From Leptotrichia wadei (GTDB lineage: Bacteria > Fusobacteriota > Fusobacteriia > Fusobacteriales > Leptotrichiaceae), in contig NZ_AP019829.2 in NCBI RefSeq assembly GCF_007990545.2, forward strand, positions 620,001 to 684,000: DNA of 64,000 bases, given 5' to 3'. The notes beneath the pieces are model-generated. The model did no database searches, had not been told where the DNA came from, and was given only the letters and a program-made list of their open reading frames with translations. Below, piece by piece: positions 1 to 64,000 of the stretch; within the stretch, counting starts at the first letter, position 1; each line of letters begins with the position of its first letter. The position numbers and the translations under genes were made by a program.

Positions 1-819
1 TATCCGACAGATTTGTTTGGGAAAAATAGATTTTATAATGAGTTTAATGCTTTTTTGAAGAATATAAAAAAAGGAAAAAAGTATTCATTGCTTTTGGAAG
101 ATAGATTTTATCAAGAAATGCAAGATATAAAAGTTGATCAATTATCAGAAGAGGAAAAAATATTGGAATTGCCAGCATCTTCATTGGATGAATATTACAG
201 ACAGCAGATAATTGCAATGTCAAAAGAAGTTAATTTAACTGAATATGTGGGAACAGATCAGGAATATTTGAATAGACAAATTTATGTTCTTTATGAACTT
301 TTGAATAAAACTGATTTTAATCCAAAAAACGTTTATTCTGAATTAGATAAGGAATTTTTAATTGAAGAATTAAAAAATAACCGTAAGGAAGTTGTAGAAA
401 ACTTTGAAAAATCAAACGTTGAATTTTTTATAAAGGAAACCTATGAAAACTCAGGATTAAATAAATTTAAAGATGATTCAGTATATAAATTTGACAAAGA
501 TATCTTAATTTCTGATAAACTGGAAGATCAGGCTGTATTGCCAGAACTTCAAAGAAACGTTTATTTGACAGGTTTTCCTAATGAAATTATTGAAGAACTT
601 GCAAAAAATCAGTTAAAATTAAAAAGAACACCGTTACTTCTTGAAAATAGCGAATATCATGGGTATACTTATAATGAAAATAATACAGTAGTGTTTATAG
701 GAGGAGAAAAGCCCAAATACTATTATAATGATTATAAAATAAACGTAGTTAAAAAGCCAATAGAAGTACTTAATTTGTTAAAAACAAGTTCAAATTATTA
801 TGTATCAGACTTTTTTTAA
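1..819 (+). CDS. Unrecognised protein, 5' end cut off by the window
   Basis: The reading frame is open from base 1 (it reads Y-P-T-D-L before the first TTG at 13) and ends with TAA at 819. The visible 272 residues are therefore the C-terminal part of a longer protein. The sequence is rich in Lys, Glu, Asn and Tyr, has no evident membrane segment or Walker motif, and ends in Asp-Phe-Phe. I do not recognise a family and assign no function. About 630 bases without a gene separate it from the next operon, so it probably belongs to an upstream unit that ends here. Confidence 0.75.
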   Translation, partial: YPTDLFGKNRFYNEFNAFLKNIKKGKKYSLLLEDRFYQEMQDIKVDQLSEEEKILELPASSLDEYYRQQIIAMSKEVNLTEYVGTDQEYLNRQIYVLYELLNKTDFNPKNVYSELDKEFLIEELKNNRKEVVENFEKSNVEFFIKETYENSGLNKFKDDSVYKFDKDILISDKLEDQAVLPELQRNVYLTGFPNEIIEELAKNQLKLKRTPLLLENSEYHGYTYNENNTVVFIGGEKPKYYYNDYKINVVKKPIEVLNLLKTSSNYYVSDFF

Positions 820-940
820 AATTTTATTTTTGGTATAAAATATAAAATCCTAAATCATTCATCTAAAAGACTTTTTTATTTTAGGTTATTTTTATTAATA
901 ATAGTTTTTTCTTTACTTTTTACTTTTTAACTTTTTTAAC

Positions 941-1303
941 GCAAGGGCATCAAACGCCATGCCCTTGCATCCCCGCTTTACGCAAAACTTTCTTATAAAG
1001 AAAAAAGAAAACTCGCTTTTGAATATAGATAATATTGATAGGTAGAAATTAATTCAATTTAAAATATATTCCAAAAGCTCAAACAGTTCTTTTTTCTTTA
1101 ACGAAATTTTGCTTATCAATTTTTAAGAAGGTTATCTTAACAATTATAATTTTTTCAAAATAATATTTGTAGTCAAATTAAAATTATCGTGATTTTTTGG
1201 AAATAAAATCGACTGTTTGAGTAAAGCGAGTTTCGATTTCGTTTTCAAAAAATGCTTAGACGAGCGGGGGGTTCAAAGGAAATGGCGAATGATTCTCTTT
1301 GAA
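941..1303. repeat. Inverted pair of CGCCAT-loop hairpin repeats in a gene-free stretch
   Basis: The 820-1453 gap holds no gene. It contains a perfect 10-bp stem (GCAAGGGCAT at 941-950, ATGCCCTTGC at 959-968) whose loop ends in CGCC. In opposite orientation there is a second hairpin (TTCAAAG 1272-1278, CTTTGAA 1297-1303) with ATGGCG in its loop, the complement of CGCCAT. The block beside the right hairpin (about 1183-1270) matches, reversed, the block after the hairpin at 6309-6338; both contain the reverse or forward form of CTCGTCTAAGCATTTTTT. This is a dispersed non-coding repeat, here in head-to-head form. Confidence 0.7.
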
Positions 1304-1453
1304 TATTCAAAATAAAAAAATATATAAAAAAGAAGTGATAATTATTTATAAAAATAATTTGAAAATATAAATTTAGAAAAAAGTTTTTGGATGAATGATT
1401 TATGGATAAAAAAATATTGAATAAGGATAAATCTTAGAGAAGCAGGAGGAAAA

Positions 1454-2971
1454 ATGAGCGAATATATTTTGGAAATGAAAAATATACGGAAGGAATTTTT
1501 AGGTGGGAAGATTGTTGCAAATGATGATATTACGCTGAAGGTTAAAAAGGGGGAGATTCATGCGATTGTTGGGGAAAATGGGGCTGGGAAATCTACGCTT
1601 ATGAAGATTTTGAATGGGCTGTATTCTCCGACTTCTGGTGAGATTTTTTACAAGGGGGAGAAAATTGACATTGACAGTCCTACAACTGCGGCAAATTTGG
1701 GAATTGGAATGGTTTATCAGCATTTTATGCTAATTGATACCTTGACAGTTGCCGAAAATATGGTTCTGGGATTTGAGCCTAAAAAAGGTGGAGTATTTTT
1801 TGACTTGAATACTGCTAGAAAGCAGGTCAGGGAAGTTTCTGAAAAATATGGCTTAAACATTGATCCAGATGCAAAAGTGTCGGATCTGTCAGTTGGGATT
1901 CATCAGAGAATTGAGATTTTGAAAATATTATTTAAGGGTGCGGAACTTCTGGTATTTGATGAGCCGAGTGCAGTGCTGACTCCACAGGAAGTGAAGGAAC
2001 TTTATGAAATTATGAGAAATCTTATAAAAGAAGGGAAAACAATTATTTTTATTTCACATAAATTACAGGAAGTGCTTGATTTATCTGATAATATTACAGT
2101 TATTCGACGTGGAAGCGATGTTGGAGAATTGAAAACTAAGGAAGCTACGAAGGAAAAGATTGCCAATCTTATGGTTGGGCGTGTTGTGCTGTTTGAAGTG
2201 AAACGTCCAGATGTGAAATTGGGAAATGTGGTTGTGAAAGTTGATAATTTGACAGTGAAAAGTGGAGGCATCGAGAAAGTTAAGGGTGTTTCGTTTGAAA
2301 TCCGTGAAGGTGAAGTGCTGGGAATAGCTGGAGTGCAGGGGAATGGACAGACTGAACTTATTGAGGCTTTGGCAGGGCTTGCAAAAGTTGACAGCGGAAC
2401 ATATTTTATAGATAATGATGAGCTAGAAAACAAGACGCCAAAACTTATTAAGGAAAAGGGGCTTTCACACATACCTGAAGACAGACACAAAAGAGCGACT
2501 ATTGATGATTTTACAATGGAAGAAAATATGGCCTTGGGACTTCAAGATCAGTATTCTAAGGGAGCATTGCTGGATTATAGCGAAATTGAGAAAAAAACTA
2601 ATGAATATATAGAAAAATATGATATTAGGCCAACAGATGGGAAAATCAAGTTTGGCGGGCTGTCTGGTGGAAATCAGCAGAAAGTCGTAGTAGCAAGGGA
2701 GCTGGAACGTGAAAATAAATTTATTATTGCGGCACAACCTACAAGGGGGGTCGATATTGGTGCAATTGAGATGATTCACAATACAATTTTGAATGAAAAA
2801 ACTCAGAAAAAGGCGATAATGCTTGTTTCGGCTGAGTTATCGGAAATAATGGCGTTAAGTGACAGAATTGCGGTAATGTATTCAGGAAAAATTGTAGGAA
2901 TTTTGGATAGAAAAGATGCAACAACAGAAAAATTAGGAATATTAATGGCAGGAGGGGAAATAAATGATTAA
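1454..2971 (+). CDS. nupO: Nucleoside ABC importer, ATP-binding subunit (NupO/YufO type)
   Basis: This 505-residue protein has two ABC domains in tandem, the arrangement of sugar and BMP-type nucleoside importers. The first domain has Walker A G40-ENGAGKST-48, a LSVG signature followed by Walker B with FDEPS. The second has a degenerate Walker A (GVQGNGQTE, lacking the Lys), the signature LSGGNQQK and AAQPTRGVD instead of a standard DEP box, as is usual for this subfamily. An AGGAGG site precedes the ATG. It overlaps the first permease by 8 bases. Its role would be to energise uptake of nucleosides across the inner membrane. The BMP-family substrate-binding lipoprotein is not adjacent. Substrate is inferred from family only. 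Confidence 0.88.
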   Translation: MSEYILEMKNIRKEFLGGKIVANDDITLKVKKGEIHAIVGENGAGKSTLMKILNGLYSPTSGEIFYKGEKIDIDSPTTAANLGIGMVYQHFMLIDTLTVAENMVLGFEPKKGGVFFDLNTARKQVREVSEKYGLNIDPDAKVSDLSVGIHQRIEILKILFKGAELLVFDEPSAVLTPQEVKELYEIMRNLIKEGKTIIFISHKLQEVLDLSDNITVIRRGSDVGELKTKEATKEKIANLMVGRVVLFEVKRPDVKLGNVVVKVDNLTVKSGGIEKVKGVSFEIREGEVLGIAGVQGNGQTELIEALAGLAKVDSGTYFIDNDELENKTPKLIKEKGLSHIPEDRHKRATIDDFTMEENMALGLQDQYSKGALLDYSEIEKKTNEYIEKYDIRPTDGKIKFGGLSGGNQQKVVVARELERENKFIIAAQPTRGVDIGAIEMIHNTILNEKTQKKAIMLVSAELSEIMALSDRIAVMYSGKIVGILDRKDATTEKLGILMAGGEIND

Positions 2972-4031
2972 AAATAAGATAAAGGATTTTCTACCATCTA
3001 TAATTGCAGTATTAATTGCATTAATTATTGGTGGAATAATAATGATAACAAAGGGTGTAAATCCGTTTACAGCCTACATTGATATGATGCGGGCGGCTTT
3101 TTATCAGCCTTATCCAAGATCTCCGTTATTTAGTGGACTTGCAAATACATTATTTATCGCAACTCCGTTAATATTTTCAGCACTTGCTACAATGGTGGCC
3201 TTTAAAGCGGGATTATTTAATATAGGAATGCAAGGACAGATGATTGCTGGAGGATTAGCTGCGACTTTTTGGGCAATCACATTTAAAAATTATGTTTTCG
3301 GAAATGTGCTTGTTGTAATAATTGTGGCTGTAATTGCTGGATTTTTGTGGGCTGGAATAGCAGGATTTTTACGGGCAAAATTTGGAGTAAGTGAAGTAAT
3401 TAGTACAATTATGTTAAATTATATTATGCTAGAATTACAAAATTTCCTGTTAAATGGGCCTTTAAAGGATCCAGCTTCACAAAATACACAATCTCCACGT
3501 GTTTTTGAAGGGGCAAGATTACCGTTACTTTTTGCAAATGTTACAAGACAAAACTTAAATTTTGGTTTTATAATCGCAATTCTTTTGACAATAGGGATAT
3601 TTTTCTTTTTCAAATATTTCAAAAAAGGATACGAGATAAAAGCAGTTGGACAAAGTGATACAGTTGCTGAAAATGCAGGAATTAATCCAAAATATATCAT
3701 GTTTTTAGCAATGGGAATCGCTGGAGCTTGTGCTGGACTTGGTGGAGCTGAACGTGTTTTAGGAGGAGCTTCAGAATATTCATACACTGAACTTATAATG
3801 GGAGATTACGGATTTACAGGACTTGCGGTAGCACTTCTTGGAAAAAATAATCCATTTGGAATATTAGTTGCGGCAATATTTTATGCGGCACTTGAAGTTG
3901 GGGGACAAATGTTGCAGCAAAGATATCAGATTGATAAGGAAATTGTATTTATTATACAAGCATTAATCATCATTTTTGTAGCATCAGAAAATTTATTTAA
4001 ATTTATGCTTAATAAAAAGAAAGCAGCGTAA
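2964..4031 (+). CDS. nupP: Nucleoside ABC importer permease (NupP type)
   Basis: This 355-residue polytopic membrane protein belongs to the BPD_transp_2 (branched-chain amino acid/ribose/nucleoside) permease family. It has an N-terminal membrane segment near residues 10-30 and a run of further hydrophobic helices, with the conserved region around GLFNIGMQGQ and a later GLGGAERVLGG stretch. The start codon lies inside the end of the ATPase gene, so the two are translationally coupled. It should form the transmembrane channel with the next gene product. Confidence 0.86.
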   Translation: MIKNKIKDFLPSIIAVLIALIIGGIIMITKGVNPFTAYIDMMRAAFYQPYPRSPLFSGLANTLFIATPLIFSALATMVAFKAGLFNIGMQGQMIAGGLAATFWAITFKNYVFGNVLVVIIVAVIAGFLWAGIAGFLRAKFGVSEVISTIMLNYIMLELQNFLLNGPLKDPASQNTQSPRVFEGARLPLLFANVTRQNLNFGFIIAILLTIGIFFFFKYFKKGYEIKAVGQSDTVAENAGINPKYIMFLAMGIAGACAGLGGAERVLGGASEYSYTELIMGDYGFTGLAVALLGKNNPFGILVAAIFYAALEVGGQMLQQRYQIDKEIVFIIQALIIIFVASENLFKFMLNKKKAA

Positions 4032-4076
4032 ATTGGTTATCAAATAAAAAATATTAAGTCAGAAAGGAAAATTAAA

Positions 4077-4943
4077 ATGATTATAAAGCAAATATTCGAT
4101 TTAATACAGCAAACAATAGTAATAGCACCTCCAATTCTTATAACAGCCGTAGGAGCGTGTATTTCTGAAAAAAGTGGAGTCATTAATATTGGACTAGAAG
4201 GAATTATGCTGAGTTCAGCATTTGCAACGGCAGTTGTCAATATTGCCACAGGAAATCCATATTTAGGGATAATTTTTGGAGTAATAGTAGGAATCTTAAT
4301 TTCACTAATTCACGCAGTAATCAGTATTAACCTGAAAGGAAATCAAATTATAAGCGGAGTTGCAATTAATCTATTCGCAGCAGCAACAACATCATACCTA
4401 ATAAAAGCCATTTACAAAACAGCTGGAAATACTCCATTAGCAAAATCATTGGCAAACCGTCCATTAATGATAATTGTAATCTACGGAATCGCAATCGCAA
4501 TGTATTTCTTCTTATATAAAACAGTTTTAGGTTTAAGAATCCGTTCAGTTGGAGAACATCCGCTAGCAGCCGACACGGTAGGAATAAGCGTTTACAAAAC
4601 AAGATATATAAGCGTACTTATATCAGGAGCATTGGGAGGACTGGGAGGAGCTTATCTTACAGCAGTCCTACTCCCAGCCTTTTCAAATAACATGTCAGCA
4701 GGACGTGGATATATCGCAATGGCTGCAATGATCTTTGGAAAATGGAATCCGCTAGGAGCAATCTTGGCAAGTCTATTATTCGCTTTTGGACAAGCATTTG
4801 CCGACGTTTCCAAAACAATAGGACTTCCAATATCTCAGCAATTTTTGACAATGATACCATATATTTTGACTTTGTTGGCATTAGTTGGATTTGTAGGAAA
4901 ATCGAAAGCGCCGAAGGCTTCGGGATTGCCGTATGAAAAATAA
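4077..4943 (+). CDS. nupQ: Nucleoside ABC importer permease (NupQ type)
   Basis: This 288-residue permease of the same BPD_transp_2 family is the shorter second subunit expected in a BMP-type importer. The family feature SGVINIGLEGIML is present near residues 33-45, and a Gly-rich GALGGLGGAYL segment near residue 185. It starts 45 bases after nupP with an AGAAAGGAAAAT ribosome site. With the two preceding genes it makes a complete membrane and ATPase core; the binding protein must be encoded elsewhere. Confidence 0.86.
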   Translation: MIIKQIFDLIQQTIVIAPPILITAVGACISEKSGVINIGLEGIMLSSAFATAVVNIATGNPYLGIIFGVIVGILISLIHAVISINLKGNQIISGVAINLFAAATTSYLIKAIYKTAGNTPLAKSLANRPLMIIVIYGIAIAMYFFLYKTVLGLRIRSVGEHPLAADTVGISVYKTRYISVLISGALGGLGGAYLTAVLLPAFSNNMSAGRGYIAMAAMIFGKWNPLGAILASLLFAFGQAFADVSKTIGLPISQQFLTMIPYILTLLALVGFVGKSKAPKASGLPYEK

Positions 4944-4971
4944 AATTAAATGATTTAAAAGAGGAATAAAA

Positions 4972-5727
4972 ATGATAAAATCTTATCAAGAAATAAATGC
5001 AGAAACAATTGACCGATGGGTTGAAGAAGGCTGGGAATGGGGACAGCCAATTAGCCATGAAACTTATTTAAATGCTAAGAATGGTAATTGGAATGTTCTC
5101 CTAACACCAACAAATCCTGTACCACACGAGTGGTTTGGAAATATAAAAGATAAAAAAATATTAGGACTGGCTTCTGGTGGTGGACAGCAAATGCCTATAT
5201 TTAGTGCTTTAGGGGCAAACTGTACTGTTTTGGATTATTCAGATAAACAGCTGGAAGCTGAAAAAATGGTTGCAGAACGTGAAAAATATGAAATAGAAAT
5301 TATCAAAGCCGATATGACAAAAAAATTGCCATTTGCAGATAACAGTTTTGACATAATTTTTCATCCAGTAAGCAACTGCTATATTGAAAAAGTTGAGCCA
5401 GTATTTAAAGAATGTTACCGAATCTTGAAAAAAGGTGGAATTTTATTGTGTGGCCTGGATATTGGGACAAATTATACTGTAGATGAAAAGGAAGAAAAAA
5501 TCATCAATAGTCTTCCATTCAACCCATTAGTCAATGAAGAGCAAAGAACACAGCTGGAAGAACAGGACTGTGGAATTCAATTTTCCCATACAATATCAGA
5601 ACAGATAGGTGGACAGTTGAAAGCTGGATTTAGATTAACAGATATTTATGATGATACAAATGGATTTGGAAGGTTGCATGAACTTAATATTGCAAGTTTT
5701 GTGGCGACAAGAGCAATAAAAGAATAA
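4972..5727 (+). CDS. Class I SAM-dependent methyltransferase of unknown substrate
   Basis: The 251-residue protein has a Methyltransf_11-like core: a glycine-rich SAM loop LGLASGGGQQ near residues 62-71, an acidic end of strand 2 (VLDYSD), and the post-motif region LPFADNSFDIIFHPVS near 118-133, followed by ECYRILKKGG, typical of ubiE-like enzymes. It starts 28 bases after nupQ behind an AAGAGGAATAAAA site, so it may be cotranscribed with the importer, but no functional link is evident. The substrate cannot be predicted from sequence. Confidence 0.8.
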   Translation: MIKSYQEINAETIDRWVEEGWEWGQPISHETYLNAKNGNWNVLLTPTNPVPHEWFGNIKDKKILGLASGGGQQMPIFSALGANCTVLDYSDKQLEAEKMVAEREKYEIEIIKADMTKKLPFADNSFDIIFHPVSNCYIEKVEPVFKECYRILKKGGILLCGLDIGTNYTVDEKEEKIINSLPFNPLVNEEQRTQLEEQDCGIQFSHTISEQIGGQLKAGFRLTDIYDDTNGFGRLHELNIASFVATRAIKE

Positions 5728-5749
5728 AAACATAAAAGGAATATTTAAT

Positions 5750-6148
5750 ATGAGAAAAATAATTTTTATATTTGTGGTATTTTCTTTAGTTTCTTTTTCA
5801 AAGGATTTGGAAATAAAAACAGTCAAATTTTTTAGTGCGTGTGGGGAAAATGATAATGAACATTTAAAAATACTGGAAAATGAACAAGGAAAAATGAATG
5901 AAATATATAATAAATTAATTCAGAAATTTAATAAAAATGGAAGGCATCACTCTAAATTGAAGCAAAAGTTAATTAATTCTCAAGAAATATGGATAAAATA
6001 TTCAGATGAAGAAATGAGAAATTATGGAATGTATAGAAATTGGTATAATCTATGCGTTAGAGAAAAATCTGAAACAAGAGAACAGATTAATTTAATACAA
6101 CAAAGAATATTAGAATTAACAAATGAATATAAAAAATATTTAGATTAA
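5750..6148 (+). CDS. LprI/DUF1311-like secreted small protein
   Basis: A 132-residue protein with an N-terminal signal peptide (about residues 1-17, a hydrophobic stretch then Ser-Phe-Ser). The rest resembles the LprI/DUF1311 family: MNEIYNKLIQKF, LKQKLINSQEIWIKYSDEE and a C-terminal helix. Family members are periplasmic or lipid-anchored and some inhibit lysozyme. This copy keeps two Cys in the mature part and has no lipobox, so it is probably soluble in the periplasm. It lies 22 bases after the methyltransferase gene and is followed by a terminator, so it ends the operon. Inhibition of lysozyme is only a family-based guess. Confidence 0.65.
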   Translation: MRKIIFIFVVFSLVSFSKDLEIKTVKFFSACGENDNEHLKILENEQGKMNEIYNKLIQKFNKNGRHHSKLKQKLINSQEIWIKYSDEEMRNYGMYRNWYNLCVREKSETREQINLIQQRILELTNEYKKYLD

Positions 6149-6166
6149 AATAATAATTGAAAAAAT

Positions 6167-6210
6167 CTGTTTCATAGATTGTAAAAAAAATTTGTGAAAC
6201 AGGCTTTTTT
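6167..6210 (+). terminator. Intrinsic terminator after the LprI-like gene
   Basis: CTGTTTCA (6167-6174) pairs perfectly with TGAAACAG (6195-6202) and is followed by GGCTTTTTT. It closes the nup-methyltransferase-LprI unit. Confidence 0.8.
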
Positions 6211-6308
6211 ATCTTTAAAACAGTAAAAAATTTATTTTAAAGTTTATAAAATAGTGGTTATTAATGAATGTTTTTTCTGTAATTTATATGTTTTTTCTTT
6301 TTTATAAA

Positions 6309-6445
6309 GCAAAGGGGAACAGTCGCCATCCCCTTTGCAAACCCGGCTCGTCTAAGCATTTTTTTGAAATAAAAATGAAACTCGCTACGTAAAACTTCGC
6401 TCAAACAATCATTTTCATTCCAAAAAAATCACGACAATTTTAATT
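6309..6445 (+). repeat. CGCCAT-loop hairpin repeat, second location
   Basis: A perfect 10-bp stem, GCAAAGGGGA (6309-6318) with TCCCCTTTGC (6329-6338), has a loop ending in CGCCA. It is followed by a block (about 6339-6445) that matches, in reverse, 1183-1270. The stem sequence differs from the copy at 941-968 on both arms in a compensating way, while the CGCCAT loop is kept. No coding frame is seen in 6211-6608. Confidence 0.72.
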
Positions 6446-6608
6446 TAATTATAAAAAGTAAACTAACTAAAATAAATAAAGAAAAATTTAAATACTATAG
6501 AAAATACTTATTAATTATTTCATAAACTTTAAAAGTAAAAATTTAAATTTAAAATAAAAAAATAAAATGGAATTGGTTTATTGAGGGAAATTTTAGGAGA
6601 GAGGAACA

Positions 6609-9455
6609 TTGAAGAAAATGAAAGACAACAAAATAAAGATTACTGGAGCTAGAGAGCATAATTTACAAAATATTGATATTGAGATTCCAAAGAATGAACT
6701 GGTTGTAATTACTGGGGTTTCAGGAAGTGGGAAGTCTTCGCTTGCGTTTGATACGATTTATTCAGAAGGGCAGAGAAGGTATGTTGAGAGCTTGTCGGCT
6801 TATGCGAGAATGTTTATTGGACAGATGAAGAAACCAGAATTAGATAGTATTGAAGGGCTTTCTCCTGCGATTTCGATTGAACAGAAAAGTGTGTCAAAAA
6901 ATCCTCGTTCGACTGTTGGTACAACTACTGAAATTTATGACTATATGAGGCTTTTGTGGGCACATATTGGAGAGGCACATTGTCCGATTTGTCATAGAAA
7001 AGTGGAAAAACAGTCGATTCAGGAAATTGTCGATAATTTGATGAGTTCTAGGAAAGAAAAGGATAAAATGATAATTTTGTCGCCAGTTGTGATTGATAAA
7101 AAGGGGACTCATAAAAATTTGTTTTTGAATTTGCAGAAAAGAGGGTTTCAAAGAGTTCGAGTGAATGGCGATATTCTTGATTTGAGTGATGAAATTGTTT
7201 TGGATAAGAATAAAAGGCATCATATTGAAGTTGTTGTTGATAGGGTTGTGTTTAAGGCGGATAATAAGGAATTTTTGAGTCGATTGACGGAGGCGATTGA
7301 AACTGCGAGCGAGCTTTCTGATGGGAAAATAATTGTGAATATTAATGGAGAAGATAACAAATTTAGTGAGAATTTTTCTTGTCCAGAACATCCAGATGTT
7401 ATGTTTCCAGATGTCGTGCCAAGACTTTTTTCGTTTAATGCACCTTATGGAGCTTGTGAAGTTTGTAATGGGCTTGGTTCAAGATTGGAAGTTGACGAAA
7501 ATAAATTAATTGTTGATGAGAATTTGTCGATTAATGAAGGTGGGATAATTTTTCCAGGAGCGACGACTAAAAAGGGTTGGAACTGGGATTTATTCATAGC
7601 GATGGCTAAGGCACATAAAATCGACTTGGATAAAAAGGTGTCTGAATTGACTCGAAAAGAGAAGGATATAATTTTTTATGGAAGTAATAAGAAATTTAAG
7701 TTTTCTTGGAGCGGAGATAGTTTTAGTTATAATGGAAATAGGGATTTTGAGGGAATTGTGAATGGTATTGAGCGTCGATATAGAGAAACTGCTTCGGAGT
7801 CGGCAAAGGAAGAGATGGAAGCCAAATATATGACAGAGAGAACTTGTAAAACTTGTCACGGGAAACGGCTTAAAGATGTTGTACTGGCGATAACGGTTAA
7901 TGATAAGAGTATTATTGACTTGACTGAAGTGAGTGTTGTTGATGCACTTGATTTTTATGAAAAAATTCAGCTTACGGAAAAACAAATGCAGATTGCAGCT
8001 GAAATTTTGAAGGAAATAAAAGAACGGCTAAAATTTATGATAAATGTTGGGCTTGATTACTTGAGTCTTGCTAGAATGACGAAAACGCTGTCTGGTGGGG
8101 AATCGCAGAGAATTAGACTTGCGACTCAAATTGGAAGTAGGCTTACTGGCGTGATTTATGTGCTTGATGAGCCGAGTATTGGACTTCATCAGCGGGATAA
8201 TGACAAGTTACTTGCGACTTTGAAGGATTTGCGTGACATCGGGAATAGCTTGATAGTTGTAGAGCATGATGAGGATACGATGAGAGAAGCGGATTATTTA
8301 ATTGACATAGGTCCAGGTGCTGGAATTAATGGAGGAAAGGTTGTAGCACAAGGAACGCCAAAACAAGTTATGAGAAACAAAAAATCATTGACAGCACAAT
8401 ATTTGAACGGAAAAATTAAAATTGAAGTGCCTGAAAAAAGAAGAAAAGCGACTAAAGAAATTGTTTTGAAAAATGCAAAAGGAAATAATTTGAAAAATGT
8501 GACAGCACATATTCCACTTGAAGTTTTAACGGTTGTAACGGGGGTTTCAGGAAGTGGGAAGTCGACATTGATTAATCAGACATTGTTTCCGGAGCTTCAC
8601 AACAGGCTAAATAAAGGGAAATTGTATCCACTTGAAAATGGTGGAATCGATGGGCTTGAAAACTTGGAAAAAGTGATTGACATTGACCAGTCGCCGATTG
8701 GGAGAACTCCAAGATCAAATACTGCGACATATACTAAAATTTTTGATGATATTCGTGATTTATTTTCACAGACAAACGATGCGAAAGTGCGTGGATATTC
8801 GAAAGGAAGATTTTCATTTAATGTAAAAGGTGGACGATGTGAAGCGTGTAGCGGTGCTGGAATTAATAAAATTGAAATGAATTTCTTACCAGATGTTTAT
8901 GTGGAATGTGAAGTTTGTAAAGGAAAACGATACAATCGAGAAACATTAGAAGTTCAGTACAAAGGAAAAAGTATCGCAGATGTGCTAGAAATGACAGTTG
9001 AAGAAGCATACGAATTTTTTAAAAATATTCCATCACTTGAGAGAAAATTGCAAACATTGATGGATGTAGGAATGAATTACATTCAATTAGGACAACCTGC
9101 GACAACTCTTTCAGGAGGGGAAGCTCAACGTATAAAACTTGCAACTGAATTATCAAAAATGTCAAGAGGAAAAACTATTTACATTTTGGACGAACCTACG
9201 ACAGGGCTTCACTTTGAAGATATCAGAAAATTATTAGAAGTGTTAAACAGATTGGTTGATAAAGGGAATACAGTCTTAGTAATTGAGCATAATCTGGATG
9301 TAATTAAGGTTGCGGACCACATTATCGATATAGGGCCTGAAGGTGGTTACAAAGGTGGACAGATTATTGCAGAAGGAACGCCTGAGGAAATTGCTAAAAA
9401 TAAAAAATCTTGGACAGGAAAATTTTTGAAAAAATATTTGAAAAAAGATTATTGA
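6609..9455 (+). CDS. uvrA: Excinuclease ABC subunit A
   Basis: A 948-residue UvrA of normal length. It is the damage-recognition ATPase of nucleotide excision repair, working as a dimer with UvrB in the cytoplasm. Two ABC modules are present: Walker A GVSGSGKSS near residue 36 and GVSGSGKST near residue 645, signatures LSGGESQR and LSGGEAQR, and Walker B LDEPSIGLH and LDEPTTGLH. Zinc-binding cysteine pairs (CPICHRK, CEVCNG with CKTCHG, CEACSG with CEVCKG) are intact. The start is TTG at 6609, nine bases after AGGAG; an in-frame ATG at 6618 is the alternative. It is a single-gene unit here. Confidence 0.97.
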   Translation: MKKMKDNKIKITGAREHNLQNIDIEIPKNELVVITGVSGSGKSSLAFDTIYSEGQRRYVESLSAYARMFIGQMKKPELDSIEGLSPAISIEQKSVSKNPRSTVGTTTEIYDYMRLLWAHIGEAHCPICHRKVEKQSIQEIVDNLMSSRKEKDKMIILSPVVIDKKGTHKNLFLNLQKRGFQRVRVNGDILDLSDEIVLDKNKRHHIEVVVDRVVFKADNKEFLSRLTEAIETASELSDGKIIVNINGEDNKFSENFSCPEHPDVMFPDVVPRLFSFNAPYGACEVCNGLGSRLEVDENKLIVDENLSINEGGIIFPGATTKKGWNWDLFIAMAKAHKIDLDKKVSELTRKEKDIIFYGSNKKFKFSWSGDSFSYNGNRDFEGIVNGIERRYRETASESAKEEMEAKYMTERTCKTCHGKRLKDVVLAITVNDKSIIDLTEVSVVDALDFYEKIQLTEKQMQIAAEILKEIKERLKFMINVGLDYLSLARMTKTLSGGESQRIRLATQIGSRLTGVIYVLDEPSIGLHQRDNDKLLATLKDLRDIGNSLIVVEHDEDTMREADYLIDIGPGAGINGGKVVAQGTPKQVMRNKKSLTAQYLNGKIKIEVPEKRRKATKEIVLKNAKGNNLKNVTAHIPLEVLTVVTGVSGSGKSTLINQTLFPELHNRLNKGKLYPLENGGIDGLENLEKVIDIDQSPIGRTPRSNTATYTKIFDDIRDLFSQTNDAKVRGYSKGRFSFNVKGGRCEACSGAGINKIEMNFLPDVYVECEVCKGKRYNRETLEVQYKGKSIADVLEMTVEEAYEFFKNIPSLERKLQTLMDVGMNYIQLGQPATTLSGGEAQRIKLATELSKMSRGKTIYILDEPTTGLHFEDIRKLLEVLNRLVDKGNTVLVIEHNLDVIKVADHIIDIGPEGGYKGGQIIAEGTPEEIAKNKKSWTGKFLKKYLKKDY

Positions 9456-9671
9456 TGGAATTTTGTAGCAAGTGATAACAGTAAATTTTAGCAAATGGTC
9501 AGTAAATAAAATAAAATTTTGGGGTTAAAAGATAAAACTAATTTTAAAAATATGAAATAATAAATAATATTTTGTATGATTAGTTAAAGTAGATTTAGTT
9601 ATAAAAGTTTAAAAATATTGTATTAATGGACTTTTAAAACTAATTGTAAAAAGAAGAAAAGGAGAATGAGA

Positions 9672-10193
9672 TTGGTAATGAAAAATAAAAATTTATTTTT
9701 AAAAATAGTATTATTTATGCTTGTAATAGCATTTGGAATAGTATCTTGCGATCTTTTGGCGAATAAAACGTTGAGAGTGCCTGATTCTATGATTACAAAA
9801 GAATTAAATAAAAAGTTTCCGATTGAAAAGAATTTCTTGTTGGGAAAAGTTGGGCTCAAAAGTCCTGTAATTAGTTTTGCAGGAGATAGACTTTATTTTT
9901 CAGCTGAGTATGATGTTTCACTTTTGGCAGGAAAAGCGAAAGGTTCGATATTTTTAAACAGTCAAGTAAAATTTGATCCAAAAACAAATAAATTGTATCT
10001 GGTAGATTTAGACGTTACTAAAATTACTGATGAAAAAGGTAATAAAATAGATGATTCAGTCATGGCAAAATCACTGAAGGCGCTTGTTTCAAATTACTTG
10101 GAAACTAATGAGGTTTATACTTATGATGATGACAAAAAAGTTAAAGTAAAAAATATGTTTATAAAAGATGGAAAACTATTTGTTCAAACTTAA
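9672..10193 (+). CDS. DUF1439 (YceB-like) lipoprotein
   Basis: A protein of about 173 residues with a basic N-terminus, a hydrophobic stretch and a lipobox ending in Ile-Val-Ser-Cys, so it is probably a lipid-anchored envelope protein. The mature part (LRVPDSMITKELNKKFP, then a lipid-binding-like beta-rich region) fits DUF1439/YceB. The first ATG at 9666 is one base after the GGAG (9661-9664) and too close; TTG at 9672 has a spacing of seven and ATG at 9678 one of thirteen, so I favour 9672. Function unknown. A terminator follows directly. Confidence 0.72.
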   Translation: MVMKNKNLFLKIVLFMLVIAFGIVSCDLLANKTLRVPDSMITKELNKKFPIEKNFLLGKVGLKSPVISFAGDRLYFSAEYDVSLLAGKAKGSIFLNSQVKFDPKTNKLYLVDLDVTKITDEKGNKIDDSVMAKSLKALVSNYLETNEVYTYDDDKKVKVKNMFIKDGKLFVQT

Positions 10194-10210
10194 TAAAATA
10201 TTTTAAATTA

Positions 10211-10240
10211 CGGCAAAATTTCGGTTTTGCTGTTTTTTTT
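10211..10240 (+). terminator. Intrinsic terminator after the DUF1439 lipoprotein gene
   Basis: GCAAAA (10213-10218) pairs with TTTTGC (10225-10230) around a six-base loop, followed by TG and eight T. Confidence 0.75.
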
Positions 10241-10316
10241 GTTGAAAAAATGAAAATTCTTTGGTAAGATAATATTTAGTGTGAATTGAGAATATTTTTT
10301 GAAAGGAAAGTAAAAG

Positions 10317-13300
10317 TTGGAAGGAATATTTGACAGATTGAGAAAATTAACTGCTTTGTCTATTGTGAATAGGGGAGTTGAGTATTTTAATAAGCAAAAA
10401 GTAAAATTAATGTTGTTTATGAAAAAAGATGATAAAATAGTGGTAGAATCACAAGTTGATGGAAATTATAGAAATGCCTACAATGTTAATATAACTTATT
10501 TTTATGAAGATGGAAAGCCAGATAATAGAATTATATATGGTTGTGACTGTCCTAACTTTAAAGATACAAAAAAGCCTTGCAAGCATATTATTGCAACTGG
10601 GATGGCTGCAGATGTTGAAGTTAAGGCTGGAAATATTTATTTTAAGGAAAATAGAGAATTTAAAAGAGAAAAAGAAGATAAAAATAGCAGTAATCGTATA
10701 AAAATTTCAGAAAATGAAGTGTATGATGAAATTCTTAGAGAAGCTGAAAAGATTTTAGGAAAAAAAGAAGAAAATACTTATGAGAAGATTGAAGAAAAAG
10801 AAATTAAAGAGTTTAGGGAAAAGCTGGAAAAATTAAAAAAAAGAATTGATAAAACTAAGATTCCAGATTCAGAAAAAAACGAGTATAAGCTGGCACTTGA
10901 AATAGAGCAGTTATCATCTACATTATCAACATTGAGAGTAAAGGCAGGAGAAAAAAGTTTAAATTATATAAAGGAGTTAGAATATTTTATTTATTCAGTA
11001 GAAAATGAGCAGTTTTATGAAATTACTCAAAAAAATATTTATAATCCAAATTTGCATTATTTTAATGAAATAGATAAAAAAGTGATAAAAAACCTTGGCA
11101 ACTATTTTAAGAAAAAAAATGAATTTGGAATGAATTTTAATAATAATAGTTATTATTATTATGGAAAGCCACAAGGTGAAATAATGAATCCAATGCTGGC
11201 AGAACAGATATTTTCAGCCATAGAAAATAAAAAGACAATAAGATCTGGCAGTAAGACAATTTATGTGACTGGAGAATACGAGCCAATATTTGCATTTCAA
11301 GAAGATAAGAATGGAAATAAAAAAATAATTATAAGAAACTTTACAGTTTTATCATCAACAAGTCGTTATTTTACCTTAAAAAATGGTGTGTCAAATATTG
11401 AAAAATTTCATAAAATGAGTGATGCAGAGTGGGAAATAATGAATACTCTTACAGATGGAACTAGAAAGGGGACAGAATATCTGAATGAAATATCAGGAAA
11501 GCTGTTTGATGAAATAAAAGAAGTTCTTTCAAAATACGAAATTCCAATTGCTAAGGTTACAGAAAAGTACGGAGCAGTAAATATTTTTGTAGAGGAAGGC
11601 AATGGAAAAAATAAACTTCAAGTAACGATTTCCTGCATTGAGGAAAGTATTAGGACAGATGACGAATATTTTATTCCTAAAAAAAATAAAAAACTTCAAA
11701 GGGAAATTTCTGAAGATTTTCAAAAATATGCAAGTGCTCAGATTATTGATTTAGAGTATAAAATTTATATTGGGTTTAGAGAAAAGCAGTTAAAATCAGA
11801 TGACATTGTACTAGTGATTGATAGAAATGAATTTTCAGCAATGGCTGATATTATTGATGAAAAATATTCAGAAAAAGTGAATATTAATGTAAGTGATAAA
11901 ATAAAAAAAGTTCGTAAAATTGGCGTGGATATTAATATAAGATCTGTAGGAAATGAACTTTTTAGTGTAAATTTCAATATTGAGGGAATTGATGAGAAGG
12001 ATGTTGAAACAGTTCTGGAATCAGTAAGAAATGAAGAGAAATTTGTGACATTGTCAAGCGGTGAACTTGTGAAAATTGCCAATAGGAGCACTGAAGAAAT
12101 GGTTGGAATCGTTGATGCAATGAACGATTTGAAAATTGGTGAAAATAAAATTTCTAAAATAAAGGCATTGCAGCTGGCACAGGTTTCTAGCAGTATTAAC
12201 AAGGAATTGAATGAAATTGAAGAATTTAAGCAGCTTTTTCAGAAAATAAAAAAACGTGAAAATAAAGAGCCTTCAAATATAAAGGTAAAATTATTTCCAT
12301 ATCAGCAAATTGGGTTTAATTGGCTTAAAAATATGTATGATATTGGATTTGGTGGAATTTTGGCAGATGATATGGGACTTGGGAAAACTTTGCAGGCGAT
12401 TTCGCTTATTTCGGAAATTCAGTTAGAAAATGAAGATTTGCTTGGGATAATTATTGTTCCGACTTCGCTTTTACATAACTGGAAGGAGGAGTTTTATAAA
12501 TTTTCGGATATAAAGCCGATTCTTGTAGAAGGAAATGCTGAAACAAGGAAAGAATTAATTGAAAAAACTGAAAGAGGAATTTTGATAACGACTTATCAAA
12601 CTTTTAGAAATGATGTGAAAAATTATAACAATAAGAAATTTGATGTGGCAATATTGGATGAAGCGCAAAATATAAAAAATGTATCTTCTCTTGTAAAAAA
12701 AGCGACAAGTAAGTTAAAAAGCACTGTAAACTTTGCTTTGACAGGAACTCCAATTGAAAACAGCATTATGGAACTTTGGTCGATTTTTGACTTTATTTTG
12801 CCTGGTTATCTTGATAACATAACAAAATTTAGAAAAAAATATAAAAATTCATTAAATAATCCAGATTCAAAAAAAATATTTAATTTGAAAAATATAGTTT
12901 CTCCATTTATTCTGCGAAGAACAAAAGATGAAGTGCTAACAGAATTGCCTGAAAAAGTTGAAAATAATATGATTGTAGAATTGAGCAAAGAGCAGAAAAA
13001 GCTGTATATGGCTTATGTTAAAAGGGCGAAGAAGGAGCTTAGGGGATTTGACAAGGAGGAAAATAACAACCTAAAAGTTCTGGCAATTTTGACAAAATTA
13101 CGGCAAATTTGCAATTCTCCACAATTATTTGATGAGAATTATACTGGTGAAGTTGCTAAAATTGAATTATTGAGGGAAATGATACCAGATATTTTAGAAA
13201 ATGGTCATAGAATGATTATTTTTTCACAATTTTTAGGAACATTGGAAGAAATAAAGGAAGAATTGGAAAAAGAAAAAGTAGAATATTTTTACATTGATGG

Positions 13301-13691
13301 AAGTGTAAAGTCCAAAGAAAGAATGGAAATTTCTAAAAAATTCAATTCAGGCGAAGGGCAAGTTGTCTTAATTTCCCTGAAGGCTGGCGGAACAGGATTA
13401 AATCTAGTTGGAGCAGATGTTGTAATTCACTATGATCCGTGGTGGAATTTTGCTGTGGAAAATCAGGCGAGCGATAGAGCCCACAGAATTGGTCAGAAAA
13501 GGAGTGTTCAAGTTATTAAGCTTATAACTGAAGGAACAATTGAGGAAAAAATAATAAAAATTCAGGAGAATAAGCGGGCTTTGAGTGAAAATATTTTAGG
13601 TAAAAATAATGGAAATAATAATAAGGATTCAAAAGAGATTTTTGAAATGGATGAGAAGGAATTGATGGAGCTTTTGAGTTTTGAGAAATAA
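10317..13691 (+). CDS. SWIM zinc-finger SNF2-family helicase-like ATPase
   Basis: An 1124-residue protein. The N-terminal SWIM zinc finger is intact: C76-x-C78-x9-C88-x-H90. A long charged middle part (about 130-650) follows, then a SNF2 ATPase: motif I ILADDMGLGKT near residue 680, the DEAQ box ILDEAQ near 780, LTGTPIEN, a helicase C domain with SLKAGGTGLNL and the motif VI region HRIGQ. Bacterial proteins of this type are DNA-dependent translocases linked to RNA polymerase recycling or nucleoprotein remodelling; the exact role is unknown. The start is TTG at 10317, six bases after GAAAGGAAAG. It stands alone between a terminator and the SRP RNA promoter. Confidence 0.9.
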   Translation: MEGIFDRLRKLTALSIVNRGVEYFNKQKVKLMLFMKKDDKIVVESQVDGNYRNAYNVNITYFYEDGKPDNRIIYGCDCPNFKDTKKPCKHIIATGMAADVEVKAGNIYFKENREFKREKEDKNSSNRIKISENEVYDEILREAEKILGKKEENTYEKIEEKEIKEFREKLEKLKKRIDKTKIPDSEKNEYKLALEIEQLSSTLSTLRVKAGEKSLNYIKELEYFIYSVENEQFYEITQKNIYNPNLHYFNEIDKKVIKNLGNYFKKKNEFGMNFNNNSYYYYGKPQGEIMNPMLAEQIFSAIENKKTIRSGSKTIYVTGEYEPIFAFQEDKNGNKKIIIRNFTVLSSTSRYFTLKNGVSNIEKFHKMSDAEWEIMNTLTDGTRKGTEYLNEISGKLFDEIKEVLSKYEIPIAKVTEKYGAVNIFVEEGNGKNKLQVTISCIEESIRTDDEYFIPKKNKKLQREISEDFQKYASAQIIDLEYKIYIGFREKQLKSDDIVLVIDRNEFSAMADIIDEKYSEKVNINVSDKIKKVRKIGVDINIRSVGNELFSVNFNIEGIDEKDVETVLESVRNEEKFVTLSSGELVKIANRSTEEMVGIVDAMNDLKIGENKISKIKALQLAQVSSSINKELNEIEEFKQLFQKIKKRENKEPSNIKVKLFPYQQIGFNWLKNMYDIGFGGILADDMGLGKTLQAISLISEIQLENEDLLGIIIVPTSLLHNWKEEFYKFSDIKPILVEGNAETRKELIEKTERGILITTYQTFRNDVKNYNNKKFDVAILDEAQNIKNVSSLVKKATSKLKSTVNFALTGTPIENSIMELWSIFDFILPGYLDNITKFRKKYKNSLNNPDSKKIFNLKNIVSPFILRRTKDEVLTELPEKVENNMIVELSKEQKKLYMAYVKRAKKELRGFDKEENNNLKVLAILTKLRQICNSPQLFDENYTGEVAKIELLREMIPDILENGHRMIIFSQFLGTLEEIKEELEKEKVEYFYIDGSVKSKERMEISKKFNSGEGQVVLISLKAGGTGLNLVGADVVIHYDPWWNFAVENQASDRAHRIGQKRSVQVIKLITEGTIEEKIIKIQENKRALSENILGKNNGNNNKDSKEIFEMDEKELMELLSFEK

Positions 13692-13786
13692 TTTATTTAA
13701 TAAAAAATTTAAATTTTTCGCAGATATTACAGAAGGCATTAAAACAGGAAGTGTACATAAAATAAAAAAAATAATTTTTTATAATG

Positions 13787-13815
13787 TTGACAATTTTGAA
13801 AAAAAGTGATATACT
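13787..13815 (+). promoter_or_regulatory. Consensus sigma-70 promoter of the SRP RNA gene
   Basis: TTGACA (13787-13792) and TATACT (13810-13815) are separated by exactly 17 bases. The predicted start of transcription, about 13821, coincides with the 5' end of the SRP RNA deduced from its terminal helix. Confidence 0.82.
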
Positions 13816-13820
13816 AACTA

Positions 13821-14092
13821 AGTCATACTAGCCGGGGAGTTAGCGGTGCCCTGTATCTACAACCCGCTTTAGTAGAGGTGATGTCAAATTTGAGGGAAGT
13901 TTTAGTGTCAACGTCTTATTTCAAAAGTGTTGAGAAAATAGTCCTATATTGTAGAGAGTTAGCGAAATGTGTCAGGTCGGGAACGAAGCAGCACTAAGTT
14001 GATTTCTTTAGGTTTATAGGGTAGCTGTTTTTGAGCTTTTGACTTAAGAAACGGATGGTAGAACGTTTTCGAGAGTTTGATGTATGACTTTT
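13821..14092 (+). ncRNA. ffs: Large bacterial signal recognition particle RNA (Alu plus S domain)
   Basis: The S-domain apex GTCAGGTCGGGAACGAAGCAGC begins at 13971, matching the universal SRP RNA apical hairpin. The 5' part (CTAGCCGGGGAG, TAGCGGTGCCCTGTA) matches the Alu domain of the long, roughly 270-nt type known from Bacillus and clostridia. The ends pair: AGTCATAC (13821-13828) with GTATGACT (14082-14089), followed by a T-rich run. The RNA assembles with Ffh for cotranslational membrane targeting. In the apex the tetraloop GGAA is closed by G-C where most species have C-G. The downstream ORF must therefore start after 14092. Confidence 0.9.
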
Positions 14093-14170
14093 TATTTTTA
14101 TTTGAGTAATTATTTTAAAATCTTAAACTTGTTTATTTTGATTTCTTTAGCTATGAATGGAGGTTTCACA

Positions 14171-15418
14171 ATGAAAGTAGTGGAATGGGATAGAAAAGAG
14201 AATATTAATAAAATTTTAATAGATATATTGGAGATAGATCCGAAATTTTCTTTTGATAAGGAAAAGGAGGATATATATTTTTTATATAATGAAGAAGATT
14301 TATATGGTTATGCAGTTCTTTCTTTAAATGATATTGCAGAACTGAAAAAAATATTTATTTTACCGAAATTGAGAAATAATGGATATGGGACGTTTTTTTT
14401 GAAACATATAATTAATTGGCTTACAAATAAAAATTTTGGTTCACTAATTATAACTAATCATAAAAAAATGAATAATTTTCTTGAAAAACATCGGTTTATA
14501 AGAACACAAGACGGATATATATTGAATAATTTGAGAGAAAGAAAAAAGCAGGAAGAAAATATGCTTTTTATTTCAAAATTTGCAATTTGTGTAAATATTA
14601 TTTTAGCTTTTTTAAAGATTGTGGCTGGAAAGATTTTTTTCAGCATGTCGCTACTTTCAGACGGATTAAATTCACTTTCAGATCTGATTACGAATGTGTT
14701 GGTTATTGTGGGATTAAAAGTTGGAAGTAATCCTGAAGATAAGGAACATCCTTTTGGACATGGGAAGATAGAGTCAGTTTTTAGTGTGATAATAGGGACA
14801 TTTATAATGATAACGGCTTTTGAGCTGATAAAAGATAATTTTTCAAAGTTGATATCTCTTAGTAGTGAAAATAATTTAAATATTACAGTTATTCCAATAG
14901 TTGTAACGATTTTGGCAATATTAATAAAAATATTTCAGTTGTCTTTTATGAAGAAAAGAGCAAAAAAATATAATAATTCATTAATAAATTCACTGCTTGC
15001 AGATTATAACACAGATATTGTAATTTCAACTTCTGTTTTAGTAGGATTATTTTTATCAAGAATTCATCCAGTATTTGATACAATTGTAGGATTTATCGTG
15101 TCAATTTATATTATAAAAAGCGGTTATGAGCTGATAAAGGAAAATTCATTAATATTGCTGGATTCGCAAGACAATGAATTAATTGAGAAAATACGTTCTG
15201 AAATATTGCAGTTTAAGGAAATTGAAAATGCACATGACTTTAGAATGACTACTTCTGGAAAGGATATTTATGTGTTTGCAGATGTAAGGATGGATAAAAA
15301 TAAGACTATTGAAGAGGCACATGAAGTTACAAATAGGATTTCAAAAAAAATTAAGCATAAATATAAAAATATAAAGAGGGTATTAATTCATATTGAGCCT
15401 GTTTATGAAGATGATTAA
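14171..15418 (+). CDS. GNAT-domain/cation diffusion facilitator fusion, probable Mn(II) or related metal exporter
   Basis: A 415-residue protein in two parts. Residues 1-120 resemble a GNAT acetyltransferase, with motif A as R68-x-x-G71-x-G73 after a beta-strand IFILP. Residues about 130-415 are a CDF transporter with six hydrophobic helices, the HPFGHGKIE loop and a cytoplasmic C-terminal domain. Metal-site residues are N167-x3-D171 in helix 2 and D278-x3-D282 in helix 5; such Asn/Asp-only sets are reported for Mn(II) CDFs, while zinc CDFs carry His. The ORF is open back to 14084, but that stretch is SRP RNA; ATG 14171 has a GGAGG site at 14159-14163. Metal and acetyl substrate are inferred. 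Confidence 0.85.
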   Translation: MKVVEWDRKENINKILIDILEIDPKFSFDKEKEDIYFLYNEEDLYGYAVLSLNDIAELKKIFILPKLRNNGYGTFFLKHIINWLTNKNFGSLIITNHKKMNNFLEKHRFIRTQDGYILNNLRERKKQEENMLFISKFAICVNIILAFLKIVAGKIFFSMSLLSDGLNSLSDLITNVLVIVGLKVGSNPEDKEHPFGHGKIESVFSVIIGTFIMITAFELIKDNFSKLISLSSENNLNITVIPIVVTILAILIKIFQLSFMKKRAKKYNNSLINSLLADYNTDIVISTSVLVGLFLSRIHPVFDTIVGFIVSIYIIKSGYELIKENSLILLDSQDNELIEKIRSEILQFKEIENAHDFRMTTSGKDIYVFADVRMDKNKTIEEAHEVTNRISKKIKHKYKNIKRVLIHIEPVYEDD

Positions 15419-15506
15419 GTTTGTTGGAATAAAAAAACTGTACTTATCGTATTTTTAGACTTTTACAAATGACTATAATATAAAAATATAAAGGAGATAT
15501 AGTAAA

Positions 15507-16763
15507 ATGATAGAAAAAATAAAACATGAGAAATATAAAATTTTAAAACGAAATATTATTGAAGATTCTGATTTTACAAAGGAAACGATGTTTATTCTTA
15601 TTTGTGCAATGATTATTGCTTCGATAGGTTTAAATACAAATTCTGTTGCTGTAATTATTGGAGCTATGCTGATTTCACCATTAATGTCACCAATTCAATC
15701 AATAGGATTGGGACTGTCAAATGGAAATTTAAAAAGAGTCTATGTGTCGCTTTTTAGGCTGGGAATTTTTATATTAATAAGTGTGATAAGTTCCACTTTT
15801 TATTTTTTAGTAAGCCCTATAAATGAAGCGACTCCGCAAATATTAGCTCGAACTTCTCCAACTTTATGGGATGTATTAATTGCAATTTTTGGTGGAATTG
15901 CAGGAGTAATTGGAAAAGCGGAGGAAGATGGCGGAAATGTTGTTCCTGGAGTAGCAATTGCAACTGCATTAATGCCGCCTTTATGTGTAGTAGGATTTGG
16001 AATTGCTCATGGGAATCCCAAAATTTTTCTTGGAGCAGGATATTTATTTATAATAAATGTATTTTTTATAATGATGGCAACATTAGTTGGTTTGATAATA
16101 TATTCTGGAAATATTTTTGAAGCAGGACATAAAATTTCAATAAAAAAGCAAATAATATTTTATATAGGAAGTTTAATTGTAATTGTTCCAAGTATATATA
16201 CAGCGGCAACTTTGGTTCAGGATACAGCAACTGAAAATTCATTAAAAAAATTTATTTCAAAGGAATTAAATAATCATTATGTTTTTGATAATTCTGTTAA
16301 TAAAAAAGATAAAACTGTTACTTTAAAAATTGTAGGAGAGGCTTTTAAAAAACAGGATATTGAAAAATTAGAAAAAAAACTGGAAAAATATAAATTGAAA
16401 AACTACAAATTAAAAATACAGCAGTTATCAAATGAAAAATATTTGACAGCACAGGACTTATCAAAATATTTAAATGAAGAAAAAACAAAAGAAAATACAG
16501 AAAGCATTGCATTACCAAGTAAAAATGAAGATCAGGCAATTTTGGAAAGTGATTTAAAAACTGTTGAAAACGTTTTGTATAAAAATTTTTCAAATAGCAT
16601 TAGTGGAGTTAAAATTGGGAAACTGATAGATGCAAATAATAATGAAAACTTTGTTGTTTTAGTTATTGGAAATGAAACAATGACAGATGAAATCGCTGAA
16701 AAAATAAAAAATCTTGAGTTTAATACTGAGAAAAATTATAAAATTATTATTGAAAAAAATTAA
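15507..16763 (+). CDS. DUF389 (TIGR00341-like) membrane protein
   Basis: A 418-residue protein with five to seven hydrophobic helices in residues 20-245, including the family-typical segments ASIGLNTNSVAVIIGAMLIS and NVVPGVAIATALMPP, followed by a charged C-terminal soluble domain of about 170 residues with long helices. DUF389 proteins are widespread, probably transport-related membrane proteins of unproven function. A strong AAGGAGATAT site precedes the ATG. It lies 88 bases after the CDF gene and may be cotranscribed. Confidence 0.85.
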   Translation: MIEKIKHEKYKILKRNIIEDSDFTKETMFILICAMIIASIGLNTNSVAVIIGAMLISPLMSPIQSIGLGLSNGNLKRVYVSLFRLGIFILISVISSTFYFLVSPINEATPQILARTSPTLWDVLIAIFGGIAGVIGKAEEDGGNVVPGVAIATALMPPLCVVGFGIAHGNPKIFLGAGYLFIINVFFIMMATLVGLIIYSGNIFEAGHKISIKKQIIFYIGSLIVIVPSIYTAATLVQDTATENSLKKFISKELNNHYVFDNSVNKKDKTVTLKIVGEAFKKQDIEKLEKKLEKYKLKNYKLKIQQLSNEKYLTAQDLSKYLNEEKTKENTESIALPSKNEDQAILESDLKTVENVLYKNFSNSISGVKIGKLIDANNNENFVVLVIGNETMTDEIAEKIKNLEFNTEKNYKIIIEKN

Positions 16764-16798
16764 GTGGCTATGAAAGTAAAAGAGGTAAAAATTGACTA

Positions 16799-16900
16799 AC
16801 AGTAGTATTTGTAGTTATAAGCATCGGAATTTCTTCTCTCAAAGAGTGGAAAAAAACAAGAAATTTAAACAATAGACCTGTTTGGCAACTATATGTATTT
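16799..16900 (+). repeat. Mobile-element-like debris between the DUF389 gene and rpmF
   Basis: The 16764-17146 gap has no gene. AGTATTTGTAGT at 16804-16815 followed by a short-hairpin region resembles the start of the block at 21902. CTGTTTGGCAACT at 16878-16890 recurs exactly at 30695-30707, with similar bases after it. These look like remnants of small dispersed elements; no transposase frame is present. Confidence 0.4.
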
Positions 16901-17017
16901 AGAATTTAATAAAATAAAAATAATTTTTTTGTAACATAAATTGCATAATAAAATGTAGTAAGATCTGCCAAAATAGTAAAAAGTTTTATGAATAAATGTA
17001 AAAAATAGATTAAAGCC

Positions 17018-17046
17018 TTGACAAATGGCTTTAGATTTATTATAAT
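17018..17046 (+). promoter_or_regulatory. Consensus sigma-70 promoter of rpmF
   Basis: TTGACA (17018-17023), 17-base spacer, TATAAT (17041-17046). Transcription would begin near 17053, leaving a leader of about 95 nt before rpmF. Confidence 0.8.
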
Positions 17047-17146
17047 AGTTTGTATAAGTGTAAAAAATTATGATTTTCTATAATTGTTTTTACAATATTA
17101 AATTAAAATATTAAAGATATAAAAATTAGAAAGGAGTCGATAAATA

Positions 17147-17335
17147 ATGGCAGTACCTAAGAAAAGAACCTCTAAAGCGAAAAGAAATATGAGAAGATCA
17201 CACGATTCAATCAAAGCTCCAAACATCGTCGTAGAAGCTGATGGATCAATAAGAAGACCACACAGATTAAACTTGGAAACAGGAGTTTACAGAGGTAGAC
17301 AAGTAATAGCTAATGAAGCTACGGAAGCCGAATAG
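17147..17335 (+). CDS. rpmF: 50S ribosomal protein bL32
   Basis: The 62-residue protein starts AVPKKRTSKAKRNMRRSH after Met, the L32 signature, and is of normal length. It is the zinc-free form: none of the four Cys of the zinc-ribbon version is present. An AGAAAGGAG site precedes ATG. It is followed by its own terminator, then fabH; in many bacteria L32 sits beside plsX and fabH, but plsX is not found here. Confidence 0.96.
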   Translation: MAVPKKRTSKAKRNMRRSHDSIKAPNIVVEADGSIRRPHRLNLETGVYRGRQVIANEATEAE

Positions 17336-17341
17336 TTTTTC

Positions 17342-17371
17342 AAAGCAGGATTTATGTCTTGCTTTTTTTTT
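17342..17371 (+). terminator. Intrinsic terminator after rpmF
   Basis: AAAGCAGGA (17342-17350) pairs with TCTTGCTTT (17357-17365), one G-T wobble, with a run of nine T in total. Confidence 0.8.
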
Positions 17372-17527
17372 AACTTTTTTAGTTTGATAATTTTGGTGTT
17401 TTGCAGTTGTATTTTTAAGTTTTTTGTGATAGACTTTAGTAGAATAATTTTAAATTTGAAAAGTGTAAAATTATGCAAAAGAAAAGAAATATAAATGGGA
17501 AAAATAAAAATAAATCTGAGGTGAGAT

Positions 17528-18505
17528 ATGAAAGTTGGGATTTTAGGAACAGGATCTTATGTGCCTGAAAAGATAATGACAAATGATGATTTGGCAGGGA
17601 TTGTGGATACAAATGATGAATGGATAACAGTTAGAACTGGTATCAAGGAAAGAAGAATTGCAGATGAAAATGAAGCTACATCTGATTTGGCATTTAGGGC
17701 AGCAGAAAAGGCGATTGAAGATGCAGGAATAGATAAGAATGAAATTGATTTGATCATTGTTGCAACAATGACTCCAGATTACGGAACACCGTCAACTGCG
17801 GCATTAGTTCAAGATAAATTGGGAATAAATGCTGCTGCATTTGATTTAGGTGCAGCTTGTACAGGATTTGTTTATGCCTATTCATCTGGACATAGCTTTA
17901 TTGCGGCTGGACTTTATAAAAAAGTGCTTGTTATTGGGGCAGAAACAATGTCAAGAGTAGTTGACTGGACAGATAGGGGAACTTGCATCCTATTTGGAGA
18001 TGGTGCAGGAGCTGTTGTACTTGGAGAAGTGGAAAATGGAGGATATTTGGCAAGCCATCTTGTGGCTGACGGTTCTGGAGCAAGTGAACTTTTAGTGCCT
18101 GCAGGAGGAACTAAAGAACCTATATCAAAAGAAAAGATTGAAAATAAGGATATTTATTTGAAAATGAATGGAAGAGAAATATTTAAATTTGCAGTAAGAG
18201 TATTTCCAGAAACAGTCGAAAATGTGCTAGAGCAAGCAGGAATTACTGCAGATGATATTGATTTGTTTATTCCGCATCAAGCAAATATTAGAATTATTGA
18301 GTCAATTGCAAAAAGATTTAAACAGCCGTTAGATAAATTTTTTGTAAATTTGAATAAATATGGAAATACTTCGGCGGGTTCAATTCCAATAGCACTTGAT
18401 GAAGCAATAAAGGAAGGAAAACTTAAAAAGGGAGATAAGTTTGTTGCTACTGGATTTGGTGGAGGGCTTACTTATGGTTCGATTATGGTTGAAATTTCAA
18501 AATAA
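17528..18505 (+). CDS. fabH: 3-oxoacyl-ACP synthase III
   Basis: A 325-residue KASIII that condenses acetyl-CoA with malonyl-ACP to start type II fatty acid synthesis in the cytoplasm. The catalytic triad is visible as C111 (in AACTGF), H250 (PHQAN) and N280 (KYGNTSAG). Length and motifs are normal. A GAGGTGAGAT ribosome site precedes the ATG. fabD follows after a small membrane protein gene, so the fatty acid initiation genes are kept close together. Confidence 0.97.
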   Translation: MKVGILGTGSYVPEKIMTNDDLAGIVDTNDEWITVRTGIKERRIADENEATSDLAFRAAEKAIEDAGIDKNEIDLIIVATMTPDYGTPSTAALVQDKLGINAAAFDLGAACTGFVYAYSSGHSFIAAGLYKKVLVIGAETMSRVVDWTDRGTCILFGDGAGAVVLGEVENGGYLASHLVADGSGASELLVPAGGTKEPISKEKIENKDIYLKMNGREIFKFAVRVFPETVENVLEQAGITADDIDLFIPHQANIRIIESIAKRFKQPLDKFFVNLNKYGNTSAGSIPIALDEAIKEGKLKKGDKFVATGFGGGLTYGSIMVEISK

Positions 18506-18561
18506 TAATTTATAAAAATTATTGATTTGTTATAAACATACAATTAAAAAATTGTCAAAAC

Positions 18562-18590
18562 TTGTAATTTTAAAAATTTTAGAGTATAAT
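18562..18590 (+). promoter_or_regulatory. Candidate promoter with a long untranslated leader
   Basis: TTGTAA (18562-18567), 17-base spacer, TATAAT (18585-18590). The predicted start near 18597 is about 205 nt upstream of the next gene (18804), an unusually long leader for this window. No recognised riboswitch is seen in it; the leader is very AT-rich. Confidence 0.5.
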
Positions 18591-18803
18591 GTAATAGAGA
18601 ATATTTAAAATTAAATATATTAGATTTACTCTATAAATTTAGAATTATAATAAAATATTATAAATTAAAGACATTTTGAATTTTTATCAAAATAAAAAAA
18701 TAAAATACCGAGTAATTTGTTAGTCTAAAACTATAAATAGTAACTTAAATAAAAATTTCTGTATGTAAAAAATAAAATTTTTAAATATTAAGGAGGAAAA
18801 ATT

Positions 18804-19166
18804 ATGAATTCAAAAATATTTTGGGGATTGGTAATTGTAGTTTTAAGTTTATTTAAATTTATACCTGAAGATATTATGAAGTACATTGTAAATTATCAAG
18901 TAGTTATGATTCTTGTAGGAGCTTATTTCTTAGTTAAAAAGAAAAAACATGGATGGATTTTTCTTGGTATAGGAGTATATTTGTATATTACTAGTTATGT
19001 TTGGGAAGGTTTACCATTATTCATAGTTCCATTGATTTTTGGACTAGCTGTTATTGGACTCGGTATAAAAGAAACTGTTGATAAAGAAAAATTAACTAAA
19101 TTTAGTAATAAAAATACTAAAGAGTCAAAAGAAGAAGTAGTTGATGCTGAAGAAATAAAAAAATAG
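18804..19166 (+). CDS. Small four-helix membrane protein, LiaI/LiaF-like (DUF5668) N-region
   Basis: A 120-residue protein with four hydrophobic segments (about residues 4-18, 28-44, 49-66 and 69-88) and a charged, Lys/Glu-rich C-terminal tail of 30 residues. The spacing and the Lys-rich turn after helix 2 resemble the transmembrane part shared by LiaI and LiaF envelope stress proteins; the LiaF C-terminal domain is absent. AAGGAGGAAAAATT precedes ATG. It lies between fabH and fabD with its own candidate promoter. Function unknown. Confidence 0.68.
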   Translation: MNSKIFWGLVIVVLSLFKFIPEDIMKYIVNYQVVMILVGAYFLVKKKKHGWIFLGIGVYLYITSYVWEGLPLFIVPLIFGLAVIGLGIKETVDKEKLTKFSNKNTKESKEEVVDAEEIKK

Positions 19167-19229
19167 TTTTTTTAATTTTGAAAAAAGTTTTTGAGTATTA
19201 AAAAACAAAGAATTAAAAGGAGAGTTTAT

Positions 19230-20126
19230 ATGTCAAAAATTGCTTTTGTATTTCCAGGACAGGGAACACAGTATGCTGGAATGGGAAAAAAGTTATATGA
19301 TGAGGTAAATGATGAAAATAAAAAATTAATTGATAAGATTTTTGAAAATAATGAAGATGTGAAAAAAGTTATTTTTGAAGGAACTGATGAAGAGTTAAAA
19401 AATACAAAATATGCACAGCCTGCAATTGCACTATTTTCAGTTATCTTAACAAAATTATTAAAGAAAAAGGGAATGAATGCAGATTTTGTGGCTGGACACA
19501 GTTTAGGAGAATACAGTTCATTATATGCTGCTGGAGTTTTGAATGAAATTGATACATTAAAATTAATTTCAAAAAGAGGGGAAATAATGAGCAATGCTAA
19601 TATTAGTGGTGGGATGGCTGCAATATTGGGACTTAGTGCAGCAGATATTGAAAATATCTGCAATGAAATTGATGGAACTGTAGAAGCAGTAAATTATAAC
19701 GAACCAAAGCAAACTGTTATTGCTGGAGAAAAAGAAGTAATTGAAAAAAATCTTGAATTATTTAAGGCAAAAGGTGCAAGAAGAGCATTGCCACTAGCAG
19801 TTTCAGGACCTTTCCATTCATCATTGATGAAGCCTGTTGCCGAAACTTTAAAAAAAGAATTTGAAAATTATACTTGGAGTGATCCAACAACTCCAATTAT
19901 TGCAAATACTACAGCAAACATTTTAGCCTCTGCTGAAGAAATAAAACGTGAATTGTACAATCAAACATTTGGTCCAGTAAAATGGGTTGACACAATAAAT
20001 AGACTGTCTGAAAATGGAGTTACAAAGATTTATGAAATTGGACCAGGAAAAGTATTAGCTGGATTAATTAAAAAAATTAATAAAGAAATTGAAGTTATAA
20101 ATATTGAAAATGTAGAAAGTTTATAA
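19230..20126 (+). CDS. fabD: Malonyl-CoA:ACP transacylase
   Basis: A 298-residue enzyme that loads malonyl groups onto acyl carrier protein. It has FPGQGTQ at residues 8-14, the nucleophile S91 in GHSLGE, and H196 in GPFHSSLM. The longest ORF begins at 19191, but ATG 19230 has AAAAGGAGAG just upstream and gives the standard N-terminus, so I use it. It supplies the substrate for FabH encoded upstream. A terminator follows; acpP and fabF are not in the window. Confidence 0.96.
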   Translation: MSKIAFVFPGQGTQYAGMGKKLYDEVNDENKKLIDKIFENNEDVKKVIFEGTDEELKNTKYAQPAIALFSVILTKLLKKKGMNADFVAGHSLGEYSSLYAAGVLNEIDTLKLISKRGEIMSNANISGGMAAILGLSAADIENICNEIDGTVEAVNYNEPKQTVIAGEKEVIEKNLELFKAKGARRALPLAVSGPFHSSLMKPVAETLKKEFENYTWSDPTTPIIANTTANILASAEEIKRELYNQTFGPVKWVDTINRLSENGVTKIYEIGPGKVLAGLIKKINKEIEVINIENVESL

Positions 20127-20152
20127 TTTTTATTTATAATGTAAATTTAAAA

Positions 20153-20197
20153 AAGACTGACTTAAAAAGAGAATTTTTAAGTATAGTCTTTTTTTTT
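20153..20197 (+). terminator. Intrinsic terminator after fabD
   Basis: AGACT (20154-20158) plus ACTTAAAAA (20160-20168) pair with TTTTTAAGT (20174-20182) and AGTCT (20185-20189), followed by a T run. Confidence 0.75.
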
Positions 20198-20248
20198 AAA
20201 ATCAAAACTTAAAGTTTTTAATAATTTTAAAAAAAAATTAATTTTTTG

Positions 20249-20277
20249 TTGACATTTATTTAAAAATATAGTATAAA
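20249..20277 (+). promoter_or_regulatory. Promoter of the pilin/secretion operon
   Basis: TTGACA (20249-20254), 17-base spacer, TATAAA (20272-20277), 36 bases before the pilin GTG start. It is the only strong promoter seen ahead of the seven closely packed genes that follow. Confidence 0.75.
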
Positions 20278-20313
20278 TAATTAAATAAATATTAATAAAA
20301 GAGGTGGGTAGTT

Positions 20314-20763
20314 GTGAATAAGGATATGAAAAATGTGAAAAACAAAATTGAAAAGACGAAAAGAAAGGAGGAAGATAAAGAGTTACGAGATCGTGAAAAG
20401 GGATTTACACTTGTGGAAGTGATTCTGGTAGTGGCAATTATTACAATAATATCAGCAATTGCTGTGCCTCAAGTGGGGAAATATTTGAATAAGGCTAATA
20501 GAAGTAAGGTTATTGGAGCAGTTGCAGAGCTTAATAATACTACAACTTCTTGGAGTATTGATCATGGAGGAAATTCACCTAAAAATTTGCAGGATATTTT
20601 GACAGAGCATGGAAATCTAAATAAACTTGGGATTGGACTGGATAGCAGCGGAAAATTTAAAATTGGAAATATTGAAGGAAATATAGTTTATCAGGATGGA
20701 GAGGTTTTTGCTAAAGTTGCTGCGGGAAGTAAGGCATTTGCGGGGGAAGAAATTAGAAAATAA
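20314..20763 (+). CDS. Type IV pilin / major pseudopilin precursor
   Basis: A 149-residue prepilin. A long, basic 30-residue leader ends in G30 and is followed by the class III cleavage site G-FTLVEVILVVAII, with the conserved Glu at mature position 5 and a single hydrophobic helix; about 90 residues of globular domain follow. It would be processed by the peptidase encoded next and polymerise into a pilus or pseudopilus. The start is GTG at 20314 behind AGAGGTGGG. It is the first gene of the cluster, as expected for the major subunit. No Cys pair is present in the C-terminal part. Confidence 0.88.
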   Translation: MNKDMKNVKNKIEKTKRKEEDKELRDREKGFTLVEVILVVAIITIISAIAVPQVGKYLNKANRSKVIGAVAELNNTTTSWSIDHGGNSPKNLQDILTEHGNLNKLGIGLDSSGKFKIGNIEGNIVYQDGEVFAKVAAGSKAFAGEEIRK

Positions 20764-21233
20764 TGAAATTTGAAATAATAAATAGTATAATCGAAGTTGT
20801 TAAATATTGTATTTTTTTTAGAATAATTTGGGTTGATATAAAAAAGAGGATAATTCCTGAAGAGAGTGTTGTTATTTTAATTATTTTAGGATTAATAGCC
20901 GCAATTCAAAACGATAATTTAGAAAAGTATTATTTGGGAATTTGTGCCTATTCAATGCCAATGATAGTGCTTTATATTTTAGAAGATTATTTTAGAAAAA
21001 CGTTGATAGGCTTTGGGGATGTGAAGCTAATGATGGGGATTGGTGGACTTTTGGAATATTTTGGAATAGAGAAAATATTGAATTTTTATATGATTTTGTA
21101 TATTTTTTCAGGAGTTATTGCTTCTTTATTTTTATTTTTGAAAAAATGGAAGAAGTATGAATATATACCATTTGCACCATTTATTGTTGCAAGTTATATT
21201 ATTTTTGAAATTTTAATAAATAAAAGTTGGTGA
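20763..21233 (+). CDS. Prepilin peptidase (A24 family), catalytic part only
   Basis: A 156-residue integral membrane aspartic protease. The two catalytic Asp are in WVDIKKR (near residue 25) and GFGDVKLM (near 82), with four to six hydrophobic helices around them. The N-terminal cysteine-containing methyltransferase domain of full-length PilD is absent, making it like CpaA/TadV-type peptidases. The start codon overlaps the pilin stop by one base, so it is tightly coupled to its substrate gene. Confidence 0.85.
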   Translation: MKFEIINSIIEVVKYCIFFRIIWVDIKKRIIPEESVVILIILGLIAAIQNDNLEKYYLGICAYSMPMIVLYILEDYFRKTLIGFGDVKLMMGIGGLLEYFGIEKILNFYMILYIFSGVIASLFLFLKKWKKYEYIPFAPFIVASYIIFEILINKSW

Positions 21234-21237
21234 AAAT

Positions 21238-21696
21238 ATGGTAAAAAATAGGGGAGAAACGTTAATTGAAAGTCTTATTTCGATGTTTTTTGTTACAGTT
21301 GCTATCATTCCAATTGCAAATTTATTTTTGAAAACATTTCAGACAGATGTGAAAGTGGATGATTTGAATAAAAAAAATGTGAATATTGAAAATATGATTG
21401 AAATAATAAAGGCAAAAAAATATGAAGAAATACTGAATTTTAATGGGAAATATGAGATTTCAGAAGTGGATGATTTTTATAATAGATTTGCAGTTGAAAA
21501 AAAATATCAAATTTTAAAAAATTTGGAAGGGAGGAAGGATAAAAAAGGAAAAACACAAGAAGAGAAAATAAATGTGGAGATAAAAAGAACAGATGAGTAT
21601 TTTATAAATGAGTCTGGAAAAAAGGAATATATTTTTGAAATAAAAGTTGATAAAATAAAGGATTATTATTTTCCTGATTTTGATAAAAATAGTTAA
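21238..21696 (+). CDS. Pseudopilin (PilV/GspI-like)
   Basis: A 152-residue protein with a very short leader ending in Gly (MVKNRG) followed by ETLIESLISMFFVTVA, a type IV pilin N-terminus with Glu at mature position 5. The rest is charged and Lys/Glu-rich. It starts four bases after the peptidase gene. Probably a minor tip or assembly subunit of the pilus. Confidence 0.75.
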   Translation: MVKNRGETLIESLISMFFVTVAIIPIANLFLKTFQTDVKVDDLNKKNVNIENMIEIIKAKKYEEILNFNGKYEISEVDDFYNRFAVEKKYQILKNLEGRKDKKGKTQEEKINVEIKRTDEYFINESGKKEYIFEIKVDKIKDYYFPDFDKNS

Positions 21697-21761
21697 TTAT
21701 AAAAATAAAAGTTTAAAATTTTTGTATTAATTGGATTTTATAGATTTCTGTAAGTATCTAA

Positions 21762-21946
21762 TACTATCCCCTGTTTAAAAAGCGAATATAATATCAGGTT
21801 TAATCTGCTAAAAAGATTTACAATGTATTTGTTATTCAAATGGGGTTTAGTATAAATACATTTAATAGATAAAAAGTGAAATCTTTAAAAATTAGTTAAA
21901 TAGTATTTGTAGTAACAAGAAGTCAAGCTTCCTAAACGATAAATGG
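21762..21946. mobile_element. Transposon-end-like fragments inside the pilin operon
   Basis: The 21697-22030 gap (334 bases) is the only large gap before 23217 in an otherwise gap-free operon and holds no gene. TACTATCCCCTGTTT at 21762-21776 faces CAAATGGGGTTTAGTA at 21837-21852 as imperfect inverted ends of a 91-bp unit. At 21902-21946 lies AGTATTTGTAGTAACAAGAAG and a short GAAG/CTTC hairpin ending in AAATGGTAAAAA, similar to 41734-41780. I read this as MITE-like and IS200/IS605-end-like debris inserted in the operon. Confidence 0.45.
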
Positions 21947-22030
21947 TAAAAATATGAAAATTAAAGTTGAAAAATGCTGTATTGATGAGATTATATAAAC
22001 TTTTAAAAATGATAAAAATTAAGGAGGAAA

Positions 22031-22504
22031 ATGATTGGAAAAATAAAAAGTAGAAAAGATGGATATTTGCTGGTAGAAATATTGATAAGTATGTCTATAT
22101 TTTCTGTGCTCGTGTTTGTAATTTCTGTATTTTTAAAGCGGATAGTTATTGTGGAAAAGGCTAAGAAGAATAATCAGAAAATGTATGAGAAAATGTATTT
22201 TTCAATGGATAAGATTGTTTTGGATATAAAAAATAGGGATATTCGGAAATTTTCTTACGAGAAGGAAAATAATGATATTTTTATCAGGGAAAATTTGATA
22301 GTTTTTAAATTGAATGAAATTTTTTATAAAATTGAATATGAAAAAGGAAAACTTTTTGTTTCAGATGCTGAAAATTTAGGAAAATTTGGAAGTAAAGTGG
22401 AAATTGGAAAATTTGATGAAGCAAAGTTTGAAAAAGTGGGAGAATTGTTAATTATTCGATTGAAAGAAAATAAAAATGAAGATGTCAGAGTTGTAAAAAT
22501 TTAA
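22031..22504 (+). CDS. Pseudopilin (PilW/GspJ-like)
   Basis: A 157-residue protein with leader MIGKIKSRKDG and mature N-terminus YLLVEILISMSIFSVLVF, a pilin-type helix with Glu at position 5 of the mature form, then a Lys-rich globular part. AAGGAGGAAA precedes ATG. It continues the pseudopilin series after the debris-containing gap. Confidence 0.75.
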   Translation: MIGKIKSRKDGYLLVEILISMSIFSVLVFVISVFLKRIVIVEKAKKNNQKMYEKMYFSMDKIVLDIKNRDIRKFSYEKENNDIFIRENLIVFKLNEIFYKIEYEKGKLFVSDAENLGKFGSKVEIGKFDEAKFEKVGELLIIRLKENKNEDVRVVKI

Positions 22505-22595
22505 TATGATTTCTATAAATAACGGATTTTTTTATCAAGAAGTTAAGTTTACGTTATCAAATAATGGTATTCAGTATAAATTGAGGTTTTGGGTA

Positions 22596-23216
22596 ATGAA
22601 AAATAAATATTTTGATGAAATAAGAAATAAAAGATTGGATAGAGAAAAGTCAAATTTAAATAATAAAGGAGTAAAAAATAAAAAAAGAAATAAAGGGGCA
22701 AGTTTAGTTTATGTTTTAGTAATTTTATCAATAATTTCAGCATTTTCAATTAATTTTGTCTATTATGTGCAACAGAAGAAGGATATGATATTTTTAAAAA
22801 GCCATAAGGAAACTAAGATAGAAAAAAAGTTTTTGATTCAAAAGGAAAATCAAAATATAGAAAGAATCTTGAAAAATGGGATTAATTTTGATGGGAATTT
22901 GGTTTTATTAGAGAAAAAAGAGCGATATTTTGACAGTGTTTTGAAAAAAGATGGACAAAATGCTGAATTGAAAAACTTGATATTTTTAGGAAAAGATATT
23001 GAAAGTATTGGAAATTACAGGATTAAGTCTATAAGTGATGAAAGTGATAATGAATATTCGCTGCCGCTTGAGGAAAATAAGGTTTATGGTGAGTTAAAAG
23101 TTATTTTTGCAAGGAAAATTCTAGATGAAGAGATTTTGTTTTGTGAAAAAATTGTATTTAAGAGAGTAAGTCCGCTGGAAGTAGAGATGAGAGTTGTGGA
23201 ATCAGAATTTTTATAA
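22596..23216 (+). CDS. Pseudopilin-like protein (GspK/PilX-like position)
   Basis: About 206 residues from ATG 22596, which has a GAGG about ten bases upstream; an ORF start at 22506 (236 residues) is possible but lacks a ribosome site. A basic leader ends in RNKG and is followed by ASLVYVLVILSIISAFSINF, a pilin-like helix, but the position-5 Glu is replaced (Tyr), as tolerated in GspK-type subunits. The remainder is charged and unrecognised. Confidence 0.65.
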   Translation: MKNKYFDEIRNKRLDREKSNLNNKGVKNKKRNKGASLVYVLVILSIISAFSINFVYYVQQKKDMIFLKSHKETKIEKKFLIQKENQNIERILKNGINFDGNLVLLEKKERYFDSVLKKDGQNAELKNLIFLGKDIESIGNYRIKSISDESDNEYSLPLEENKVYGELKVIFARKILDEEILFCEKIVFKRVSPLEVEMRVVESEFL

Positions 23217-23390
23217 AATTATATTCGATAGTTTCAGATAAAATTATAGAATTTAAAAAATTATAAAATTAAAATAATAATAATGGAAAGGAGAAAATTT
23301 TCTTTTAAAAAAGTATAAAAAAACATTATATTGTTTAAAAATTTATGAATATATAAATATAATTAATAATTAAAATAGTAAAGGGGAGTG

Positions 23391-24809
23391 ATGGAAGAAA
23401 AAATAAAAATATATATAAGAAGTAAAAATAAAATCTATATATTTTTTAATGATGAAATATATTTTTTTGAAAATCAGGAATTGGAAATGGCTTTGGAGTC
23501 GTTTTTTGAGGAAAATAATATTGAAAAAAATGTGAAATTGGCTGTGATTTTGCATTATTCATATTTTTTGTTTGATAATTTTGATAGAAATATGGAAGAA
23601 ACTGGTAAAAGAGAAAATAATATTGAAGATTCGGAGAAAAAATCTCTAAAATTTGAAGATATTTCAGAAGTTTTTAAGAAAAAAATTAATTTTGTAAAAA
23701 GAAAAATGGTTATAAATCATTTGGAAAATCAGTTTTTAGATATTTATTTAGATAAAAGGGAAATTGTTAGGATAAAAAATTGCTTGAAAAAGTATTCGGC
23801 AGTAATTTCTGAATTGAAGATAGATTTTGAGGCTGTCTATAATTATTATAAAGATGGAAATTTTGAAACGAATCAGAATAAAAATTTTGAGAATAAAGAG
23901 AATTTTCAGAATGTAATTGGAGATGTTGAAGAGATTCAAGAAGTTGAAGTTTTTGAAAATAGAGATGTTGAAGAGGTTCAAGAAATAGAAATTCTTGAGA
24001 ATAGAAAAATTAATAGAAATTTTGGTGAAATAAAGGAAATTGATATAAATGAAGAATTTTTGGAAAATAGTAATAATTTAGAGAATGAAAATGGTAAGAT
24101 TGAAATTTTGCAGTTGGGAGAAGAAAATAGTCTTAGGATTTTAATTGAGGATGAGAAAATTGTTGAGGTTGAAAAAATTGAACTGAAAATTGAAGATGTG
24201 GACGATGTTGAAAATTTTGATTTTGGAGATATGGTAGTTGTTGGAGATGAAGAAAATGATGTAAAAGTTATATTTGCAGGAGAAGAACTTTCAAATAGTC
24301 TTGATTTTATAAAGAGAATGGCTATTTTTGATAAGGAAAGTGTAAAAAATATAAAAGTTTTGGATGTTGTTATTGCTGGAATTCTTATATTTGCATACTT
24401 CTTGATTTATAATTCGATTCCGCTTCAGAAAAAAACTGTGGAAAATGAAGTTATCCAGAGGGAGATAAAGTCGCTGGAAAAGGATTATTTGAAAAGAAAG
24501 GCTGAAGAAATTCCTGATTATTCAAAGGAACTTGCGACTCTTCGTGATATTGATGGCGGGATAAAAAGGCGGGAGTATTATTCAGTTATAAAATTTTTAA
24601 TTGAAAATAGTAAGAATGGGATTGATTATACAAAAATTAATTATGAAAAGGCAAAATGGATTGTGCAGGGGGAAATGGAAAATTTTAACAATTTTGAGAG
24701 ACTTGAGAATAATATTTTGAGAAGGTATCCAAATTCTGAATTGGGATATTTGAAGGATAATGACACGGCAACAGTTTTTGAATATGTGATTGAGCCATTT
24801 CAAAATTAA
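23391..24809 (+). CDS. GspL/PilN-like assembly protein with a long acidic linker
   Basis: A 472-residue protein. Residues 1-155 are a Lys/Glu-rich soluble region that may be a degenerate PilM/GspL cytoplasmic domain. Residues 155-310 are strongly acidic and low-complexity, with a tandem 14-residue repeat (residues 178-191 and 192-205; 42-bp repeat at 23922-24005). A single membrane helix lies near 322-345, followed by a coiled coil and a 90-residue domain like the periplasmic part of PilN/GspL. Position before a PilO/GspM-like gene supports this. ATG 23391 follows AAGGGGAG; a GTG at 23388 is too close to it. Confidence 0.6.
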   Translation: MEEKIKIYIRSKNKIYIFFNDEIYFFENQELEMALESFFEENNIEKNVKLAVILHYSYFLFDNFDRNMEETGKRENNIEDSEKKSLKFEDISEVFKKKINFVKRKMVINHLENQFLDIYLDKREIVRIKNCLKKYSAVISELKIDFEAVYNYYKDGNFETNQNKNFENKENFQNVIGDVEEIQEVEVFENRDVEEVQEIEILENRKINRNFGEIKEIDINEEFLENSNNLENENGKIEILQLGEENSLRILIEDEKIVEVEKIELKIEDVDDVENFDFGDMVVVGDEENDVKVIFAGEELSNSLDFIKRMAIFDKESVKNIKVLDVVIAGILIFAYFLIYNSIPLQKKTVENEVIQREIKSLEKDYLKRKAEEIPDYSKELATLRDIDGGIKRREYYSVIKFLIENSKNGIDYTKINYEKAKWIVQGEMENFNNFERLENNILRRYPNSELGYLKDNDTATVFEYVIEPFQN

Positions 24810-24827
24810 AAAAATAGGAAGAGAAAA

Positions 24828-25373
24828 ATGATAAAATTAAATTTTAAGATGATAATATTTGTAGTTGGAATTGTTTTTATGCTGGTAAGTATTAATAAAA
24901 AGTATGGGAAATATAAGGAAATTTTGAATAATAGAAAAATTTTAATTGAAAATAAAAGAAATCTGGAAAATAAAATTGTGAATGTGGTGGAAAGTAAAAA
25001 TGCCGAAAGAAGTAAAATTATGGGAGAATATAACGAAATAATGGCAATTACAGATAAATTGTCGTTTTTATCCATAAAAAATGAATCGGAATTTAAGAAG
25101 ATGATTTATGTATTTTCACACGATAGCGGACTGAAAATGAAGGAAATTTCAAAGTCTGAAAATGTATGGGAAAGAAATGGGTATAGGCTTAAATATATTC
25201 ATTTTACAGTATATGGAAGTTTGAATAATTTTGGAAAATTTGTTTATTTTGTGAATAAAAGCAGAAAATATATTGATACATCTAAAATGTTTATGGAACT
25301 TACGAGTGATGGATTTAAAATTTCGCTAGGGTTTATTGAAAAAGTTGAAAATAAAGGTAAAATTAGTATTTAG
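24828..25373 (+). CDS. PilO/GspM-like inner-membrane assembly protein
   Basis: A 181-residue bitopic protein: an N-terminal membrane helix at about residues 8-21, a coiled coil to residue 70, then a ferredoxin-like alpha/beta domain. This is the architecture of PilO and GspM, which pair with PilN/GspL to form the inner-membrane platform. It begins 18 bases after the previous gene with GGAAGAGAAAA. Sequence similarity is not obvious, so the call rests on architecture and position. Confidence 0.6.
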   Translation: MIKLNFKMIIFVVGIVFMLVSINKKYGKYKEILNNRKILIENKRNLENKIVNVVESKNAERSKIMGEYNEIMAITDKLSFLSIKNESEFKKMIYVFSHDSGLKMKEISKSENVWERNGYRLKYIHFTVYGSLNNFGKFVYFVNKSRKYIDTSKMFMELTSDGFKISLGFIEKVENKGKISI

Positions 25374-25488
25374 TAAGATTTTTATTATAAAAAAATGTAG
25401 GAATTAAATTAATGAAGAGGAACTATTTATTATTAAAAAATTAGAAAGAATAAAAAGATTAAAATTGAAAAAAGGGGGGATTACAATT

Positions 25489-26712
25489 TTGAAAGGAAAG
25501 AGAAGATTTAGGTTTATGACTGTTTTAGTTCTATTTTCTTATTTTTCAGGAAATAATATTTTTGGAGCAAAAGTGGCTGACTATGTTAATAAAAGTGATG
25601 TGGAAAGTGCTAAAAAGATATTTATTTATGAAGTTCCAAAAAAAGTGCAGACTGATAATAAAAAAAAGACAAATGATGGGAATAAAGCCAAAAATAATAG
25701 TAAGCAAGGCAGTAAAAATAGTCAGGATGGGCATAAAAATAATAATTCTGCTAATAAAAAGGAAGAAGATAAAAATAAAGGGAATAGTCAGAATCAAAGC
25801 CAAAATCAGGTACGGCAGACTGTAAAGGAAATAAAAAAGAAAACCGGAGAGATTGATTTGGAATATAGAAATGGTAAGGATATTACTGAAGCACTTAATG
25901 GTTTTTTTGGATTTGAAGTGATTGGGATTGATAATAAGATTATTTTTAGTGGAGATGAGAATAAAATTGAAGAGATGAAAAAGATTATAAAGTCGCTGGA
26001 TAAGGAGAAGGAGCAGGTTATAATAAAGGGAACTATAATTGATACAAGTTCTAATTTATTTGAAAGGCTTGGAATTGATTGGAGCATAAATAGTGATAAT
26101 GCAGGTGCGAATAAGGATAATTTGGTAGCAAAATTTTTGAATGGAGAAGTTTCGATTGCATCAATTTTTTCTAAAGGTGGGAAATTTTTAGGAATAGATT
26201 TTAATTTACTGAAGGAAAATGGGGATATAAGGATTGAGGCTATGCCGACACTTATGATTATGGAAAACGAAGAGGGAGAATTGAAGGTTACAGAAGAAGT
26301 GCTTGTTGGAGAAAAGAAAACTACGAAGAATGATACTGAATATGCAGAGCCGATTTTTTCCGAAGCTGGGATTGTTTTTAAAATAAATCCTGAAATTAGA
26401 AGAATTAACGGAGTGAAGAAAATTTTACTTAAAATTGATACAGAAATAAGTAATTTTAAATTGACTTCAAGTTATAATGCTTCTTCTGGTGCTAAACAGA
26501 AAAATCAGACTAAAACAACAATTACATTAAATAATGGTGGTTCAACTTTTATTGGAGGATTAAAACAGGATGTGAGCAGGGAAACAATAAGAAGAGTTCC
26601 CATTTTGTCAAAAATTCCTATAATTGGTCCATTGTTCAAATATCGAAGAAATAATAGGGAAGTACGAGATATTTATATTGAAATTGAAGCGATTATACAA
26701 GATAAAACTTAA
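25489..26712 (+). CDS. Secretin (GspD/PilQ family), short form
   Basis: A 407-residue outer-membrane secretin. The TTG at 25489 lies nine bases after GGGGGG and gives a clean signal peptide ending near GNNIFGA; the longest ORF (TTG 25465) lacks this spacing. After the signal come a short region, a Lys/Asn/Ser/Gln-rich linker (about residues 50-115), one N-domain (LEYRNGKDITEAL to the KIIKSLD helix) and the secretin core ending in VPILSKIPIIGPLFK, the family's hallmark. It is shorter than usual because only one N-domain is present. It would form the pore for the pilus or substrate. About 90 bases separate it from the PilO-like gene. Confidence 0.85.
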   Translation: MKGKRRFRFMTVLVLFSYFSGNNIFGAKVADYVNKSDVESAKKIFIYEVPKKVQTDNKKKTNDGNKAKNNSKQGSKNSQDGHKNNNSANKKEEDKNKGNSQNQSQNQVRQTVKEIKKKTGEIDLEYRNGKDITEALNGFFGFEVIGIDNKIIFSGDENKIEEMKKIIKSLDKEKEQVIIKGTIIDTSSNLFERLGIDWSINSDNAGANKDNLVAKFLNGEVSIASIFSKGGKFLGIDFNLLKENGDIRIEAMPTLMIMENEEGELKVTEEVLVGEKKTTKNDTEYAEPIFSEAGIVFKINPEIRRINGVKKILLKIDTEISNFKLTSSYNASSGAKQKNQTKTTITLNNGGSTFIGGLKQDVSRETIRRVPILSKIPIIGPLFKYRRNNREVRDIYIEIEAIIQDKT

Positions 26713-26865
26713 TGGATAAAATAATTTTTTTAATTTTTTCAATTCATATAAAAAATTTATAAATTATACTGGAAATTTCAGAAATATGTAGTATAATATT
26801 AAGTAAAGGCTAAAATTAAAAGTATAATTGTAAAATAATGAATTTGAGTTAAGGAAAGGAAAAAG

Positions 26866-27867
26866 ATGGTTTCAATTCAAAGGATTGAAGAAATAATAAA
26901 AAAATTTAATAGTGTTAGAATAGCTGTTATCGGTGATATGATGCTAGATGAGTATTTGATTGGAAAAGTGAATAGAATTTCACCAGAAGCACCTGTTCCA
27001 ATTGTGAATATAGAAAGGGAGAGATTTGTGCTTGGGGGAGCTTCAAATGTGGCAAATAATTTGACTTCGCTTAAAGGGAAAGTTTTTGTTTATGGAGTTA
27101 TTGGAGATGATGCGAATGGAGAGAAGTTTGTTAGGGAGCTTGAGGATAAAAATATAAATTCTGATGGAATTGTGAAGGATGAGACACGTCCAACGATTAT
27201 TAAAAGCAGAGTTTTATCTCAAGGACAGCAACTTCTGAGATTAGATTGGGAAAAGGATACTGATATTTTAGAAGATATTCAAAATCAGCTTTTGGAAAAT
27301 TTTGAAAAAAATATTGAAAATATTGATGCAGTATTGCTTTCAGATTATAATAAAGGATTGCTTACAAAGCATTTGGCAAAGAATGTAATTGAAATAGCTA
27401 AAAAATATAGTAAAAGGGTAATGGTTGATCCAAAACCGCAAAATTTTAAAAATTATGTTGGAGCAACTTCAATGACTCCAAATAGAAAAGAAATTTTAGA
27501 TTATTTTGGAATGAAAAAGTTTACAAGTGAAGAGCAGATTGCTGAAAAAATGGCACAGTTAAAAGATGAGCTTAAATTAGATAGTGTTGTGCTTACTCGA
27601 AGTGAAGAGGGAGTTTCGTTATTTAAGACTAAACATAAGAGAATACCAACTGTGGCACGGGAAGTTTATGATGTGACAGGAGCTGGAGACACCTTCATAT
27701 CGACATTCTTACTTTCAATATGTGCTGGAGCGGATTTATATGAGGCTGGGGTAATTGCAAATATGGCATCTGGAATTGTAGTGGCAAAAATAGGAACGGC
27801 TACTGCAACACAAGATGAAATATTGGAATTTTACAAGGATAATGACAATATTTTGAAAAAAATATAA
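26866..27867 (+). CDS. rfaE1: D-glycero-beta-D-manno-heptose-7-phosphate kinase
   Basis: A 333-residue PfkB-fold kinase matching domain I of HldE: GDMMLDEYLIGKVNRISPEAPVP near residues 24-46, GGASNVANNL, and the PfkB signature DVTGAGDTF near 278 with catalytic Asp. The adenylyltransferase domain II is absent, so it is the split (HldA-like) form. It acts in ADP-heptose synthesis for lipopolysaccharide core, consistent with a diderm envelope. It sits between two parts of the pilus cluster; no functional link is evident. Confidence 0.9.
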   Translation: MVSIQRIEEIIKKFNSVRIAVIGDMMLDEYLIGKVNRISPEAPVPIVNIERERFVLGGASNVANNLTSLKGKVFVYGVIGDDANGEKFVRELEDKNINSDGIVKDETRPTIIKSRVLSQGQQLLRLDWEKDTDILEDIQNQLLENFEKNIENIDAVLLSDYNKGLLTKHLAKNVIEIAKKYSKRVMVDPKPQNFKNYVGATSMTPNRKEILDYFGMKKFTSEEQIAEKMAQLKDELKLDSVVLTRSEEGVSLFKTKHKRIPTVAREVYDVTGAGDTFISTFLLSICAGADLYEAGVIANMASGIVVAKIGTATATQDEILEFYKDNDNILKKI

Positions 27868-27934
27868 AAATTATTTATTATTATAAAGATGTTATAAAAT
27901 AAAAAATATAAAAAAGAGAAAAGGAAGTGAAATT

Positions 27935-28822
27935 ATGGCAGTTATTGCAGCAGTTGAAGCTGGAGGAACAAAATTTATATGTGGTTTAGGGACTGAAGAT
28001 GGGGAAATTATTGACAGAGTAAGCATCCCAACTACAACACCTGAAGAAACTATGGCTCAAGTCATTGAATATTTTAAAGATAAGAAATTTGATGTAATGG
28101 GAGTTGGAAGTTTTGGACCGATTGATCCTGTAAAAGGTTCTAAAACTTATGGATATATTACAAAGACTCCAAAACCTTACTGGAGCGATTACAATTTAAT
28201 TGGAGAATTGAAAAAATATTATGATGTTCCAATGGAATTTGATACAGATGTGAATGGTGCAGCACTTGCAGAAAGCTGGTGGGGTGCTGGAGAAAATCTT
28301 AAAAATGTTATGTACATTACAGTAGGAACTGGAATTGGAGCTGGGGCAGTTGTTGATGGGAAAATGCTTCAAGGATTGACTCATCCTGAAATGGGACATA
28401 TATTTTTGAAAAGACATAAGGATGATAAATTTGAAGGAAGATGTCCTTTCCATAAAGACTGTATGGAAGGAATGGCAGCAGGTCCTGCGATAGAAGACAG
28501 ATGGGGTAAAAAAGGATTTGACCTTGCTGATAGAGATGAAGTTTGGGATATGGAGGCATATTATTTGGCTCAGGCTGTAGTAAATTATATTTTGATTTTA
28601 TCGCCTCAAAAAATAATTATGGGTGGAGGAGTTATGAAACAACAGCAACTGTTTCCATTAATTAGAAAATATGTCTTGGAATTTTTAAATGGATATGTAC
28701 AAAAAGAGGAAATTTTGGAAAAAATTGATGAATATGTTGTTTATCCAGGACTTGGAGATGAAGCAGGATTTATTGGTGCTATTGCATTGGGGAAAATTGC
28801 GTTGGAAAATAGCAGAAAATAA
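27935..28822 (+). CDS. ROK-family fructokinase
   Basis: A 295-residue sugar kinase of the ScrK/GmuE type. It shows the phosphate loop EAGGTKF near residue 8, the DVNGAALAE region, GTGIGAG, and the ROK zinc site with H-x-E-x-G-H and C-x-F-x-K-x-C (HPEMGH to CPFHKDC). It probably phosphorylates fructose at C6 for glycolysis. AAAAGGAAGTG precedes ATG. No sugar transporter is adjacent. Confidence 0.88.
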   Translation: MAVIAAVEAGGTKFICGLGTEDGEIIDRVSIPTTTPEETMAQVIEYFKDKKFDVMGVGSFGPIDPVKGSKTYGYITKTPKPYWSDYNLIGELKKYYDVPMEFDTDVNGAALAESWWGAGENLKNVMYITVGTGIGAGAVVDGKMLQGLTHPEMGHIFLKRHKDDKFEGRCPFHKDCMEGMAAGPAIEDRWGKKGFDLADRDEVWDMEAYYLAQAVVNYILILSPQKIIMGGGVMKQQQLFPLIRKYVLEFLNGYVQKEEILEKIDEYVVYPGLGDEAGFIGAIALGKIALENSRK

Positions 28823-28862
28823 TAATTAATTTGTAATTAATCAAAAGGGGAGGATTAATTAA

Positions 28863-29906
28863 ATGGTAGGTATTATAAAAAGTAAGGAAAGTGAACTTAG
28901 TGAAAAAGACTTATTATCATTTACGAAAAGTGTATATTATTTATTAAATGGTAAAATTTCGCTAATTGATACACTTGGAATTGTTTCACAGAATTATGAT
29001 GGAGATTTAAGAAGTAAAATAATTCGTACAAAACAGCAAATTGAAAGAGGAGTTTCCCTTCATAGGGCATTTTCCAAAATTACTGCAAATAGAGAATTTA
29101 TGGAAATGGTTAAAATTGGGGAAGAAACGGGAAATTTGGAAATAGTTTTTAAGAATTTGTATGAAAAGTATGAATTTAATCAGAAAATAAAAAAGGATAT
29201 AAAAAATTTGAGCATCTATCCAGTAACAGTTATAATTACAGCATTAGTTATCGTATTTATACTATTAAAATTTGTTGTACCTAAATTTGTCTTAATTTAT
29301 TCAGATATCGGGCAAGAATTACCGAAAGTTACAAAAATTGTTATAAATTTTAGTAAAATAGTTGATAAATATGGGATTATTTTTTTGATTATCATAGTTT
29401 TTTTATCTTTTTGTTTTAAAAAATGGAAAAGGCAAAATGAGAAAACTTTTGAGAAAAAAATTCTGGGAATAAAAATTATTGGAAAAATGTATAAAAATAT
29501 TTGTATATTAAATTTTACAAGAAATATGTATTCGCTTACAGATGCCAATGTCCCATTAATCCAATCTTTAAAGATGTGTACAAATTCTAAAAGTTATGTT
29601 TTAAATGAGGAATTGAAAAAGATTATTTTGAAAATAGAAAAGGGTGAAAGTATTCAAAAATCGTTTAAAAATACAACTTTTTTTGATAATGAATACAGAA
29701 GTTTTCTGACAATTGGAGAGAAAACTGGAGAAATGAAAATATCATTTTTCAATCTGAATGAAATTTATTATGAAAAGGTTAGCGAAAAGATAAAATGGTT
29801 TTTGAAAATGTTTGAGCCACTTTCGATAATTTTTATCGGAGTAATTATTGGACTGATTGTATTTTCAGTTATGTTGCCAATTTTTAAAATGGGAGAAATG
29901 TTGTAA
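28863..29906 (+). CDS. PilC/GspF-family inner-membrane platform protein
   Basis: A 347-residue protein with two T2SSF domains (about 15-135 and 215-335) and three membrane helices near residues 118-140, 170-187 and 315-340; GEETGNLE and GEKTGEMK are the paired family motifs. It forms the rotor platform of the pilus or type II secretion machine. It belongs functionally with 20314-26712 but is separated by two sugar kinases. The motor ATPase (PilB/GspE) that should drive it is not in the window. Confidence 0.88.
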   Translation: MVGIIKSKESELSEKDLLSFTKSVYYLLNGKISLIDTLGIVSQNYDGDLRSKIIRTKQQIERGVSLHRAFSKITANREFMEMVKIGEETGNLEIVFKNLYEKYEFNQKIKKDIKNLSIYPVTVIITALVIVFILLKFVVPKFVLIYSDIGQELPKVTKIVINFSKIVDKYGIIFLIIIVFLSFCFKKWKRQNEKTFEKKILGIKIIGKMYKNICILNFTRNMYSLTDANVPLIQSLKMCTNSKSYVLNEELKKIILKIEKGESIQKSFKNTTFFDNEYRSFLTIGEKTGEMKISFFNLNEIYYEKVSEKIKWFLKMFEPLSIIFIGVIIGLIVFSVMLPIFKMGEML

Positions 29907-30037
29907 ATATTAAAGTTAAGAAATTAAATTTGAGATTTTTGAATGTTTTTTCTTTTTGAAGTTGTAAAGTAACAGTAATGTTTATATAGCAATAATCTAA
30001 ATTTTTACAAATAATTAAAATAAAAAAAGGATAAATT

Positions 30038-30682
30038 ATGATAGAAAATTTTATAGAATCATCAAAGTATACACAAAATCTATTTAAAATTCAAAATGAA
30101 ATTGTACAAAATATAAAGAATGAAAGTTTAGCGGGAAATGTGCCGATTATTACAGATGAAGTGCTGAATTATATGATTTTTACAGCTAGAAATATGAAAG
30201 CTGGAAATATTTTAGAAATTGGAACGGCAACAGGATACTCTGGGCTATTTTTGGCACGGGTTGCTAATGAAAATGGCGGCTTTTTGACAACGATGGAAAT
30301 TGATGAAAAACGTTATGGAAAAGCTGTGGAAAATTTTAAGAAATTGGGATTGTTTGAGAAGAATAGAATGATTTTGGGTGATGCTTTGGAGGAAATTCCA
30401 AGGCTTGATAAGGATATAAAATATGATTTTATTTTTATTGATGCATCGAAGGGGCAATATTTGAAGTTTTTTGAGATGAGTTATGAACTTCTTAATGGAA
30501 ATGGAATTATTTTTATTGATAATTTGATGTTTCGTGGATTTGTAGCAGTAAAAAAAGAAGAAATTCCAAAAAGGTATAAAACTATTGTAAAAAGATTAAA
30601 AGAATTTATAGAAAAGTTAAATAAAGAATATAATTTTGTGCTGCTGCCGTTTGGAGATGGAGTTGGGATAGTAAAAAAATAA
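30038..30682 (+). CDS. trmR: O-methyltransferase, TrmR (YrrM)-like
   Basis: A 214-residue class I methyltransferase of the Methyltransf_3 (COMT-like) family. It has the SAM loop EIGTATGYSGLFLA near residue 57, the acidic TMEIDEKRYG, DFIFIDASKGQY and IIFIDNLMFRGFV with metal-binding Asp/Asn residues. In Bacillus subtilis TrmR methylates 5-hydroxyuridine at tRNA position 34 to 5-methoxyuridine after TrhP hydroxylation; a TrhP-like U32 gene occurs at 43385. Identity as TrmR is inferred from family. Confidence 0.75.
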   Translation: MIENFIESSKYTQNLFKIQNEIVQNIKNESLAGNVPIITDEVLNYMIFTARNMKAGNILEIGTATGYSGLFLARVANENGGFLTTMEIDEKRYGKAVENFKKLGLFEKNRMILGDALEEIPRLDKDIKYDFIFIDASKGQYLKFFEMSYELLNGNGIIFIDNLMFRGFVAVKKEEIPKRYKTIVKRLKEFIEKLNKEYNFVLLPFGDGVGIVKK

Positions 30683-30694
30683 ATTTTGTTTGAT

Positions 30695-30707
30695 CTGTTT
30701 GGCAACT
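30695..30707 (+). repeat. Copy of a short dispersed repeat
   Basis: CTGTTTGGCAACT directly after the methyltransferase gene recurs exactly at 16878-16890, with about three quarters of the next 20 bases also alike. Nothing else is seen in 30683-30851. Confidence 0.4.
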
Positions 30708-30851
30708 GTAAATATGATTAGATTTATTGTTTGAGAAATTAAGGTTTCTTGTAAAAAATGAAAATATTAAGTTGCTGAATATATTTATTTGATGTTAAAA
30801 CAGCTGAAACATAGAATTTTATGAAGAGGCAGGAAAGAGAAGTGAGAGAAG

Positions 30852-31595
30852 ATGAAATTTCTTTTATATAATATTCGATATGGAACTGGAAAGTATTTGA
30901 ATCAGCCATTTAAGCATATACGGGGATATCTGGGCCGTTCTGTAAAGCATATTTATCGGATTGGGAAATTTATTAACAGGTATAAGCCAGATATTGTGGG
31001 ACTTGTGGAAGTAGATCTGGGATCATTTCGGATGTATAGCAGAAATCAGGCTACACTTCTTGGGAGAATTACGAGAAATAATAATGTTTATCAATATAAA
31101 TATGAAGAAGATTCTAATTATATGAAATTTCCAATGGTAAGAAAACAAGGGAATGCTTTACTTTCTAAAAGTTCAATTATAAGGGAAGAATTTCATTATC
31201 TGGATATTGGAATGAAAAAATTGATTATTGAAGTGGAAACAAAGGATGTGATTGTGTTTCTTGTACATTTAGCACTTGGAGGGAAAACAAGACAAAAACA
31301 AATTGTGCAGCTTTATAATCTTGTGAAAAATTGTAAGAAGCCGGTTATTGTAGCTGGTGATTTTAACGTTTTTTGGGGTGAAGAGGAAATTGAGATGTTT
31401 TTGAAGGCTTCAAATTTAAAAAATATAAACACAAGAAAAGATCCAACTTTCCCAAGTTGGAATCCAAAGAGGGAACTTGATTTTATACTTTGTTCTGAAG
31501 AAATAAAAATTAATAATTATAAAGTGATACAAACTCAACTTTCAGATCATCTGCCAATATTAATTGATTTTGATATTGTTCATGTTCATTCATAA
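30852..31595 (+). CDS. Endonuclease/exonuclease/phosphatase-family hydrolase
   Basis: A 247-residue EEP-fold metal-dependent hydrolase: N-terminal LLYNIRYG, VGLVEVD (metal-binding Glu), VIVAGDFNVFWG (Asp and Asn), LDFILCS and the catalytic LSDHLPI near the C-terminus. There is no signal peptide, so it probably acts in the cytoplasm on a phosphodiester or phosphate substrate that cannot be named. It is followed by the arginine leader. Confidence 0.8.
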   Translation: MKFLLYNIRYGTGKYLNQPFKHIRGYLGRSVKHIYRIGKFINRYKPDIVGLVEVDLGSFRMYSRNQATLLGRITRNNNVYQYKYEEDSNYMKFPMVRKQGNALLSKSSIIREEFHYLDIGMKKLIIEVETKDVIVFLVHLALGGKTRQKQIVQLYNLVKNCKKPVIVAGDFNVFWGEEEIEMFLKASNLKNINTRKDPTFPSWNPKRELDFILCSEEIKINNYKVIQTQLSDHLPILIDFDIVHVHS

Positions 31596-31604
31596 AAACT
31601 GAAT

Positions 31605-31621
31605 CATTAATTTTATTAATG
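31605..31621. promoter_or_regulatory. 17-bp palindrome ahead of the arg promoter
   Basis: CATTAAT (31605-31611), TTT, ATTAATG (31615-31621) is a perfect inverted repeat 30 bases before the candidate arg -35 box. It could be an ArgR-type operator or just a weak end-of-gene hairpin; the sequence does not decide. Confidence 0.3.
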
Positions 31622-31651
31622 TAACTATAAAAAACTTATATATTTAACATA

Positions 31652-31680
31652 TTGATTTTTTATAATTTTTTTGATAAAAT
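31652..31680 (+). promoter_or_regulatory. Candidate promoter of the arginine operon leader
   Basis: TTGATT (31652-31657), 17-base spacer, TAAAAT (31675-31680). It would start the RNA near 31687, about 25 bases before the AGGAGG of the leader peptide. Confidence 0.5.
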
Positions 31681-31724
31681 AAATTTATCAAAAGATAAAT
31701 AAAAAATAATTAGGAGGAAGTATT

Positions 31725-31829
31725 ATGAAAATGATAAGAAGGATAAGGGATAACAGAATAGCTGCACAATTTAATTATAGCCCCTTGTCTAAGGTATATA
31801 ATCATTTTTATAATGGATTTCTGTTTTAA
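31725..31829 (+). CDS. Arginine-rich leader peptide of the arg operon
   Basis: A 34-codon ORF with ATG at 31725 and TAA at 31827-31829, preceded by a perfect AGGAGG (31712-31717) at seven bases. It encodes M-K-M-I-R-R-I-R-D-N-R near its start: four Arg codons (AGA, AGG, AGG, AGA at positions 5, 6, 8 and 11), far above the Arg content of neighbours. It ends 129 bases before argC and just before the attenuator. This is what a ribosome-stalling leader for arginine biosynthesis should look like. No family is known to me; the regulatory role is inferred. Confidence 0.72.
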   Translation: MKMIRRIRDNRIAAQFNYSPLSKVYNHFYNGFLF

Positions 31830-31843
31830 TAAAAATAATTCTT

Positions 31844-31929
31844 GCCAATGACTTTTGGGTTGTTGGCTCTTTATTTTTATATACAAGTATAATTTTATTT
31901 GGAGCCTGTTAAGAAGGCTCTTTTATTTT
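31844..31929 (+). promoter_or_regulatory. Predicted arginine attenuator: mutually exclusive RNA pairings
   Basis: Four segments can pair in turn: GCCAA (31844-31848) with TTGGC (31863-31867); GGCTCT (31865-31870) with GGAGCC (31901-31906); GAGCCT (31902-31907) with AGGCTC (31915-31920), the terminator. The second excludes both the first and the third, the logic of a protector/antiterminator/terminator switch. Upstream, AAGGG over an Arg codon (31745-31749) can pair with CCCTT (31782-31786), and the freed TATAGCCC could reach GGGTTGT (31857-31863). Folding energies were not calculated. Confidence 0.55.
31902..31929 (+). terminator. Intrinsic terminator between arg leader and argC
   Basis: GAGCCT (31902-31907), seven-base loop, AGGCTC (31915-31920), then TTTTATTTT. 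It lies 30 bases before the argC ATG and after a complete leader ORF, so it must be read through to express the operon. Confidence 0.75.
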
Positions 31930-31958
31930 AAAAAAATATTTTAAGGAGATGATTTTAT

Positions 31959-33008
31959 ATGATAAAAGCTGGTATTATTGGAGCAACAGGATATGCTGGA
32001 CAGCAGTTGGTTTGGATATTAAATAATCATAAGGAGGTAGAACTTGAATTTATTTCATCACATTCAAATACTGGGGAAGATATGGGAAATGTATATACAA
32101 ATTATAAAAAATATTTTGAGAAAAAGTTAATTTCTCTGGAAGAAGCAAAAGAAAATTTTAAAAATATTGATGTGCTATTTTTAGCATTGCCACACGGATT
32201 ATCAGAAAAATTGACAAAGAAAGCGCTTGAAAACAATGTAAAAGTCATAGATTTGGGAGCAGATTTTAGATTAGATGATTCAGAAATTTATGAAAAATGG
32301 TACAAGGTAAAACATAACTATCCAGAAATCAATAAAAATGCAGTTTATGGGCTTCCAGAATTTTATAAGGAAAAAATAAAAAATACGAAAGTTGTGGCTT
32401 CACCTGGATGTTATCCCACTTCTGCTATTTTAGGCGTGGCACCGTTATTAAAAAATGGACTTGTTGATACGAAAAAAATTATTGTTGATTCGAAGTCAGG
32501 AGTTTCGGGGGCTGGAAGAAGTGCTAAATTGGATTTGATTTATGCTGAAGTAAATGAAAATTTTAAGGCTTATAATGTTTTGAAACATAGACACACACCT
32601 GAAATAAAGCAAGAGATGGATAAATTAGCGAATGGGAATATTAATTTAGTATTTACTCCGCATTTGTTGCCGATAAATAGAGGAATTCTTTCGACAATTT
32701 ATTTGGATGTGAAGGATGAATTTAAGGAAAGTTTGACGGAAGAAAAAATCTATGAAATTTATAATGAATTTTATAAAAATGAGTATTTTGTGAGAGTTAC
32801 AAAAGATTTGCCAGAGATAAAAAATGTGAAAAATAGTAATATTTGCGAGATTGGGGTTCGATATGACGAGGAATTTGGAAACATCGTTGTCGTGTCGGCG
32901 ATTGATAATTTGATAAAAGGCGCTGGTGGACAGGCGGTTCAGAGTATGAACATTTTATTTGGATTTGAGGAAAATGAAGGATTGGAATTTTTGTCGATGT
33001 ATTTATAA
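31959..33008 (+). CDS. argC: N-acetyl-gamma-glutamyl-phosphate reductase
   Basis: A 349-residue enzyme reducing N-acetylglutamyl phosphate to the semialdehyde with NADPH. The nucleotide-binding GATGYAGQQL is at residues 8-17 and the catalytic C151 in SPGCYPTS. Length is normal. AAGGAGATG precedes ATG. It is the first structural gene after the leader and attenuator, and its product step follows ArgB and precedes ArgD. Confidence 0.96.
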   Translation: MIKAGIIGATGYAGQQLVWILNNHKEVELEFISSHSNTGEDMGNVYTNYKKYFEKKLISLEEAKENFKNIDVLFLALPHGLSEKLTKKALENNVKVIDLGADFRLDDSEIYEKWYKVKHNYPEINKNAVYGLPEFYKEKIKNTKVVASPGCYPTSAILGVAPLLKNGLVDTKKIIVDSKSGVSGAGRSAKLDLIYAEVNENFKAYNVLKHRHTPEIKQEMDKLANGNINLVFTPHLLPINRGILSTIYLDVKDEFKESLTEEKIYEIYNEFYKNEYFVRVTKDLPEIKNVKNSNICEIGVRYDEEFGNIVVVSAIDNLIKGAGGQAVQSMNILFGFEENEGLEFLSMYL

Positions 33009-33121
33009 AAATATTTTGTTAATAAGATTTTATTAATAGGATTTTACAGAAGAAAAGAAAGGAGCGTGTGATTTATAATTTTTAGAAAATAATTAAAAAT
33101 TATTTATCATACAAAAGTTAT

Positions 33122-34342
33122 ATGAAAATAATAGAAAATGGTACGATTACTGATGTTAAAGGGATTAAAGCGACTGGAATATCGGCAAAATTGAAAAAAA
33201 GTGAAAAAAAAGATATGGCTTTGATTTATAGTGAGGAAAAGGCGGTTTCAGCTGCAGTTTTTACAAAAAATTTGGCAAAAGCTGCACCAATTATTTTGGA
33301 TATCAAACATATAAAAAATGAGAATACACAGGCGATTGTGGTAAATAGTGGGAATGCAAATTCTTGCACGGGGGATACTGGACTTGCGAATGCTAAAAAG
33401 ATGACTGAGCTAGTTGCGAATAAATTGGGACTTAAAGCTGAGGAAGTTTTGGTCCAGTCAACTGGGATTATTGGAGTTCAGCTTGATATGGAAAAAATTG
33501 AGAACGGGATTGAGAAAGTTGTGGAAAACTTATCAGAAAATGGCGGAATTGATGCGGCTACTGCGATTATGACTACTGACACCTTTGTTAAACAAATTTG
33601 CTTGGAAATTGAGATTGCTGGAAAAAAAGCTAAAGTGGCTGGAATGTGTAAAGGTTCTGGAATGATTCATCCGAATATGGCGACAATGCTTTCATTTACT
33701 GTAACTGATGTGAATATTGAAAAATCACTGTTGCAAAAAATGTTTTCTGAAATTGCTGATAACACTTTCAATATGATTTCAATCGATGGAGATACGAGCA
33801 CAAACGATATGGCTTGTGTTTTAGCGAATGGACTTGCAGGGAATGAAAAAATTGTTGATGAAAATTCGGTTGGATATGATGAGTTTAAAAAGGCGTTATA
33901 TAAAGTGAATGAAGAATTGGCTAAATTAATTGCGAAAGATGGAGAAGGTGCGACAAAATTGATTCAAGTTACAACAAATGGAGCGAAAACGCTGGAAGAT
34001 GCGAAAAAAGTTTCAAAATCAGTTATCACTTCAAGTCTTTTCAAAGCGGCGGTTTTTGGTGGCGACCCAAATTGGGGAAGAATTTTGTGTGCGGTTGGAT
34101 ATTCAGAAGCTGATTTGATGATTGATAAGGTTAATATTTTCTTAAAAACTGGAAATGACATAGTTCAAGTTGCAAAAAATGGGATGGCACAGGATTTTGA
34201 TGTTCCGAAAGCTGAGAAAATTTTGAAGGCTGAAACGGTTGAAATAATTATTGAATTAAATGATGGACAGTTTGAAGCGACTGCTTGGGGATGTGACTTG
34301 AGTTACGATTATGTGAAAATTAATGCGGAGTATCATACTTAA
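33122..34342 (+). CDS. argJ: Glutamate N-acetyltransferase / ornithine acetyltransferase
   Basis: A 406-residue ArgJ. The self-cleavage site is A187-T188 in MATML; the new N-terminal Thr is the nucleophile that moves acetyl from acetylornithine to glutamate. In the absence of a visible argA it may also use acetyl-CoA (bifunctional form). There is no Shine-Dalgarno before ATG 33122; a good AAAGGAG lies at 33058-33064 and is followed by a five-codon GTG ORF and a 10-bp AT hairpin (33075-33084 with 33094-33103). Confidence 0.95.
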   Translation: MKIIENGTITDVKGIKATGISAKLKKSEKKDMALIYSEEKAVSAAVFTKNLAKAAPIILDIKHIKNENTQAIVVNSGNANSCTGDTGLANAKKMTELVANKLGLKAEEVLVQSTGIIGVQLDMEKIENGIEKVVENLSENGGIDAATAIMTTDTFVKQICLEIEIAGKKAKVAGMCKGSGMIHPNMATMLSFTVTDVNIEKSLLQKMFSEIADNTFNMISIDGDTSTNDMACVLANGLAGNEKIVDENSVGYDEFKKALYKVNEELAKLIAKDGEGATKLIQVTTNGAKTLEDAKKVSKSVITSSLFKAAVFGGDPNWGRILCAVGYSEADLMIDKVNIFLKTGNDIVQVAKNGMAQDFDVPKAEKILKAETVEIIIELNDGQFEATAWGCDLSYDYVKINAEYHT

Positions 34343-34486
34343 TAATTTTTAAAATAAAATTTATGATTTTAAGAATTATTTGTTAGTAAACTTTTCAAGA
34401 TAAATTTTGAAAAAAATTATTTTTAAAATTAAATTTTTGAAAAACTAAAAAATAAGAAAAATTTTAATAATGAAGAAAGGGAAAAT

Positions 34487-35377
34487 ATGATTTCAAATTT
34501 AGATAAAGCAAAAATTTTGGTAAAGGCGTTGCCATTTATAAAAAAATATCATAATAAAACGATTGTTATTAAATATGGTGGAAGTGCGATGGTTAATCCT
34601 GTTGCACGAGAACAGTTTATTCAAGATGTGGTTCTTATGAAATATGTTGGGATAAATCCTGTGATTGTGCATGGTGGAGGACCTGAGATAAATGAGATGT
34701 TGAATAAGATTGGAAAAGAGAGCAAATTTGTCGCAGGAAATCGTGTGACTGATGAGGAAACAATGGAAATTGTAGAAATGGTGCTTTCTGGGAAAGTTAA
34801 TAAAGGAATTGTGTCAGATATTAATAAATATGGTGGAAAAGCTGTGGGCCTTAGCGGAAAAGACGGAAATATGGTATTTGTCGAGAAAAAGTTTGTTGAA
34901 GTTGATGGAGAAAAGGTTGATATTGGATTTGTCGGAGAGATTAAGGAAATTAATACGGAAGTTATAAAATTGTTGGAGTCGAATGATACGATTCCTGTGA
35001 TTTCGTCAATTGGAGTTGACAAAAATGGTCAGACATACAATATTAATGCGGATTATGTGGCAGGTGCGATTGCTGGGAAATTACAAGCTGATAGACTGAT
35101 ATTTTTGACAGATGTCGATGGAATTTTGCTTGACTACAACAATAAACAAACGCTTATTGATGAAATTGACGTGGAAAAAGTGAACGATTTAATCGAGCGT
35201 GGAATTATCAGTGGTGGAATGTTGCCAAAAGTTACAACTTGCTTGAATGCAATTGAAAATGGTGTGGAAAATGTTGTTATTCTAAATGGTAAATTGGAAC
35301 ATTCTGTGATTCTTGAGTTGTTTACAGTTGAAGGAGCTGGAACACTGATTAAGAAAGATGCAAATTTAGAGGATTAA
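34487..35377 (+). CDS. argB: N-acetylglutamate kinase
   Basis: A 296-residue amino acid kinase: VIKYGGSAM near residue 27 with catalytic Lys, HGGGPEIN near 61, and FLTDVDGIL near 206. It phosphorylates N-acetylglutamate, the committed step of the acetyl cycle, and is often feedback-inhibited by arginine in organisms that use ArgJ. GAAGAAAGGGAAAAT precedes ATG. It lies 144 bases after argJ. Confidence 0.96.
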   Translation: MISNLDKAKILVKALPFIKKYHNKTIVIKYGGSAMVNPVAREQFIQDVVLMKYVGINPVIVHGGGPEINEMLNKIGKESKFVAGNRVTDEETMEIVEMVLSGKVNKGIVSDINKYGGKAVGLSGKDGNMVFVEKKFVEVDGEKVDIGFVGEIKEINTEVIKLLESNDTIPVISSIGVDKNGQTYNINADYVAGAIAGKLQADRLIFLTDVDGILLDYNNKQTLIDEIDVEKVNDLIERGIISGGMLPKVTTCLNAIENGVENVVILNGKLEHSVILELFTVEGAGTLIKKDANLED

Positions 35378-35492
35378 AATTATTTGAAAAAGGAAAATGT
35401 CTGAAACATAAAAATATTTTGTAAAGATTTTGAAGTTAAACATTAGAAGATTATCGAATATTTTCTAAAAAAATTAAGAAAGAAGTGATTTA

Positions 35493-36680
35493 ATGTTATT
35501 AAATGTATATAGCCGTTATAATAAAATTTTTGAAAAAGGAAAAGGAACATATATTTACGATAATGAAGGGAATGAATATTTAGATTTTGTGTCGGGAATT
35601 TCAGTAAATTGCTTGGGACACGCAAGTCCTGTGATTACAAAGGCTTTAACGGAGCAAAGTCAAAAATTGGTGCATATTTCTAATTTGTATTACAGTCAGC
35701 CACAATTGGATTTGGCGAATAAACTTACTGAAAATAGTGAAATGGAAAGCGTATTTTTTACAAATAGTGGAACTGAAGCGATTGAGTTGGCTTTGAAAAT
35801 TGCTCGAAAATATGGGAATAATTTGTCGTACGATGAAAATGGAAACAAAATTGCTGATAAAACAGAAATAATATATATGAAAAATTCGTTTCACGGAAGA
35901 AGTACTGGAGCGTTGGCAGTTACTGGTCAGCCGAAATATCAAAAACCGTTTGAACCGTTGATGAAAAATGTTACTGAATGTAATTTTAATGATGTTAAAG
36001 ATTTAAAAGCTAAAGTAAGTGAAAAAACTGCTGCCATTATTTTGGAGCCAATTCAGGGAGAAAGCGGACTTGAGAGTGCTACTCCTGAATTTATGGAAGC
36101 TATAAAAGAATTGAGCAAAAAATATGATACACTTGTGATTTTTGATGAAATTCAATGTGGAATGGGAAGAACTGGAAAACTATTCGCATATGAAAACTTT
36201 AATTTAGTGCCAGATATAGTTACAATCGCAAAATCACTTGGTGGCGGAGTTCCGATTGGAGCTTGTCTGACAAAAGGGAAAGCAAATGATGTGCTGGTTC
36301 CTGGCGACCACGGTTCAACTTATGGTGGAAATCCTTTGGTTTGTGCCGTTGCAAATGCTGTTTTACACGAATTAATTGACAACAAATTAATTGAAAAAAA
36401 TGTTGTGGAAAAAGGTCAGTATTCTGTGGAAAAATTGGAAAAATTAAAGGAAAAATTTGATTTTATCGAAGAAATTCGTGGAAAAGGACTTCTTTTGGGA
36501 ATAAAATTTGATGAGAAAAAAGTTTTGGCAAAAGATGTTGTTTTAAAAACATTAGAAAATGGGTTGTTGCTAGTCGGAGCTGGAAATAATGTTGTGAGAT
36601 TTTTTCCGCCGTTTAATGTGACAGATGGGGAAATTGACAAAGCTATTTCGATTTTGGAAAAAGTTTTGAAAACATTTTAA
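35493..36680 (+). CDS. argD: Acetylornithine aminotransferase
   Basis: A 395-residue PLP-dependent class III aminotransferase. TNSGTEAIE (phosphate contacts) is at about residues 90-98, FDEIQCGMGRTG near 218, and the Schiff-base Lys is K247 in IAKSLGGG. It makes N-acetylornithine from the ArgC product. AAGAAGTGATTTA precedes ATG. Codon use and spacing match its neighbours. Confidence 0.95.
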   Translation: MLLNVYSRYNKIFEKGKGTYIYDNEGNEYLDFVSGISVNCLGHASPVITKALTEQSQKLVHISNLYYSQPQLDLANKLTENSEMESVFFTNSGTEAIELALKIARKYGNNLSYDENGNKIADKTEIIYMKNSFHGRSTGALAVTGQPKYQKPFEPLMKNVTECNFNDVKDLKAKVSEKTAAIILEPIQGESGLESATPEFMEAIKELSKKYDTLVIFDEIQCGMGRTGKLFAYENFNLVPDIVTIAKSLGGGVPIGACLTKGKANDVLVPGDHGSTYGGNPLVCAVANAVLHELIDNKLIEKNVVEKGQYSVEKLEKLKEKFDFIEEIRGKGLLLGIKFDEKKVLAKDVVLKTLENGLLLVGAGNNVVRFFPPFNVTDGEIDKAISILEKVLKTF

Positions 36681-36840
36681 TTAATTTTAGAAATTTTTGA
36701 TAACTCAATTTTTGATTTTGTTATGATTCAAGTTCCATTTTTTTATAATATTGTTGCATTAAATTTTTAATTTTTAAAACAATAGTAATTTCTGAATGAT
36801 TCTATTTCAAAAGACAAAAGTTTTCGAAAAAATTTCTTCT

Positions 36841-36887
36841 TATAATTGCAAATTATAATTGTAAATTAAAAATTATTAAGGTAAAAT
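36841..36887 (+). promoter_or_regulatory. Internal promoter with a 13-bp tandem repeat over the -35 region
   Basis: TATAATTGCAAAT (36841-36853) is followed at once by TATAATTGTAAAT (36854-36866). The second copy contains TTGTAA (36859-36864), 17 bases before TAAAAT (36882-36887). It would drive the hypothetical gene at 36933 and argF. The tandem copy could bind a regulator. Nothing else is seen in 36681-36840. Confidence 0.45.
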
Positions 36888-36932
36888 TATACTGAAAGAA
36901 CGAAAAAATTTAGATTTAAAGGGGAGATTTTG

Positions 36933-37475
36933 ATGAAAACTTTTAGAAAAATTTCAATACTTTTTCTTTTGGTAAGTTTGATGAATTTTGGTGCGTCGAA
37001 TATTGAAGGAAAAATTGCTCAGATTAGGAAGGATTTCGCAAGTACTAATGCTGTGAAAAATTATGTTATTAAGGAAGTTGAAGATTTAGAGCAAAGTACA
37101 GATGGCGGCGTTGTGAAGTATTATTTTCAAAATGGAATTGTTAAAAAAATTGTGGCTGAACATTTTGGGGAAAGTTGGAATAGTTTGACAGAATATTATG
37201 TAAAAAATGGAAAAGTTTATTTTATTTTTGAGAAGACTGAAAAATATAATGTACCATACTACGTGGATTCTAAATGGTATAAAGAAAATGAGCTAAAAAA
37301 TGGAGAAATTTTTGATAAAAGAAAATCGAAATTTTCTGAAAAACGATACTATTTTGATGAAAATGAGAAATTGATTCGATATGTTGGTGAGAATAAAAAG
37401 ATTGTTGAGAATGGACAAAAATTGAAGGAAATTGAGAAAGATATATTGAATGAATATTATAGAATAAAAAATTAA
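36933..37475 (+). CDS. Hypothetical secreted protein within the arginine operon
   Basis: A 180-residue protein with a typical signal peptide (about 20 residues, ending near NFGASN). The mature part is Lys/Glu/Tyr-rich with a repeated short pattern of strand-turn elements such as VKYYFQNGIVKKI and YYVKNGKVYFIF, which recall MORN-like or DUF-type beta repeats. No family is recognised. The ATG at 36933, after AAAGGGGAG with a good spacing, is preferred to the TTG at 36930. It lies between argD and argF and probably has its own promoter. Confidence 0.7.
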   Translation: MKTFRKISILFLLVSLMNFGASNIEGKIAQIRKDFASTNAVKNYVIKEVEDLEQSTDGGVVKYYFQNGIVKKIVAEHFGESWNSLTEYYVKNGKVYFIFEKTEKYNVPYYVDSKWYKENELKNGEIFDKRKSKFSEKRYYFDENEKLIRYVGENKKIVENGQKLKEIEKDILNEYYRIKN

Positions 37476-37513
37476 TATATAGTTATAAATAAAAATTGGC
37501 AAAATTAAATAAT

Positions 37514-37536
37514 AGCAAGGGACAGAATCTCTTGTT
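37514..37536 (+). promoter_or_regulatory. Hairpin in front of argF
   Basis: CAAGGGA (37516-37522), loop CAGAA, TCTCTTG (37528-37534) forms a seven-pair stem, extendable by two weaker pairs, with no T run after it. It lies 36 bases before argF. It may affect RNA stability or processing between the hypothetical gene and argF. Confidence 0.4.
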
Positions 37537-37571
37537 GTGATATGATAAAAAATAAAAATTAAGGAGAAATT

Positions 37572-38573
37572 ATGCTAAAAGGAAAATCATTTTTAAAATT
37601 ATTAGATTTTACGACGGAGGAATTGCAGTATTTACTGGATTTGGCGAAAAAATTGAAGATAGATAAGAAAAATGGGACTGAGAAAAAAACAATGATTGGA
37701 AAAAATATTGCTTTGATTTTTGAGAAAACTTCTACTAGAACGAGATGTGCGTTTGAAGTGGGAGCTTATGACCAAGGGGCAAATGTCACTTACATTGGAC
37801 CTTCTGCATCACAAATTGGAGATAAGGAGTCTATGGAAGATACAGCGAAAGTTTTGGGAAGATTTTATGATGGAATCGAATATCGAGGATACGGTCAGGA
37901 ATTAGTCGAAACTTTGGTTGAACATTCGGGAGTGCCGGTTTGGAATGGACTTACAACCGAGTTTCATCCGACACAGATTTTGGCGGATTTTTTGACAATT
38001 ACAGAGAAAAAAGGTAAATTGAAAGGAATAAAATTCGCATTTTTAGGCGATGGAAAAAACAATATGGCAAATTCTCTAATGATAGGTGCTGCTAAATTTG
38101 GAATGGATTTTAGAATTGTTTGTCCGAAAGAATATTTTCCTGAAGAAAAATTAGTTGAAGAAGCTAAAAAAATTTCCAAAAAAACTGGCGGAAAAATTTT
38201 GTTGACAGAAGATAGAATTGAAGGGGTGAAAGATGCCGATGTCGTTTATACTGATGTTTGGGTGTCTATGGGAGAGCCAAAAGAAATTTGGAAAGAGAGA
38301 ATTGATAAATTGCTTCCATATCAAGTAAATGCCGATTTAGTAAAATATTGTGCAAACGATTACTTGTTCATGCACTGTTTACCAGCGTTTCATGATTTGA
38401 ATACGAAAGTTGCAAAAAATATTGAAAAAGAATATGGTTTGAAAGAAATGGAAGTTACTGACGAAGTTTTCAGAAGTAAAAATTCAGTTGTATTTGATGA
38501 GGCGGAAAATCGTATGCATACGATAAAGGCTGTGATGGTGGCGACATTGGGAGATAGAGAATATCCGATGTAA
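37572..38573 (+). CDS. argF: Ornithine carbamoyltransferase
   Basis: A 333-residue enzyme forming citrulline from ornithine and carbamoyl phosphate. The carbamoyl-phosphate loop S54-TRTR is intact, as are [11 protein letters not shown] near residue 136 and the ornithine-site HCLPAFHD near 273. The length suits both anabolic ArgF and catabolic ArcB, but the arg operon context favours biosynthesis. AAGGAGAAATT precedes ATG. argG and argH are not in the window. Confidence 0.93.
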
Positions 38574-38736
38574 AAAAATCTACTTAAAATTAATTTTTTT
38601 AAGATAAAAGTTTTTTTATTTGTTCCTAAAAACTTTACTCCATCCTTAAAAATAAAAAATTTGAAATAAATATATATATATGATATACTAAAAAAAATAA
38701 ATTTTGACAATATTAAAAATACATCGGGAGGAGTTT

Positions 38737-39102
38737 ATGGATAATAATAGAGTTAGTGAACAAAAGTCAATTGCAGGTTTAAGGGCTAATGCTGCTGCTT
38801 TTCTTGTAAATTTGAGTTTTTTTACAATAATTGGAGGGTTGATAGTTCCGATTTTTGCTTTGATTTTGGAGGATAAGAATAGTTTTGTGAGATCGTATGC
38901 GAAACAGACTTTGACAATATCAGTTTTGTTAATTGTTTCAGGGGTGTTAAATTTTGTCATAATTGTTGGAAATATTTTGTATCTTGTAATTTTTGTTATA
39001 TTGGTTATATTGCAAATTGTTGCAACTGTTTCATCAATTTTGGAAAAAGAATTTAGAATTCCTTATGTTGAAAAAATTATGAGTCTTTTATTTTTAAATT
39101 AA
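38737..39102 (+). CDS. DUF4870 small membrane protein
   Basis: A 121-residue protein with a hydrophilic N-terminus (SEQKSIAGLRANAAAF) and three hydrophobic helices at about residues 18-42, 56-78 and 82-105, as in DUF4870/Tic20-like proteins. The ORF is open to 38704, but ATG 38737 has GGGAGGAG just upstream. Function unknown. It is a single-gene unit. Confidence 0.75.
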   Translation: MDNNRVSEQKSIAGLRANAAAFLVNLSFFTIIGGLIVPIFALILEDKNSFVRSYAKQTLTISVLLIVSGVLNFVIIVGNILYLVIFVILVILQIVATVSSILEKEFRIPYVEKIMSLLFLN

Positions 39103-39242
39103 TTTGTATTTTTTCTATTTAAATAATAAATTTATTATGATTATTTGTTAACATTAACAAAGAGATAAAATTTTTGTTATATAATAAAATTTAAAATAGA
39201 GTTTGGCATATTTAAGATTAGATTATAATTGCAAAATAAAAT

Positions 39243-39282
39243 AAAAATGCATCTGGATATATTATTTAGGTGTATTTTTTTT
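39243..39282 (+). terminator. Probable terminator downstream of the DUF4870 gene
   Basis: ATGCATCT (39247-39254) can pair with AGGTGTAT (39268-39275) using two G-T pairs, flanked by A and T runs. It lies 140 bases after the gene. The remaining part of the 39103-39561 gap holds the repeat at 39301 and no gene. Confidence 0.5.
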
Positions 39283-39300
39283 GTCTTTATATTGTTTTTA

Positions 39301-39350
39301 GTGAATTACTCCCACTTATAGAAGACCTACGACTTCTTGCTATTTTTTGT
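39301..39350 (-). mobile_element. IS200/IS605 right-end-like solo fragment
   Basis: Read on the - strand it gives AGCAAGAAGTCGTAGGTCTTC, a hairpin with AGAAG/CTTCT arms, then TATAAGTGGGAGTAATTCAC. This resembles the right-end/omega-RNA region of IS200/IS605 (TnpB-encoding) elements. No tnpA or tnpB is present nearby, so it is a remnant or a non-autonomous copy. Assignment is from memory of the family pattern. Confidence 0.45.
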
Positions 39351-39561
39351 TAAAATAATAATTTGTTTTAAAATAATTCAAAATTAGAGAAAACTAAATA
39401 TAAGTGTATCATAATATAATTAAGTACAACAAAAAAATTTTGCAGCAGTTCACAAATTATAGTAAAAATGTTATAATATCAAATGTATTCAGATTTGTGT
39501 TTATTAGTATGATATCTGGTAATAGGAATTTTAGTCAATGTGTTTATGAAAAAGGGAGAGA

Positions 39562-41151
39562 ATGTTGGATAATATTACGTTATATAGAAAGTATCGACCG
39601 CAGAATTTTGATGAAATTGCGGGGCAGGAATTTGTGTTGAGGGCTATTAAAAATTCCCTTAGGGAGAACAAGCTGTCGCATGCGTATTTGTTTACAGGGC
39701 CACGGGGGGTGGGGAAAACTACTATTGCGAGGCTTATTGCTAAAGGTGTAAATTGTCTGAATAGTGAAAATGTGACTGATAATCCTTGTGGAAAATGTGA
39801 AAATTGTCGTGAAATTTCTTCTGGGATTTCGATGGATATGATTGAAATTGATGCAGCTTCTAATCGTGGGATTGATGAAATTCGTGAATTGAAGGAAAAG
39901 ATAAATTATCAGCCTGTTAAGGGAAGAAAAAAAATATATATAATTGACGAGGTTCATATGCTTACAAAGGAGGCATTTAATGCACTTTTAAAAACATTGG
40001 AAGAACCGCCGGCACACGTTATATTTATTCTTGCTACAACGGAAATTGATAAGATTCCAGATACAGTTATTTCCAGATGTCAAAGATATGATTTTTTGCC
40101 AATTGATAAGAAGGATATAAAAAAATTACTTCAGAATGTGGCAGAAAAGGAAAACATTAAGATTGATGATGCGAGTCTGGATTTGATATATCGGAAGTCT
40201 GAGGGAAGTGCAAGGGATAGTTTTTCTATTTTTGAGCAGGTTGTGTCAAATTTTAATAATGAGGAAATTAATCTTGAAAAAACTCAAAAGGCTTTGGGAG
40301 TGGTGCCTGATGTTATTTTGGAGGAATTTTTAAATTTAATAAAAAAAAGTGATAAAGGTAAATTAGTTGATTTTATTGACAAAATTTGGGAAGATGGGCT
40401 TGTGATTGAAACCTTTTTAAAGGATTTTTCCTATTATTTGAAGGAGCAATTTAAAAAGCAGACAGATTTATCGGTGGATTTTTTGCTAGATACAATAAGT
40501 GCGATTTTTTTTACTTTGAATGAATTTAAATATGAAGAGGATAAGAGATTACTTGGTTATGTGCTTGTTTATGAGCTTTATAAGAATCAGAAGAAAAATT
40601 TAAATAGAATTAAAACTCTAGAAACTGATAATTTTGCTTCAAATAAAACAGCTATTGACAAAAATTATATTAAAGATGTGTCGGATCATATTTATGAGAA
40701 GGTTATGAGTCAAATTTCAGAAAATCCGAAAATCGTAAATTCAGCAAATGAAACGAAAATAGCTGAATTGAGAGAAATAAAAAAAGTAGAAAAGATAGAG
40801 AAATCTGTAAAAAATTATGATATTTCAGTTTTTTCTGAAAAGTGGAGAAGAATTTTATCTGGAATAAAAGAAGAAAGTGTAATGCTAGGGGCATTATCGG
40901 TGGAAAGTAAGCCAGATAGGGTGGAAGATGGGGTGCTTTTTATAAGATTTCCAAGTAATCAGAAATTTCATAGTGAACAGCTTATGATACCAGAAAAGAA
41001 AGTAAAAGTTGAAAAAGTCATTAATCAAATTTGTAATTCGGATATTGAAATAAAGACTTTTTTTGAAAATAATGATGCTCAAAATGGAGAGGATAAGTTT
41101 TTGAAGGATGCGGTGAAGTTTTTTGATGGGGAAATTTTAGAAAAAAAATAA
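39562..41151 (+). CDS. dnaX: DNA polymerase III subunits gamma and tau
   Basis: A 529-residue clamp-loader ATPase: YRKYRPQNFDEIAGQ near residue 8, Walker A GPRGVGKT near 46, a zinc site C-x8-C-x2-C-x2-C (CLNSENVTDNPCGKCENC), DEVHML and sensor ATTE. A 160-residue C-terminal extension after domain III corresponds to a short tau region. The ATG at 39562 is just after GGGAGAG; TTG 39565 is also possible. The dnaX-rplI-dnaB order keeps replication genes together. An A8 run at codon 260 was considered and not called a frameshift site. Confidence 0.95.
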   Translation: MLDNITLYRKYRPQNFDEIAGQEFVLRAIKNSLRENKLSHAYLFTGPRGVGKTTIARLIAKGVNCLNSENVTDNPCGKCENCREISSGISMDMIEIDAASNRGIDEIRELKEKINYQPVKGRKKIYIIDEVHMLTKEAFNALLKTLEEPPAHVIFILATTEIDKIPDTVISRCQRYDFLPIDKKDIKKLLQNVAEKENIKIDDASLDLIYRKSEGSARDSFSIFEQVVSNFNNEEINLEKTQKALGVVPDVILEEFLNLIKKSDKGKLVDFIDKIWEDGLVIETFLKDFSYYLKEQFKKQTDLSVDFLLDTISAIFFTLNEFKYEEDKRLLGYVLVYELYKNQKKNLNRIKTLETDNFASNKTAIDKNYIKDVSDHIYEKVMSQISENPKIVNSANETKIAELREIKKVEKIEKSVKNYDISVFSEKWRRILSGIKEESVMLGALSVESKPDRVEDGVLFIRFPSNQKFHSEQLMIPEKKVKVEKVINQICNSDIEIKTFFENNDAQNGEDKFLKDAVKFFDGEILEKK

Positions 41152-41219
41152 AAATATTAAATAAATTTATTGACAATAGGTTTGTTAAAATAAAAAAAGA
41201 AAAGAAAGGTATGGTAAAT

Positions 41220-41672
41220 ATGAAAATCAAAGTAATTTTGAAGGAAAATATAAAAGGTGTTGGAAAAAAAGATGAAATAGTGGAAGTTAAAGACGGATAT
41301 GCGAATAACTTTTTATTAAATAAAAATAAAGCGATTCTTGCAACACCTGAAAATATTAATAAATTGAAGGCAAGAAATGAAAAAATTCAAAAAAATCATG
41401 ATAGAGATGTGAAAAATGCTAAAGAATTGAAGGAAACTCTAGCTTCAAAGGAAATTGTGCTAAAGGTGAAGGCTGGGGAAAATAACAAGGTGTTTGGTTC
41501 AATTGGTGCTAAGGAAATTGTGCAAGCTATAAAAGAACAATTGAATATTGACATTGATAAAAAGAAAATTTCAGCAGATTCTAAAGTAAAGGAAATTGGG
41601 GTACATAATGTGGAATTGAAACTTCATTCAGAAGTAAGGGCTAATTTAAAAGTTAGAGTTGAGGCTGAGTAG
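41220..41672 (+). CDS. rplI: 50S ribosomal protein bL9
   Basis: A 150-residue protein with the L9 N-domain KVILKENIKGVGKKDEIVEV, GYANNFLLNK, a connecting helix and a C-terminal domain with GENNKVFGSIGAKEI. The ORF extends to 41211, but that ATG sits two bases after AAAGG, whereas ATG 41220 gives the normal N-terminus (MKIKVIL) and a spacing of about eleven. The rplI-dnaB pairing is common in bacteria. Confidence 0.95.
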   Translation: MKIKVILKENIKGVGKKDEIVEVKDGYANNFLLNKNKAILATPENINKLKARNEKIQKNHDRDVKNAKELKETLASKEIVLKVKAGENNKVFGSIGAKEIVQAIKEQLNIDIDKKKISADSKVKEIGVHNVELKLHSEVRANLKVRVEAE

Positions 41673-41733
41673 TAAATTTATTACGAATTTTTGTATAATT
41701 ATAAAAGTAAAAGTTGTAAAATTGAATAATAAT

Positions 41734-41780
41734 ATATTTATAGTAGCAGGAGGTCAAGGCCCCTTGCCTGAAAATGGTAA
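41734..41780 (+). mobile_element. Transposon-end-like solo fragment between rplI and dnaB
   Basis: ATTTATAGTAGCAGGAGGTCAAGG is followed by CCCCTTGCCTGAAAATGGTAAAAA (from 41760). It forms a hairpin (CAAG with CTTG, outer AGG with CCT) and parallels the block at 21902-21946. No gene is seen in 41673-41903. Confidence 0.42.
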
Positions 41781-41903
41781 AAAAATAAAAATTTAAAATA
41801 TTGTATTTATTAGCGTTTTTAAACTTTAAAAAATGACTAATAAATTATTTAACAAAAAGTTTTTATTATAAAATTTGAGATTAGAAAGTGAGAAAATTAA
41901 AAA

Positions 41904-43340
41904 ATGGGGTTATACGATGAAGATGTGAAAAATAGTGAACCGTATAGCATAGAGGCTGAAGAGGCACTTCTGGGGTCTATCTTTATAAATCCCAATGTTA
42001 TGGGAGATGTTGTCGATATTGTAACAGCTGAAGATTTTTATAAAAATAATTATAAAATAATTTTTTCTGAAATGACTAATGCCTATAATTCTGGGAAAAT
42101 AATTGATGTGCTTTTGATAATTGAGGCTTTGAAAAAAAAGGAATTGATGGATGAAGTTGGAAATGAGGATGTTATTTATGATTTGACTGAAGTTGTTCCA
42201 ACTGCTGCAAATGCTACGAATTATGCCCAGATTATAAAGGATAAGTCTGTTCAGCGTCAATTAATAGCCATTGGAGAAAAAATTGTAAGAATGGCGACAC
42301 GTGGATATGAGGAAACAGATGCAATGCTTGATAAATCAGAAAGTATGATTTTCAAAATTGCAGAATCTAAACAAAAAAAAGAAATTGTGAAATTGTCTGA
42401 ATTAGTTCAATCTAAGGTAAAGCATCTGGATGATGGCTCCAAGATTATAGGTAAAATAACTGGCATTTCTTCGGGATTTGATAGATATGACAGCATAACA
42501 AGCGGATTTCACGGCTCTGACCTGATAATTCTTGCGGCACGTCCTGCGATGGGAAAAACTGCATTTGCATTAAATCTTGCAATAAATGTTGCAAAGCAAG
42601 GTAAAGGAGTGCTTATATACAGTTTGGAAATGGGAAATGAACAATTGTTTGACAGGCTTGTGGCAAGTGAATCAAAAATTAGGTTAAAGGGGATAAAGGA
42701 TGGAACACTGACTGCAGAAGAGCTTGTAGCTTTGGGAAATGGGCTTGGGAGGCTTTCTGAGATGCCAATTTATATTTCAGATTCTGCAAGTGTGACGATG
42801 CTGGAAATAAAGGCTAATGCAAGGCGGTTAAAGGCTGAAGGGAAACTGGATTTTATGCTAATTGACTATTTGCAGCTAATAAGCCCTTCGGCAAATTCAA
42901 GAAAAAGTCGTGAGCAGGAAATATCTGAAATTTCACGTTCGTTAAAAATACTTGCAAAGGAGCTAAATATACCAATTGTAACACTTTCACAATTATCTCG
43001 TGGAGTAGAGCAAAGGGTTGACAAAAGACCAATTTTATCAGATTTGCGGGAATCGGGTGCGATTGAACAGGATGCGGATATGGTAATGTTTTTATACCGT
43101 GAAAAGTATTATAATAAGGATACTGCGACAGAGGTAAATAATGTGGATATTCCAGAAAAATATGTTAAAAAACCGCAGAATTTGCCAGAAAATGAGGAAA
43201 AACAGGGAATGGAAAAGGTTGAACTGATAATTGGAAAGCATAGAAGTGGACCAACTGGAACGATAGAACTAGGATTTTTTCCAAATTATCAGCAGTTTGT
43301 AAATGTTGTGGATGATAAATTTGCACCACCTGCAGAATAA
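41904..43340 (+). CDS. dnaB: Replicative DNA helicase
   Basis: A 478-residue DnaB: N-terminal DnaB domain (EAEEALLGSIFINP near residue 17), linker, and RecA-like ATPase with Walker A AARPAMGKTAF near 212, DYLQLI with Walker B Asp near 323, LSQLSRGVEQR and SDLRESGAIEQDAD. It is the hexameric helicase at the fork. Length is slightly above the usual 450-470 because of a short insertion near the C-terminus (about residues 413-438). It lies downstream of rplI. Confidence 0.96.
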   Translation: MGLYDEDVKNSEPYSIEAEEALLGSIFINPNVMGDVVDIVTAEDFYKNNYKIIFSEMTNAYNSGKIIDVLLIIEALKKKELMDEVGNEDVIYDLTEVVPTAANATNYAQIIKDKSVQRQLIAIGEKIVRMATRGYEETDAMLDKSESMIFKIAESKQKKEIVKLSELVQSKVKHLDDGSKIIGKITGISSGFDRYDSITSGFHGSDLIILAARPAMGKTAFALNLAINVAKQGKGVLIYSLEMGNEQLFDRLVASESKIRLKGIKDGTLTAEELVALGNGLGRLSEMPIYISDSASVTMLEIKANARRLKAEGKLDFMLIDYLQLISPSANSRKSREQEISEISRSLKILAKELNIPIVTLSQLSRGVEQRVDKRPILSDLRESGAIEQDADMVMFLYREKYYNKDTATEVNNVDIPEKYVKKPQNLPENEEKQGMEKVELIIGKHRSGPTGTIELGFFPNYQQFVNVVDDKFAPPAE

Positions 43341-43384
43341 AATAAAAAAAATAAAGAAAAGAATTAAGGAGAAAAAATTAGAGA

Positions 43385-44653
43385 ATGGAAACAAAAAAAA
43401 GAGTAGAATTGTTAGCACCAGCTGGAAATATGGAAAAGTTAAAAACTGCATTTCATTTTGGAGCTGATGCATGTTTTGTTGGAGGAAGTGCATTTAATTT
43501 AAGAGGGATGTCTTCAAATTTTAAAAATAAGGAATTAAAGGAAGCTGTGGATTATGTTCATAGTTTAGGGAAAAAAATATATGTAACTTTGAATATCTTT
43601 GCACATAATGCAGAAATTGAGTATATGCCGAGATTTATAAAGAAATTGGATGAATTTGGTGTGGATGCGGTAATCGTAGCTGATTTGGGAGTTTTCCAGA
43701 TGGTTAGGGAACATGCTCCAAATATGAAAATTCATGTAAGTACGCAGGCAAATAATACAAACTGGATGAGTGTAAAAACTTGGAAGGATTTAGGGGCAAA
43801 AAGGGTTATTTTGGCTAGAGAAATGTCACTTAAAGAAATTAAGACTATTCGAGAAAAAGTACCTGATGTGGAAATAGAAGTATTTATTCATGGGGCAATG
43901 TGTATGGCTTATTCTGGAAGATGTTTGCTAAGCAATTATTTTACAAATCGTGATGCAAATCGTGGGATTTGTGCACAGGATTGCCGTTGGAATTATAAGG
44001 TTATTGCTGAAGGGCATGAGGAAACTGGGGCTCATGATATTGTGGAAAATGAAGAAGGAACATATATGTTTAATGCTAAGGACTTGTGTTCGATAGAGTT
44101 TATTGATAAGATAATTGAAACTGGAGTAGATTCGTTAAAAATTGAAGGAAGAATGAAGAGTATTTATTATAATTCGACAGTTGTAAAACAGTATAAAAGG
44201 GCACTAGACAATTATTATTCTGGTAATTATAAATATGACCCTGATTGGCTGGCTGAACTTAAAACTATCAGTCATAGACAATATTCAAATGGATTTTATT
44301 TGGGGCCTACTTCTGAAAAGGATCAAAATTATGAAACTGGACTTTCTTATAGCCAAACTTATAGACTTGTTGCAAATGTGCTAGAAAAAGTTGATACGAA
44401 TAAATACAAGATTCAAATAAGAAATAAAGTTTTTGCGACTGAAACTTTGGAATTGGTTCGTCCAATTGGAGATGCTGTTAAATTTAAAGTGGAAAACTTT
44501 TTAAATACAAAAAATGATGAGTATCAAGAGTATGTAAATCCAAATACAATCGCTATTATTGAAACAGACGTGGAAATGGGTCCAATGGATCTCATTAGAA
44601 TAAAACTTCCTGAAGGGCAATCAGATAGCGATATGGATACGTCAGAATTTTAA
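43385..44653 (+). CDS. trhP: Peptidase U32 family protein, TrhP-like tRNA hydroxylation factor
   Basis: A 422-residue U32 protein. It begins RVELLAPAGN, has VSTQANNTNW near residue 118 and the U32 signature region EVFIHGAMCMAYSGRC with C173 and C180, then C196 and C200, the cysteines thought to hold an iron-sulfur cluster, and a C-terminal beta domain. Family members TrhP (YegQ, YrrO) make 5-hydroxyuridine at tRNA position 34 using prephenate. With the TrmR-like gene at 30038 it would complete 5-methoxyuridine synthesis. It follows dnaB by 44 bases. Confidence 0.82.
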   Translation: METKKRVELLAPAGNMEKLKTAFHFGADACFVGGSAFNLRGMSSNFKNKELKEAVDYVHSLGKKIYVTLNIFAHNAEIEYMPRFIKKLDEFGVDAVIVADLGVFQMVREHAPNMKIHVSTQANNTNWMSVKTWKDLGAKRVILAREMSLKEIKTIREKVPDVEIEVFIHGAMCMAYSGRCLLSNYFTNRDANRGICAQDCRWNYKVIAEGHEETGAHDIVENEEGTYMFNAKDLCSIEFIDKIIETGVDSLKIEGRMKSIYYNSTVVKQYKRALDNYYSGNYKYDPDWLAELKTISHRQYSNGFYLGPTSEKDQNYETGLSYSQTYRLVANVLEKVDTNKYKIQIRNKVFATETLELVRPIGDAVKFKVENFLNTKNDEYQEYVNPNTIAIIETDVEMGPMDLIRIKLPEGQSDSDMDTSEF

Positions 44654-44691
44654 TTATATTAAACAAAAAATTAATTATAATTTTAACGTAA

Positions 44692-44730
44692 AAAAAGCAA
44701 TATGAATAAAAAGTATTGCTTTTTAATTTT
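44692..44730 (+). terminator. Intrinsic terminator after the U32 gene
   Basis: AAAAAGCAATA (44692-44702) pairs perfectly with TATTGCTTTTT (44714-44724), then AATTTT. Confidence 0.8.
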
Positions 44731-44957
44731 AAATAAATCTTTTATTTATTGAGAATTGTTGAAAAAAAAAGATAAAATACTATACAAATTAAAAAAAATG
44801 AGTTATAATAACTTGTAAGGTTATTGACCTTTACTTTATGTCAAAATTTTAAAATTAATTTATTTGGAAAATTACTGAATAGATATTGAAAATTTTAAAA
44901 AATAATAGTTTATAAAGTAAAAAAGTAAAAAATATTAGAATAGAAGTGGAGATAACT

Positions 44958-45638
44958 ATGAGAGAAAAAATATTAGTAATTGAAGATGATCCTAAAATTT
45001 CAAGATTACTTGAAATTGAATTAAAATTTGAAGGATTTGATGTGTTTTTTGCATACGATGGTAAAGAAGGGCTAAATATGGCTAAATATGGTTCGTATGA
45101 CATCATTCTTCTAGATGTAATGCTTCCTAAAATGAGTGGAATGGAAGTTTGTAAGAGAATAAGGGAAACTTCGCAAGTGCCTATTATTATGCTTACTGCT
45201 AAAGATGAAATTAGTGATAAGGTAGTTGGATTTGATTATGGAGCAGATGACTATATGACAAAACCATTTTCAAATGAAGAATTGCTTGCTAGAATAAAAG
45301 CTCTTCTTAGAAGAACTAAAAAATCTGTTGTTCATAAGGGAATATTTGAATTTGAAGATTTAACAATTAACTATTCTACTTATGAAGTATTTAGAAATTA
45401 TGGAAAAGATCTTATTCAACTTTCAAAAAGAGAATTTGAATTGCTTGACTTTTTAGTTTTGAATAAAGGAATTGTTTTATCGAGAGATAAAATTTTAGAA
45501 GAAGTTTGGGGATTTGATTATATTGGAAATGATAATATTCTTGACTTGTATATTAAATATTTAAGAGATAAAATTGATAAGCCTTATGAAAGAAGATTTA
45601 TTCAAACTGTAAGAGGAATTGGATTTATTTTTAAATAA
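44958..45638 (+). CDS. OmpR/PhoB-family response regulator
   Basis: A 227-residue regulator. The receiver domain has E9-D10-D11, phosphoacceptor D53, T80 and K102; the C-terminal winged helix (about 130-227) has the usual Trans_reg_C features such as SKREFELLDFL and a terminal VRGIGF hairpin. ATG 44958 follows GAAGTGGAG; the longer ORF from 44946 is not preferred. It is ten bases upstream of the sensor kinase gene, forming one two-component system. Targets are unknown. Confidence 0.94.
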   Translation: MREKILVIEDDPKISRLLEIELKFEGFDVFFAYDGKEGLNMAKYGSYDIILLDVMLPKMSGMEVCKRIRETSQVPIIMLTAKDEISDKVVGFDYGADDYMTKPFSNEELLARIKALLRRTKKSVVHKGIFEFEDLTINYSTYEVFRNYGKDLIQLSKREFELLDFLVLNKGIVLSRDKILEEVWGFDYIGNDNILDLYIKYLRDKIDKPYERRFIQTVRGIGFIFK

Positions 45639-45648
45639 GGAGTAAAAA

Positions 45649-47220
45649 ATGAAAAATTTGAAATTAGAAGATCGTATTTCAGCAAATTACGCTCTTCTAT
45701 TTTTGGTATTAATATTAGTTTCCAACATTATTTTGGTTTATTCGTTGCAAAGACAGTCAAATAAGGTGCTTGAAAATTCAGCTGAAGAAAAACTGGAAGA
45801 AATAAACAGTTTTTTAGATAAGGTTGGAGTTTTTTCAGATAAGACAAATGTGCTTACTCTCGATTTTAATCCTGAAATTCAGGAAGGTAAAAAGGTTATA
45901 CACGTAAAGCCTTTTAATCCAGGAGAGGATAATTATCTGTATGTTTTAGAAATAAAACAAAATAAGGATTCGGTAATTCCAATTAATACAATTGGAGATA
46001 CAGATACAGAAGAAGCTTCAATGACTAATGAAAAAATGGTTGAATTGCTTGAAAGCTTTAATCTGAAAAGTAATGTTTCAGACGGAAAATTAATAAATAT
46101 TGAAAAAAATAAATATTTTGTATTCAAAGTAAGCCGTGAAATAAAAAATTATAAATTCAATATTTATACTCTGAAAAATGTTACGAATGAAAATAAAATT
46201 TATAAAAGATTGGAATACCTTGTTATTTTGTTTACAATAATCGGAGTTGTTATAACAATTATTGTTTCAAAAATAATGAGCCGAAGAATTTTAAAACCGA
46301 TTAACAATGTAATAAAAACAGCGAAAAGTATTTCAACAGATGACTTGAGCAAAAGAATAGAAATACCAAAAGAAGAAGATGAATTACAGGATTTGACGCT
46401 AATTATAAATGAAATGCTGGATAGATTGGAAACATCATTTGAAAATCAGAAAAAATTTGTGTCGGATGCTTCACATGAATTGCGGACACCGCTTGCTATA
46501 ATAAAAGGTTATGCGGAAATTATACGTAAGCGTGGAACTACAGATATTGATATATTTGTAGAATCAATTGATTCGATAATTAGCGAAACTGACAATATGC
46601 GTAATTTAATACAAAAATTACTATTTTTGGCTAAGGGTGAAATTACAAAAATTAATACGAAATTTACAGAAATTGATGCAAATGAAATGGTTCGTCAAAT
46701 TCATTCTGATACAGTAGTTTCTACAAAAACTCATAAATTCCATCTGGAAATGGGAGAAGACTATAAAATTAAGGGTGACGAAACATTACTGCAGCAGGCA
46801 ATTAGAGCATTAATTGAAAATGCTACAAAATATTCAGAGCCAAATACAAATATTTATATAAAATCCTTTATAAAAAATGGATTTGGGCGAATTTCAATTC
46901 GAGATGAAGGTGTTGGAATTTCAGATGAGGATGCAAAGAGAATTTTTGACAGATTTTATAGGGTGGATTTGTCGAGAACGAAGGCAACAGGTGGAACTGG
47001 ACTTGGACTTGCGATAGTTAAACGGATTGTGGAAATTCACAATGGAAAAATTGAAATTGATTCTAAAATGAATGAAGGAACAGAAATTTCAATTGTTTTA
47101 CCTATTGGAGATAGCGTTATAAGTTCACAGGAAGAAATTAATAAAAATACAAATAAAGAAAAAACTGAAAAGAAAAAAAATATTTTTGGATTTTTAAAAA
47201 AGAAAAACAAGAAAAAATAA
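45649..47220 (+). CDS. Membrane sensor histidine kinase
   Basis: A 523-residue kinase partnered with the preceding regulator. Membrane helices lie at about residues 12-32 and 188-207, enclosing an extracytoplasmic sensor of about 155 residues; a HAMP region (210-262), HisKA with H276 in SDASHELRTP, and a HATPase domain with N, G1 and G2 boxes (ENATKY, DEGVGIS, TGGTGLGL) follow. The last 30 residues are an unusual Lys-rich tail. The signal sensed is unknown; glmM downstream may hint at envelope control. Confidence 0.93.
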   Translation: MKNLKLEDRISANYALLFLVLILVSNIILVYSLQRQSNKVLENSAEEKLEEINSFLDKVGVFSDKTNVLTLDFNPEIQEGKKVIHVKPFNPGEDNYLYVLEIKQNKDSVIPINTIGDTDTEEASMTNEKMVELLESFNLKSNVSDGKLINIEKNKYFVFKVSREIKNYKFNIYTLKNVTNENKIYKRLEYLVILFTIIGVVITIIVSKIMSRRILKPINNVIKTAKSISTDDLSKRIEIPKEEDELQDLTLIINEMLDRLETSFENQKKFVSDASHELRTPLAIIKGYAEIIRKRGTTDIDIFVESIDSIISETDNMRNLIQKLLFLAKGEITKINTKFTEIDANEMVRQIHSDTVVSTKTHKFHLEMGEDYKIKGDETLLQQAIRALIENATKYSEPNTNIYIKSFIKNGFGRISIRDEGVGISDEDAKRIFDRFYRVDLSRTKATGGTGLGLAIVKRIVEIHNGKIEIDSKMNEGTEISIVLPIGDSVISSQEEINKNTNKEKTEKKKNIFGFLKKKNKKK

Positions 47221-47329
47221 AATTATAATTTATTTGTTTAGTATCAAGTTTTATCAAATAAAAGTTAATAAATGTATTATTTGAATGTGAAAATAAAAAT
47301 GAGAAACTAAGAAATAGAAAGGGAAAATA

Positions 47330-48697
47330 ATGGCTAGAAAATATTTTGGAACTGATGGAATGAGAGGGGAAGCTAATAAGGACTTGACAATTGATTTGGT
47401 TACAAGTTTGGGACTTGCTCTTGGATATTATTTAAAAAAACATAGAAAAAAAGCTGGGAAACCAAAGGTTATTCTTGGGACAGATACAAGAATTTCAGGA
47501 TATATGATTCGTTCGGCACTTACAGCAGGATTAAATTCTATGGGTGTAAATATTGACTTTGTTGGGGTACTGCCTACACCTGGAGTTTGCTACTTGACTA
47601 GAAAATTAAAGGCTGATGCGGGAATTATGATTTCAGCTTCACATAATCCTGTAAAGGATAATGGAATAAAAATATTTAGTCAAAATGGTTATAAATTGCC
47701 TGACGCAGTTGAGGAAAAACTGGAAGAATTAATGGGGAAAAAGGATGAACTTCTTCAAAAGCATCAAGTTGCAGGAGATGACCTTGGTACATTTAAATAT
47801 GTGGAAGATGATATGAAAATCTATTTGGATTACTTGACTTCTACAGTTAAGAATACTAATTTTTCAAAATTAAGAATCGTAATTGACACTGCAAATGGTG
47901 CGGCATATAGAGTGGCTTCAAAAGTATTTCAAAATCTAGGTGCAGATGTTATTGTAATTAATAATATTCCAAATGGAAAAAATATCAATGTAAACTGCGG
48001 ATCTACACATCCAGAACTACTTCAAGAAGTAGTCAAAGTTTACAAGGCTGATTTGGGACTTGCCTACGATGGAGATGCCGACAGATTAATCGCCGTTGAC
48101 AATACAGGAGCAATTATAAACGGAGATCTGATTATTGCAATTATTGCAGAATATATGCAAAGCAGAGGACTTTTGAATGATAATAAAGTTGTAACTACAG
48201 TTCTAAGTAATATGGGATTTGAAAAATATCTGGATGAAAAGGGAATCGGATTAATTCGTGCAAATGTTGGAGACAGATATGTTCTTGAAAAAATGAAGGA
48301 ATATGGATTAAACATTGGTGGAGAGCAATCTGGGCATATCTTAATGCTTGACTACAATACAACTGGAGATGGGGTATTATCGTCAATTCAGCTAGTTGCA
48401 GCTATTTTAGAAAGTGGAAGAACTTTACATGAACTTGTAAAAGATATTAAATTATGGCCACAAAATTCTAAGAATATTACAGTTGCAAAAGAAAAAAAAG
48501 CTACTTGGGAATCAAATAAGGACTTAATTGACTTTATCAAGGCAAAAGAAAAGGAAATCGCTGGAAAAGGAAGAATCCTTGTGAGAGCTTCTGGAACAGA
48601 ATCATTAATAAGAGTAATGGTTGAAGCTGAAAGTCAGGAAATTGTGGATAAATATGTGGAAGAGTTAAGTAAGAAAGTGGAAGAAACACTTTGTTAA
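47330..48697 (+). CDS. glmM: Phosphoglucosamine mutase
   Basis: A 455-residue phosphohexomutase converting glucosamine-6-phosphate to glucosamine-1-phosphate for peptidoglycan and LPS precursors. The N-terminus YFGTDGMRG, phosphoserine S104 in SASHNP, metal loop DGDADR near 244, sugar loop GGEQSGH near 326 and RASGTESLIRVM near 427 are intact. AAAGGGAAAAT precedes ATG. It is followed by a terminator. Confidence 0.96.
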   Translation: MARKYFGTDGMRGEANKDLTIDLVTSLGLALGYYLKKHRKKAGKPKVILGTDTRISGYMIRSALTAGLNSMGVNIDFVGVLPTPGVCYLTRKLKADAGIMISASHNPVKDNGIKIFSQNGYKLPDAVEEKLEELMGKKDELLQKHQVAGDDLGTFKYVEDDMKIYLDYLTSTVKNTNFSKLRIVIDTANGAAYRVASKVFQNLGADVIVINNIPNGKNINVNCGSTHPELLQEVVKVYKADLGLAYDGDADRLIAVDNTGAIINGDLIIAIIAEYMQSRGLLNDNKVVTTVLSNMGFEKYLDEKGIGLIRANVGDRYVLEKMKEYGLNIGGEQSGHILMLDYNTTGDGVLSSIQLVAAILESGRTLHELVKDIKLWPQNSKNITVAKEKKATWESNKDLIDFIKAKEKEIAGKGRILVRASGTESLIRVMVEAESQEIVDKYVEELSKKVEETLC

Positions 48698-48721
48698 AAT
48701 AAAGAATAAAAAAATAATTGT

Positions 48722-48751
48722 AAAACTGGGATTTTTTTCTCAGTTTTTTTT
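48722..48751 (+). terminator. Intrinsic terminator after glmM
   Basis: AAAACTGGGA (48722-48731) pairs with TCTCAGTTTT (48738-48747), one G-T, then more T. Confidence 0.82.
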
Positions 48752-49446
48752 ATGTGAAATTATATTATTATCCAATGTAAGCCCTATTTAAAAAATAATA
48801 ATAAAATTCTTTAATGATTAATTAGATAGCTTTGTTAAAAAAATCAAATCTGATTTTTAAGTATCTATCTTAATGATTAAATTTGATTAAAAGATATTTT
48901 AATTATTTAAAGATACTAGTTTTTTATTCTTTGCTGGGAAAGTTTTTTTGGAAAACTATTGTATTTTTTTGTTAAATTTGGTAAAATAAAGAGCAACGAG
49001 TTTTCAAAACTTTTATTTGGAATCAATTAAAATAAGTATAAATTTATAATTTAGATAAATTTAAATTTATAGAAAATTATATTTAAGATTATAAAAAAAT
49101 CTAATTTAAAAACATAACTTATTTAGCTTTTACGAGGCTTAACACCAAAAAAATTACTACAAAAAAGCCAAATTTTGAACTTTAGAATATTTTATTAATT
49201 TGGTATAAAATTCTAATTACTACCCAATTTCCCGTTAAGCTTTATGTAATTTTAATGTAGAAGTTTAGAAATTGTTAAGATAAAAGTTTCAAAAACATAA
49301 TAATATATATTTAACAAAAAGCTTATATAATTTTAAAATTAAATCAAATCATTAACTATCATCATTTGAAATTTTAATTTGTTAAATATGAAAATATTTT
49401 TTTGTTGCAAAAATTTTTAATTTTTAAGTAAGGAGTGAGAGTCAAA
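48752..49446 (+). other. Gene-free 700-base AT-rich region upstream of the autotransporter
   Basis: No ORF, RNA gene or clear promoter pair can be supported. The stretch is almost entirely A and T with a few GC-richer points (a short CCCAATTTCCCG near 49224). It probably carries the autotransporter promoter and may be a long leader or a curved-DNA region, but I see no decisive motif. Confidence 0.4.
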
Positions 49447-52400
49447 ATGACAAATAATCTTAGAAAGATTTCAAAAGATTTAAGAGCATTTGCAAAAAGA
49501 ACGAAAGATTTCAAGTATACAGATTCTGCATTAATTATATTTTTAATGACTGGAATGGTATCAATCACAACTAATCTGTTTCCTGCAACAACTACTACAA
49601 GCAAAAGCATAGAAGCTCAGAAACAAGAGATTTCATCTTCAATAAAGGGGTTACATCAAAAGGTCAAAGAAACAAGACGTGAAAATGAAAAATTATTAAA
49701 AGATACAAATCTAGAACTTGTCAAATTAATGGAACAAGGAGATCATGTTGTAAAAGCACCTTGGAGCAGCTGGCAATTTGGTATGAATTATTTCTACAAC
49801 GACTGGCATGGAACTTATAAAGGTAGAGGAGATAAAAAAGAAAAATACCCATATGAAGGAGTATTCCAAAGAAGTTCGGATGTTTATGAAAGAACAGTTT
49901 CGCCAGATAGTGACAAATACGGATTATTAAGCAGAAATAGAAAACCAAACTCTGCCTCAGGTTCAGCAGCTGGATACGGTGTAGCAAGTTTCAAACCTGT
50001 TAAGGAGCCAATCGTACCATTTGAAGTGAATGCAGGGATACGTCCAAGAAGCATAAATAAATCAGCAATAAGAATAGCAGATAAGACGGCGGTTACACCT
50101 ACATTGCCAGAGGCAATTAGCTTTACTCCGCCAAAACCAGTTATTAGTATTCCAAAAGATCCATTTACTCCAAATCCACCAACATTTGCAGTAATATTAG
50201 GGGCAGATTGTAATAGTAACTGTAATAGTTATGATTGGAGAAATGGGGGAGGTATTACTCCAAGACAAAGAACTAAAAATGGTTTTTTACCAAACGCACT
50301 AAGTAATCAAAATACAACTGCTTGGTTGCATTATACTTGGAGAGATGGTAGTCATACTCCTGCTGAACAGTCTTATGCTTTTAAAATGTATGCAGAAGAA
50401 ACAACTAGTGATATAAATAGTCCTCAAGGAACTTTAGTGGCTGGAAATACTACTCCTGGGGGAAATACATATTATTTTAACTCATATAATTTTGGAAATG
50501 AATTTGATGATCCAATTTCAGATCCACAAGATATCACACCTACTTTAAATAAGAATAAGCAATATTTCTTTATAGGTGGTTCAAGATTTTGGGAAATAGA
50601 TAATCTATCTTCTGGTAATCGTGTTTTCCCAAATGGTAAAACATTAAATTTAGGAGGAATCTTAACCTTAGGTTTGGTATCACAACAAAATGGAGTTACA
50701 CTAAAAAATGAAGGAACAATTACTGATATTAAAGAGAGAGAAGAGAAATATATACAAGATATGCCTTATGACACAACAGGAGCAGGAGCTGGAAAATATA
50801 AAACTATTTATGGACCTGCTAGCAGTGTTTATCATGTAAAAAGAAGTGATGATGGTTATGTAGGATATAAAGTGGGAATAGCACAAGTGTATGAAAATGC
50901 AGAAGGCTATGATCAAAAAAATCAAATATTAGAAAATGCTGGAAAAATTGACTTTCGTGGAGAACGTTCAATAGGGATGTATACCTATATTCCAAATGAT
51001 CAAAGTTATGTTATTATGAAAAATGATTCAAATGGAACAATCAGTATGAGTGGTAAAGAAAGTTACGGGATGAAATTTGCTGCGAAAAAAAGCTCTAATG
51101 ACAGACCTTCGATGATAAATGCAGGAACTATAGAACTTAGAAAAAACCCTGATGGTAATGATAAGGCAGATAATTCAGCAGCAATGGCTCTTATGGAAGA
51201 TACAAGTGTTCTAAATCATGTAAGTATGGCTAGAGGAAAAGCTATAAATGAGTCAACAGGTATTATTAAACTTGAAAATGTACAAAATTCGTTAGGAATG
51301 TTTGTTAATATAGATTCAGATATGACAAATAAAAATAAAATTCAAATAGATTCAGATATAGATGAAGTTGATACAGATCAACCTATGAACGTAGCAATGA
51401 GAGCTGATTATGGAACTGGGCATGGAGGAAGCACTGCAGTTGGTTCAAATGCTGAAGTAATAAATGATACTACTGGTGAAATTAGCTTAAAAGGGAAGTT
51501 TGCAATTGGACAATTGGCAAGATTATCTACAGCTACAAATAGAACAGGTGGTAAGATAATAACTGCTAGTGATGTAAAAAATTCTATTGGAATGTCTACT
51601 TTAGGTGGAGTACTTAATAATGATGGAACAATAACAGTAACTGGAAGTGGAGTTACAAAAAATATCGGAGTATTTTTGAATAAGTATGAATTATCAGGAA
51701 CTATATATAATCCAAAAGGTACTTTAGGATCAAATAGTAATATAACTGTATCAGGAGATAGATCAACAGGTATATTGATTAATGGTTCATCAACTGGAAC
51801 TCCGGCTTCTTTAAAATATGGTGGAAATGTATCAGTTACAGGAAATGGAGTTTCGGGAATAATTGTCGGAGATAATGATACTGGTAAGGCTGAAGTAACA
51901 GTAGAAAATGATGGTACAGTAACTGTAAATAATGGAACATCAACATCTGCTGGAGTTTATGAATATATGGAAGGTGCTAATAAGAAGAAACAAGGTTCTT
52001 ATGGTATTATTGTAAGTAAAGATTCAAAACTTGTAAGTGATGGAACTCACAAGATTAATGCTGATATTAATGTAAAAGGACAAGAATCAGTTGGACTGTA
52101 TACTGGTGAAAATGCTAAATTAGATGTTAACAATCACACAGTAAAAGCCTACGAAGGAGCAGTAAACTATGATGCTGAAAAAGGTTCTACATTGACATTG
52201 ACAGGAACAGGAACTGCAACTACAGGACAAAAGTCACTGCTGTTCTATACAGGATCAGATAATGCAAACCAAGGAAAAGTTTTAATAAATGGAACTATGA
52301 CGGCAACTATTGAAGGTGGAACTACACCTAACGAGAGAGGTAATGCTTTTCTTTATGTAGGAAATGGTGGAGACTTTGGAAAATCTCAGATTGAAAACTG

Positions 52401-55400
52401 GGCAAAGAGTAACTTTGGAAATGGTACAAGTACAACTTTAGGTAACCTGACATTGAATATGAACAGCGGTTCAAGACTGTTCATTGCACAAAATGTCAAG
52501 ATGAATCTGTCTGATACGACTGGAAATACAGTTTCAACTGCTACGGGTGCACATATAAATGGAACTGACTATAAGACATTTATGCTGTATTTAAGTAAAC
52601 TGACAATTAATCAGGATGTAAACTTGGATGATGCTAACGATGCATATAATCAGCTTGAAATTTCAAATTCATCAATAACAAATGCAAATACTAAAACAAT
52701 AACAGGAACAAAAGCTGATCAAGTTGCAATGGCACAAGAAAATGATAAGGTTTTATATCATAGAAATGATGTTGTTTTATCAAATGAAGGGACAATTAGC
52801 TTGAGTGGTACAGGTTCTACAGGAATGTATGCTAAGTTTGGAGAATTGTATAATAAAGCAACAGGAGTTATGACAATTGGTGACAAATCAACTGCTATTT
52901 ATGGTATTGATGATTCATTGATTGAAAATGCAGGTAAGATTACAATTGGTTCAAATTCGACTGGACTTTATTCAGAAGGAACTAAGACACAGACAATAAA
53001 AAATACAGGAACTATAGAAACAACAGGAAATGATTCAGTTGCGATTTCCTACAAACCAGATGCGGGACTTGGTTCAGGAATAGTGCTTGAAAATGCAGGA
53101 AAAATCACAATGACAGGTGATAGAAATACAGCAATTTATGCAACAGGAACACCAGGATATACAGCTAAAAACAGCGGAACAATTACATTGGGAGATTCAG
53201 CATCAATTACAAGTCCTAATGTCGGGCTTTACACAGATCATAATAGTGTAACATTGCAAAATACAGGAAAAATAGAGTCTGGAAAAAATACGATTGGAGT
53301 ATATGGACACAATGTAGAAAATTCAGGAGACCTGAAGATAGGAAATGCTGCAGTTGGAATTTACTCTCAAAGCGGAAACGTAAATTTGACAGGAGGAACA
53401 ATTACAACTGGAACGGATGAGGCAGTTGGAGTTTACACAGTGGGAAGCGGACAAACTGTTACAAACAGTGGAACAGCATTCAATATTGGAAATAATTCAT
53501 TTGGATTTGTAAACGTTGGAAAAGGAAATACAATAACTTCGAGCATCTCAAATGTTGGGCTTGGAAATAACAACGTGTACCTATACTCAAATGATACGGC
53601 AGGAACTGTGACAAACTCTACAAAAATAACTTCTACCGGAGAACAAAACTATGGAATTTATTCAGCAGGAACAGTAACAAATAATGGAAACATTGACTTG
53701 TCAAGTGGAAAAGGAAGTGTGGCAATCTACAGTATTAAAGGTGGAACTGCGACAAATAATGCAACAATTACTGTAGGGGCATCTGATGTTGCAAACAGCC
53801 TTTATTCAATAGGTATGGGTGCAGGATATTCTACAACTGATACAGGAAACATTGTAAATAAAGGAACAATTAATGTAAATGGAAAACACAGTATAGGTAT
53901 GTATGCAAGTGGAGCAGGAAGTACAGCAACAAATGATGGAAATATTGTATTGAATGCAAGCAACACAACAGGTATTTACGCTGATAATGGAGCGACAGCA
54001 ATTAATAATAAATCAATTACGACTGGTTCAGGAACTTACACAAATACAGTAGGAGTGTATCTTGGAAAAGATTCTAAATTGATAAATAGTAAAGGTGCAA
54101 CAATCAACATAAATGCTAAAAATGGTGTGGGTGTTTACTTGAAAGGTGGAACGGTAGCAAACTACGGAACAATCACAGTAAACGGTGTTTCTAAAACAAA
54201 TAATAATGATGTAGATGGAAATATGATATATAAATTTACAGTACCTGAAACAGGAAAAGGAGTAGGTGGAGTAGCAATCAACGCACCAGCAGGAGCACAA
54301 ACAGCTACAATTACAGCGAATGGAGTTCCACAAACACCAGTAGTAGTAAACACAACAGGAAGAAATCCAATATCAGTGTCAGCTTCAAGCATCGGACTGT
54401 ATGTAAATACCTCAGGAGTTGACTACACAAAATCAATAGATGGATTACAAAACTTGACAAGTGAAGCAGACTTGATTATTGGTAATGAAGCGGCTGAATC
54501 AACAAATAGTAAATATATATTAGTAAACGATCCTAACATAATAAATCCATACAAGACAGCAATGCTGAGCAATCCGAACATCAAATGGAACGTATATTCA
54601 GGATCAATAGGATGGATTGCAACTCCAACACTAGATCCAAATGACGGTTCAATAACAAGCCTATATATGGCAAAAGTGCCATATACAGAATGGGCTGGAA
54701 GAGAAAGCACTCCTATAAACAGTTTAGATACGTATAACTTTGCAGATGGATTGGAACAAAGATACGGAGTAGAAGCTTTAGGAACTAGGGAAAGACAGAT
54801 ATTCAGCAAATTGAATGGAATTGGAAACAACGAGGAAGTATTGTTATATCAAGCATTCGATGAAATGATGGGACATCAATATGGAAATACCCAAATGAGA
54901 ATAAATGCAACTGGAAATATTTTGGATAAAGAGTTCAGATATTTAAAAGACAACTGGAGAAATCCATCTAAACAAAATAATAAGATTAAAATATTTGGTG
55001 CAAGAGATGAATACAATACTGACACAGCAGGAATCATTGACTATACAAGCAATGCTTACGGTGTAGCTTATGTTCATGAAGACGAAAAAATTAAGATGGG
55101 TAACTCTCAAGGATGGTATGCTGGAGCTGTAACAAATAGATTTAAATTTAAAGATATTGGACATTCAAGAGAAGAACAAACTCAAATTAAAGCAGGAATC
55201 TTTAAAACAATGTCACCTAAGAAAGATTATAATGGATCATTACAATGGACAATTGGTGGAGATATATTTGCAGGTGTCAATAATATGAAACGTAAATATC
55301 TAGTTGTAGACGACATATTCCAAGCAAAATCAAATTATCATTCATACGGTGCAGCACTTAAGACAGATTTAGGATATGATATAAGAATGAGTGAAAGAAC

Positions 55401-55824
55401 ACACTTAAGACCTTATGGAGCACTAAAGATGGAATATGGAAGATTTAATAAAATTAAGGAAGATTCTGGAGAAATGAGATTAGAAGTAAAAGGAAATGAC
55501 TATTTCTCAGTTAAACCAGAAGTTGGACTTGAATTTAAATACGTACAGCCATTAGCAGTAAGAACAAACTTGTCAGTTGGACTTACAGCCGCTTATACAG
55601 ACGAACTAGGAAAAGTAGGAAACGTAAATAATGAAGGAAGAGTAAGATATACAAATGCCGACTGGTTCGGAATAAGAGGTGAAAAAGAAGATAGACGAGG
55701 AAGCGGTAAATTTGACTTGAATATCGGAGTAGATAACACAAGATTTGGAGTAACAGTAAATGGAGGATATGACACTAAAGGTAACAATGTTAGAGGTGGA
55801 ATAGGATTCAGAGCTATTTACTAA
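49447..55824 (+). CDS. Giant type V autotransporter with fusobacterial N-terminal region
   Basis: About 2125 residues. A 20-residue basic start precedes a long signal-like hydrophobic segment (about 25-45), then a coiled coil (55-90) and the WSSWQFGMNYFYNDW segment typical of fusobacterial autotransporters. A Pro-rich stretch (about 215-245) and a region with C-N-S-N-C follow. The passenger (about 400-1740) is a beta-helix built of many N-x-G-x-I-x-x-x-G...G-I-Y/G-V-Y turns. The last 300 residues are the membrane barrel, ending in Phe-Arg-Ala-Ile-Tyr with a terminal aromatic. It would be surface-displayed; adhesion is likely but unproven. ATG 49447 has AAGGAG 11 bases upstream; GTG 49435 overlaps that site. 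Confidence 0.93.
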   Translation: MTNNLRKISKDLRAFAKRTKDFKYTDSALIIFLMTGMVSITTNLFPATTTTSKSIEAQKQEISSSIKGLHQKVKETRRENEKLLKDTNLELVKLMEQGDHVVKAPWSSWQFGMNYFYNDWHGTYKGRGDKKEKYPYEGVFQRSSDVYERTVSPDSDKYGLLSRNRKPNSASGSAAGYGVASFKPVKEPIVPFEVNAGIRPRSINKSAIRIADKTAVTPTLPEAISFTPPKPVISIPKDPFTPNPPTFAVILGADCNSNCNSYDWRNGGGITPRQRTKNGFLPNALSNQNTTAWLHYTWRDGSHTPAEQSYAFKMYAEETTSDINSPQGTLVAGNTTPGGNTYYFNSYNFGNEFDDPISDPQDITPTLNKNKQYFFIGGSRFWEIDNLSSGNRVFPNGKTLNLGGILTLGLVSQQNGVTLKNEGTITDIKEREEKYIQDMPYDTTGAGAGKYKTIYGPASSVYHVKRSDDGYVGYKVGIAQVYENAEGYDQKNQILENAGKIDFRGERSIGMYTYIPNDQSYVIMKNDSNGTISMSGKESYGMKFAAKKSSNDRPSMINAGTIELRKNPDGNDKADNSAAMALMEDTSVLNHVSMARGKAINESTGIIKLENVQNSLGMFVNIDSDMTNKNKIQIDSDIDEVDTDQPMNVAMRADYGTGHGGSTAVGSNAEVINDTTGEISLKGKFAIGQLARLSTATNRTGGKIITASDVKNSIGMSTLGGVLNNDGTITVTGSGVTKNIGVFLNKYELSGTIYNPKGTLGSNSNITVSGDRSTGILINGSSTGTPASLKYGGNVSVTGNGVSGIIVGDNDTGKAEVTVENDGTVTVNNGTSTSAGVYEYMEGANKKKQGSYGIIVSKDSKLVSDGTHKINADINVKGQESVGLYTGENAKLDVNNHTVKAYEGAVNYDAEKGSTLTLTGTGTATTGQKSLLFYTGSDNANQGKVLINGTMTATIEGGTTPNERGNAFLYVGNGGDFGKSQIENWAKSNFGNGTSTTLGNLTLNMNSGSRLFIAQNVKMNLSDTTGNTVSTATGAHINGTDYKTFMLYLSKLTINQDVNLDDANDAYNQLEISNSSITNANTKTITGTKADQVAMAQENDKVLYHRNDVVLSNEGTISLSGTGSTGMYAKFGELYNKATGVMTIGDKSTAIYGIDDSLIENAGKITIGSNSTGLYSEGTKTQTIKNTGTIETTGNDSVAISYKPDAGLGSGIVLENAGKITMTGDRNTAIYATGTPGYTAKNSGTITLGDSASITSPNVGLYTDHNSVTLQNTGKIESGKNTIGVYGHNVENSGDLKIGNAAVGIYSQSGNVNLTGGTITTGTDEAVGVYTVGSGQTVTNSGTAFNIGNNSFGFVNVGKGNTITSSISNVGLGNNNVYLYSNDTAGTVTNSTKITSTGEQNYGIYSAGTVTNNGNIDLSSGKGSVAIYSIKGGTATNNATITVGASDVANSLYSIGMGAGYSTTDTGNIVNKGTINVNGKHSIGMYASGAGSTATNDGNIVLNASNTTGIYADNGATAINNKSITTGSGTYTNTVGVYLGKDSKLINSKGATININAKNGVGVYLKGGTVANYGTITVNGVSKTNNNDVDGNMIYKFTVPETGKGVGGVAINAPAGAQTATITANGVPQTPVVVNTTGRNPISVSASSIGLYVNTSGVDYTKSIDGLQNLTSEADLIIGNEAAESTNSKYILVNDPNIINPYKTAMLSNPNIKWNVYSGSIGWIATPTLDPNDGSITSLYMAKVPYTEWAGRESTPINSLDTYNFADGLEQRYGVEALGTRERQIFSKLNGIGNNEEVLLYQAFDEMMGHQYGNTQMRINATGNILDKEFRYLKDNWRNPSKQNNKIKIFGARDEYNTDTAGIIDYTSNAYGVAYVHEDEKIKMGNSQGWYAGAVTNRFKFKDIGHSREEQTQIKAGIFKTMSPKKDYNGSLQWTIGGDIFAGVNNMKRKYLVVDDIFQAKSNYHSYGAALKTDLGYDIRMSERTHLRPYGALKMEYGRFNKIKEDSGEMRLEVKGNDYFSVKPEVGLEFKYVQPLAVRTNLSVGLTAAYTDELGKVGNVNNEGRVRYTNADWFGIRGEKEDRRGSGKFDLNIGVDNTRFGVTVNGGYDTKGNNVRGGIGFRAIY

Positions 55825-55912
55825 TGTGAAAGATTGTATGAATTAAAAAAAATTCAGGATAAACAAGATTTTACACATTCAAATATTGGGTTAAAAGCTT
55901 GAATAAAATTAA

Positions 55913-55946
55913 GGACAGTAGAACTTAGGTTTTGCTGTTCTTTTTT
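55913..55946 (+). terminator. Terminator after the autotransporter gene
   Basis: GGACAG (55913-55918) pairs with CTGTTC (55935-55940), one G-T, followed by six T. It is 88 bases after the stop. Confidence 0.65.
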
Positions 55947-55963
55947 GATGGATAAGGAAATAA

Positions 55964-55998
55964 AAAAGACTATCTCATATTGAAATAGTCTTTTATTT
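55964..55998. terminator. Bidirectional terminator between the autotransporter and glnN
   Basis: AAAAGACTAT (55964-55973) pairs perfectly with ATAGTCTTTT (55985-55994). A runs before and T runs after let it act on both strands; on the - strand it closes glnN, whose stop is at 56060. Confidence 0.78.
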
Positions 55999-56059
55999 TT
56001 AAATTGTCTTTACTTTTTAAATTATTTAAGCAAGGAAAATTATCCCTGCCATTGTTTTA

Positions 56060-58165
56060 TTATAATTTAAATAATAAATCAGTATATGTTGGGAATTTCC
56101 ATAAGTCTTTCTCAATAACTTTTTCCAAATTATCACAAGGAACTCTCAATGCTTCAAGTCCTGATATTAATTTTTCTTTTGCTAAATCAGTTTGTTTAGA
56201 AAGATCTTCCTCGTTTGAAACTCTTGCAATTTCTTTTTCAAGTGATTTTGTTTCTTTTCTTAATGCTGTTACATTTGATAAAACATCTTTTAACAATTCT
56301 TCCTGCTCTTTTATAAAGGCTTTTCCATATTTTGAATTTTTTTCAATATGGTCTGCCAATAAATTTGCAAATTTTAATGCTGATGGTAAAATGTTTTTGT
56401 TTACGATATCAATTAATGTTCTTGATTCAATGCTAAGCTGTTTTACATATCTTTCAGCATAGGCATTGTATCTTGCCGCTGATTCTTGTTCTGATAACAT
56501 TCCTATTTCATTTACTAATTCTAAAATTTCAGGATCAAGCATTTTTCTAAGTGCTGTATTTGCCGAAACTTCGTTTGTAAGCCCTCTTCTTTTTGCTTCT
56601 TTAACCCATTCTTCACTGTATCCATTACCATTGAAAATAATTCTGTGGTGTTTTTTGTAGGCATTTGCGATGATTTCGTTTATTACCTTTGGCAAAGTTT
56701 TTTCTGTCGCTTTTTCAAGTTTATCAGCATACTCTGACAATACTTTTCCAACTGCTGCATTTATTACTGCCGCTGTTGTTGCTGGAGTTGAGCTTGAACC
56801 TGGCATTCTAAATTCAAATTTATTTCCTGTGAAGGCAAAAGGTGAAGTTCTGTTTCTGTCTCCTGCGTCCATGCTGAATGTTGGCAGCACATCAACTGAT
56901 AAGTTTACTTCTGAAGCTTCTGACACAGGTGCATCTTTTTTGTTGGCGATGTTGTCTAAAATTGTTGTCAATTCTTCACCTAGGAAGATTGAAATAATTG
57001 CTGGAGGTGCTTCGTGTCCTCCTAATCTGTGGTCATTTGTAGCAGTTGCAGTTGAGTATCTTAACATTGGATAATATCTATCCACAGCTTCAATTACAGC
57101 AGATACAAAAATTAAAAATTTTTTATTTGTTTTAGGCTCTTTTCCAGGACTAAACAGGTTTTCCCCATCATCAGTACCAAGCGACCAGTTGTTATGCTTT
57201 CCTGAACCGTTTACGCCGTCAAAGGGTTTTTCGTGAAGTAATGCCACCAAATCGTGTTTTAATGCAGTTTTTTCAATTGTTTCCATTATAATCTGGTTTT
57301 GGTCTGAAGCCAAGTTTGCAACTGAAAATAATGGTGCAACTTCAAATTGGTTTGGTGCAACCTCATTATGTCTAGTTTTTGATGGAATTCCTAATTTCCA
57401 AAGTTCTACATCGACATCACTCATAAAGTTTATAACTTTATCTTTAATTTTTCCAAAGTAGTGGTCGCTTAATTCCTGACCTTTAGGTGCTGGTGCTCCA
57501 AATAATGTTCTTCCAGTAAGAAGTAAATCGTCTCTTGCTTCAAACATTTCTTTTTTAACTAAGAAATATTCCTGTTCAACTCCAAGTGTGTTAAATACAT
57601 GTTTTGAAGTTGTATTTCCCAATGCTCTTAATACTCTTAGTGATTGTTCGCTTATATATTTCATTGTTCTTAGCAAAGGAACTTTCTTATCCAGAGCTTC
57701 ACCTGTAAATGAAATAAATGCAGTTGGAATGTATAATGTAACTCCATTTTTATTTTCTCTTATGAATGGATATGAACTTGTATCCCAAATTGTGTACCCT
57801 CTTGCTTCAAATGTGCTACGAAGTCCTCCATTTGGAAATGATGAAGCATCAGGCTCACCTTTTATCAAATTGCTTCCTGAAAATTTGTAAATTAATTCTT
57901 CACTTTCTGTTGGTTCCAAAAATGAGTCGTGTTTTTCAGCTGTCAAGTCTGTTAGTGGCTGAAACCAGTGACAGTAGTGAGTTGCTCCTCTTTTAGTTGC
58001 CCAGTCTTTTATAGCATTTGCAATTACTTCTGCAGTTTCCTTCGATAATTCTGTTTTACCAAGTTGTGATGCTTTAAATTCTTTGAAAACTTCTTTAGAA
58101 ACTCTTTTTTTAAGATTGCTGTCCCTAAAGACATTCTCTCCAAAACTTTTCATAGCATTTTCCAT
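56060..58165 (-). CDS. glnN: Glutamine synthetase type III
   Basis: A 701-residue GSIII, of the size and layout seen in Bacteroides, spirochaetes and fusobacteria rather than the 470-residue GlnA. It makes glutamine from glutamate and ammonia with ATP. Catalytic-domain signatures include GVEQEYFLV, KTRHNEVAPNQFEVAP, DGVNGSGKHNNWSLGT and the region HEAPPAII with GGHEAPPAI. AGGAAAGAGGT precedes ATG on the - strand. It is divergent from gltB, so the GS-GOGAT pair can be coregulated from the shared intergenic region. Confidence 0.95.
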   Translation of the reverse strand: MENAMKSFGENVFRDSNLKKRVSKEVFKEFKASQLGKTELSKETAEVIANAIKDWATKRGATHYCHWFQPLTDLTAEKHDSFLEPTESEELIYKFSGSNLIKGEPDASSFPNGGLRSTFEARGYTIWDTSSYPFIRENKNGVTLYIPTAFISFTGEALDKKVPLLRTMKYISEQSLRVLRALGNTTSKHVFNTLGVEQEYFLVKKEMFEARDDLLLTGRTLFGAPAPKGQELSDHYFGKIKDKVINFMSDVDVELWKLGIPSKTRHNEVAPNQFEVAPLFSVANLASDQNQIIMETIEKTALKHDLVALLHEKPFDGVNGSGKHNNWSLGTDDGENLFSPGKEPKTNKKFLIFVSAVIEAVDRYYPMLRYSTATATNDHRLGGHEAPPAIISIFLGEELTTILDNIANKKDAPVSEASEVNLSVDVLPTFSMDAGDRNRTSPFAFTGNKFEFRMPGSSSTPATTAAVINAAVGKVLSEYADKLEKATEKTLPKVINEIIANAYKKHHRIIFNGNGYSEEWVKEAKRRGLTNEVSANTALRKMLDPEILELVNEIGMLSEQESAARYNAYAERYVKQLSIESRTLIDIVNKNILPSALKFANLLADHIEKNSKYGKAFIKEQEELLKDVLSNVTALRKETKSLEKEIARVSNEEDLSKQTDLAKEKLISGLEALRVPCDNLEKVIEKDLWKFPTYTDLLFKL

Positions 58166-58218
58166 AAATTTACCTCTTTCCTAAATTTCTAAGATTTTCA
58201 TTTTTTGTAAGATTGAAA

Positions 58219-58316
58219 ATGTGTAAAAATAATTAAGATGTGTAAAATACACTTTTCTAAAACTCTTTCAAAACTATTCATAAGCTTATTATACAATGTG
58301 TAAAATTATAAGTCAA
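58219..58316 (-). promoter_or_regulatory. glnN promoter with three ATGTGTAAAAT boxes
   Basis: On the - strand TTGACT (58316-58311) and TATAAT (58293-58288) are 17 bases apart, giving a start near 58281 and a 115-nt leader. ATGTGTAAAAT occurs (written on +) at 58296-58306, inside the spacer, and at 58238-58248 and 58219-58229 in the leader. The middle copy extends to the palindrome GTGTAAAATACAC (58240-58252). A repressor bound in the spacer would block RNA polymerase. The protein is unknown. Confidence 0.65.
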
Positions 58317-58429
58317 ATGAAAATTTTGATAGTATTTTATAAAGAAAAGTCTTTTTAAGTTTAGTATTTACCATATTTATATACATTTTTTATAAATAAA
58401 TACTTTGGTTTACAAATCTTTTTTTATGT

Positions 58430-58458
58430 TTGCAAAATAATTATGTGAAATGTATAAT
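58430..58458 (+). promoter_or_regulatory. gltB promoter
   Basis: TTGCAA (58430-58435), 17-base spacer, TATAAT (58453-58458). The spacer holds ATGTGAAAT (58443-58451), one base shorter than the glnN box and at a similar place. Transcription would start near 58465. Confidence 0.65.
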
Positions 58459-58534
58459 TGGTTCATATATTAGGGTAAGATATTTTATTTGAAAATATTT
58501 TATGAGAACATCTAAAACATTGGAGGTACAGACT

Positions 58535-61500
58535 TTGGATAATAACATTCAAAATGTAAAATCACAAAAATATGAGCTTTCTAAAAATTCACTTTATGAG
58601 CCGTATTTTGAAAAAGACAACTGCGGTATGGGATTTATCGCAAACATTGACAACAAGAAAACTAATCAAATCGTAAAAGACGGAATAAGAATTTTAGCTG
58701 GATTAGAACATCGTGGAGCGGAAGGATATGACTCAGATACTGGAGATGGAGCTGGACTTTTATTTGAAGTGCCGCACGAATTTTTTGCTGAAATTATTCC
58801 TAATCTTCCTGAATTTGGAGATTATGGGGTTGGAAACATATTTTTCCCAACTGTAAAAGAAGAATTTGAAAAAATAAAGGCAATTATCGAAGAAACTGTG
58901 AAAAACTCAAAAGATGAAATCCTAACTTGGAGAGAAGTTCCTATAAAAAAAGATGCCGTTGGAGTTCAAGCGCAATCTACAATGCCATCTGTCTGGCAAC
59001 TTTTCATAAAAAGAGTAAATTCATCAAAAGAAGATTTTGAAAAAAATCTTTATATTTTGAGAAGAAAAATTGAAAATGCTGTAAAAAAAGCAAACTGCGA
59101 CACTGAAGATAAATTTTACATAACAAAATTATCTTCAAAATCAATAATTTATAAAGGTCTAGTTAAACCTGACCAAATTGAGAACTTCTATATTGACTTG
59201 CAATCAGACAAGCTTGTAAGTTCTTATTGCCTAGTTCACCAAAGATTCAGTACAAACACTTTTCCAGCATGGAAACTTGCACATCCGTTCAGATTTCTGG
59301 CACACAATGGAGAAATTAATACGGTAAAAGGAAATGTAAACTGGATGAAAGCCAGAGAAATTGCACTATCTTCGCCTAACTATGAAGATATAAAAGAATT
59401 ATTTCCTGTAAATGATGAAGAATGGTCGGATTCAGCTAATCTTGATGCCGTTATTGAACTTCTTGTATTTTCTGGAAAAACTTTGATGGAAGCAATTTCA
59501 ATTTTAGTTCCTGCGGCTTGGGAGAAGGATCATACTAAATCTGAAGATTTAAAAGCATTTTATGACTATTATTCAGGATTAATGGAACCTTGGGACGGAC
59601 CTGCGGCCATGATTATGACTGATTCCAGATATTTGGTTGCAAAACTTGATAGAAACGGGCTTAGACCGCTTAGATATATCTTAACTGATGACAATCAGAT
59701 GTTAGTTGGTTCTGAAGTTGGAACTTTACCAATTAAACCTGAAAATATTGTCCAAAGTGGGAGAGTGAAACCTGGAAAAGTTTTTGTAATTGATCTGGAA
59801 GAGAAAAAATTGTATAACGATGACGAAGTTAATGAAAAAGTTTTAAATGGAACAGATTTTAAAAAGTTGATTAAAGATAAGAAAAATGTAAATGACTTGA
59901 TGAAGGAAGCTAATTTTGATTATAACAGAAATAGCGATTTAGATGACATTTACAACAAATTAAGATTATTTAGCTATTCAAGGGAAGATTTGCACATCTT
60001 GATTTCAAGAATGGCTATAACTGGGCAAGAACCACTTGGTTCAATGGGAAATGACGCAGCACTTTCTATTTTTTCCAAAAAGCCAAAATTGCTTTACAGC
60101 TACTTTAAACAATTGTTTGCACAAGTAACAAATCCTCCAATTGACCCAATTAGAGAAAATTTTGTTATGTCGCTTAGAACACAGCTTTACAGAAAAGCAA
60201 ATATTTTAGAAGAAGTTCCTGAAGCTGGAAAAACTGTAGTTTTGGATTCACCAATTATGGACAACAAGACTATGGAATTTTTGAAAAATTATGAAAGAGA
60301 TGGTAAAAAACCTGCTATTTTAGATATTACTTTCAAGCCAACTGAAAACTTGGAAGAAAGATTGGATAAAATATTTAAGCTTGCTGAAGATGCGATTGAT
60401 AGCGGCATAAAGTCAATTATTTTATCTGACAGAAATGCTGATACTGAAAATGTGGCAATTCCAGCTTTACTTGCTGTTGCTGGACTTCATCACTATTTAA
60501 TTAGAAATAAAAAAAGAAATGAAATTGATATTTTAGTGGAAACTGGGGAAGCTAGAGAAATTATGCATTTTGCATTGCTGATCGGATACGGTGCAACTGC
60601 GATTAATCCTTACTTGGCACTTGATTCAATTGAATATATGGTAAAAAATAAACTTTACTTGAATGCCGATGAATCTGAAATAAAGGATTTGCAATACAAC
60701 TATTTGAAAGCTCAGAAAAAATCAATTTTGAAAACCATGTCAAAAATGGGAATTTCAACTGTTGACAGTTACAGAGGAGCACAAATTTTTGAAGCTGTTG
60801 GATTATCAACTGAGTTAGTTAAAAAATATTTCACAGGAACTGTTTCAAGAATCGAAGGGCTTACAATTAAAACATTGGAAGATGAAGTGCTAAATAACTT
60901 TGATGATGCAATTGACTCCATAAATCTTGGTGCTGAAACACTTTATGTGGATGGAGAATATTCTTGGATGAAGGAAGGAACAAATAGAATCTTGACTCCT
61001 GATGCGATTTCAAAAGTTCAAGATGCCGCAAATAGAGATGACTATAATACTTACAAGGAATTTGCAAAAATTGTAAACGACCAAAGTCAGCATTTGCTTA
61101 CAATAAGAGGAATGCTAAAATTCCATTCTGACAGAAAACCTGTTTCAATTGACAAAGTTGAGCCAGTTGAAGCAATTATGAAACGATTTGTTACTGGAGC
61201 AATGTCATTCGGGTCAATTTCAAAGGAAGCTCATGAAGCGATTGCAAGAGCTTTAAATACAATTGGTGGTCGTTCTAACTGCGGAGAAGGTGGAGAAGAT
61301 CCTAAAAGATTTCTGGATAACAGAAGAAGTGCTACAAAGCAAATTGCATCTGGAAGATTTGGAGTTACAACAGATTACTTGGTAAATGCCGATGAGTTAC
61401 AAATTAAGATGGCTCAAGGAGCAAAACCTGGAGAAGGTGGACAATTACCTGGATTTAAAGTTAATAAGGAAATTGGAGCTACACGTCATACAACGCCTGG

Positions 61501-63046
61501 AATCAGCTTAATTTCTCCGCCACCACACCACGATATTTACTCAATCGAAGATTTGGCACAACTAATTTTTGACTTGAAAAATGTAAATGAAAAAGCTAGA
61601 ATTAGTGTTAAATTGGTGTCTGAAGCTGGAGTTGGAGTCGTTGCTTCTGGAGTTGCAAAAGCAAAATCTGAAATGATATTAATTTCTGGACATGACGGAG
61701 GAACTGGAGCATCACCACTATCTTCAATTAAACATGCTGGATTACCTTGGGAATTAGGACTTTCTGAAGCTCACCAAATTTTAAAGGAACATAAATTGAG
61801 AAGCAGAGTTACTCTTCAAGTTGATGGAAAATTAAAAACAGGTAGAGATTTAGTAATTGGAGCGATTTTAGGAGCTGAAGAATTTGGATTTGCGACAATG
61901 CCACTTGTAATTTTAGGATGTATTATGATGAGAAAATGTCATACAAATATGTGTCCAGTTGGAGTTGCAACTCAGTCTGAAGAACTTCGTAAGAAATTTA
62001 CCGGACAATATGAAAATATCATTAGATACTTTAGATTTATTTCACAGGAAGCAAGAGAAATTATGGCAGAACTTGGAGTTACAAAACTTGATGAATTAAT
62101 CGGAAAAGCTGATGAATTCTTGGAGGTTTCTAAAACTTCAAAATTAGAAAAAGTAAAAAATGTAGACTTAGGAAAAATTCTTTACACTAACAAGAATAGT
62201 GACAGCCCAAATGTAAAAACTCAAAATCAAGACTTTAAAATGGAAAATATAATTGACAGAAAATTAATTAAACTTGCAAGTGCAACTTTTGAAAGTGATA
62301 AAAATAATGTCGCAAAAACTGTAATTAATGAAAAAATCGAAAACTTTGACAGAAGTTTTGGAGCGATGTTAAGTGGAGAAATTGCTAGAACATTTGGTGG
62401 ATATAAACTTGAAGATGATACTATTACGTTGAATTTAGAAGGTATCGGAGGACAAAGTTTTGGTGTGTTTGGAGCAAAAGGAATTACATATAATTTGACT
62501 GGACAATCAAACGATTACATCGGAAAAGGACTGTTTGGAGCAAAAATTATTATTAAAAAACCCGAAGTTTCTAAATACGAAGCAGATGAAAATATAATTG
62601 GAGGAAATGCCATTTTATACGGTGCTATCAGAGGAGAAGCTTATTTAAACGGAGTTGCTGGAGAAAGATTCTGTGTTAGAAACTCTGGAGCAGTTGCTGT
62701 TGTAGAAGGTGTTGGAGATCACGGCTGTGAATACATGACTGGAGGTCGTGCTATTGTTTTAGGAGAAACTGGGAAAAACTTTGCCGCTGGTATGAGTGGT
62801 GGAATTGCTTATGTTTATGATAAAAACAACACTTTTGAGAAAAATTTGAATAAAGAAATGGTCGATTTTGACGAACTTAACGAAGTTTATGAAAATGAAA
62901 TAAAAACTTATGTGGAAAAACACTTTAATTATACAGGAAGTGCCGTTGCAAAGGAAATTTTAAACAATTGGGAAGCTGAAAAACAAAACTTTAAAGTTGT
63001 TATTGCACCTGAATTTAAAGAAATATTTGAGAGAGGTGAGGCTTAG
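58535..63046 (+). CDS. gltB: Glutamate synthase large subunit
   Basis: About 1503 residues. After a short propeptide the glutaminase nucleophile Cys (C30 in DNCGMGF) is exposed; the glutaminase, central, FMN-binding (SGHDGGTGASPLSS near 1065) and C-terminal GXGXG domains follow. The 3Fe-4S cysteines are in CIMMRKCHTNMC. It makes two glutamates from glutamine and 2-oxoglutarate. The TTG at 58535 has GGAGG (58522-58526) at eight bases; the ATG at 58502 gives 11 more residues but has no ribosome site, so TTG is favoured. gltD follows after two bases, forming the NADPH-type complex. Confidence 0.95.
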   Translation: MDNNIQNVKSQKYELSKNSLYEPYFEKDNCGMGFIANIDNKKTNQIVKDGIRILAGLEHRGAEGYDSDTGDGAGLLFEVPHEFFAEIIPNLPEFGDYGVGNIFFPTVKEEFEKIKAIIEETVKNSKDEILTWREVPIKKDAVGVQAQSTMPSVWQLFIKRVNSSKEDFEKNLYILRRKIENAVKKANCDTEDKFYITKLSSKSIIYKGLVKPDQIENFYIDLQSDKLVSSYCLVHQRFSTNTFPAWKLAHPFRFLAHNGEINTVKGNVNWMKAREIALSSPNYEDIKELFPVNDEEWSDSANLDAVIELLVFSGKTLMEAISILVPAAWEKDHTKSEDLKAFYDYYSGLMEPWDGPAAMIMTDSRYLVAKLDRNGLRPLRYILTDDNQMLVGSEVGTLPIKPENIVQSGRVKPGKVFVIDLEEKKLYNDDEVNEKVLNGTDFKKLIKDKKNVNDLMKEANFDYNRNSDLDDIYNKLRLFSYSREDLHILISRMAITGQEPLGSMGNDAALSIFSKKPKLLYSYFKQLFAQVTNPPIDPIRENFVMSLRTQLYRKANILEEVPEAGKTVVLDSPIMDNKTMEFLKNYERDGKKPAILDITFKPTENLEERLDKIFKLAEDAIDSGIKSIILSDRNADTENVAIPALLAVAGLHHYLIRNKKRNEIDILVETGEAREIMHFALLIGYGATAINPYLALDSIEYMVKNKLYLNADESEIKDLQYNYLKAQKKSILKTMSKMGISTVDSYRGAQIFEAVGLSTELVKKYFTGTVSRIEGLTIKTLEDEVLNNFDDAIDSINLGAETLYVDGEYSWMKEGTNRILTPDAISKVQDAANRDDYNTYKEFAKIVNDQSQHLLTIRGMLKFHSDRKPVSIDKVEPVEAIMKRFVTGAMSFGSISKEAHEAIARALNTIGGRSNCGEGGEDPKRFLDNRRSATKQIASGRFGVTTDYLVNADELQIKMAQGAKPGEGGQLPGFKVNKEIGATRHTTPGISLISPPPHHDIYSIEDLAQLIFDLKNVNEKARISVKLVSEAGVGVVASGVAKAKSEMILISGHDGGTGASPLSSIKHAGLPWELGLSEAHQILKEHKLRSRVTLQVDGKLKTGRDLVIGAILGAEEFGFATMPLVILGCIMMRKCHTNMCPVGVATQSEELRKKFTGQYENIIRYFRFISQEAREIMAELGVTKLDELIGKADEFLEVSKTSKLEKVKNVDLGKILYTNKNSDSPNVKTQNQDFKMENIIDRKLIKLASATFESDKNNVAKTVINEKIENFDRSFGAMLSGEIARTFGGYKLEDDTITLNLEGIGGQSFGVFGAKGITYNLTGQSNDYIGKGLFGAKIIIKKPEVSKYEADENIIGGNAILYGAIRGEAYLNGVAGERFCVRNSGAVAVVEGVGDHGCEYMTGGRAIVLGETGKNFAAGMSGGIAYVYDKNNTFEKNLNKEMVDFDELNEVYENEIKTYVEKHFNYTGSAVAKEILNNWEAEKQNFKVVIAPEFKEIFERGEA

Positions 63047-63048
63047 AA

Positions 63049-64000
63049 ATGGGAAAACTAGGTGGATTTTTAGAAATACATAGAGAAGAAAAAAAAATTA
63101 GGGAAATTTCTGACAGAATTAAAGATTTTAATGAAATTGATGTCCCTTTAAACGATGAATATATAAAAACACAAGCGGCTAGATGTATGGACTGCGGAGT
63201 ACCTTTTTGCCACTGGGCCTGTCCTGTCGACAACCACTGTCCTGAATGGCAAGATTTAGTTTATAACGGTGAATGGAAAAAAGCTTTGGACTTGCTTTTG
63301 TCAACAAATCCATTTCCTGAATTTACTGGGCGAATTTGTCCAGCACTTTGTGAAGGAAGCTGTACTTTAGGAAAAAATGACAAACCTGTAACTACTAAAA
63401 ATATTGAACTTGCTCTTATTGAAAAAGGTTGGGAAAATGGATGGGTAAAACCAAAAACTCCTAAAAAAAGATTTGATAAAAAAATTGCTGTAATTGGAAG
63501 TGGACCATCTGGACTTGCTGCTGCTCAAACTTTAAACAGATTTGGGTACAATGTGACAGTTTACGAAAAAAGTGAAAGAGCTGGAGGATTACTCGCACTT
63601 GGAATTCCTGATTTTAAGCTTGACAAGAAAATAATTGACAGAAGAGTAAAACTTATGGAAGAAGAAGGTGTTAAATTTATTTACAACACTGAAGCTGGAA
63701 AAGATATTTCCAACGAAGAACTGGAAAAAGAGTTTGACATAATTCTTATGTCTTGCGGATCAAAACAAGCTAGAGATTTGAATATCAAAGGAAGAGAAGC
63801 AAAAGGAGTTTATCTTGCAATGGACTTTTTGACTCAGCAAAACAGAAAAGTAAATAATATTCCTTTGTACAACGAGGAAATTGATGTGAAAGATAAAAAT
63901 GTGCTTGTAATCGGTGGTGGAGATACTGGTTCTGACTGTGTTGGAACTTCTGTAAGACAAGGTGCTGCCAGTGTAAAACAAATTGAAATTTTAAATAAGC
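63049..64000 (+). CDS. gltD: Glutamate synthase small subunit, 3' end cut off by the window
   Basis: The frame is open from ATG 63049 to the window end (317 codons). It contains the N-terminal Fe-S cysteines (CMDCGVPFC, CPVDNHC, CPALCEGSC), the FAD-binding GSGPSGLAAAQ near residue 149 and the NADPH-binding GGGDTGSDC near 289. It passes electrons from NAD(P)H to GltB. GAGAGGTGAG precedes ATG. The remaining ~170 residues are expected beyond 64000. Confidence 0.95.
   Translation, partial: MGKLGGFLEIHREEKKIREISDRIKDFNEIDVPLNDEYIKTQAARCMDCGVPFCHWACPVDNHCPEWQDLVYNGEWKKALDLLLSTNPFPEFTGRICPALCEGSCTLGKNDKPVTTKNIELALIEKGWENGWVKPKTPKKRFDKKIAVIGSGPSGLAAAQTLNRFGYNVTVYEKSERAGGLLALGIPDFKLDKKIIDRRVKLMEEEGVKFIYNTEAGKDISNEELEKEFDIILMSCGSKQARDLNIKGREAKGVYLAMDFLTQQNRKVNNIPLYNEEIDVKDKNVLVIGGGDTGSDCVGTSVRQGAASVKQIEILNK

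Follow-up and report, generated by a model that had tools for sequence, protein, structure and literature searches.

The window, the whole 64,000-nt stretch of Leptotrichia wadei DNA that was analysed (contig NZ_AP019829.2, positions 620,001 to 684,000), carries the arginine biosynthesis genes argC, argJ, argB and argD on its + strand, with argF located further downstream. The preceding gene on the same strand ends at 31595, and a leader region lies between it and argC, directly ahead of argCJBD. The following features were assigned, segments 2 and 3 being based on constrained folding and shuffles:

31652–31680, + strand: promoter-like site TTGATT-17-TAAAAT with TG before the -10; a similar TTGATT/TGnTATAAT was seen by eye at the same place in relatives
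31712–31717, + strand: Shine–Dalgarno (SD) sequence AGGAGG of the leader ORF
31721–31735, + strand: 5' arm of the P1 outer stem, which encloses the start codon; partner 31801–31815
31725–31829, + strand: leader peptide ORF MKMIRRIRDNRIAAQFNYSPLSKVYNHFYNGFLF, 34 codons, ATG at 31725; N-terminal part kept in all 17 argC-bearing family genomes
31737–31757, + strand: putative sensing codons AGA AGG ATA AGG GAT AAC AGA (Arg 5, 6, 8 and 11)
31742–31749, + strand: 5' arm of the P1 inner stem, GATAAGGG, within the Arg codons; partner 31782–31789 (99.3% of cells paired, 18 sequences)
31778–31796, + strand: segment 2, predicted antiterminator strand (TAGCCC, GTC, GGTA), common to the P1 inner stem
31782–31789, + strand: 3' arm of the P1 inner stem, CCCTTGTC
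31801–31815, + strand: 3' arm of the P1 outer stem
31843–31862, + strand: segment 3, predicted antiterminator partner (TGCC, GAC, GGGTTG), common to P2
31844–31879, + strand: P2 hairpin GCCAA/TTGGC (31844–31867) followed by the U-rich tail TCTTTATTTTT, the first terminator-like structure
31865–31870, + strand: segment 4, GGCTCT; predicted to pair with 31901–31906 as the second antiterminator (p ≤ 0.025 by shuffling, L001–L012)
31901–31929, + strand: second terminator with segment 5, GGAGCC (31901–31906), stem 31902–31920, then TTTTATTTT; an equivalent is present in all argC-bearing relatives of the family
31959–33008, + strand: argC, first gene of the operon predicted to be controlled
33122–36680, + strand: argJ (33122–34342), argB (34487–35377) and argD (35493–36680)

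Transcription from the promoter-like site would start at about 31687. A start downstream of 31829, which an earlier note on this sequence had named as an outcome contrary to its proposal of an attenuator, does not have to be assumed, because the promoter-like site lies upstream of the ORF. The AGGAGG sequence, the 34-codon ORF and Arg at codons 5, 6, 8 and 11 were all present where that note had placed them, as were the pairings GCCAA/TTGGC, GGCTCT/GGAGCC, AAGGG/CCCTT and TATAGCCC/GGGTTGT. Two of its descriptions had to be corrected in part: the intrinsic terminator before argC exists but ends 38 bases before the gene, not 30, and the hairpin at the Arg codons exists but is much larger than described, also enclosing the start codon (31721–31735 with 31801–31815).

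Two terminator-like sites were detected on the + strand versus 0.4 expected from shuffles (both strands, 1.5-kb region). The leader RNA folded 3.0 sd better than its dinucleotide shuffles, with 0 of 200 shuffles being as good. Among the 44 genes of the window, argC was the only one preceded by an SD-led short ORF with at least three Arg in the first 13 codons. No Rfam family was detected at the leader when the window was searched, and the leader peptide did not match known peptide families, Pfam giving no match at an E of 1, with very short peptides being hard for HMMs.

An imperfect hairpin, AGCAAGGGA...TCTCTTGTTGT, was seen at 37515–37545 of the window, just ahead of argF and without an Arg leader; no Arg leader was found ahead of argG in the window's genus either. 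A large SRP RNA gene (RF01854, 140 bits) is located at 13823–14087. A pattern search of the window's own genome indicated, among the matches listed (about the first 100 of 122), MFRLRGSRRRK at C1:833139 as a further Arg-Arg leader, which was rejected as it is actually the start of a long protein.

Conservation and covariation of the leader in Leptotrichiaceae

The search for ArgC in 33 genomes of the family revealed 17 with a true argC; an 18th match was weak (26% identity over 108 residues) and was left out. The leader was located ahead of argC in all 17 argC-bearing genomes, representing six numbered genera, a count which includes the genus of the weak match. These leaders had a common design comprising a strong SD, an ORF of 13–34 codons, the residues RIR within a few codons of the start and 2–5 Arg codons. 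The sequence AGGATAAGGG was invariant across the 17 leaders, and two U-tailed hairpins were present between the leader ORF and argC in every argC-bearing member. The earlier note had considered an ORF or Arg codons unconserved in relatives as evidence against its proposal; the opposite was found, with both conserved in 17 of 17.

A covariance model of 18 sequences detected exactly one copy in each of the 17 argC-bearing genomes and no match in the 16 family genomes that lack argC, to which three species of the window's genus belong. Because the model was built from the 17 genomes' own sequences, the informative part of this result is the single copy and the 16 empty genomes.

Covarying stems in aligned relatives, a check proposed in the earlier note, were found for both P1 and P2. 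The consensus structure had 34 pairs, 12 of them with changes on both sides, and the P1 inner stem together with P2 was 96.6% paired, with a covariation score above all shuffles. Four covarying pairs belonged to P2. In the P1 inner stem (GATAAGGG/CCCTTGTC) the 5' side is invariant across the family and also codes for Arg-Ile-Arg, and the 3' side varied only with the pairing kept (U-G to U-A, G-C to G-U and one C-G in L019). The outer P1 stem was kept with differing sequences, TATTATGAAAATGAT/ATCATTTTTATAATG in the window versus CAATGATTAAATT/AATTTAATCATTG in the Sebaldella-like group; outer-arm sequences differed between genera, and P1 complementarity was far beyond shuffles in all Leptotrichiaceae. 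The protector hairpin P1 (1:2) overlaps the sensing Arg codons. The first 8–10 residues of the leader peptide were conserved within Leptotrichiaceae, which is explained by the pairing in P1.

In 16 of the 18 sequences the leader stop codon fell at or slightly beyond segment 2, 9–29 nt downstream of the first base of the P1 inner 3' arm, and a ribosome finishing at this usual position would mask segment 2. The exceptions were L008, whose leader stops early, inside P1, and the window, in which the stop lies 14 nt before P2. Positions 31791–31793 read AAG in the window versus a TAG stop in the sister genome L002, and the window leader is 12 codons longer than that of L002, its closest relative. 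By this comparison, the 34-codon ORF of the window is atypical among its relatives.

In the Sebaldella-like genomes L014–L017 an inverted repeat, AAAATCgATATacaaaacATATtGATTTT, was seen upstream of the -35 and overlapping it. It is a possible operator.

Antiterminator pairings and the predicted switch

For the 2:3 pairing, the RNA was folded as if made only to the loop side of P2, with the Arg codons covered by a ribosome footprint. In the window, this gave a composite antiterminator of TAGCCC/GGGTTG, GTC/GAC and GGTA/TGCC. Corresponding pairings were AACCC/GGGTT with GTCA/TGAC in L009 and L012, GATCCTTT/AAAGGGTT with TCATTG/CAATGA in L007, AATCCT/AGGGTT with TTATTG/CAATAA in L005 and TGACTAAT/ATTAGTCA in the Sebaldella-like group. 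The shuffle test, which took in the loop and inner 3' side of P2, gave p ≤ 0.05 in most lineages, L005, L016 and L021–L023 not being among them. For L013, whose P2 sequence is unrelated, no partner from 22 other genomes paired as well. As 2:3 shares bases with both P1 and P2, the pairings are mutually exclusive; in Leptotrichia-like genomes, 4:5 adds a further antiterminator to this set.

The second pairing, 4:5 (GGCTCT/GGAGCC in the window), was significant in all 12 genomes L001–L012 (p ≤ 0.025), with L005 and L006 reaching as much as -18 kcal/mol. In the Sebaldella-like genomes it was no better than shuffles, despite good 2:3 pairing. The relay proposed in the earlier note, in which opened P1 lets TATAGCCC pair with GGGTTGT and GGCTCT is freed for GGAGCC, agrees with these data, as constrained folding returned the same antiterminator.

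When a ribosome was placed at Arg 5–6 in L007, L008, L009, L011 and L012, the predicted probability of P2 before completion of the second terminator fell from 0.44–0.98 to 0.00–0.38; with the ribosome at the stop codon in the same genomes, P2 stayed at 0.74–0.98. For the window's own sequence, the effect of the ribosome was slight. P2 won in every state at equilibrium, its lowest values being 0.89 at the P2 end and 0.93 before the second terminator was complete, and the second terminator dominated most states of the full-length RNA. Equilibrium folding of the Sebaldella-like group with the ribosome on the sensing codons revealed no structural switch. The fold with blocked Arg codons suggested in the earlier note bore it out in part: the antiterminator was obtained under the constraint, but the thermodynamic switch was weak in the window's own sequence. 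Because P2 and the second terminator dominate at equilibrium, a switch in the window would have to be kinetic. Classical attenuators are thought to switch kinetically.

Arginine-rich leaders and missing regulators in the phylum

Several Arg-rich leaders of other sequence, followed by terminators, were identified ahead of argC in group f2, which we take to be Fusobacteriaceae: MMFRISRTRRQ, MLFRIRRMRRN, MMLLRNFRIM, MLRESFRGSR, MLRRNYRQK, MRRYRRIRSK and MIKFLKRTSYTR. In L026, L027 and L030 two complete Arg-rich leaders with terminators were arranged in tandem ahead of one argC. The leaderless argC genes included some located closely behind another gene (L020, L031).

Arg-rich leaders also preceded other genes, with terminators between leader and gene. 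Sebaldella-like genomes carried them ahead of argG (MRNNFRIM, MKNFFRM). Within Fusobacteriaceae, leaders MTMRRILRTQ, MLLTVLRKRN, MLLVMNLRSRR and MLMITLLRNRK were found in L052, L054, L062 and L065 ahead of family-3 solute-binding protein genes upstream of argG; the L054 leader, absent from the training set, was matched at full length by the covariance model at E 1e-6. In L063 and L066, ABC-transporter permease genes were preceded by MLMNIRIRRRK and MLTMKRIRRSK. The position of these ABC transporters behind Arg-rich leaders suggests that they carry arginine.

Of the 298 residues in 23 leaders, 74 were Arg, compared with 2.5% in the genes at these loci. This fraction carries some bias, since Arg content served to find the non-argC leaders, though not the family argC leaders. 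AGG accounted for 49 of the 74 Arg codons in the leaders and for 15% of those in the genes.

Arginine genes are a textbook case of repressor control, and ArgR had been named in the earlier note as the classical alternative. None of the 33 family genomes contained ArgR (PF02863), and 97 of the 98 phylum genomes lacked it, in a search with positive controls in E. coli, B. subtilis and six others. The sole ArgR-like matches in the phylum were two PF02863 matches within 326-aa open frames on contig C2 of G097. No T-box (RF00230) match was found in the window or its own genome. T-box-like matches below Rfam's threshold were seen in six of the 33 family genomes (L107–L112), one per genome and none in the window's genus.

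Proposed attenuation mechanism and its alternatives

The argCJBD leader is very probably a ribosome-mediated transcription attenuator sensing charged tRNA-Arg, as judged from its conservation, the covariation of P1 and P2, the 2:3 and 4:5 complementarity and the absence of ArgR. The trp/his-type organisation ahead of argC described in the earlier note was mostly right, with conservation, covariation and ArgR absence in its support. We infer the translation, stalling, termination and order of folding of the leader as follows. RNA polymerase would transcribe the leader with a ribosome following behind. When arginine is ample, the ribosome would clear the AGA/AGG cluster and reach the stop codon, located at segment 2 in most relatives, so that segment 2 is masked; P2 and the second terminator could then fold, ending transcription before argC. 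The same outcome is predicted when there is no translation at all, through the formation of P1. When arginine is short, the ribosome would stall at codons 5–8 and hold the P1 5' arm, leaving segment 2 free for segment 3. The 2:3 pairing would block P2, and segment 4 would then pair with segment 5, which would keep the second terminator from forming and let transcription run on into argCJBD.

It is unlikely that arginine or ornithine is sensed by the nascent peptide inside the ribosome tunnel, through SpeFL- or TnaC-like arrest, rather than by codons and charged tRNA. The first 8–10 residues are indeed conserved within Leptotrichiaceae, and the speF gene, whose leader orf34/SpeFL contains Arg, is also ornithine-responsive (PMC6386406). 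However, the within-family conservation is accounted for by P1 pairing, the leader peptide has no Pfam match, the shift to AGG codons points to tRNA sensing and what is retained from one family to another is chiefly the Arg residues (RISRTRR, RIRRMRR, RNFRI, RRYRRIR, RKRNSQR). Leaders of different families have little in common beyond their Arg codons, which favours the sensing of codons over that of the peptide.

Leader translation acting without intrinsic termination, by Rho protection, RNA decay or control of argC translation, seems still less likely, even though Salmonella orf34 acts via Rho and RNase G (PMC6386406) and S. aureus rbfL blocks a ribosome-binding site (PMC13009471), since two U-tailed terminator hairpins separate the leader from argC in every argC-bearing family member and a long distance separates the end of the leader ORF from the argC ribosome-binding site. 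The least probable explanation is that ordinary intergenic terminators lie next to a chance ORF with no regulation. The terminators could belong to the gene ending at 31595, but the ORF, the Arg codons, P1 and both hairpins are conserved in 17 of 17 genomes, the leader sits behind its own promoter-like site and chance Arg-rich ORFs are rare.

The attenuator proposed here shows most of the sequence-level hallmarks of its class that were examined and resembles the trp/his/leu/ilv attenuators of Proteobacteria, Actinobacteria and some Firmicutes in its SD-led ORF rich in codons for the operon's amino acid, its protector, antiterminator and terminator pairings and, in 16 of the 18 sequences, its stop codon at segment 2. 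It differs in that it would sense arginine and control arg genes in a Fusobacteriota host, and in its long P1 enclosing the start codon and two serial terminators with a relayed second antiterminator. ArgR/AhrC control of argC operons has the same target and signal but relies on a DNA-binding repressor, absent here. T-box riboswitches also sense tRNA charging for termination but bind tRNA directly, without a leader ORF. To our knowledge, no arginine biosynthetic operon has been described with a leader-peptide attenuator. None was found in the open literature, with the Lopatovskaya 2010 comparative survey (cited in PMC4833913) left aside. A 2010 survey that described a His leader in bacilli knew of earlier leader-peptide systems only from Proteobacteria and Actinobacteria (PMC2965389). 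The orf34 (SpeFL) leader of Salmonella speF shares the 34-codon length and consecutive Arg codons, and ribosome pausing on it at low arginine alters the downstream RNA structure (PMC6386406). It differs in controlling ornithine decarboxylase through Rho, RNase G and RBS access, with another peptide and no intrinsic terminator pair; the argC leader peptide did not match its family, PF10940, at an E of 1, very short peptides being hard for HMMs. In Staphylococcus aureus, the rbfL leader likewise uses AGA/AGG codons to sense arginine limitation but blocks translation of rbf, a biofilm regulator, with no attenuation of an arg operon (PMC13009471).

We lean towards the view that Arg-codon attenuators are a phylum-wide substitute for ArgR in Fusobacteriota, controlling the argC and argG operons and the uptake of amino acids, probably arginine. 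Their design would be a relay through two terminators (P1 to 2:3 to 4:5), and the entire device would be repeated in tandem in some genomes. If this is true, a whole phylum would have swapped ArgR for translation-coupled RNA switches sensing tRNA-Arg charging. The leader set would constitute a natural test of codon versus peptide sensing, with mainly the Arg codons kept and the surrounding RNA rebuilt, and its marked AGG use would make isoacceptor-sensitive codon choice testable outside Proteobacteria.
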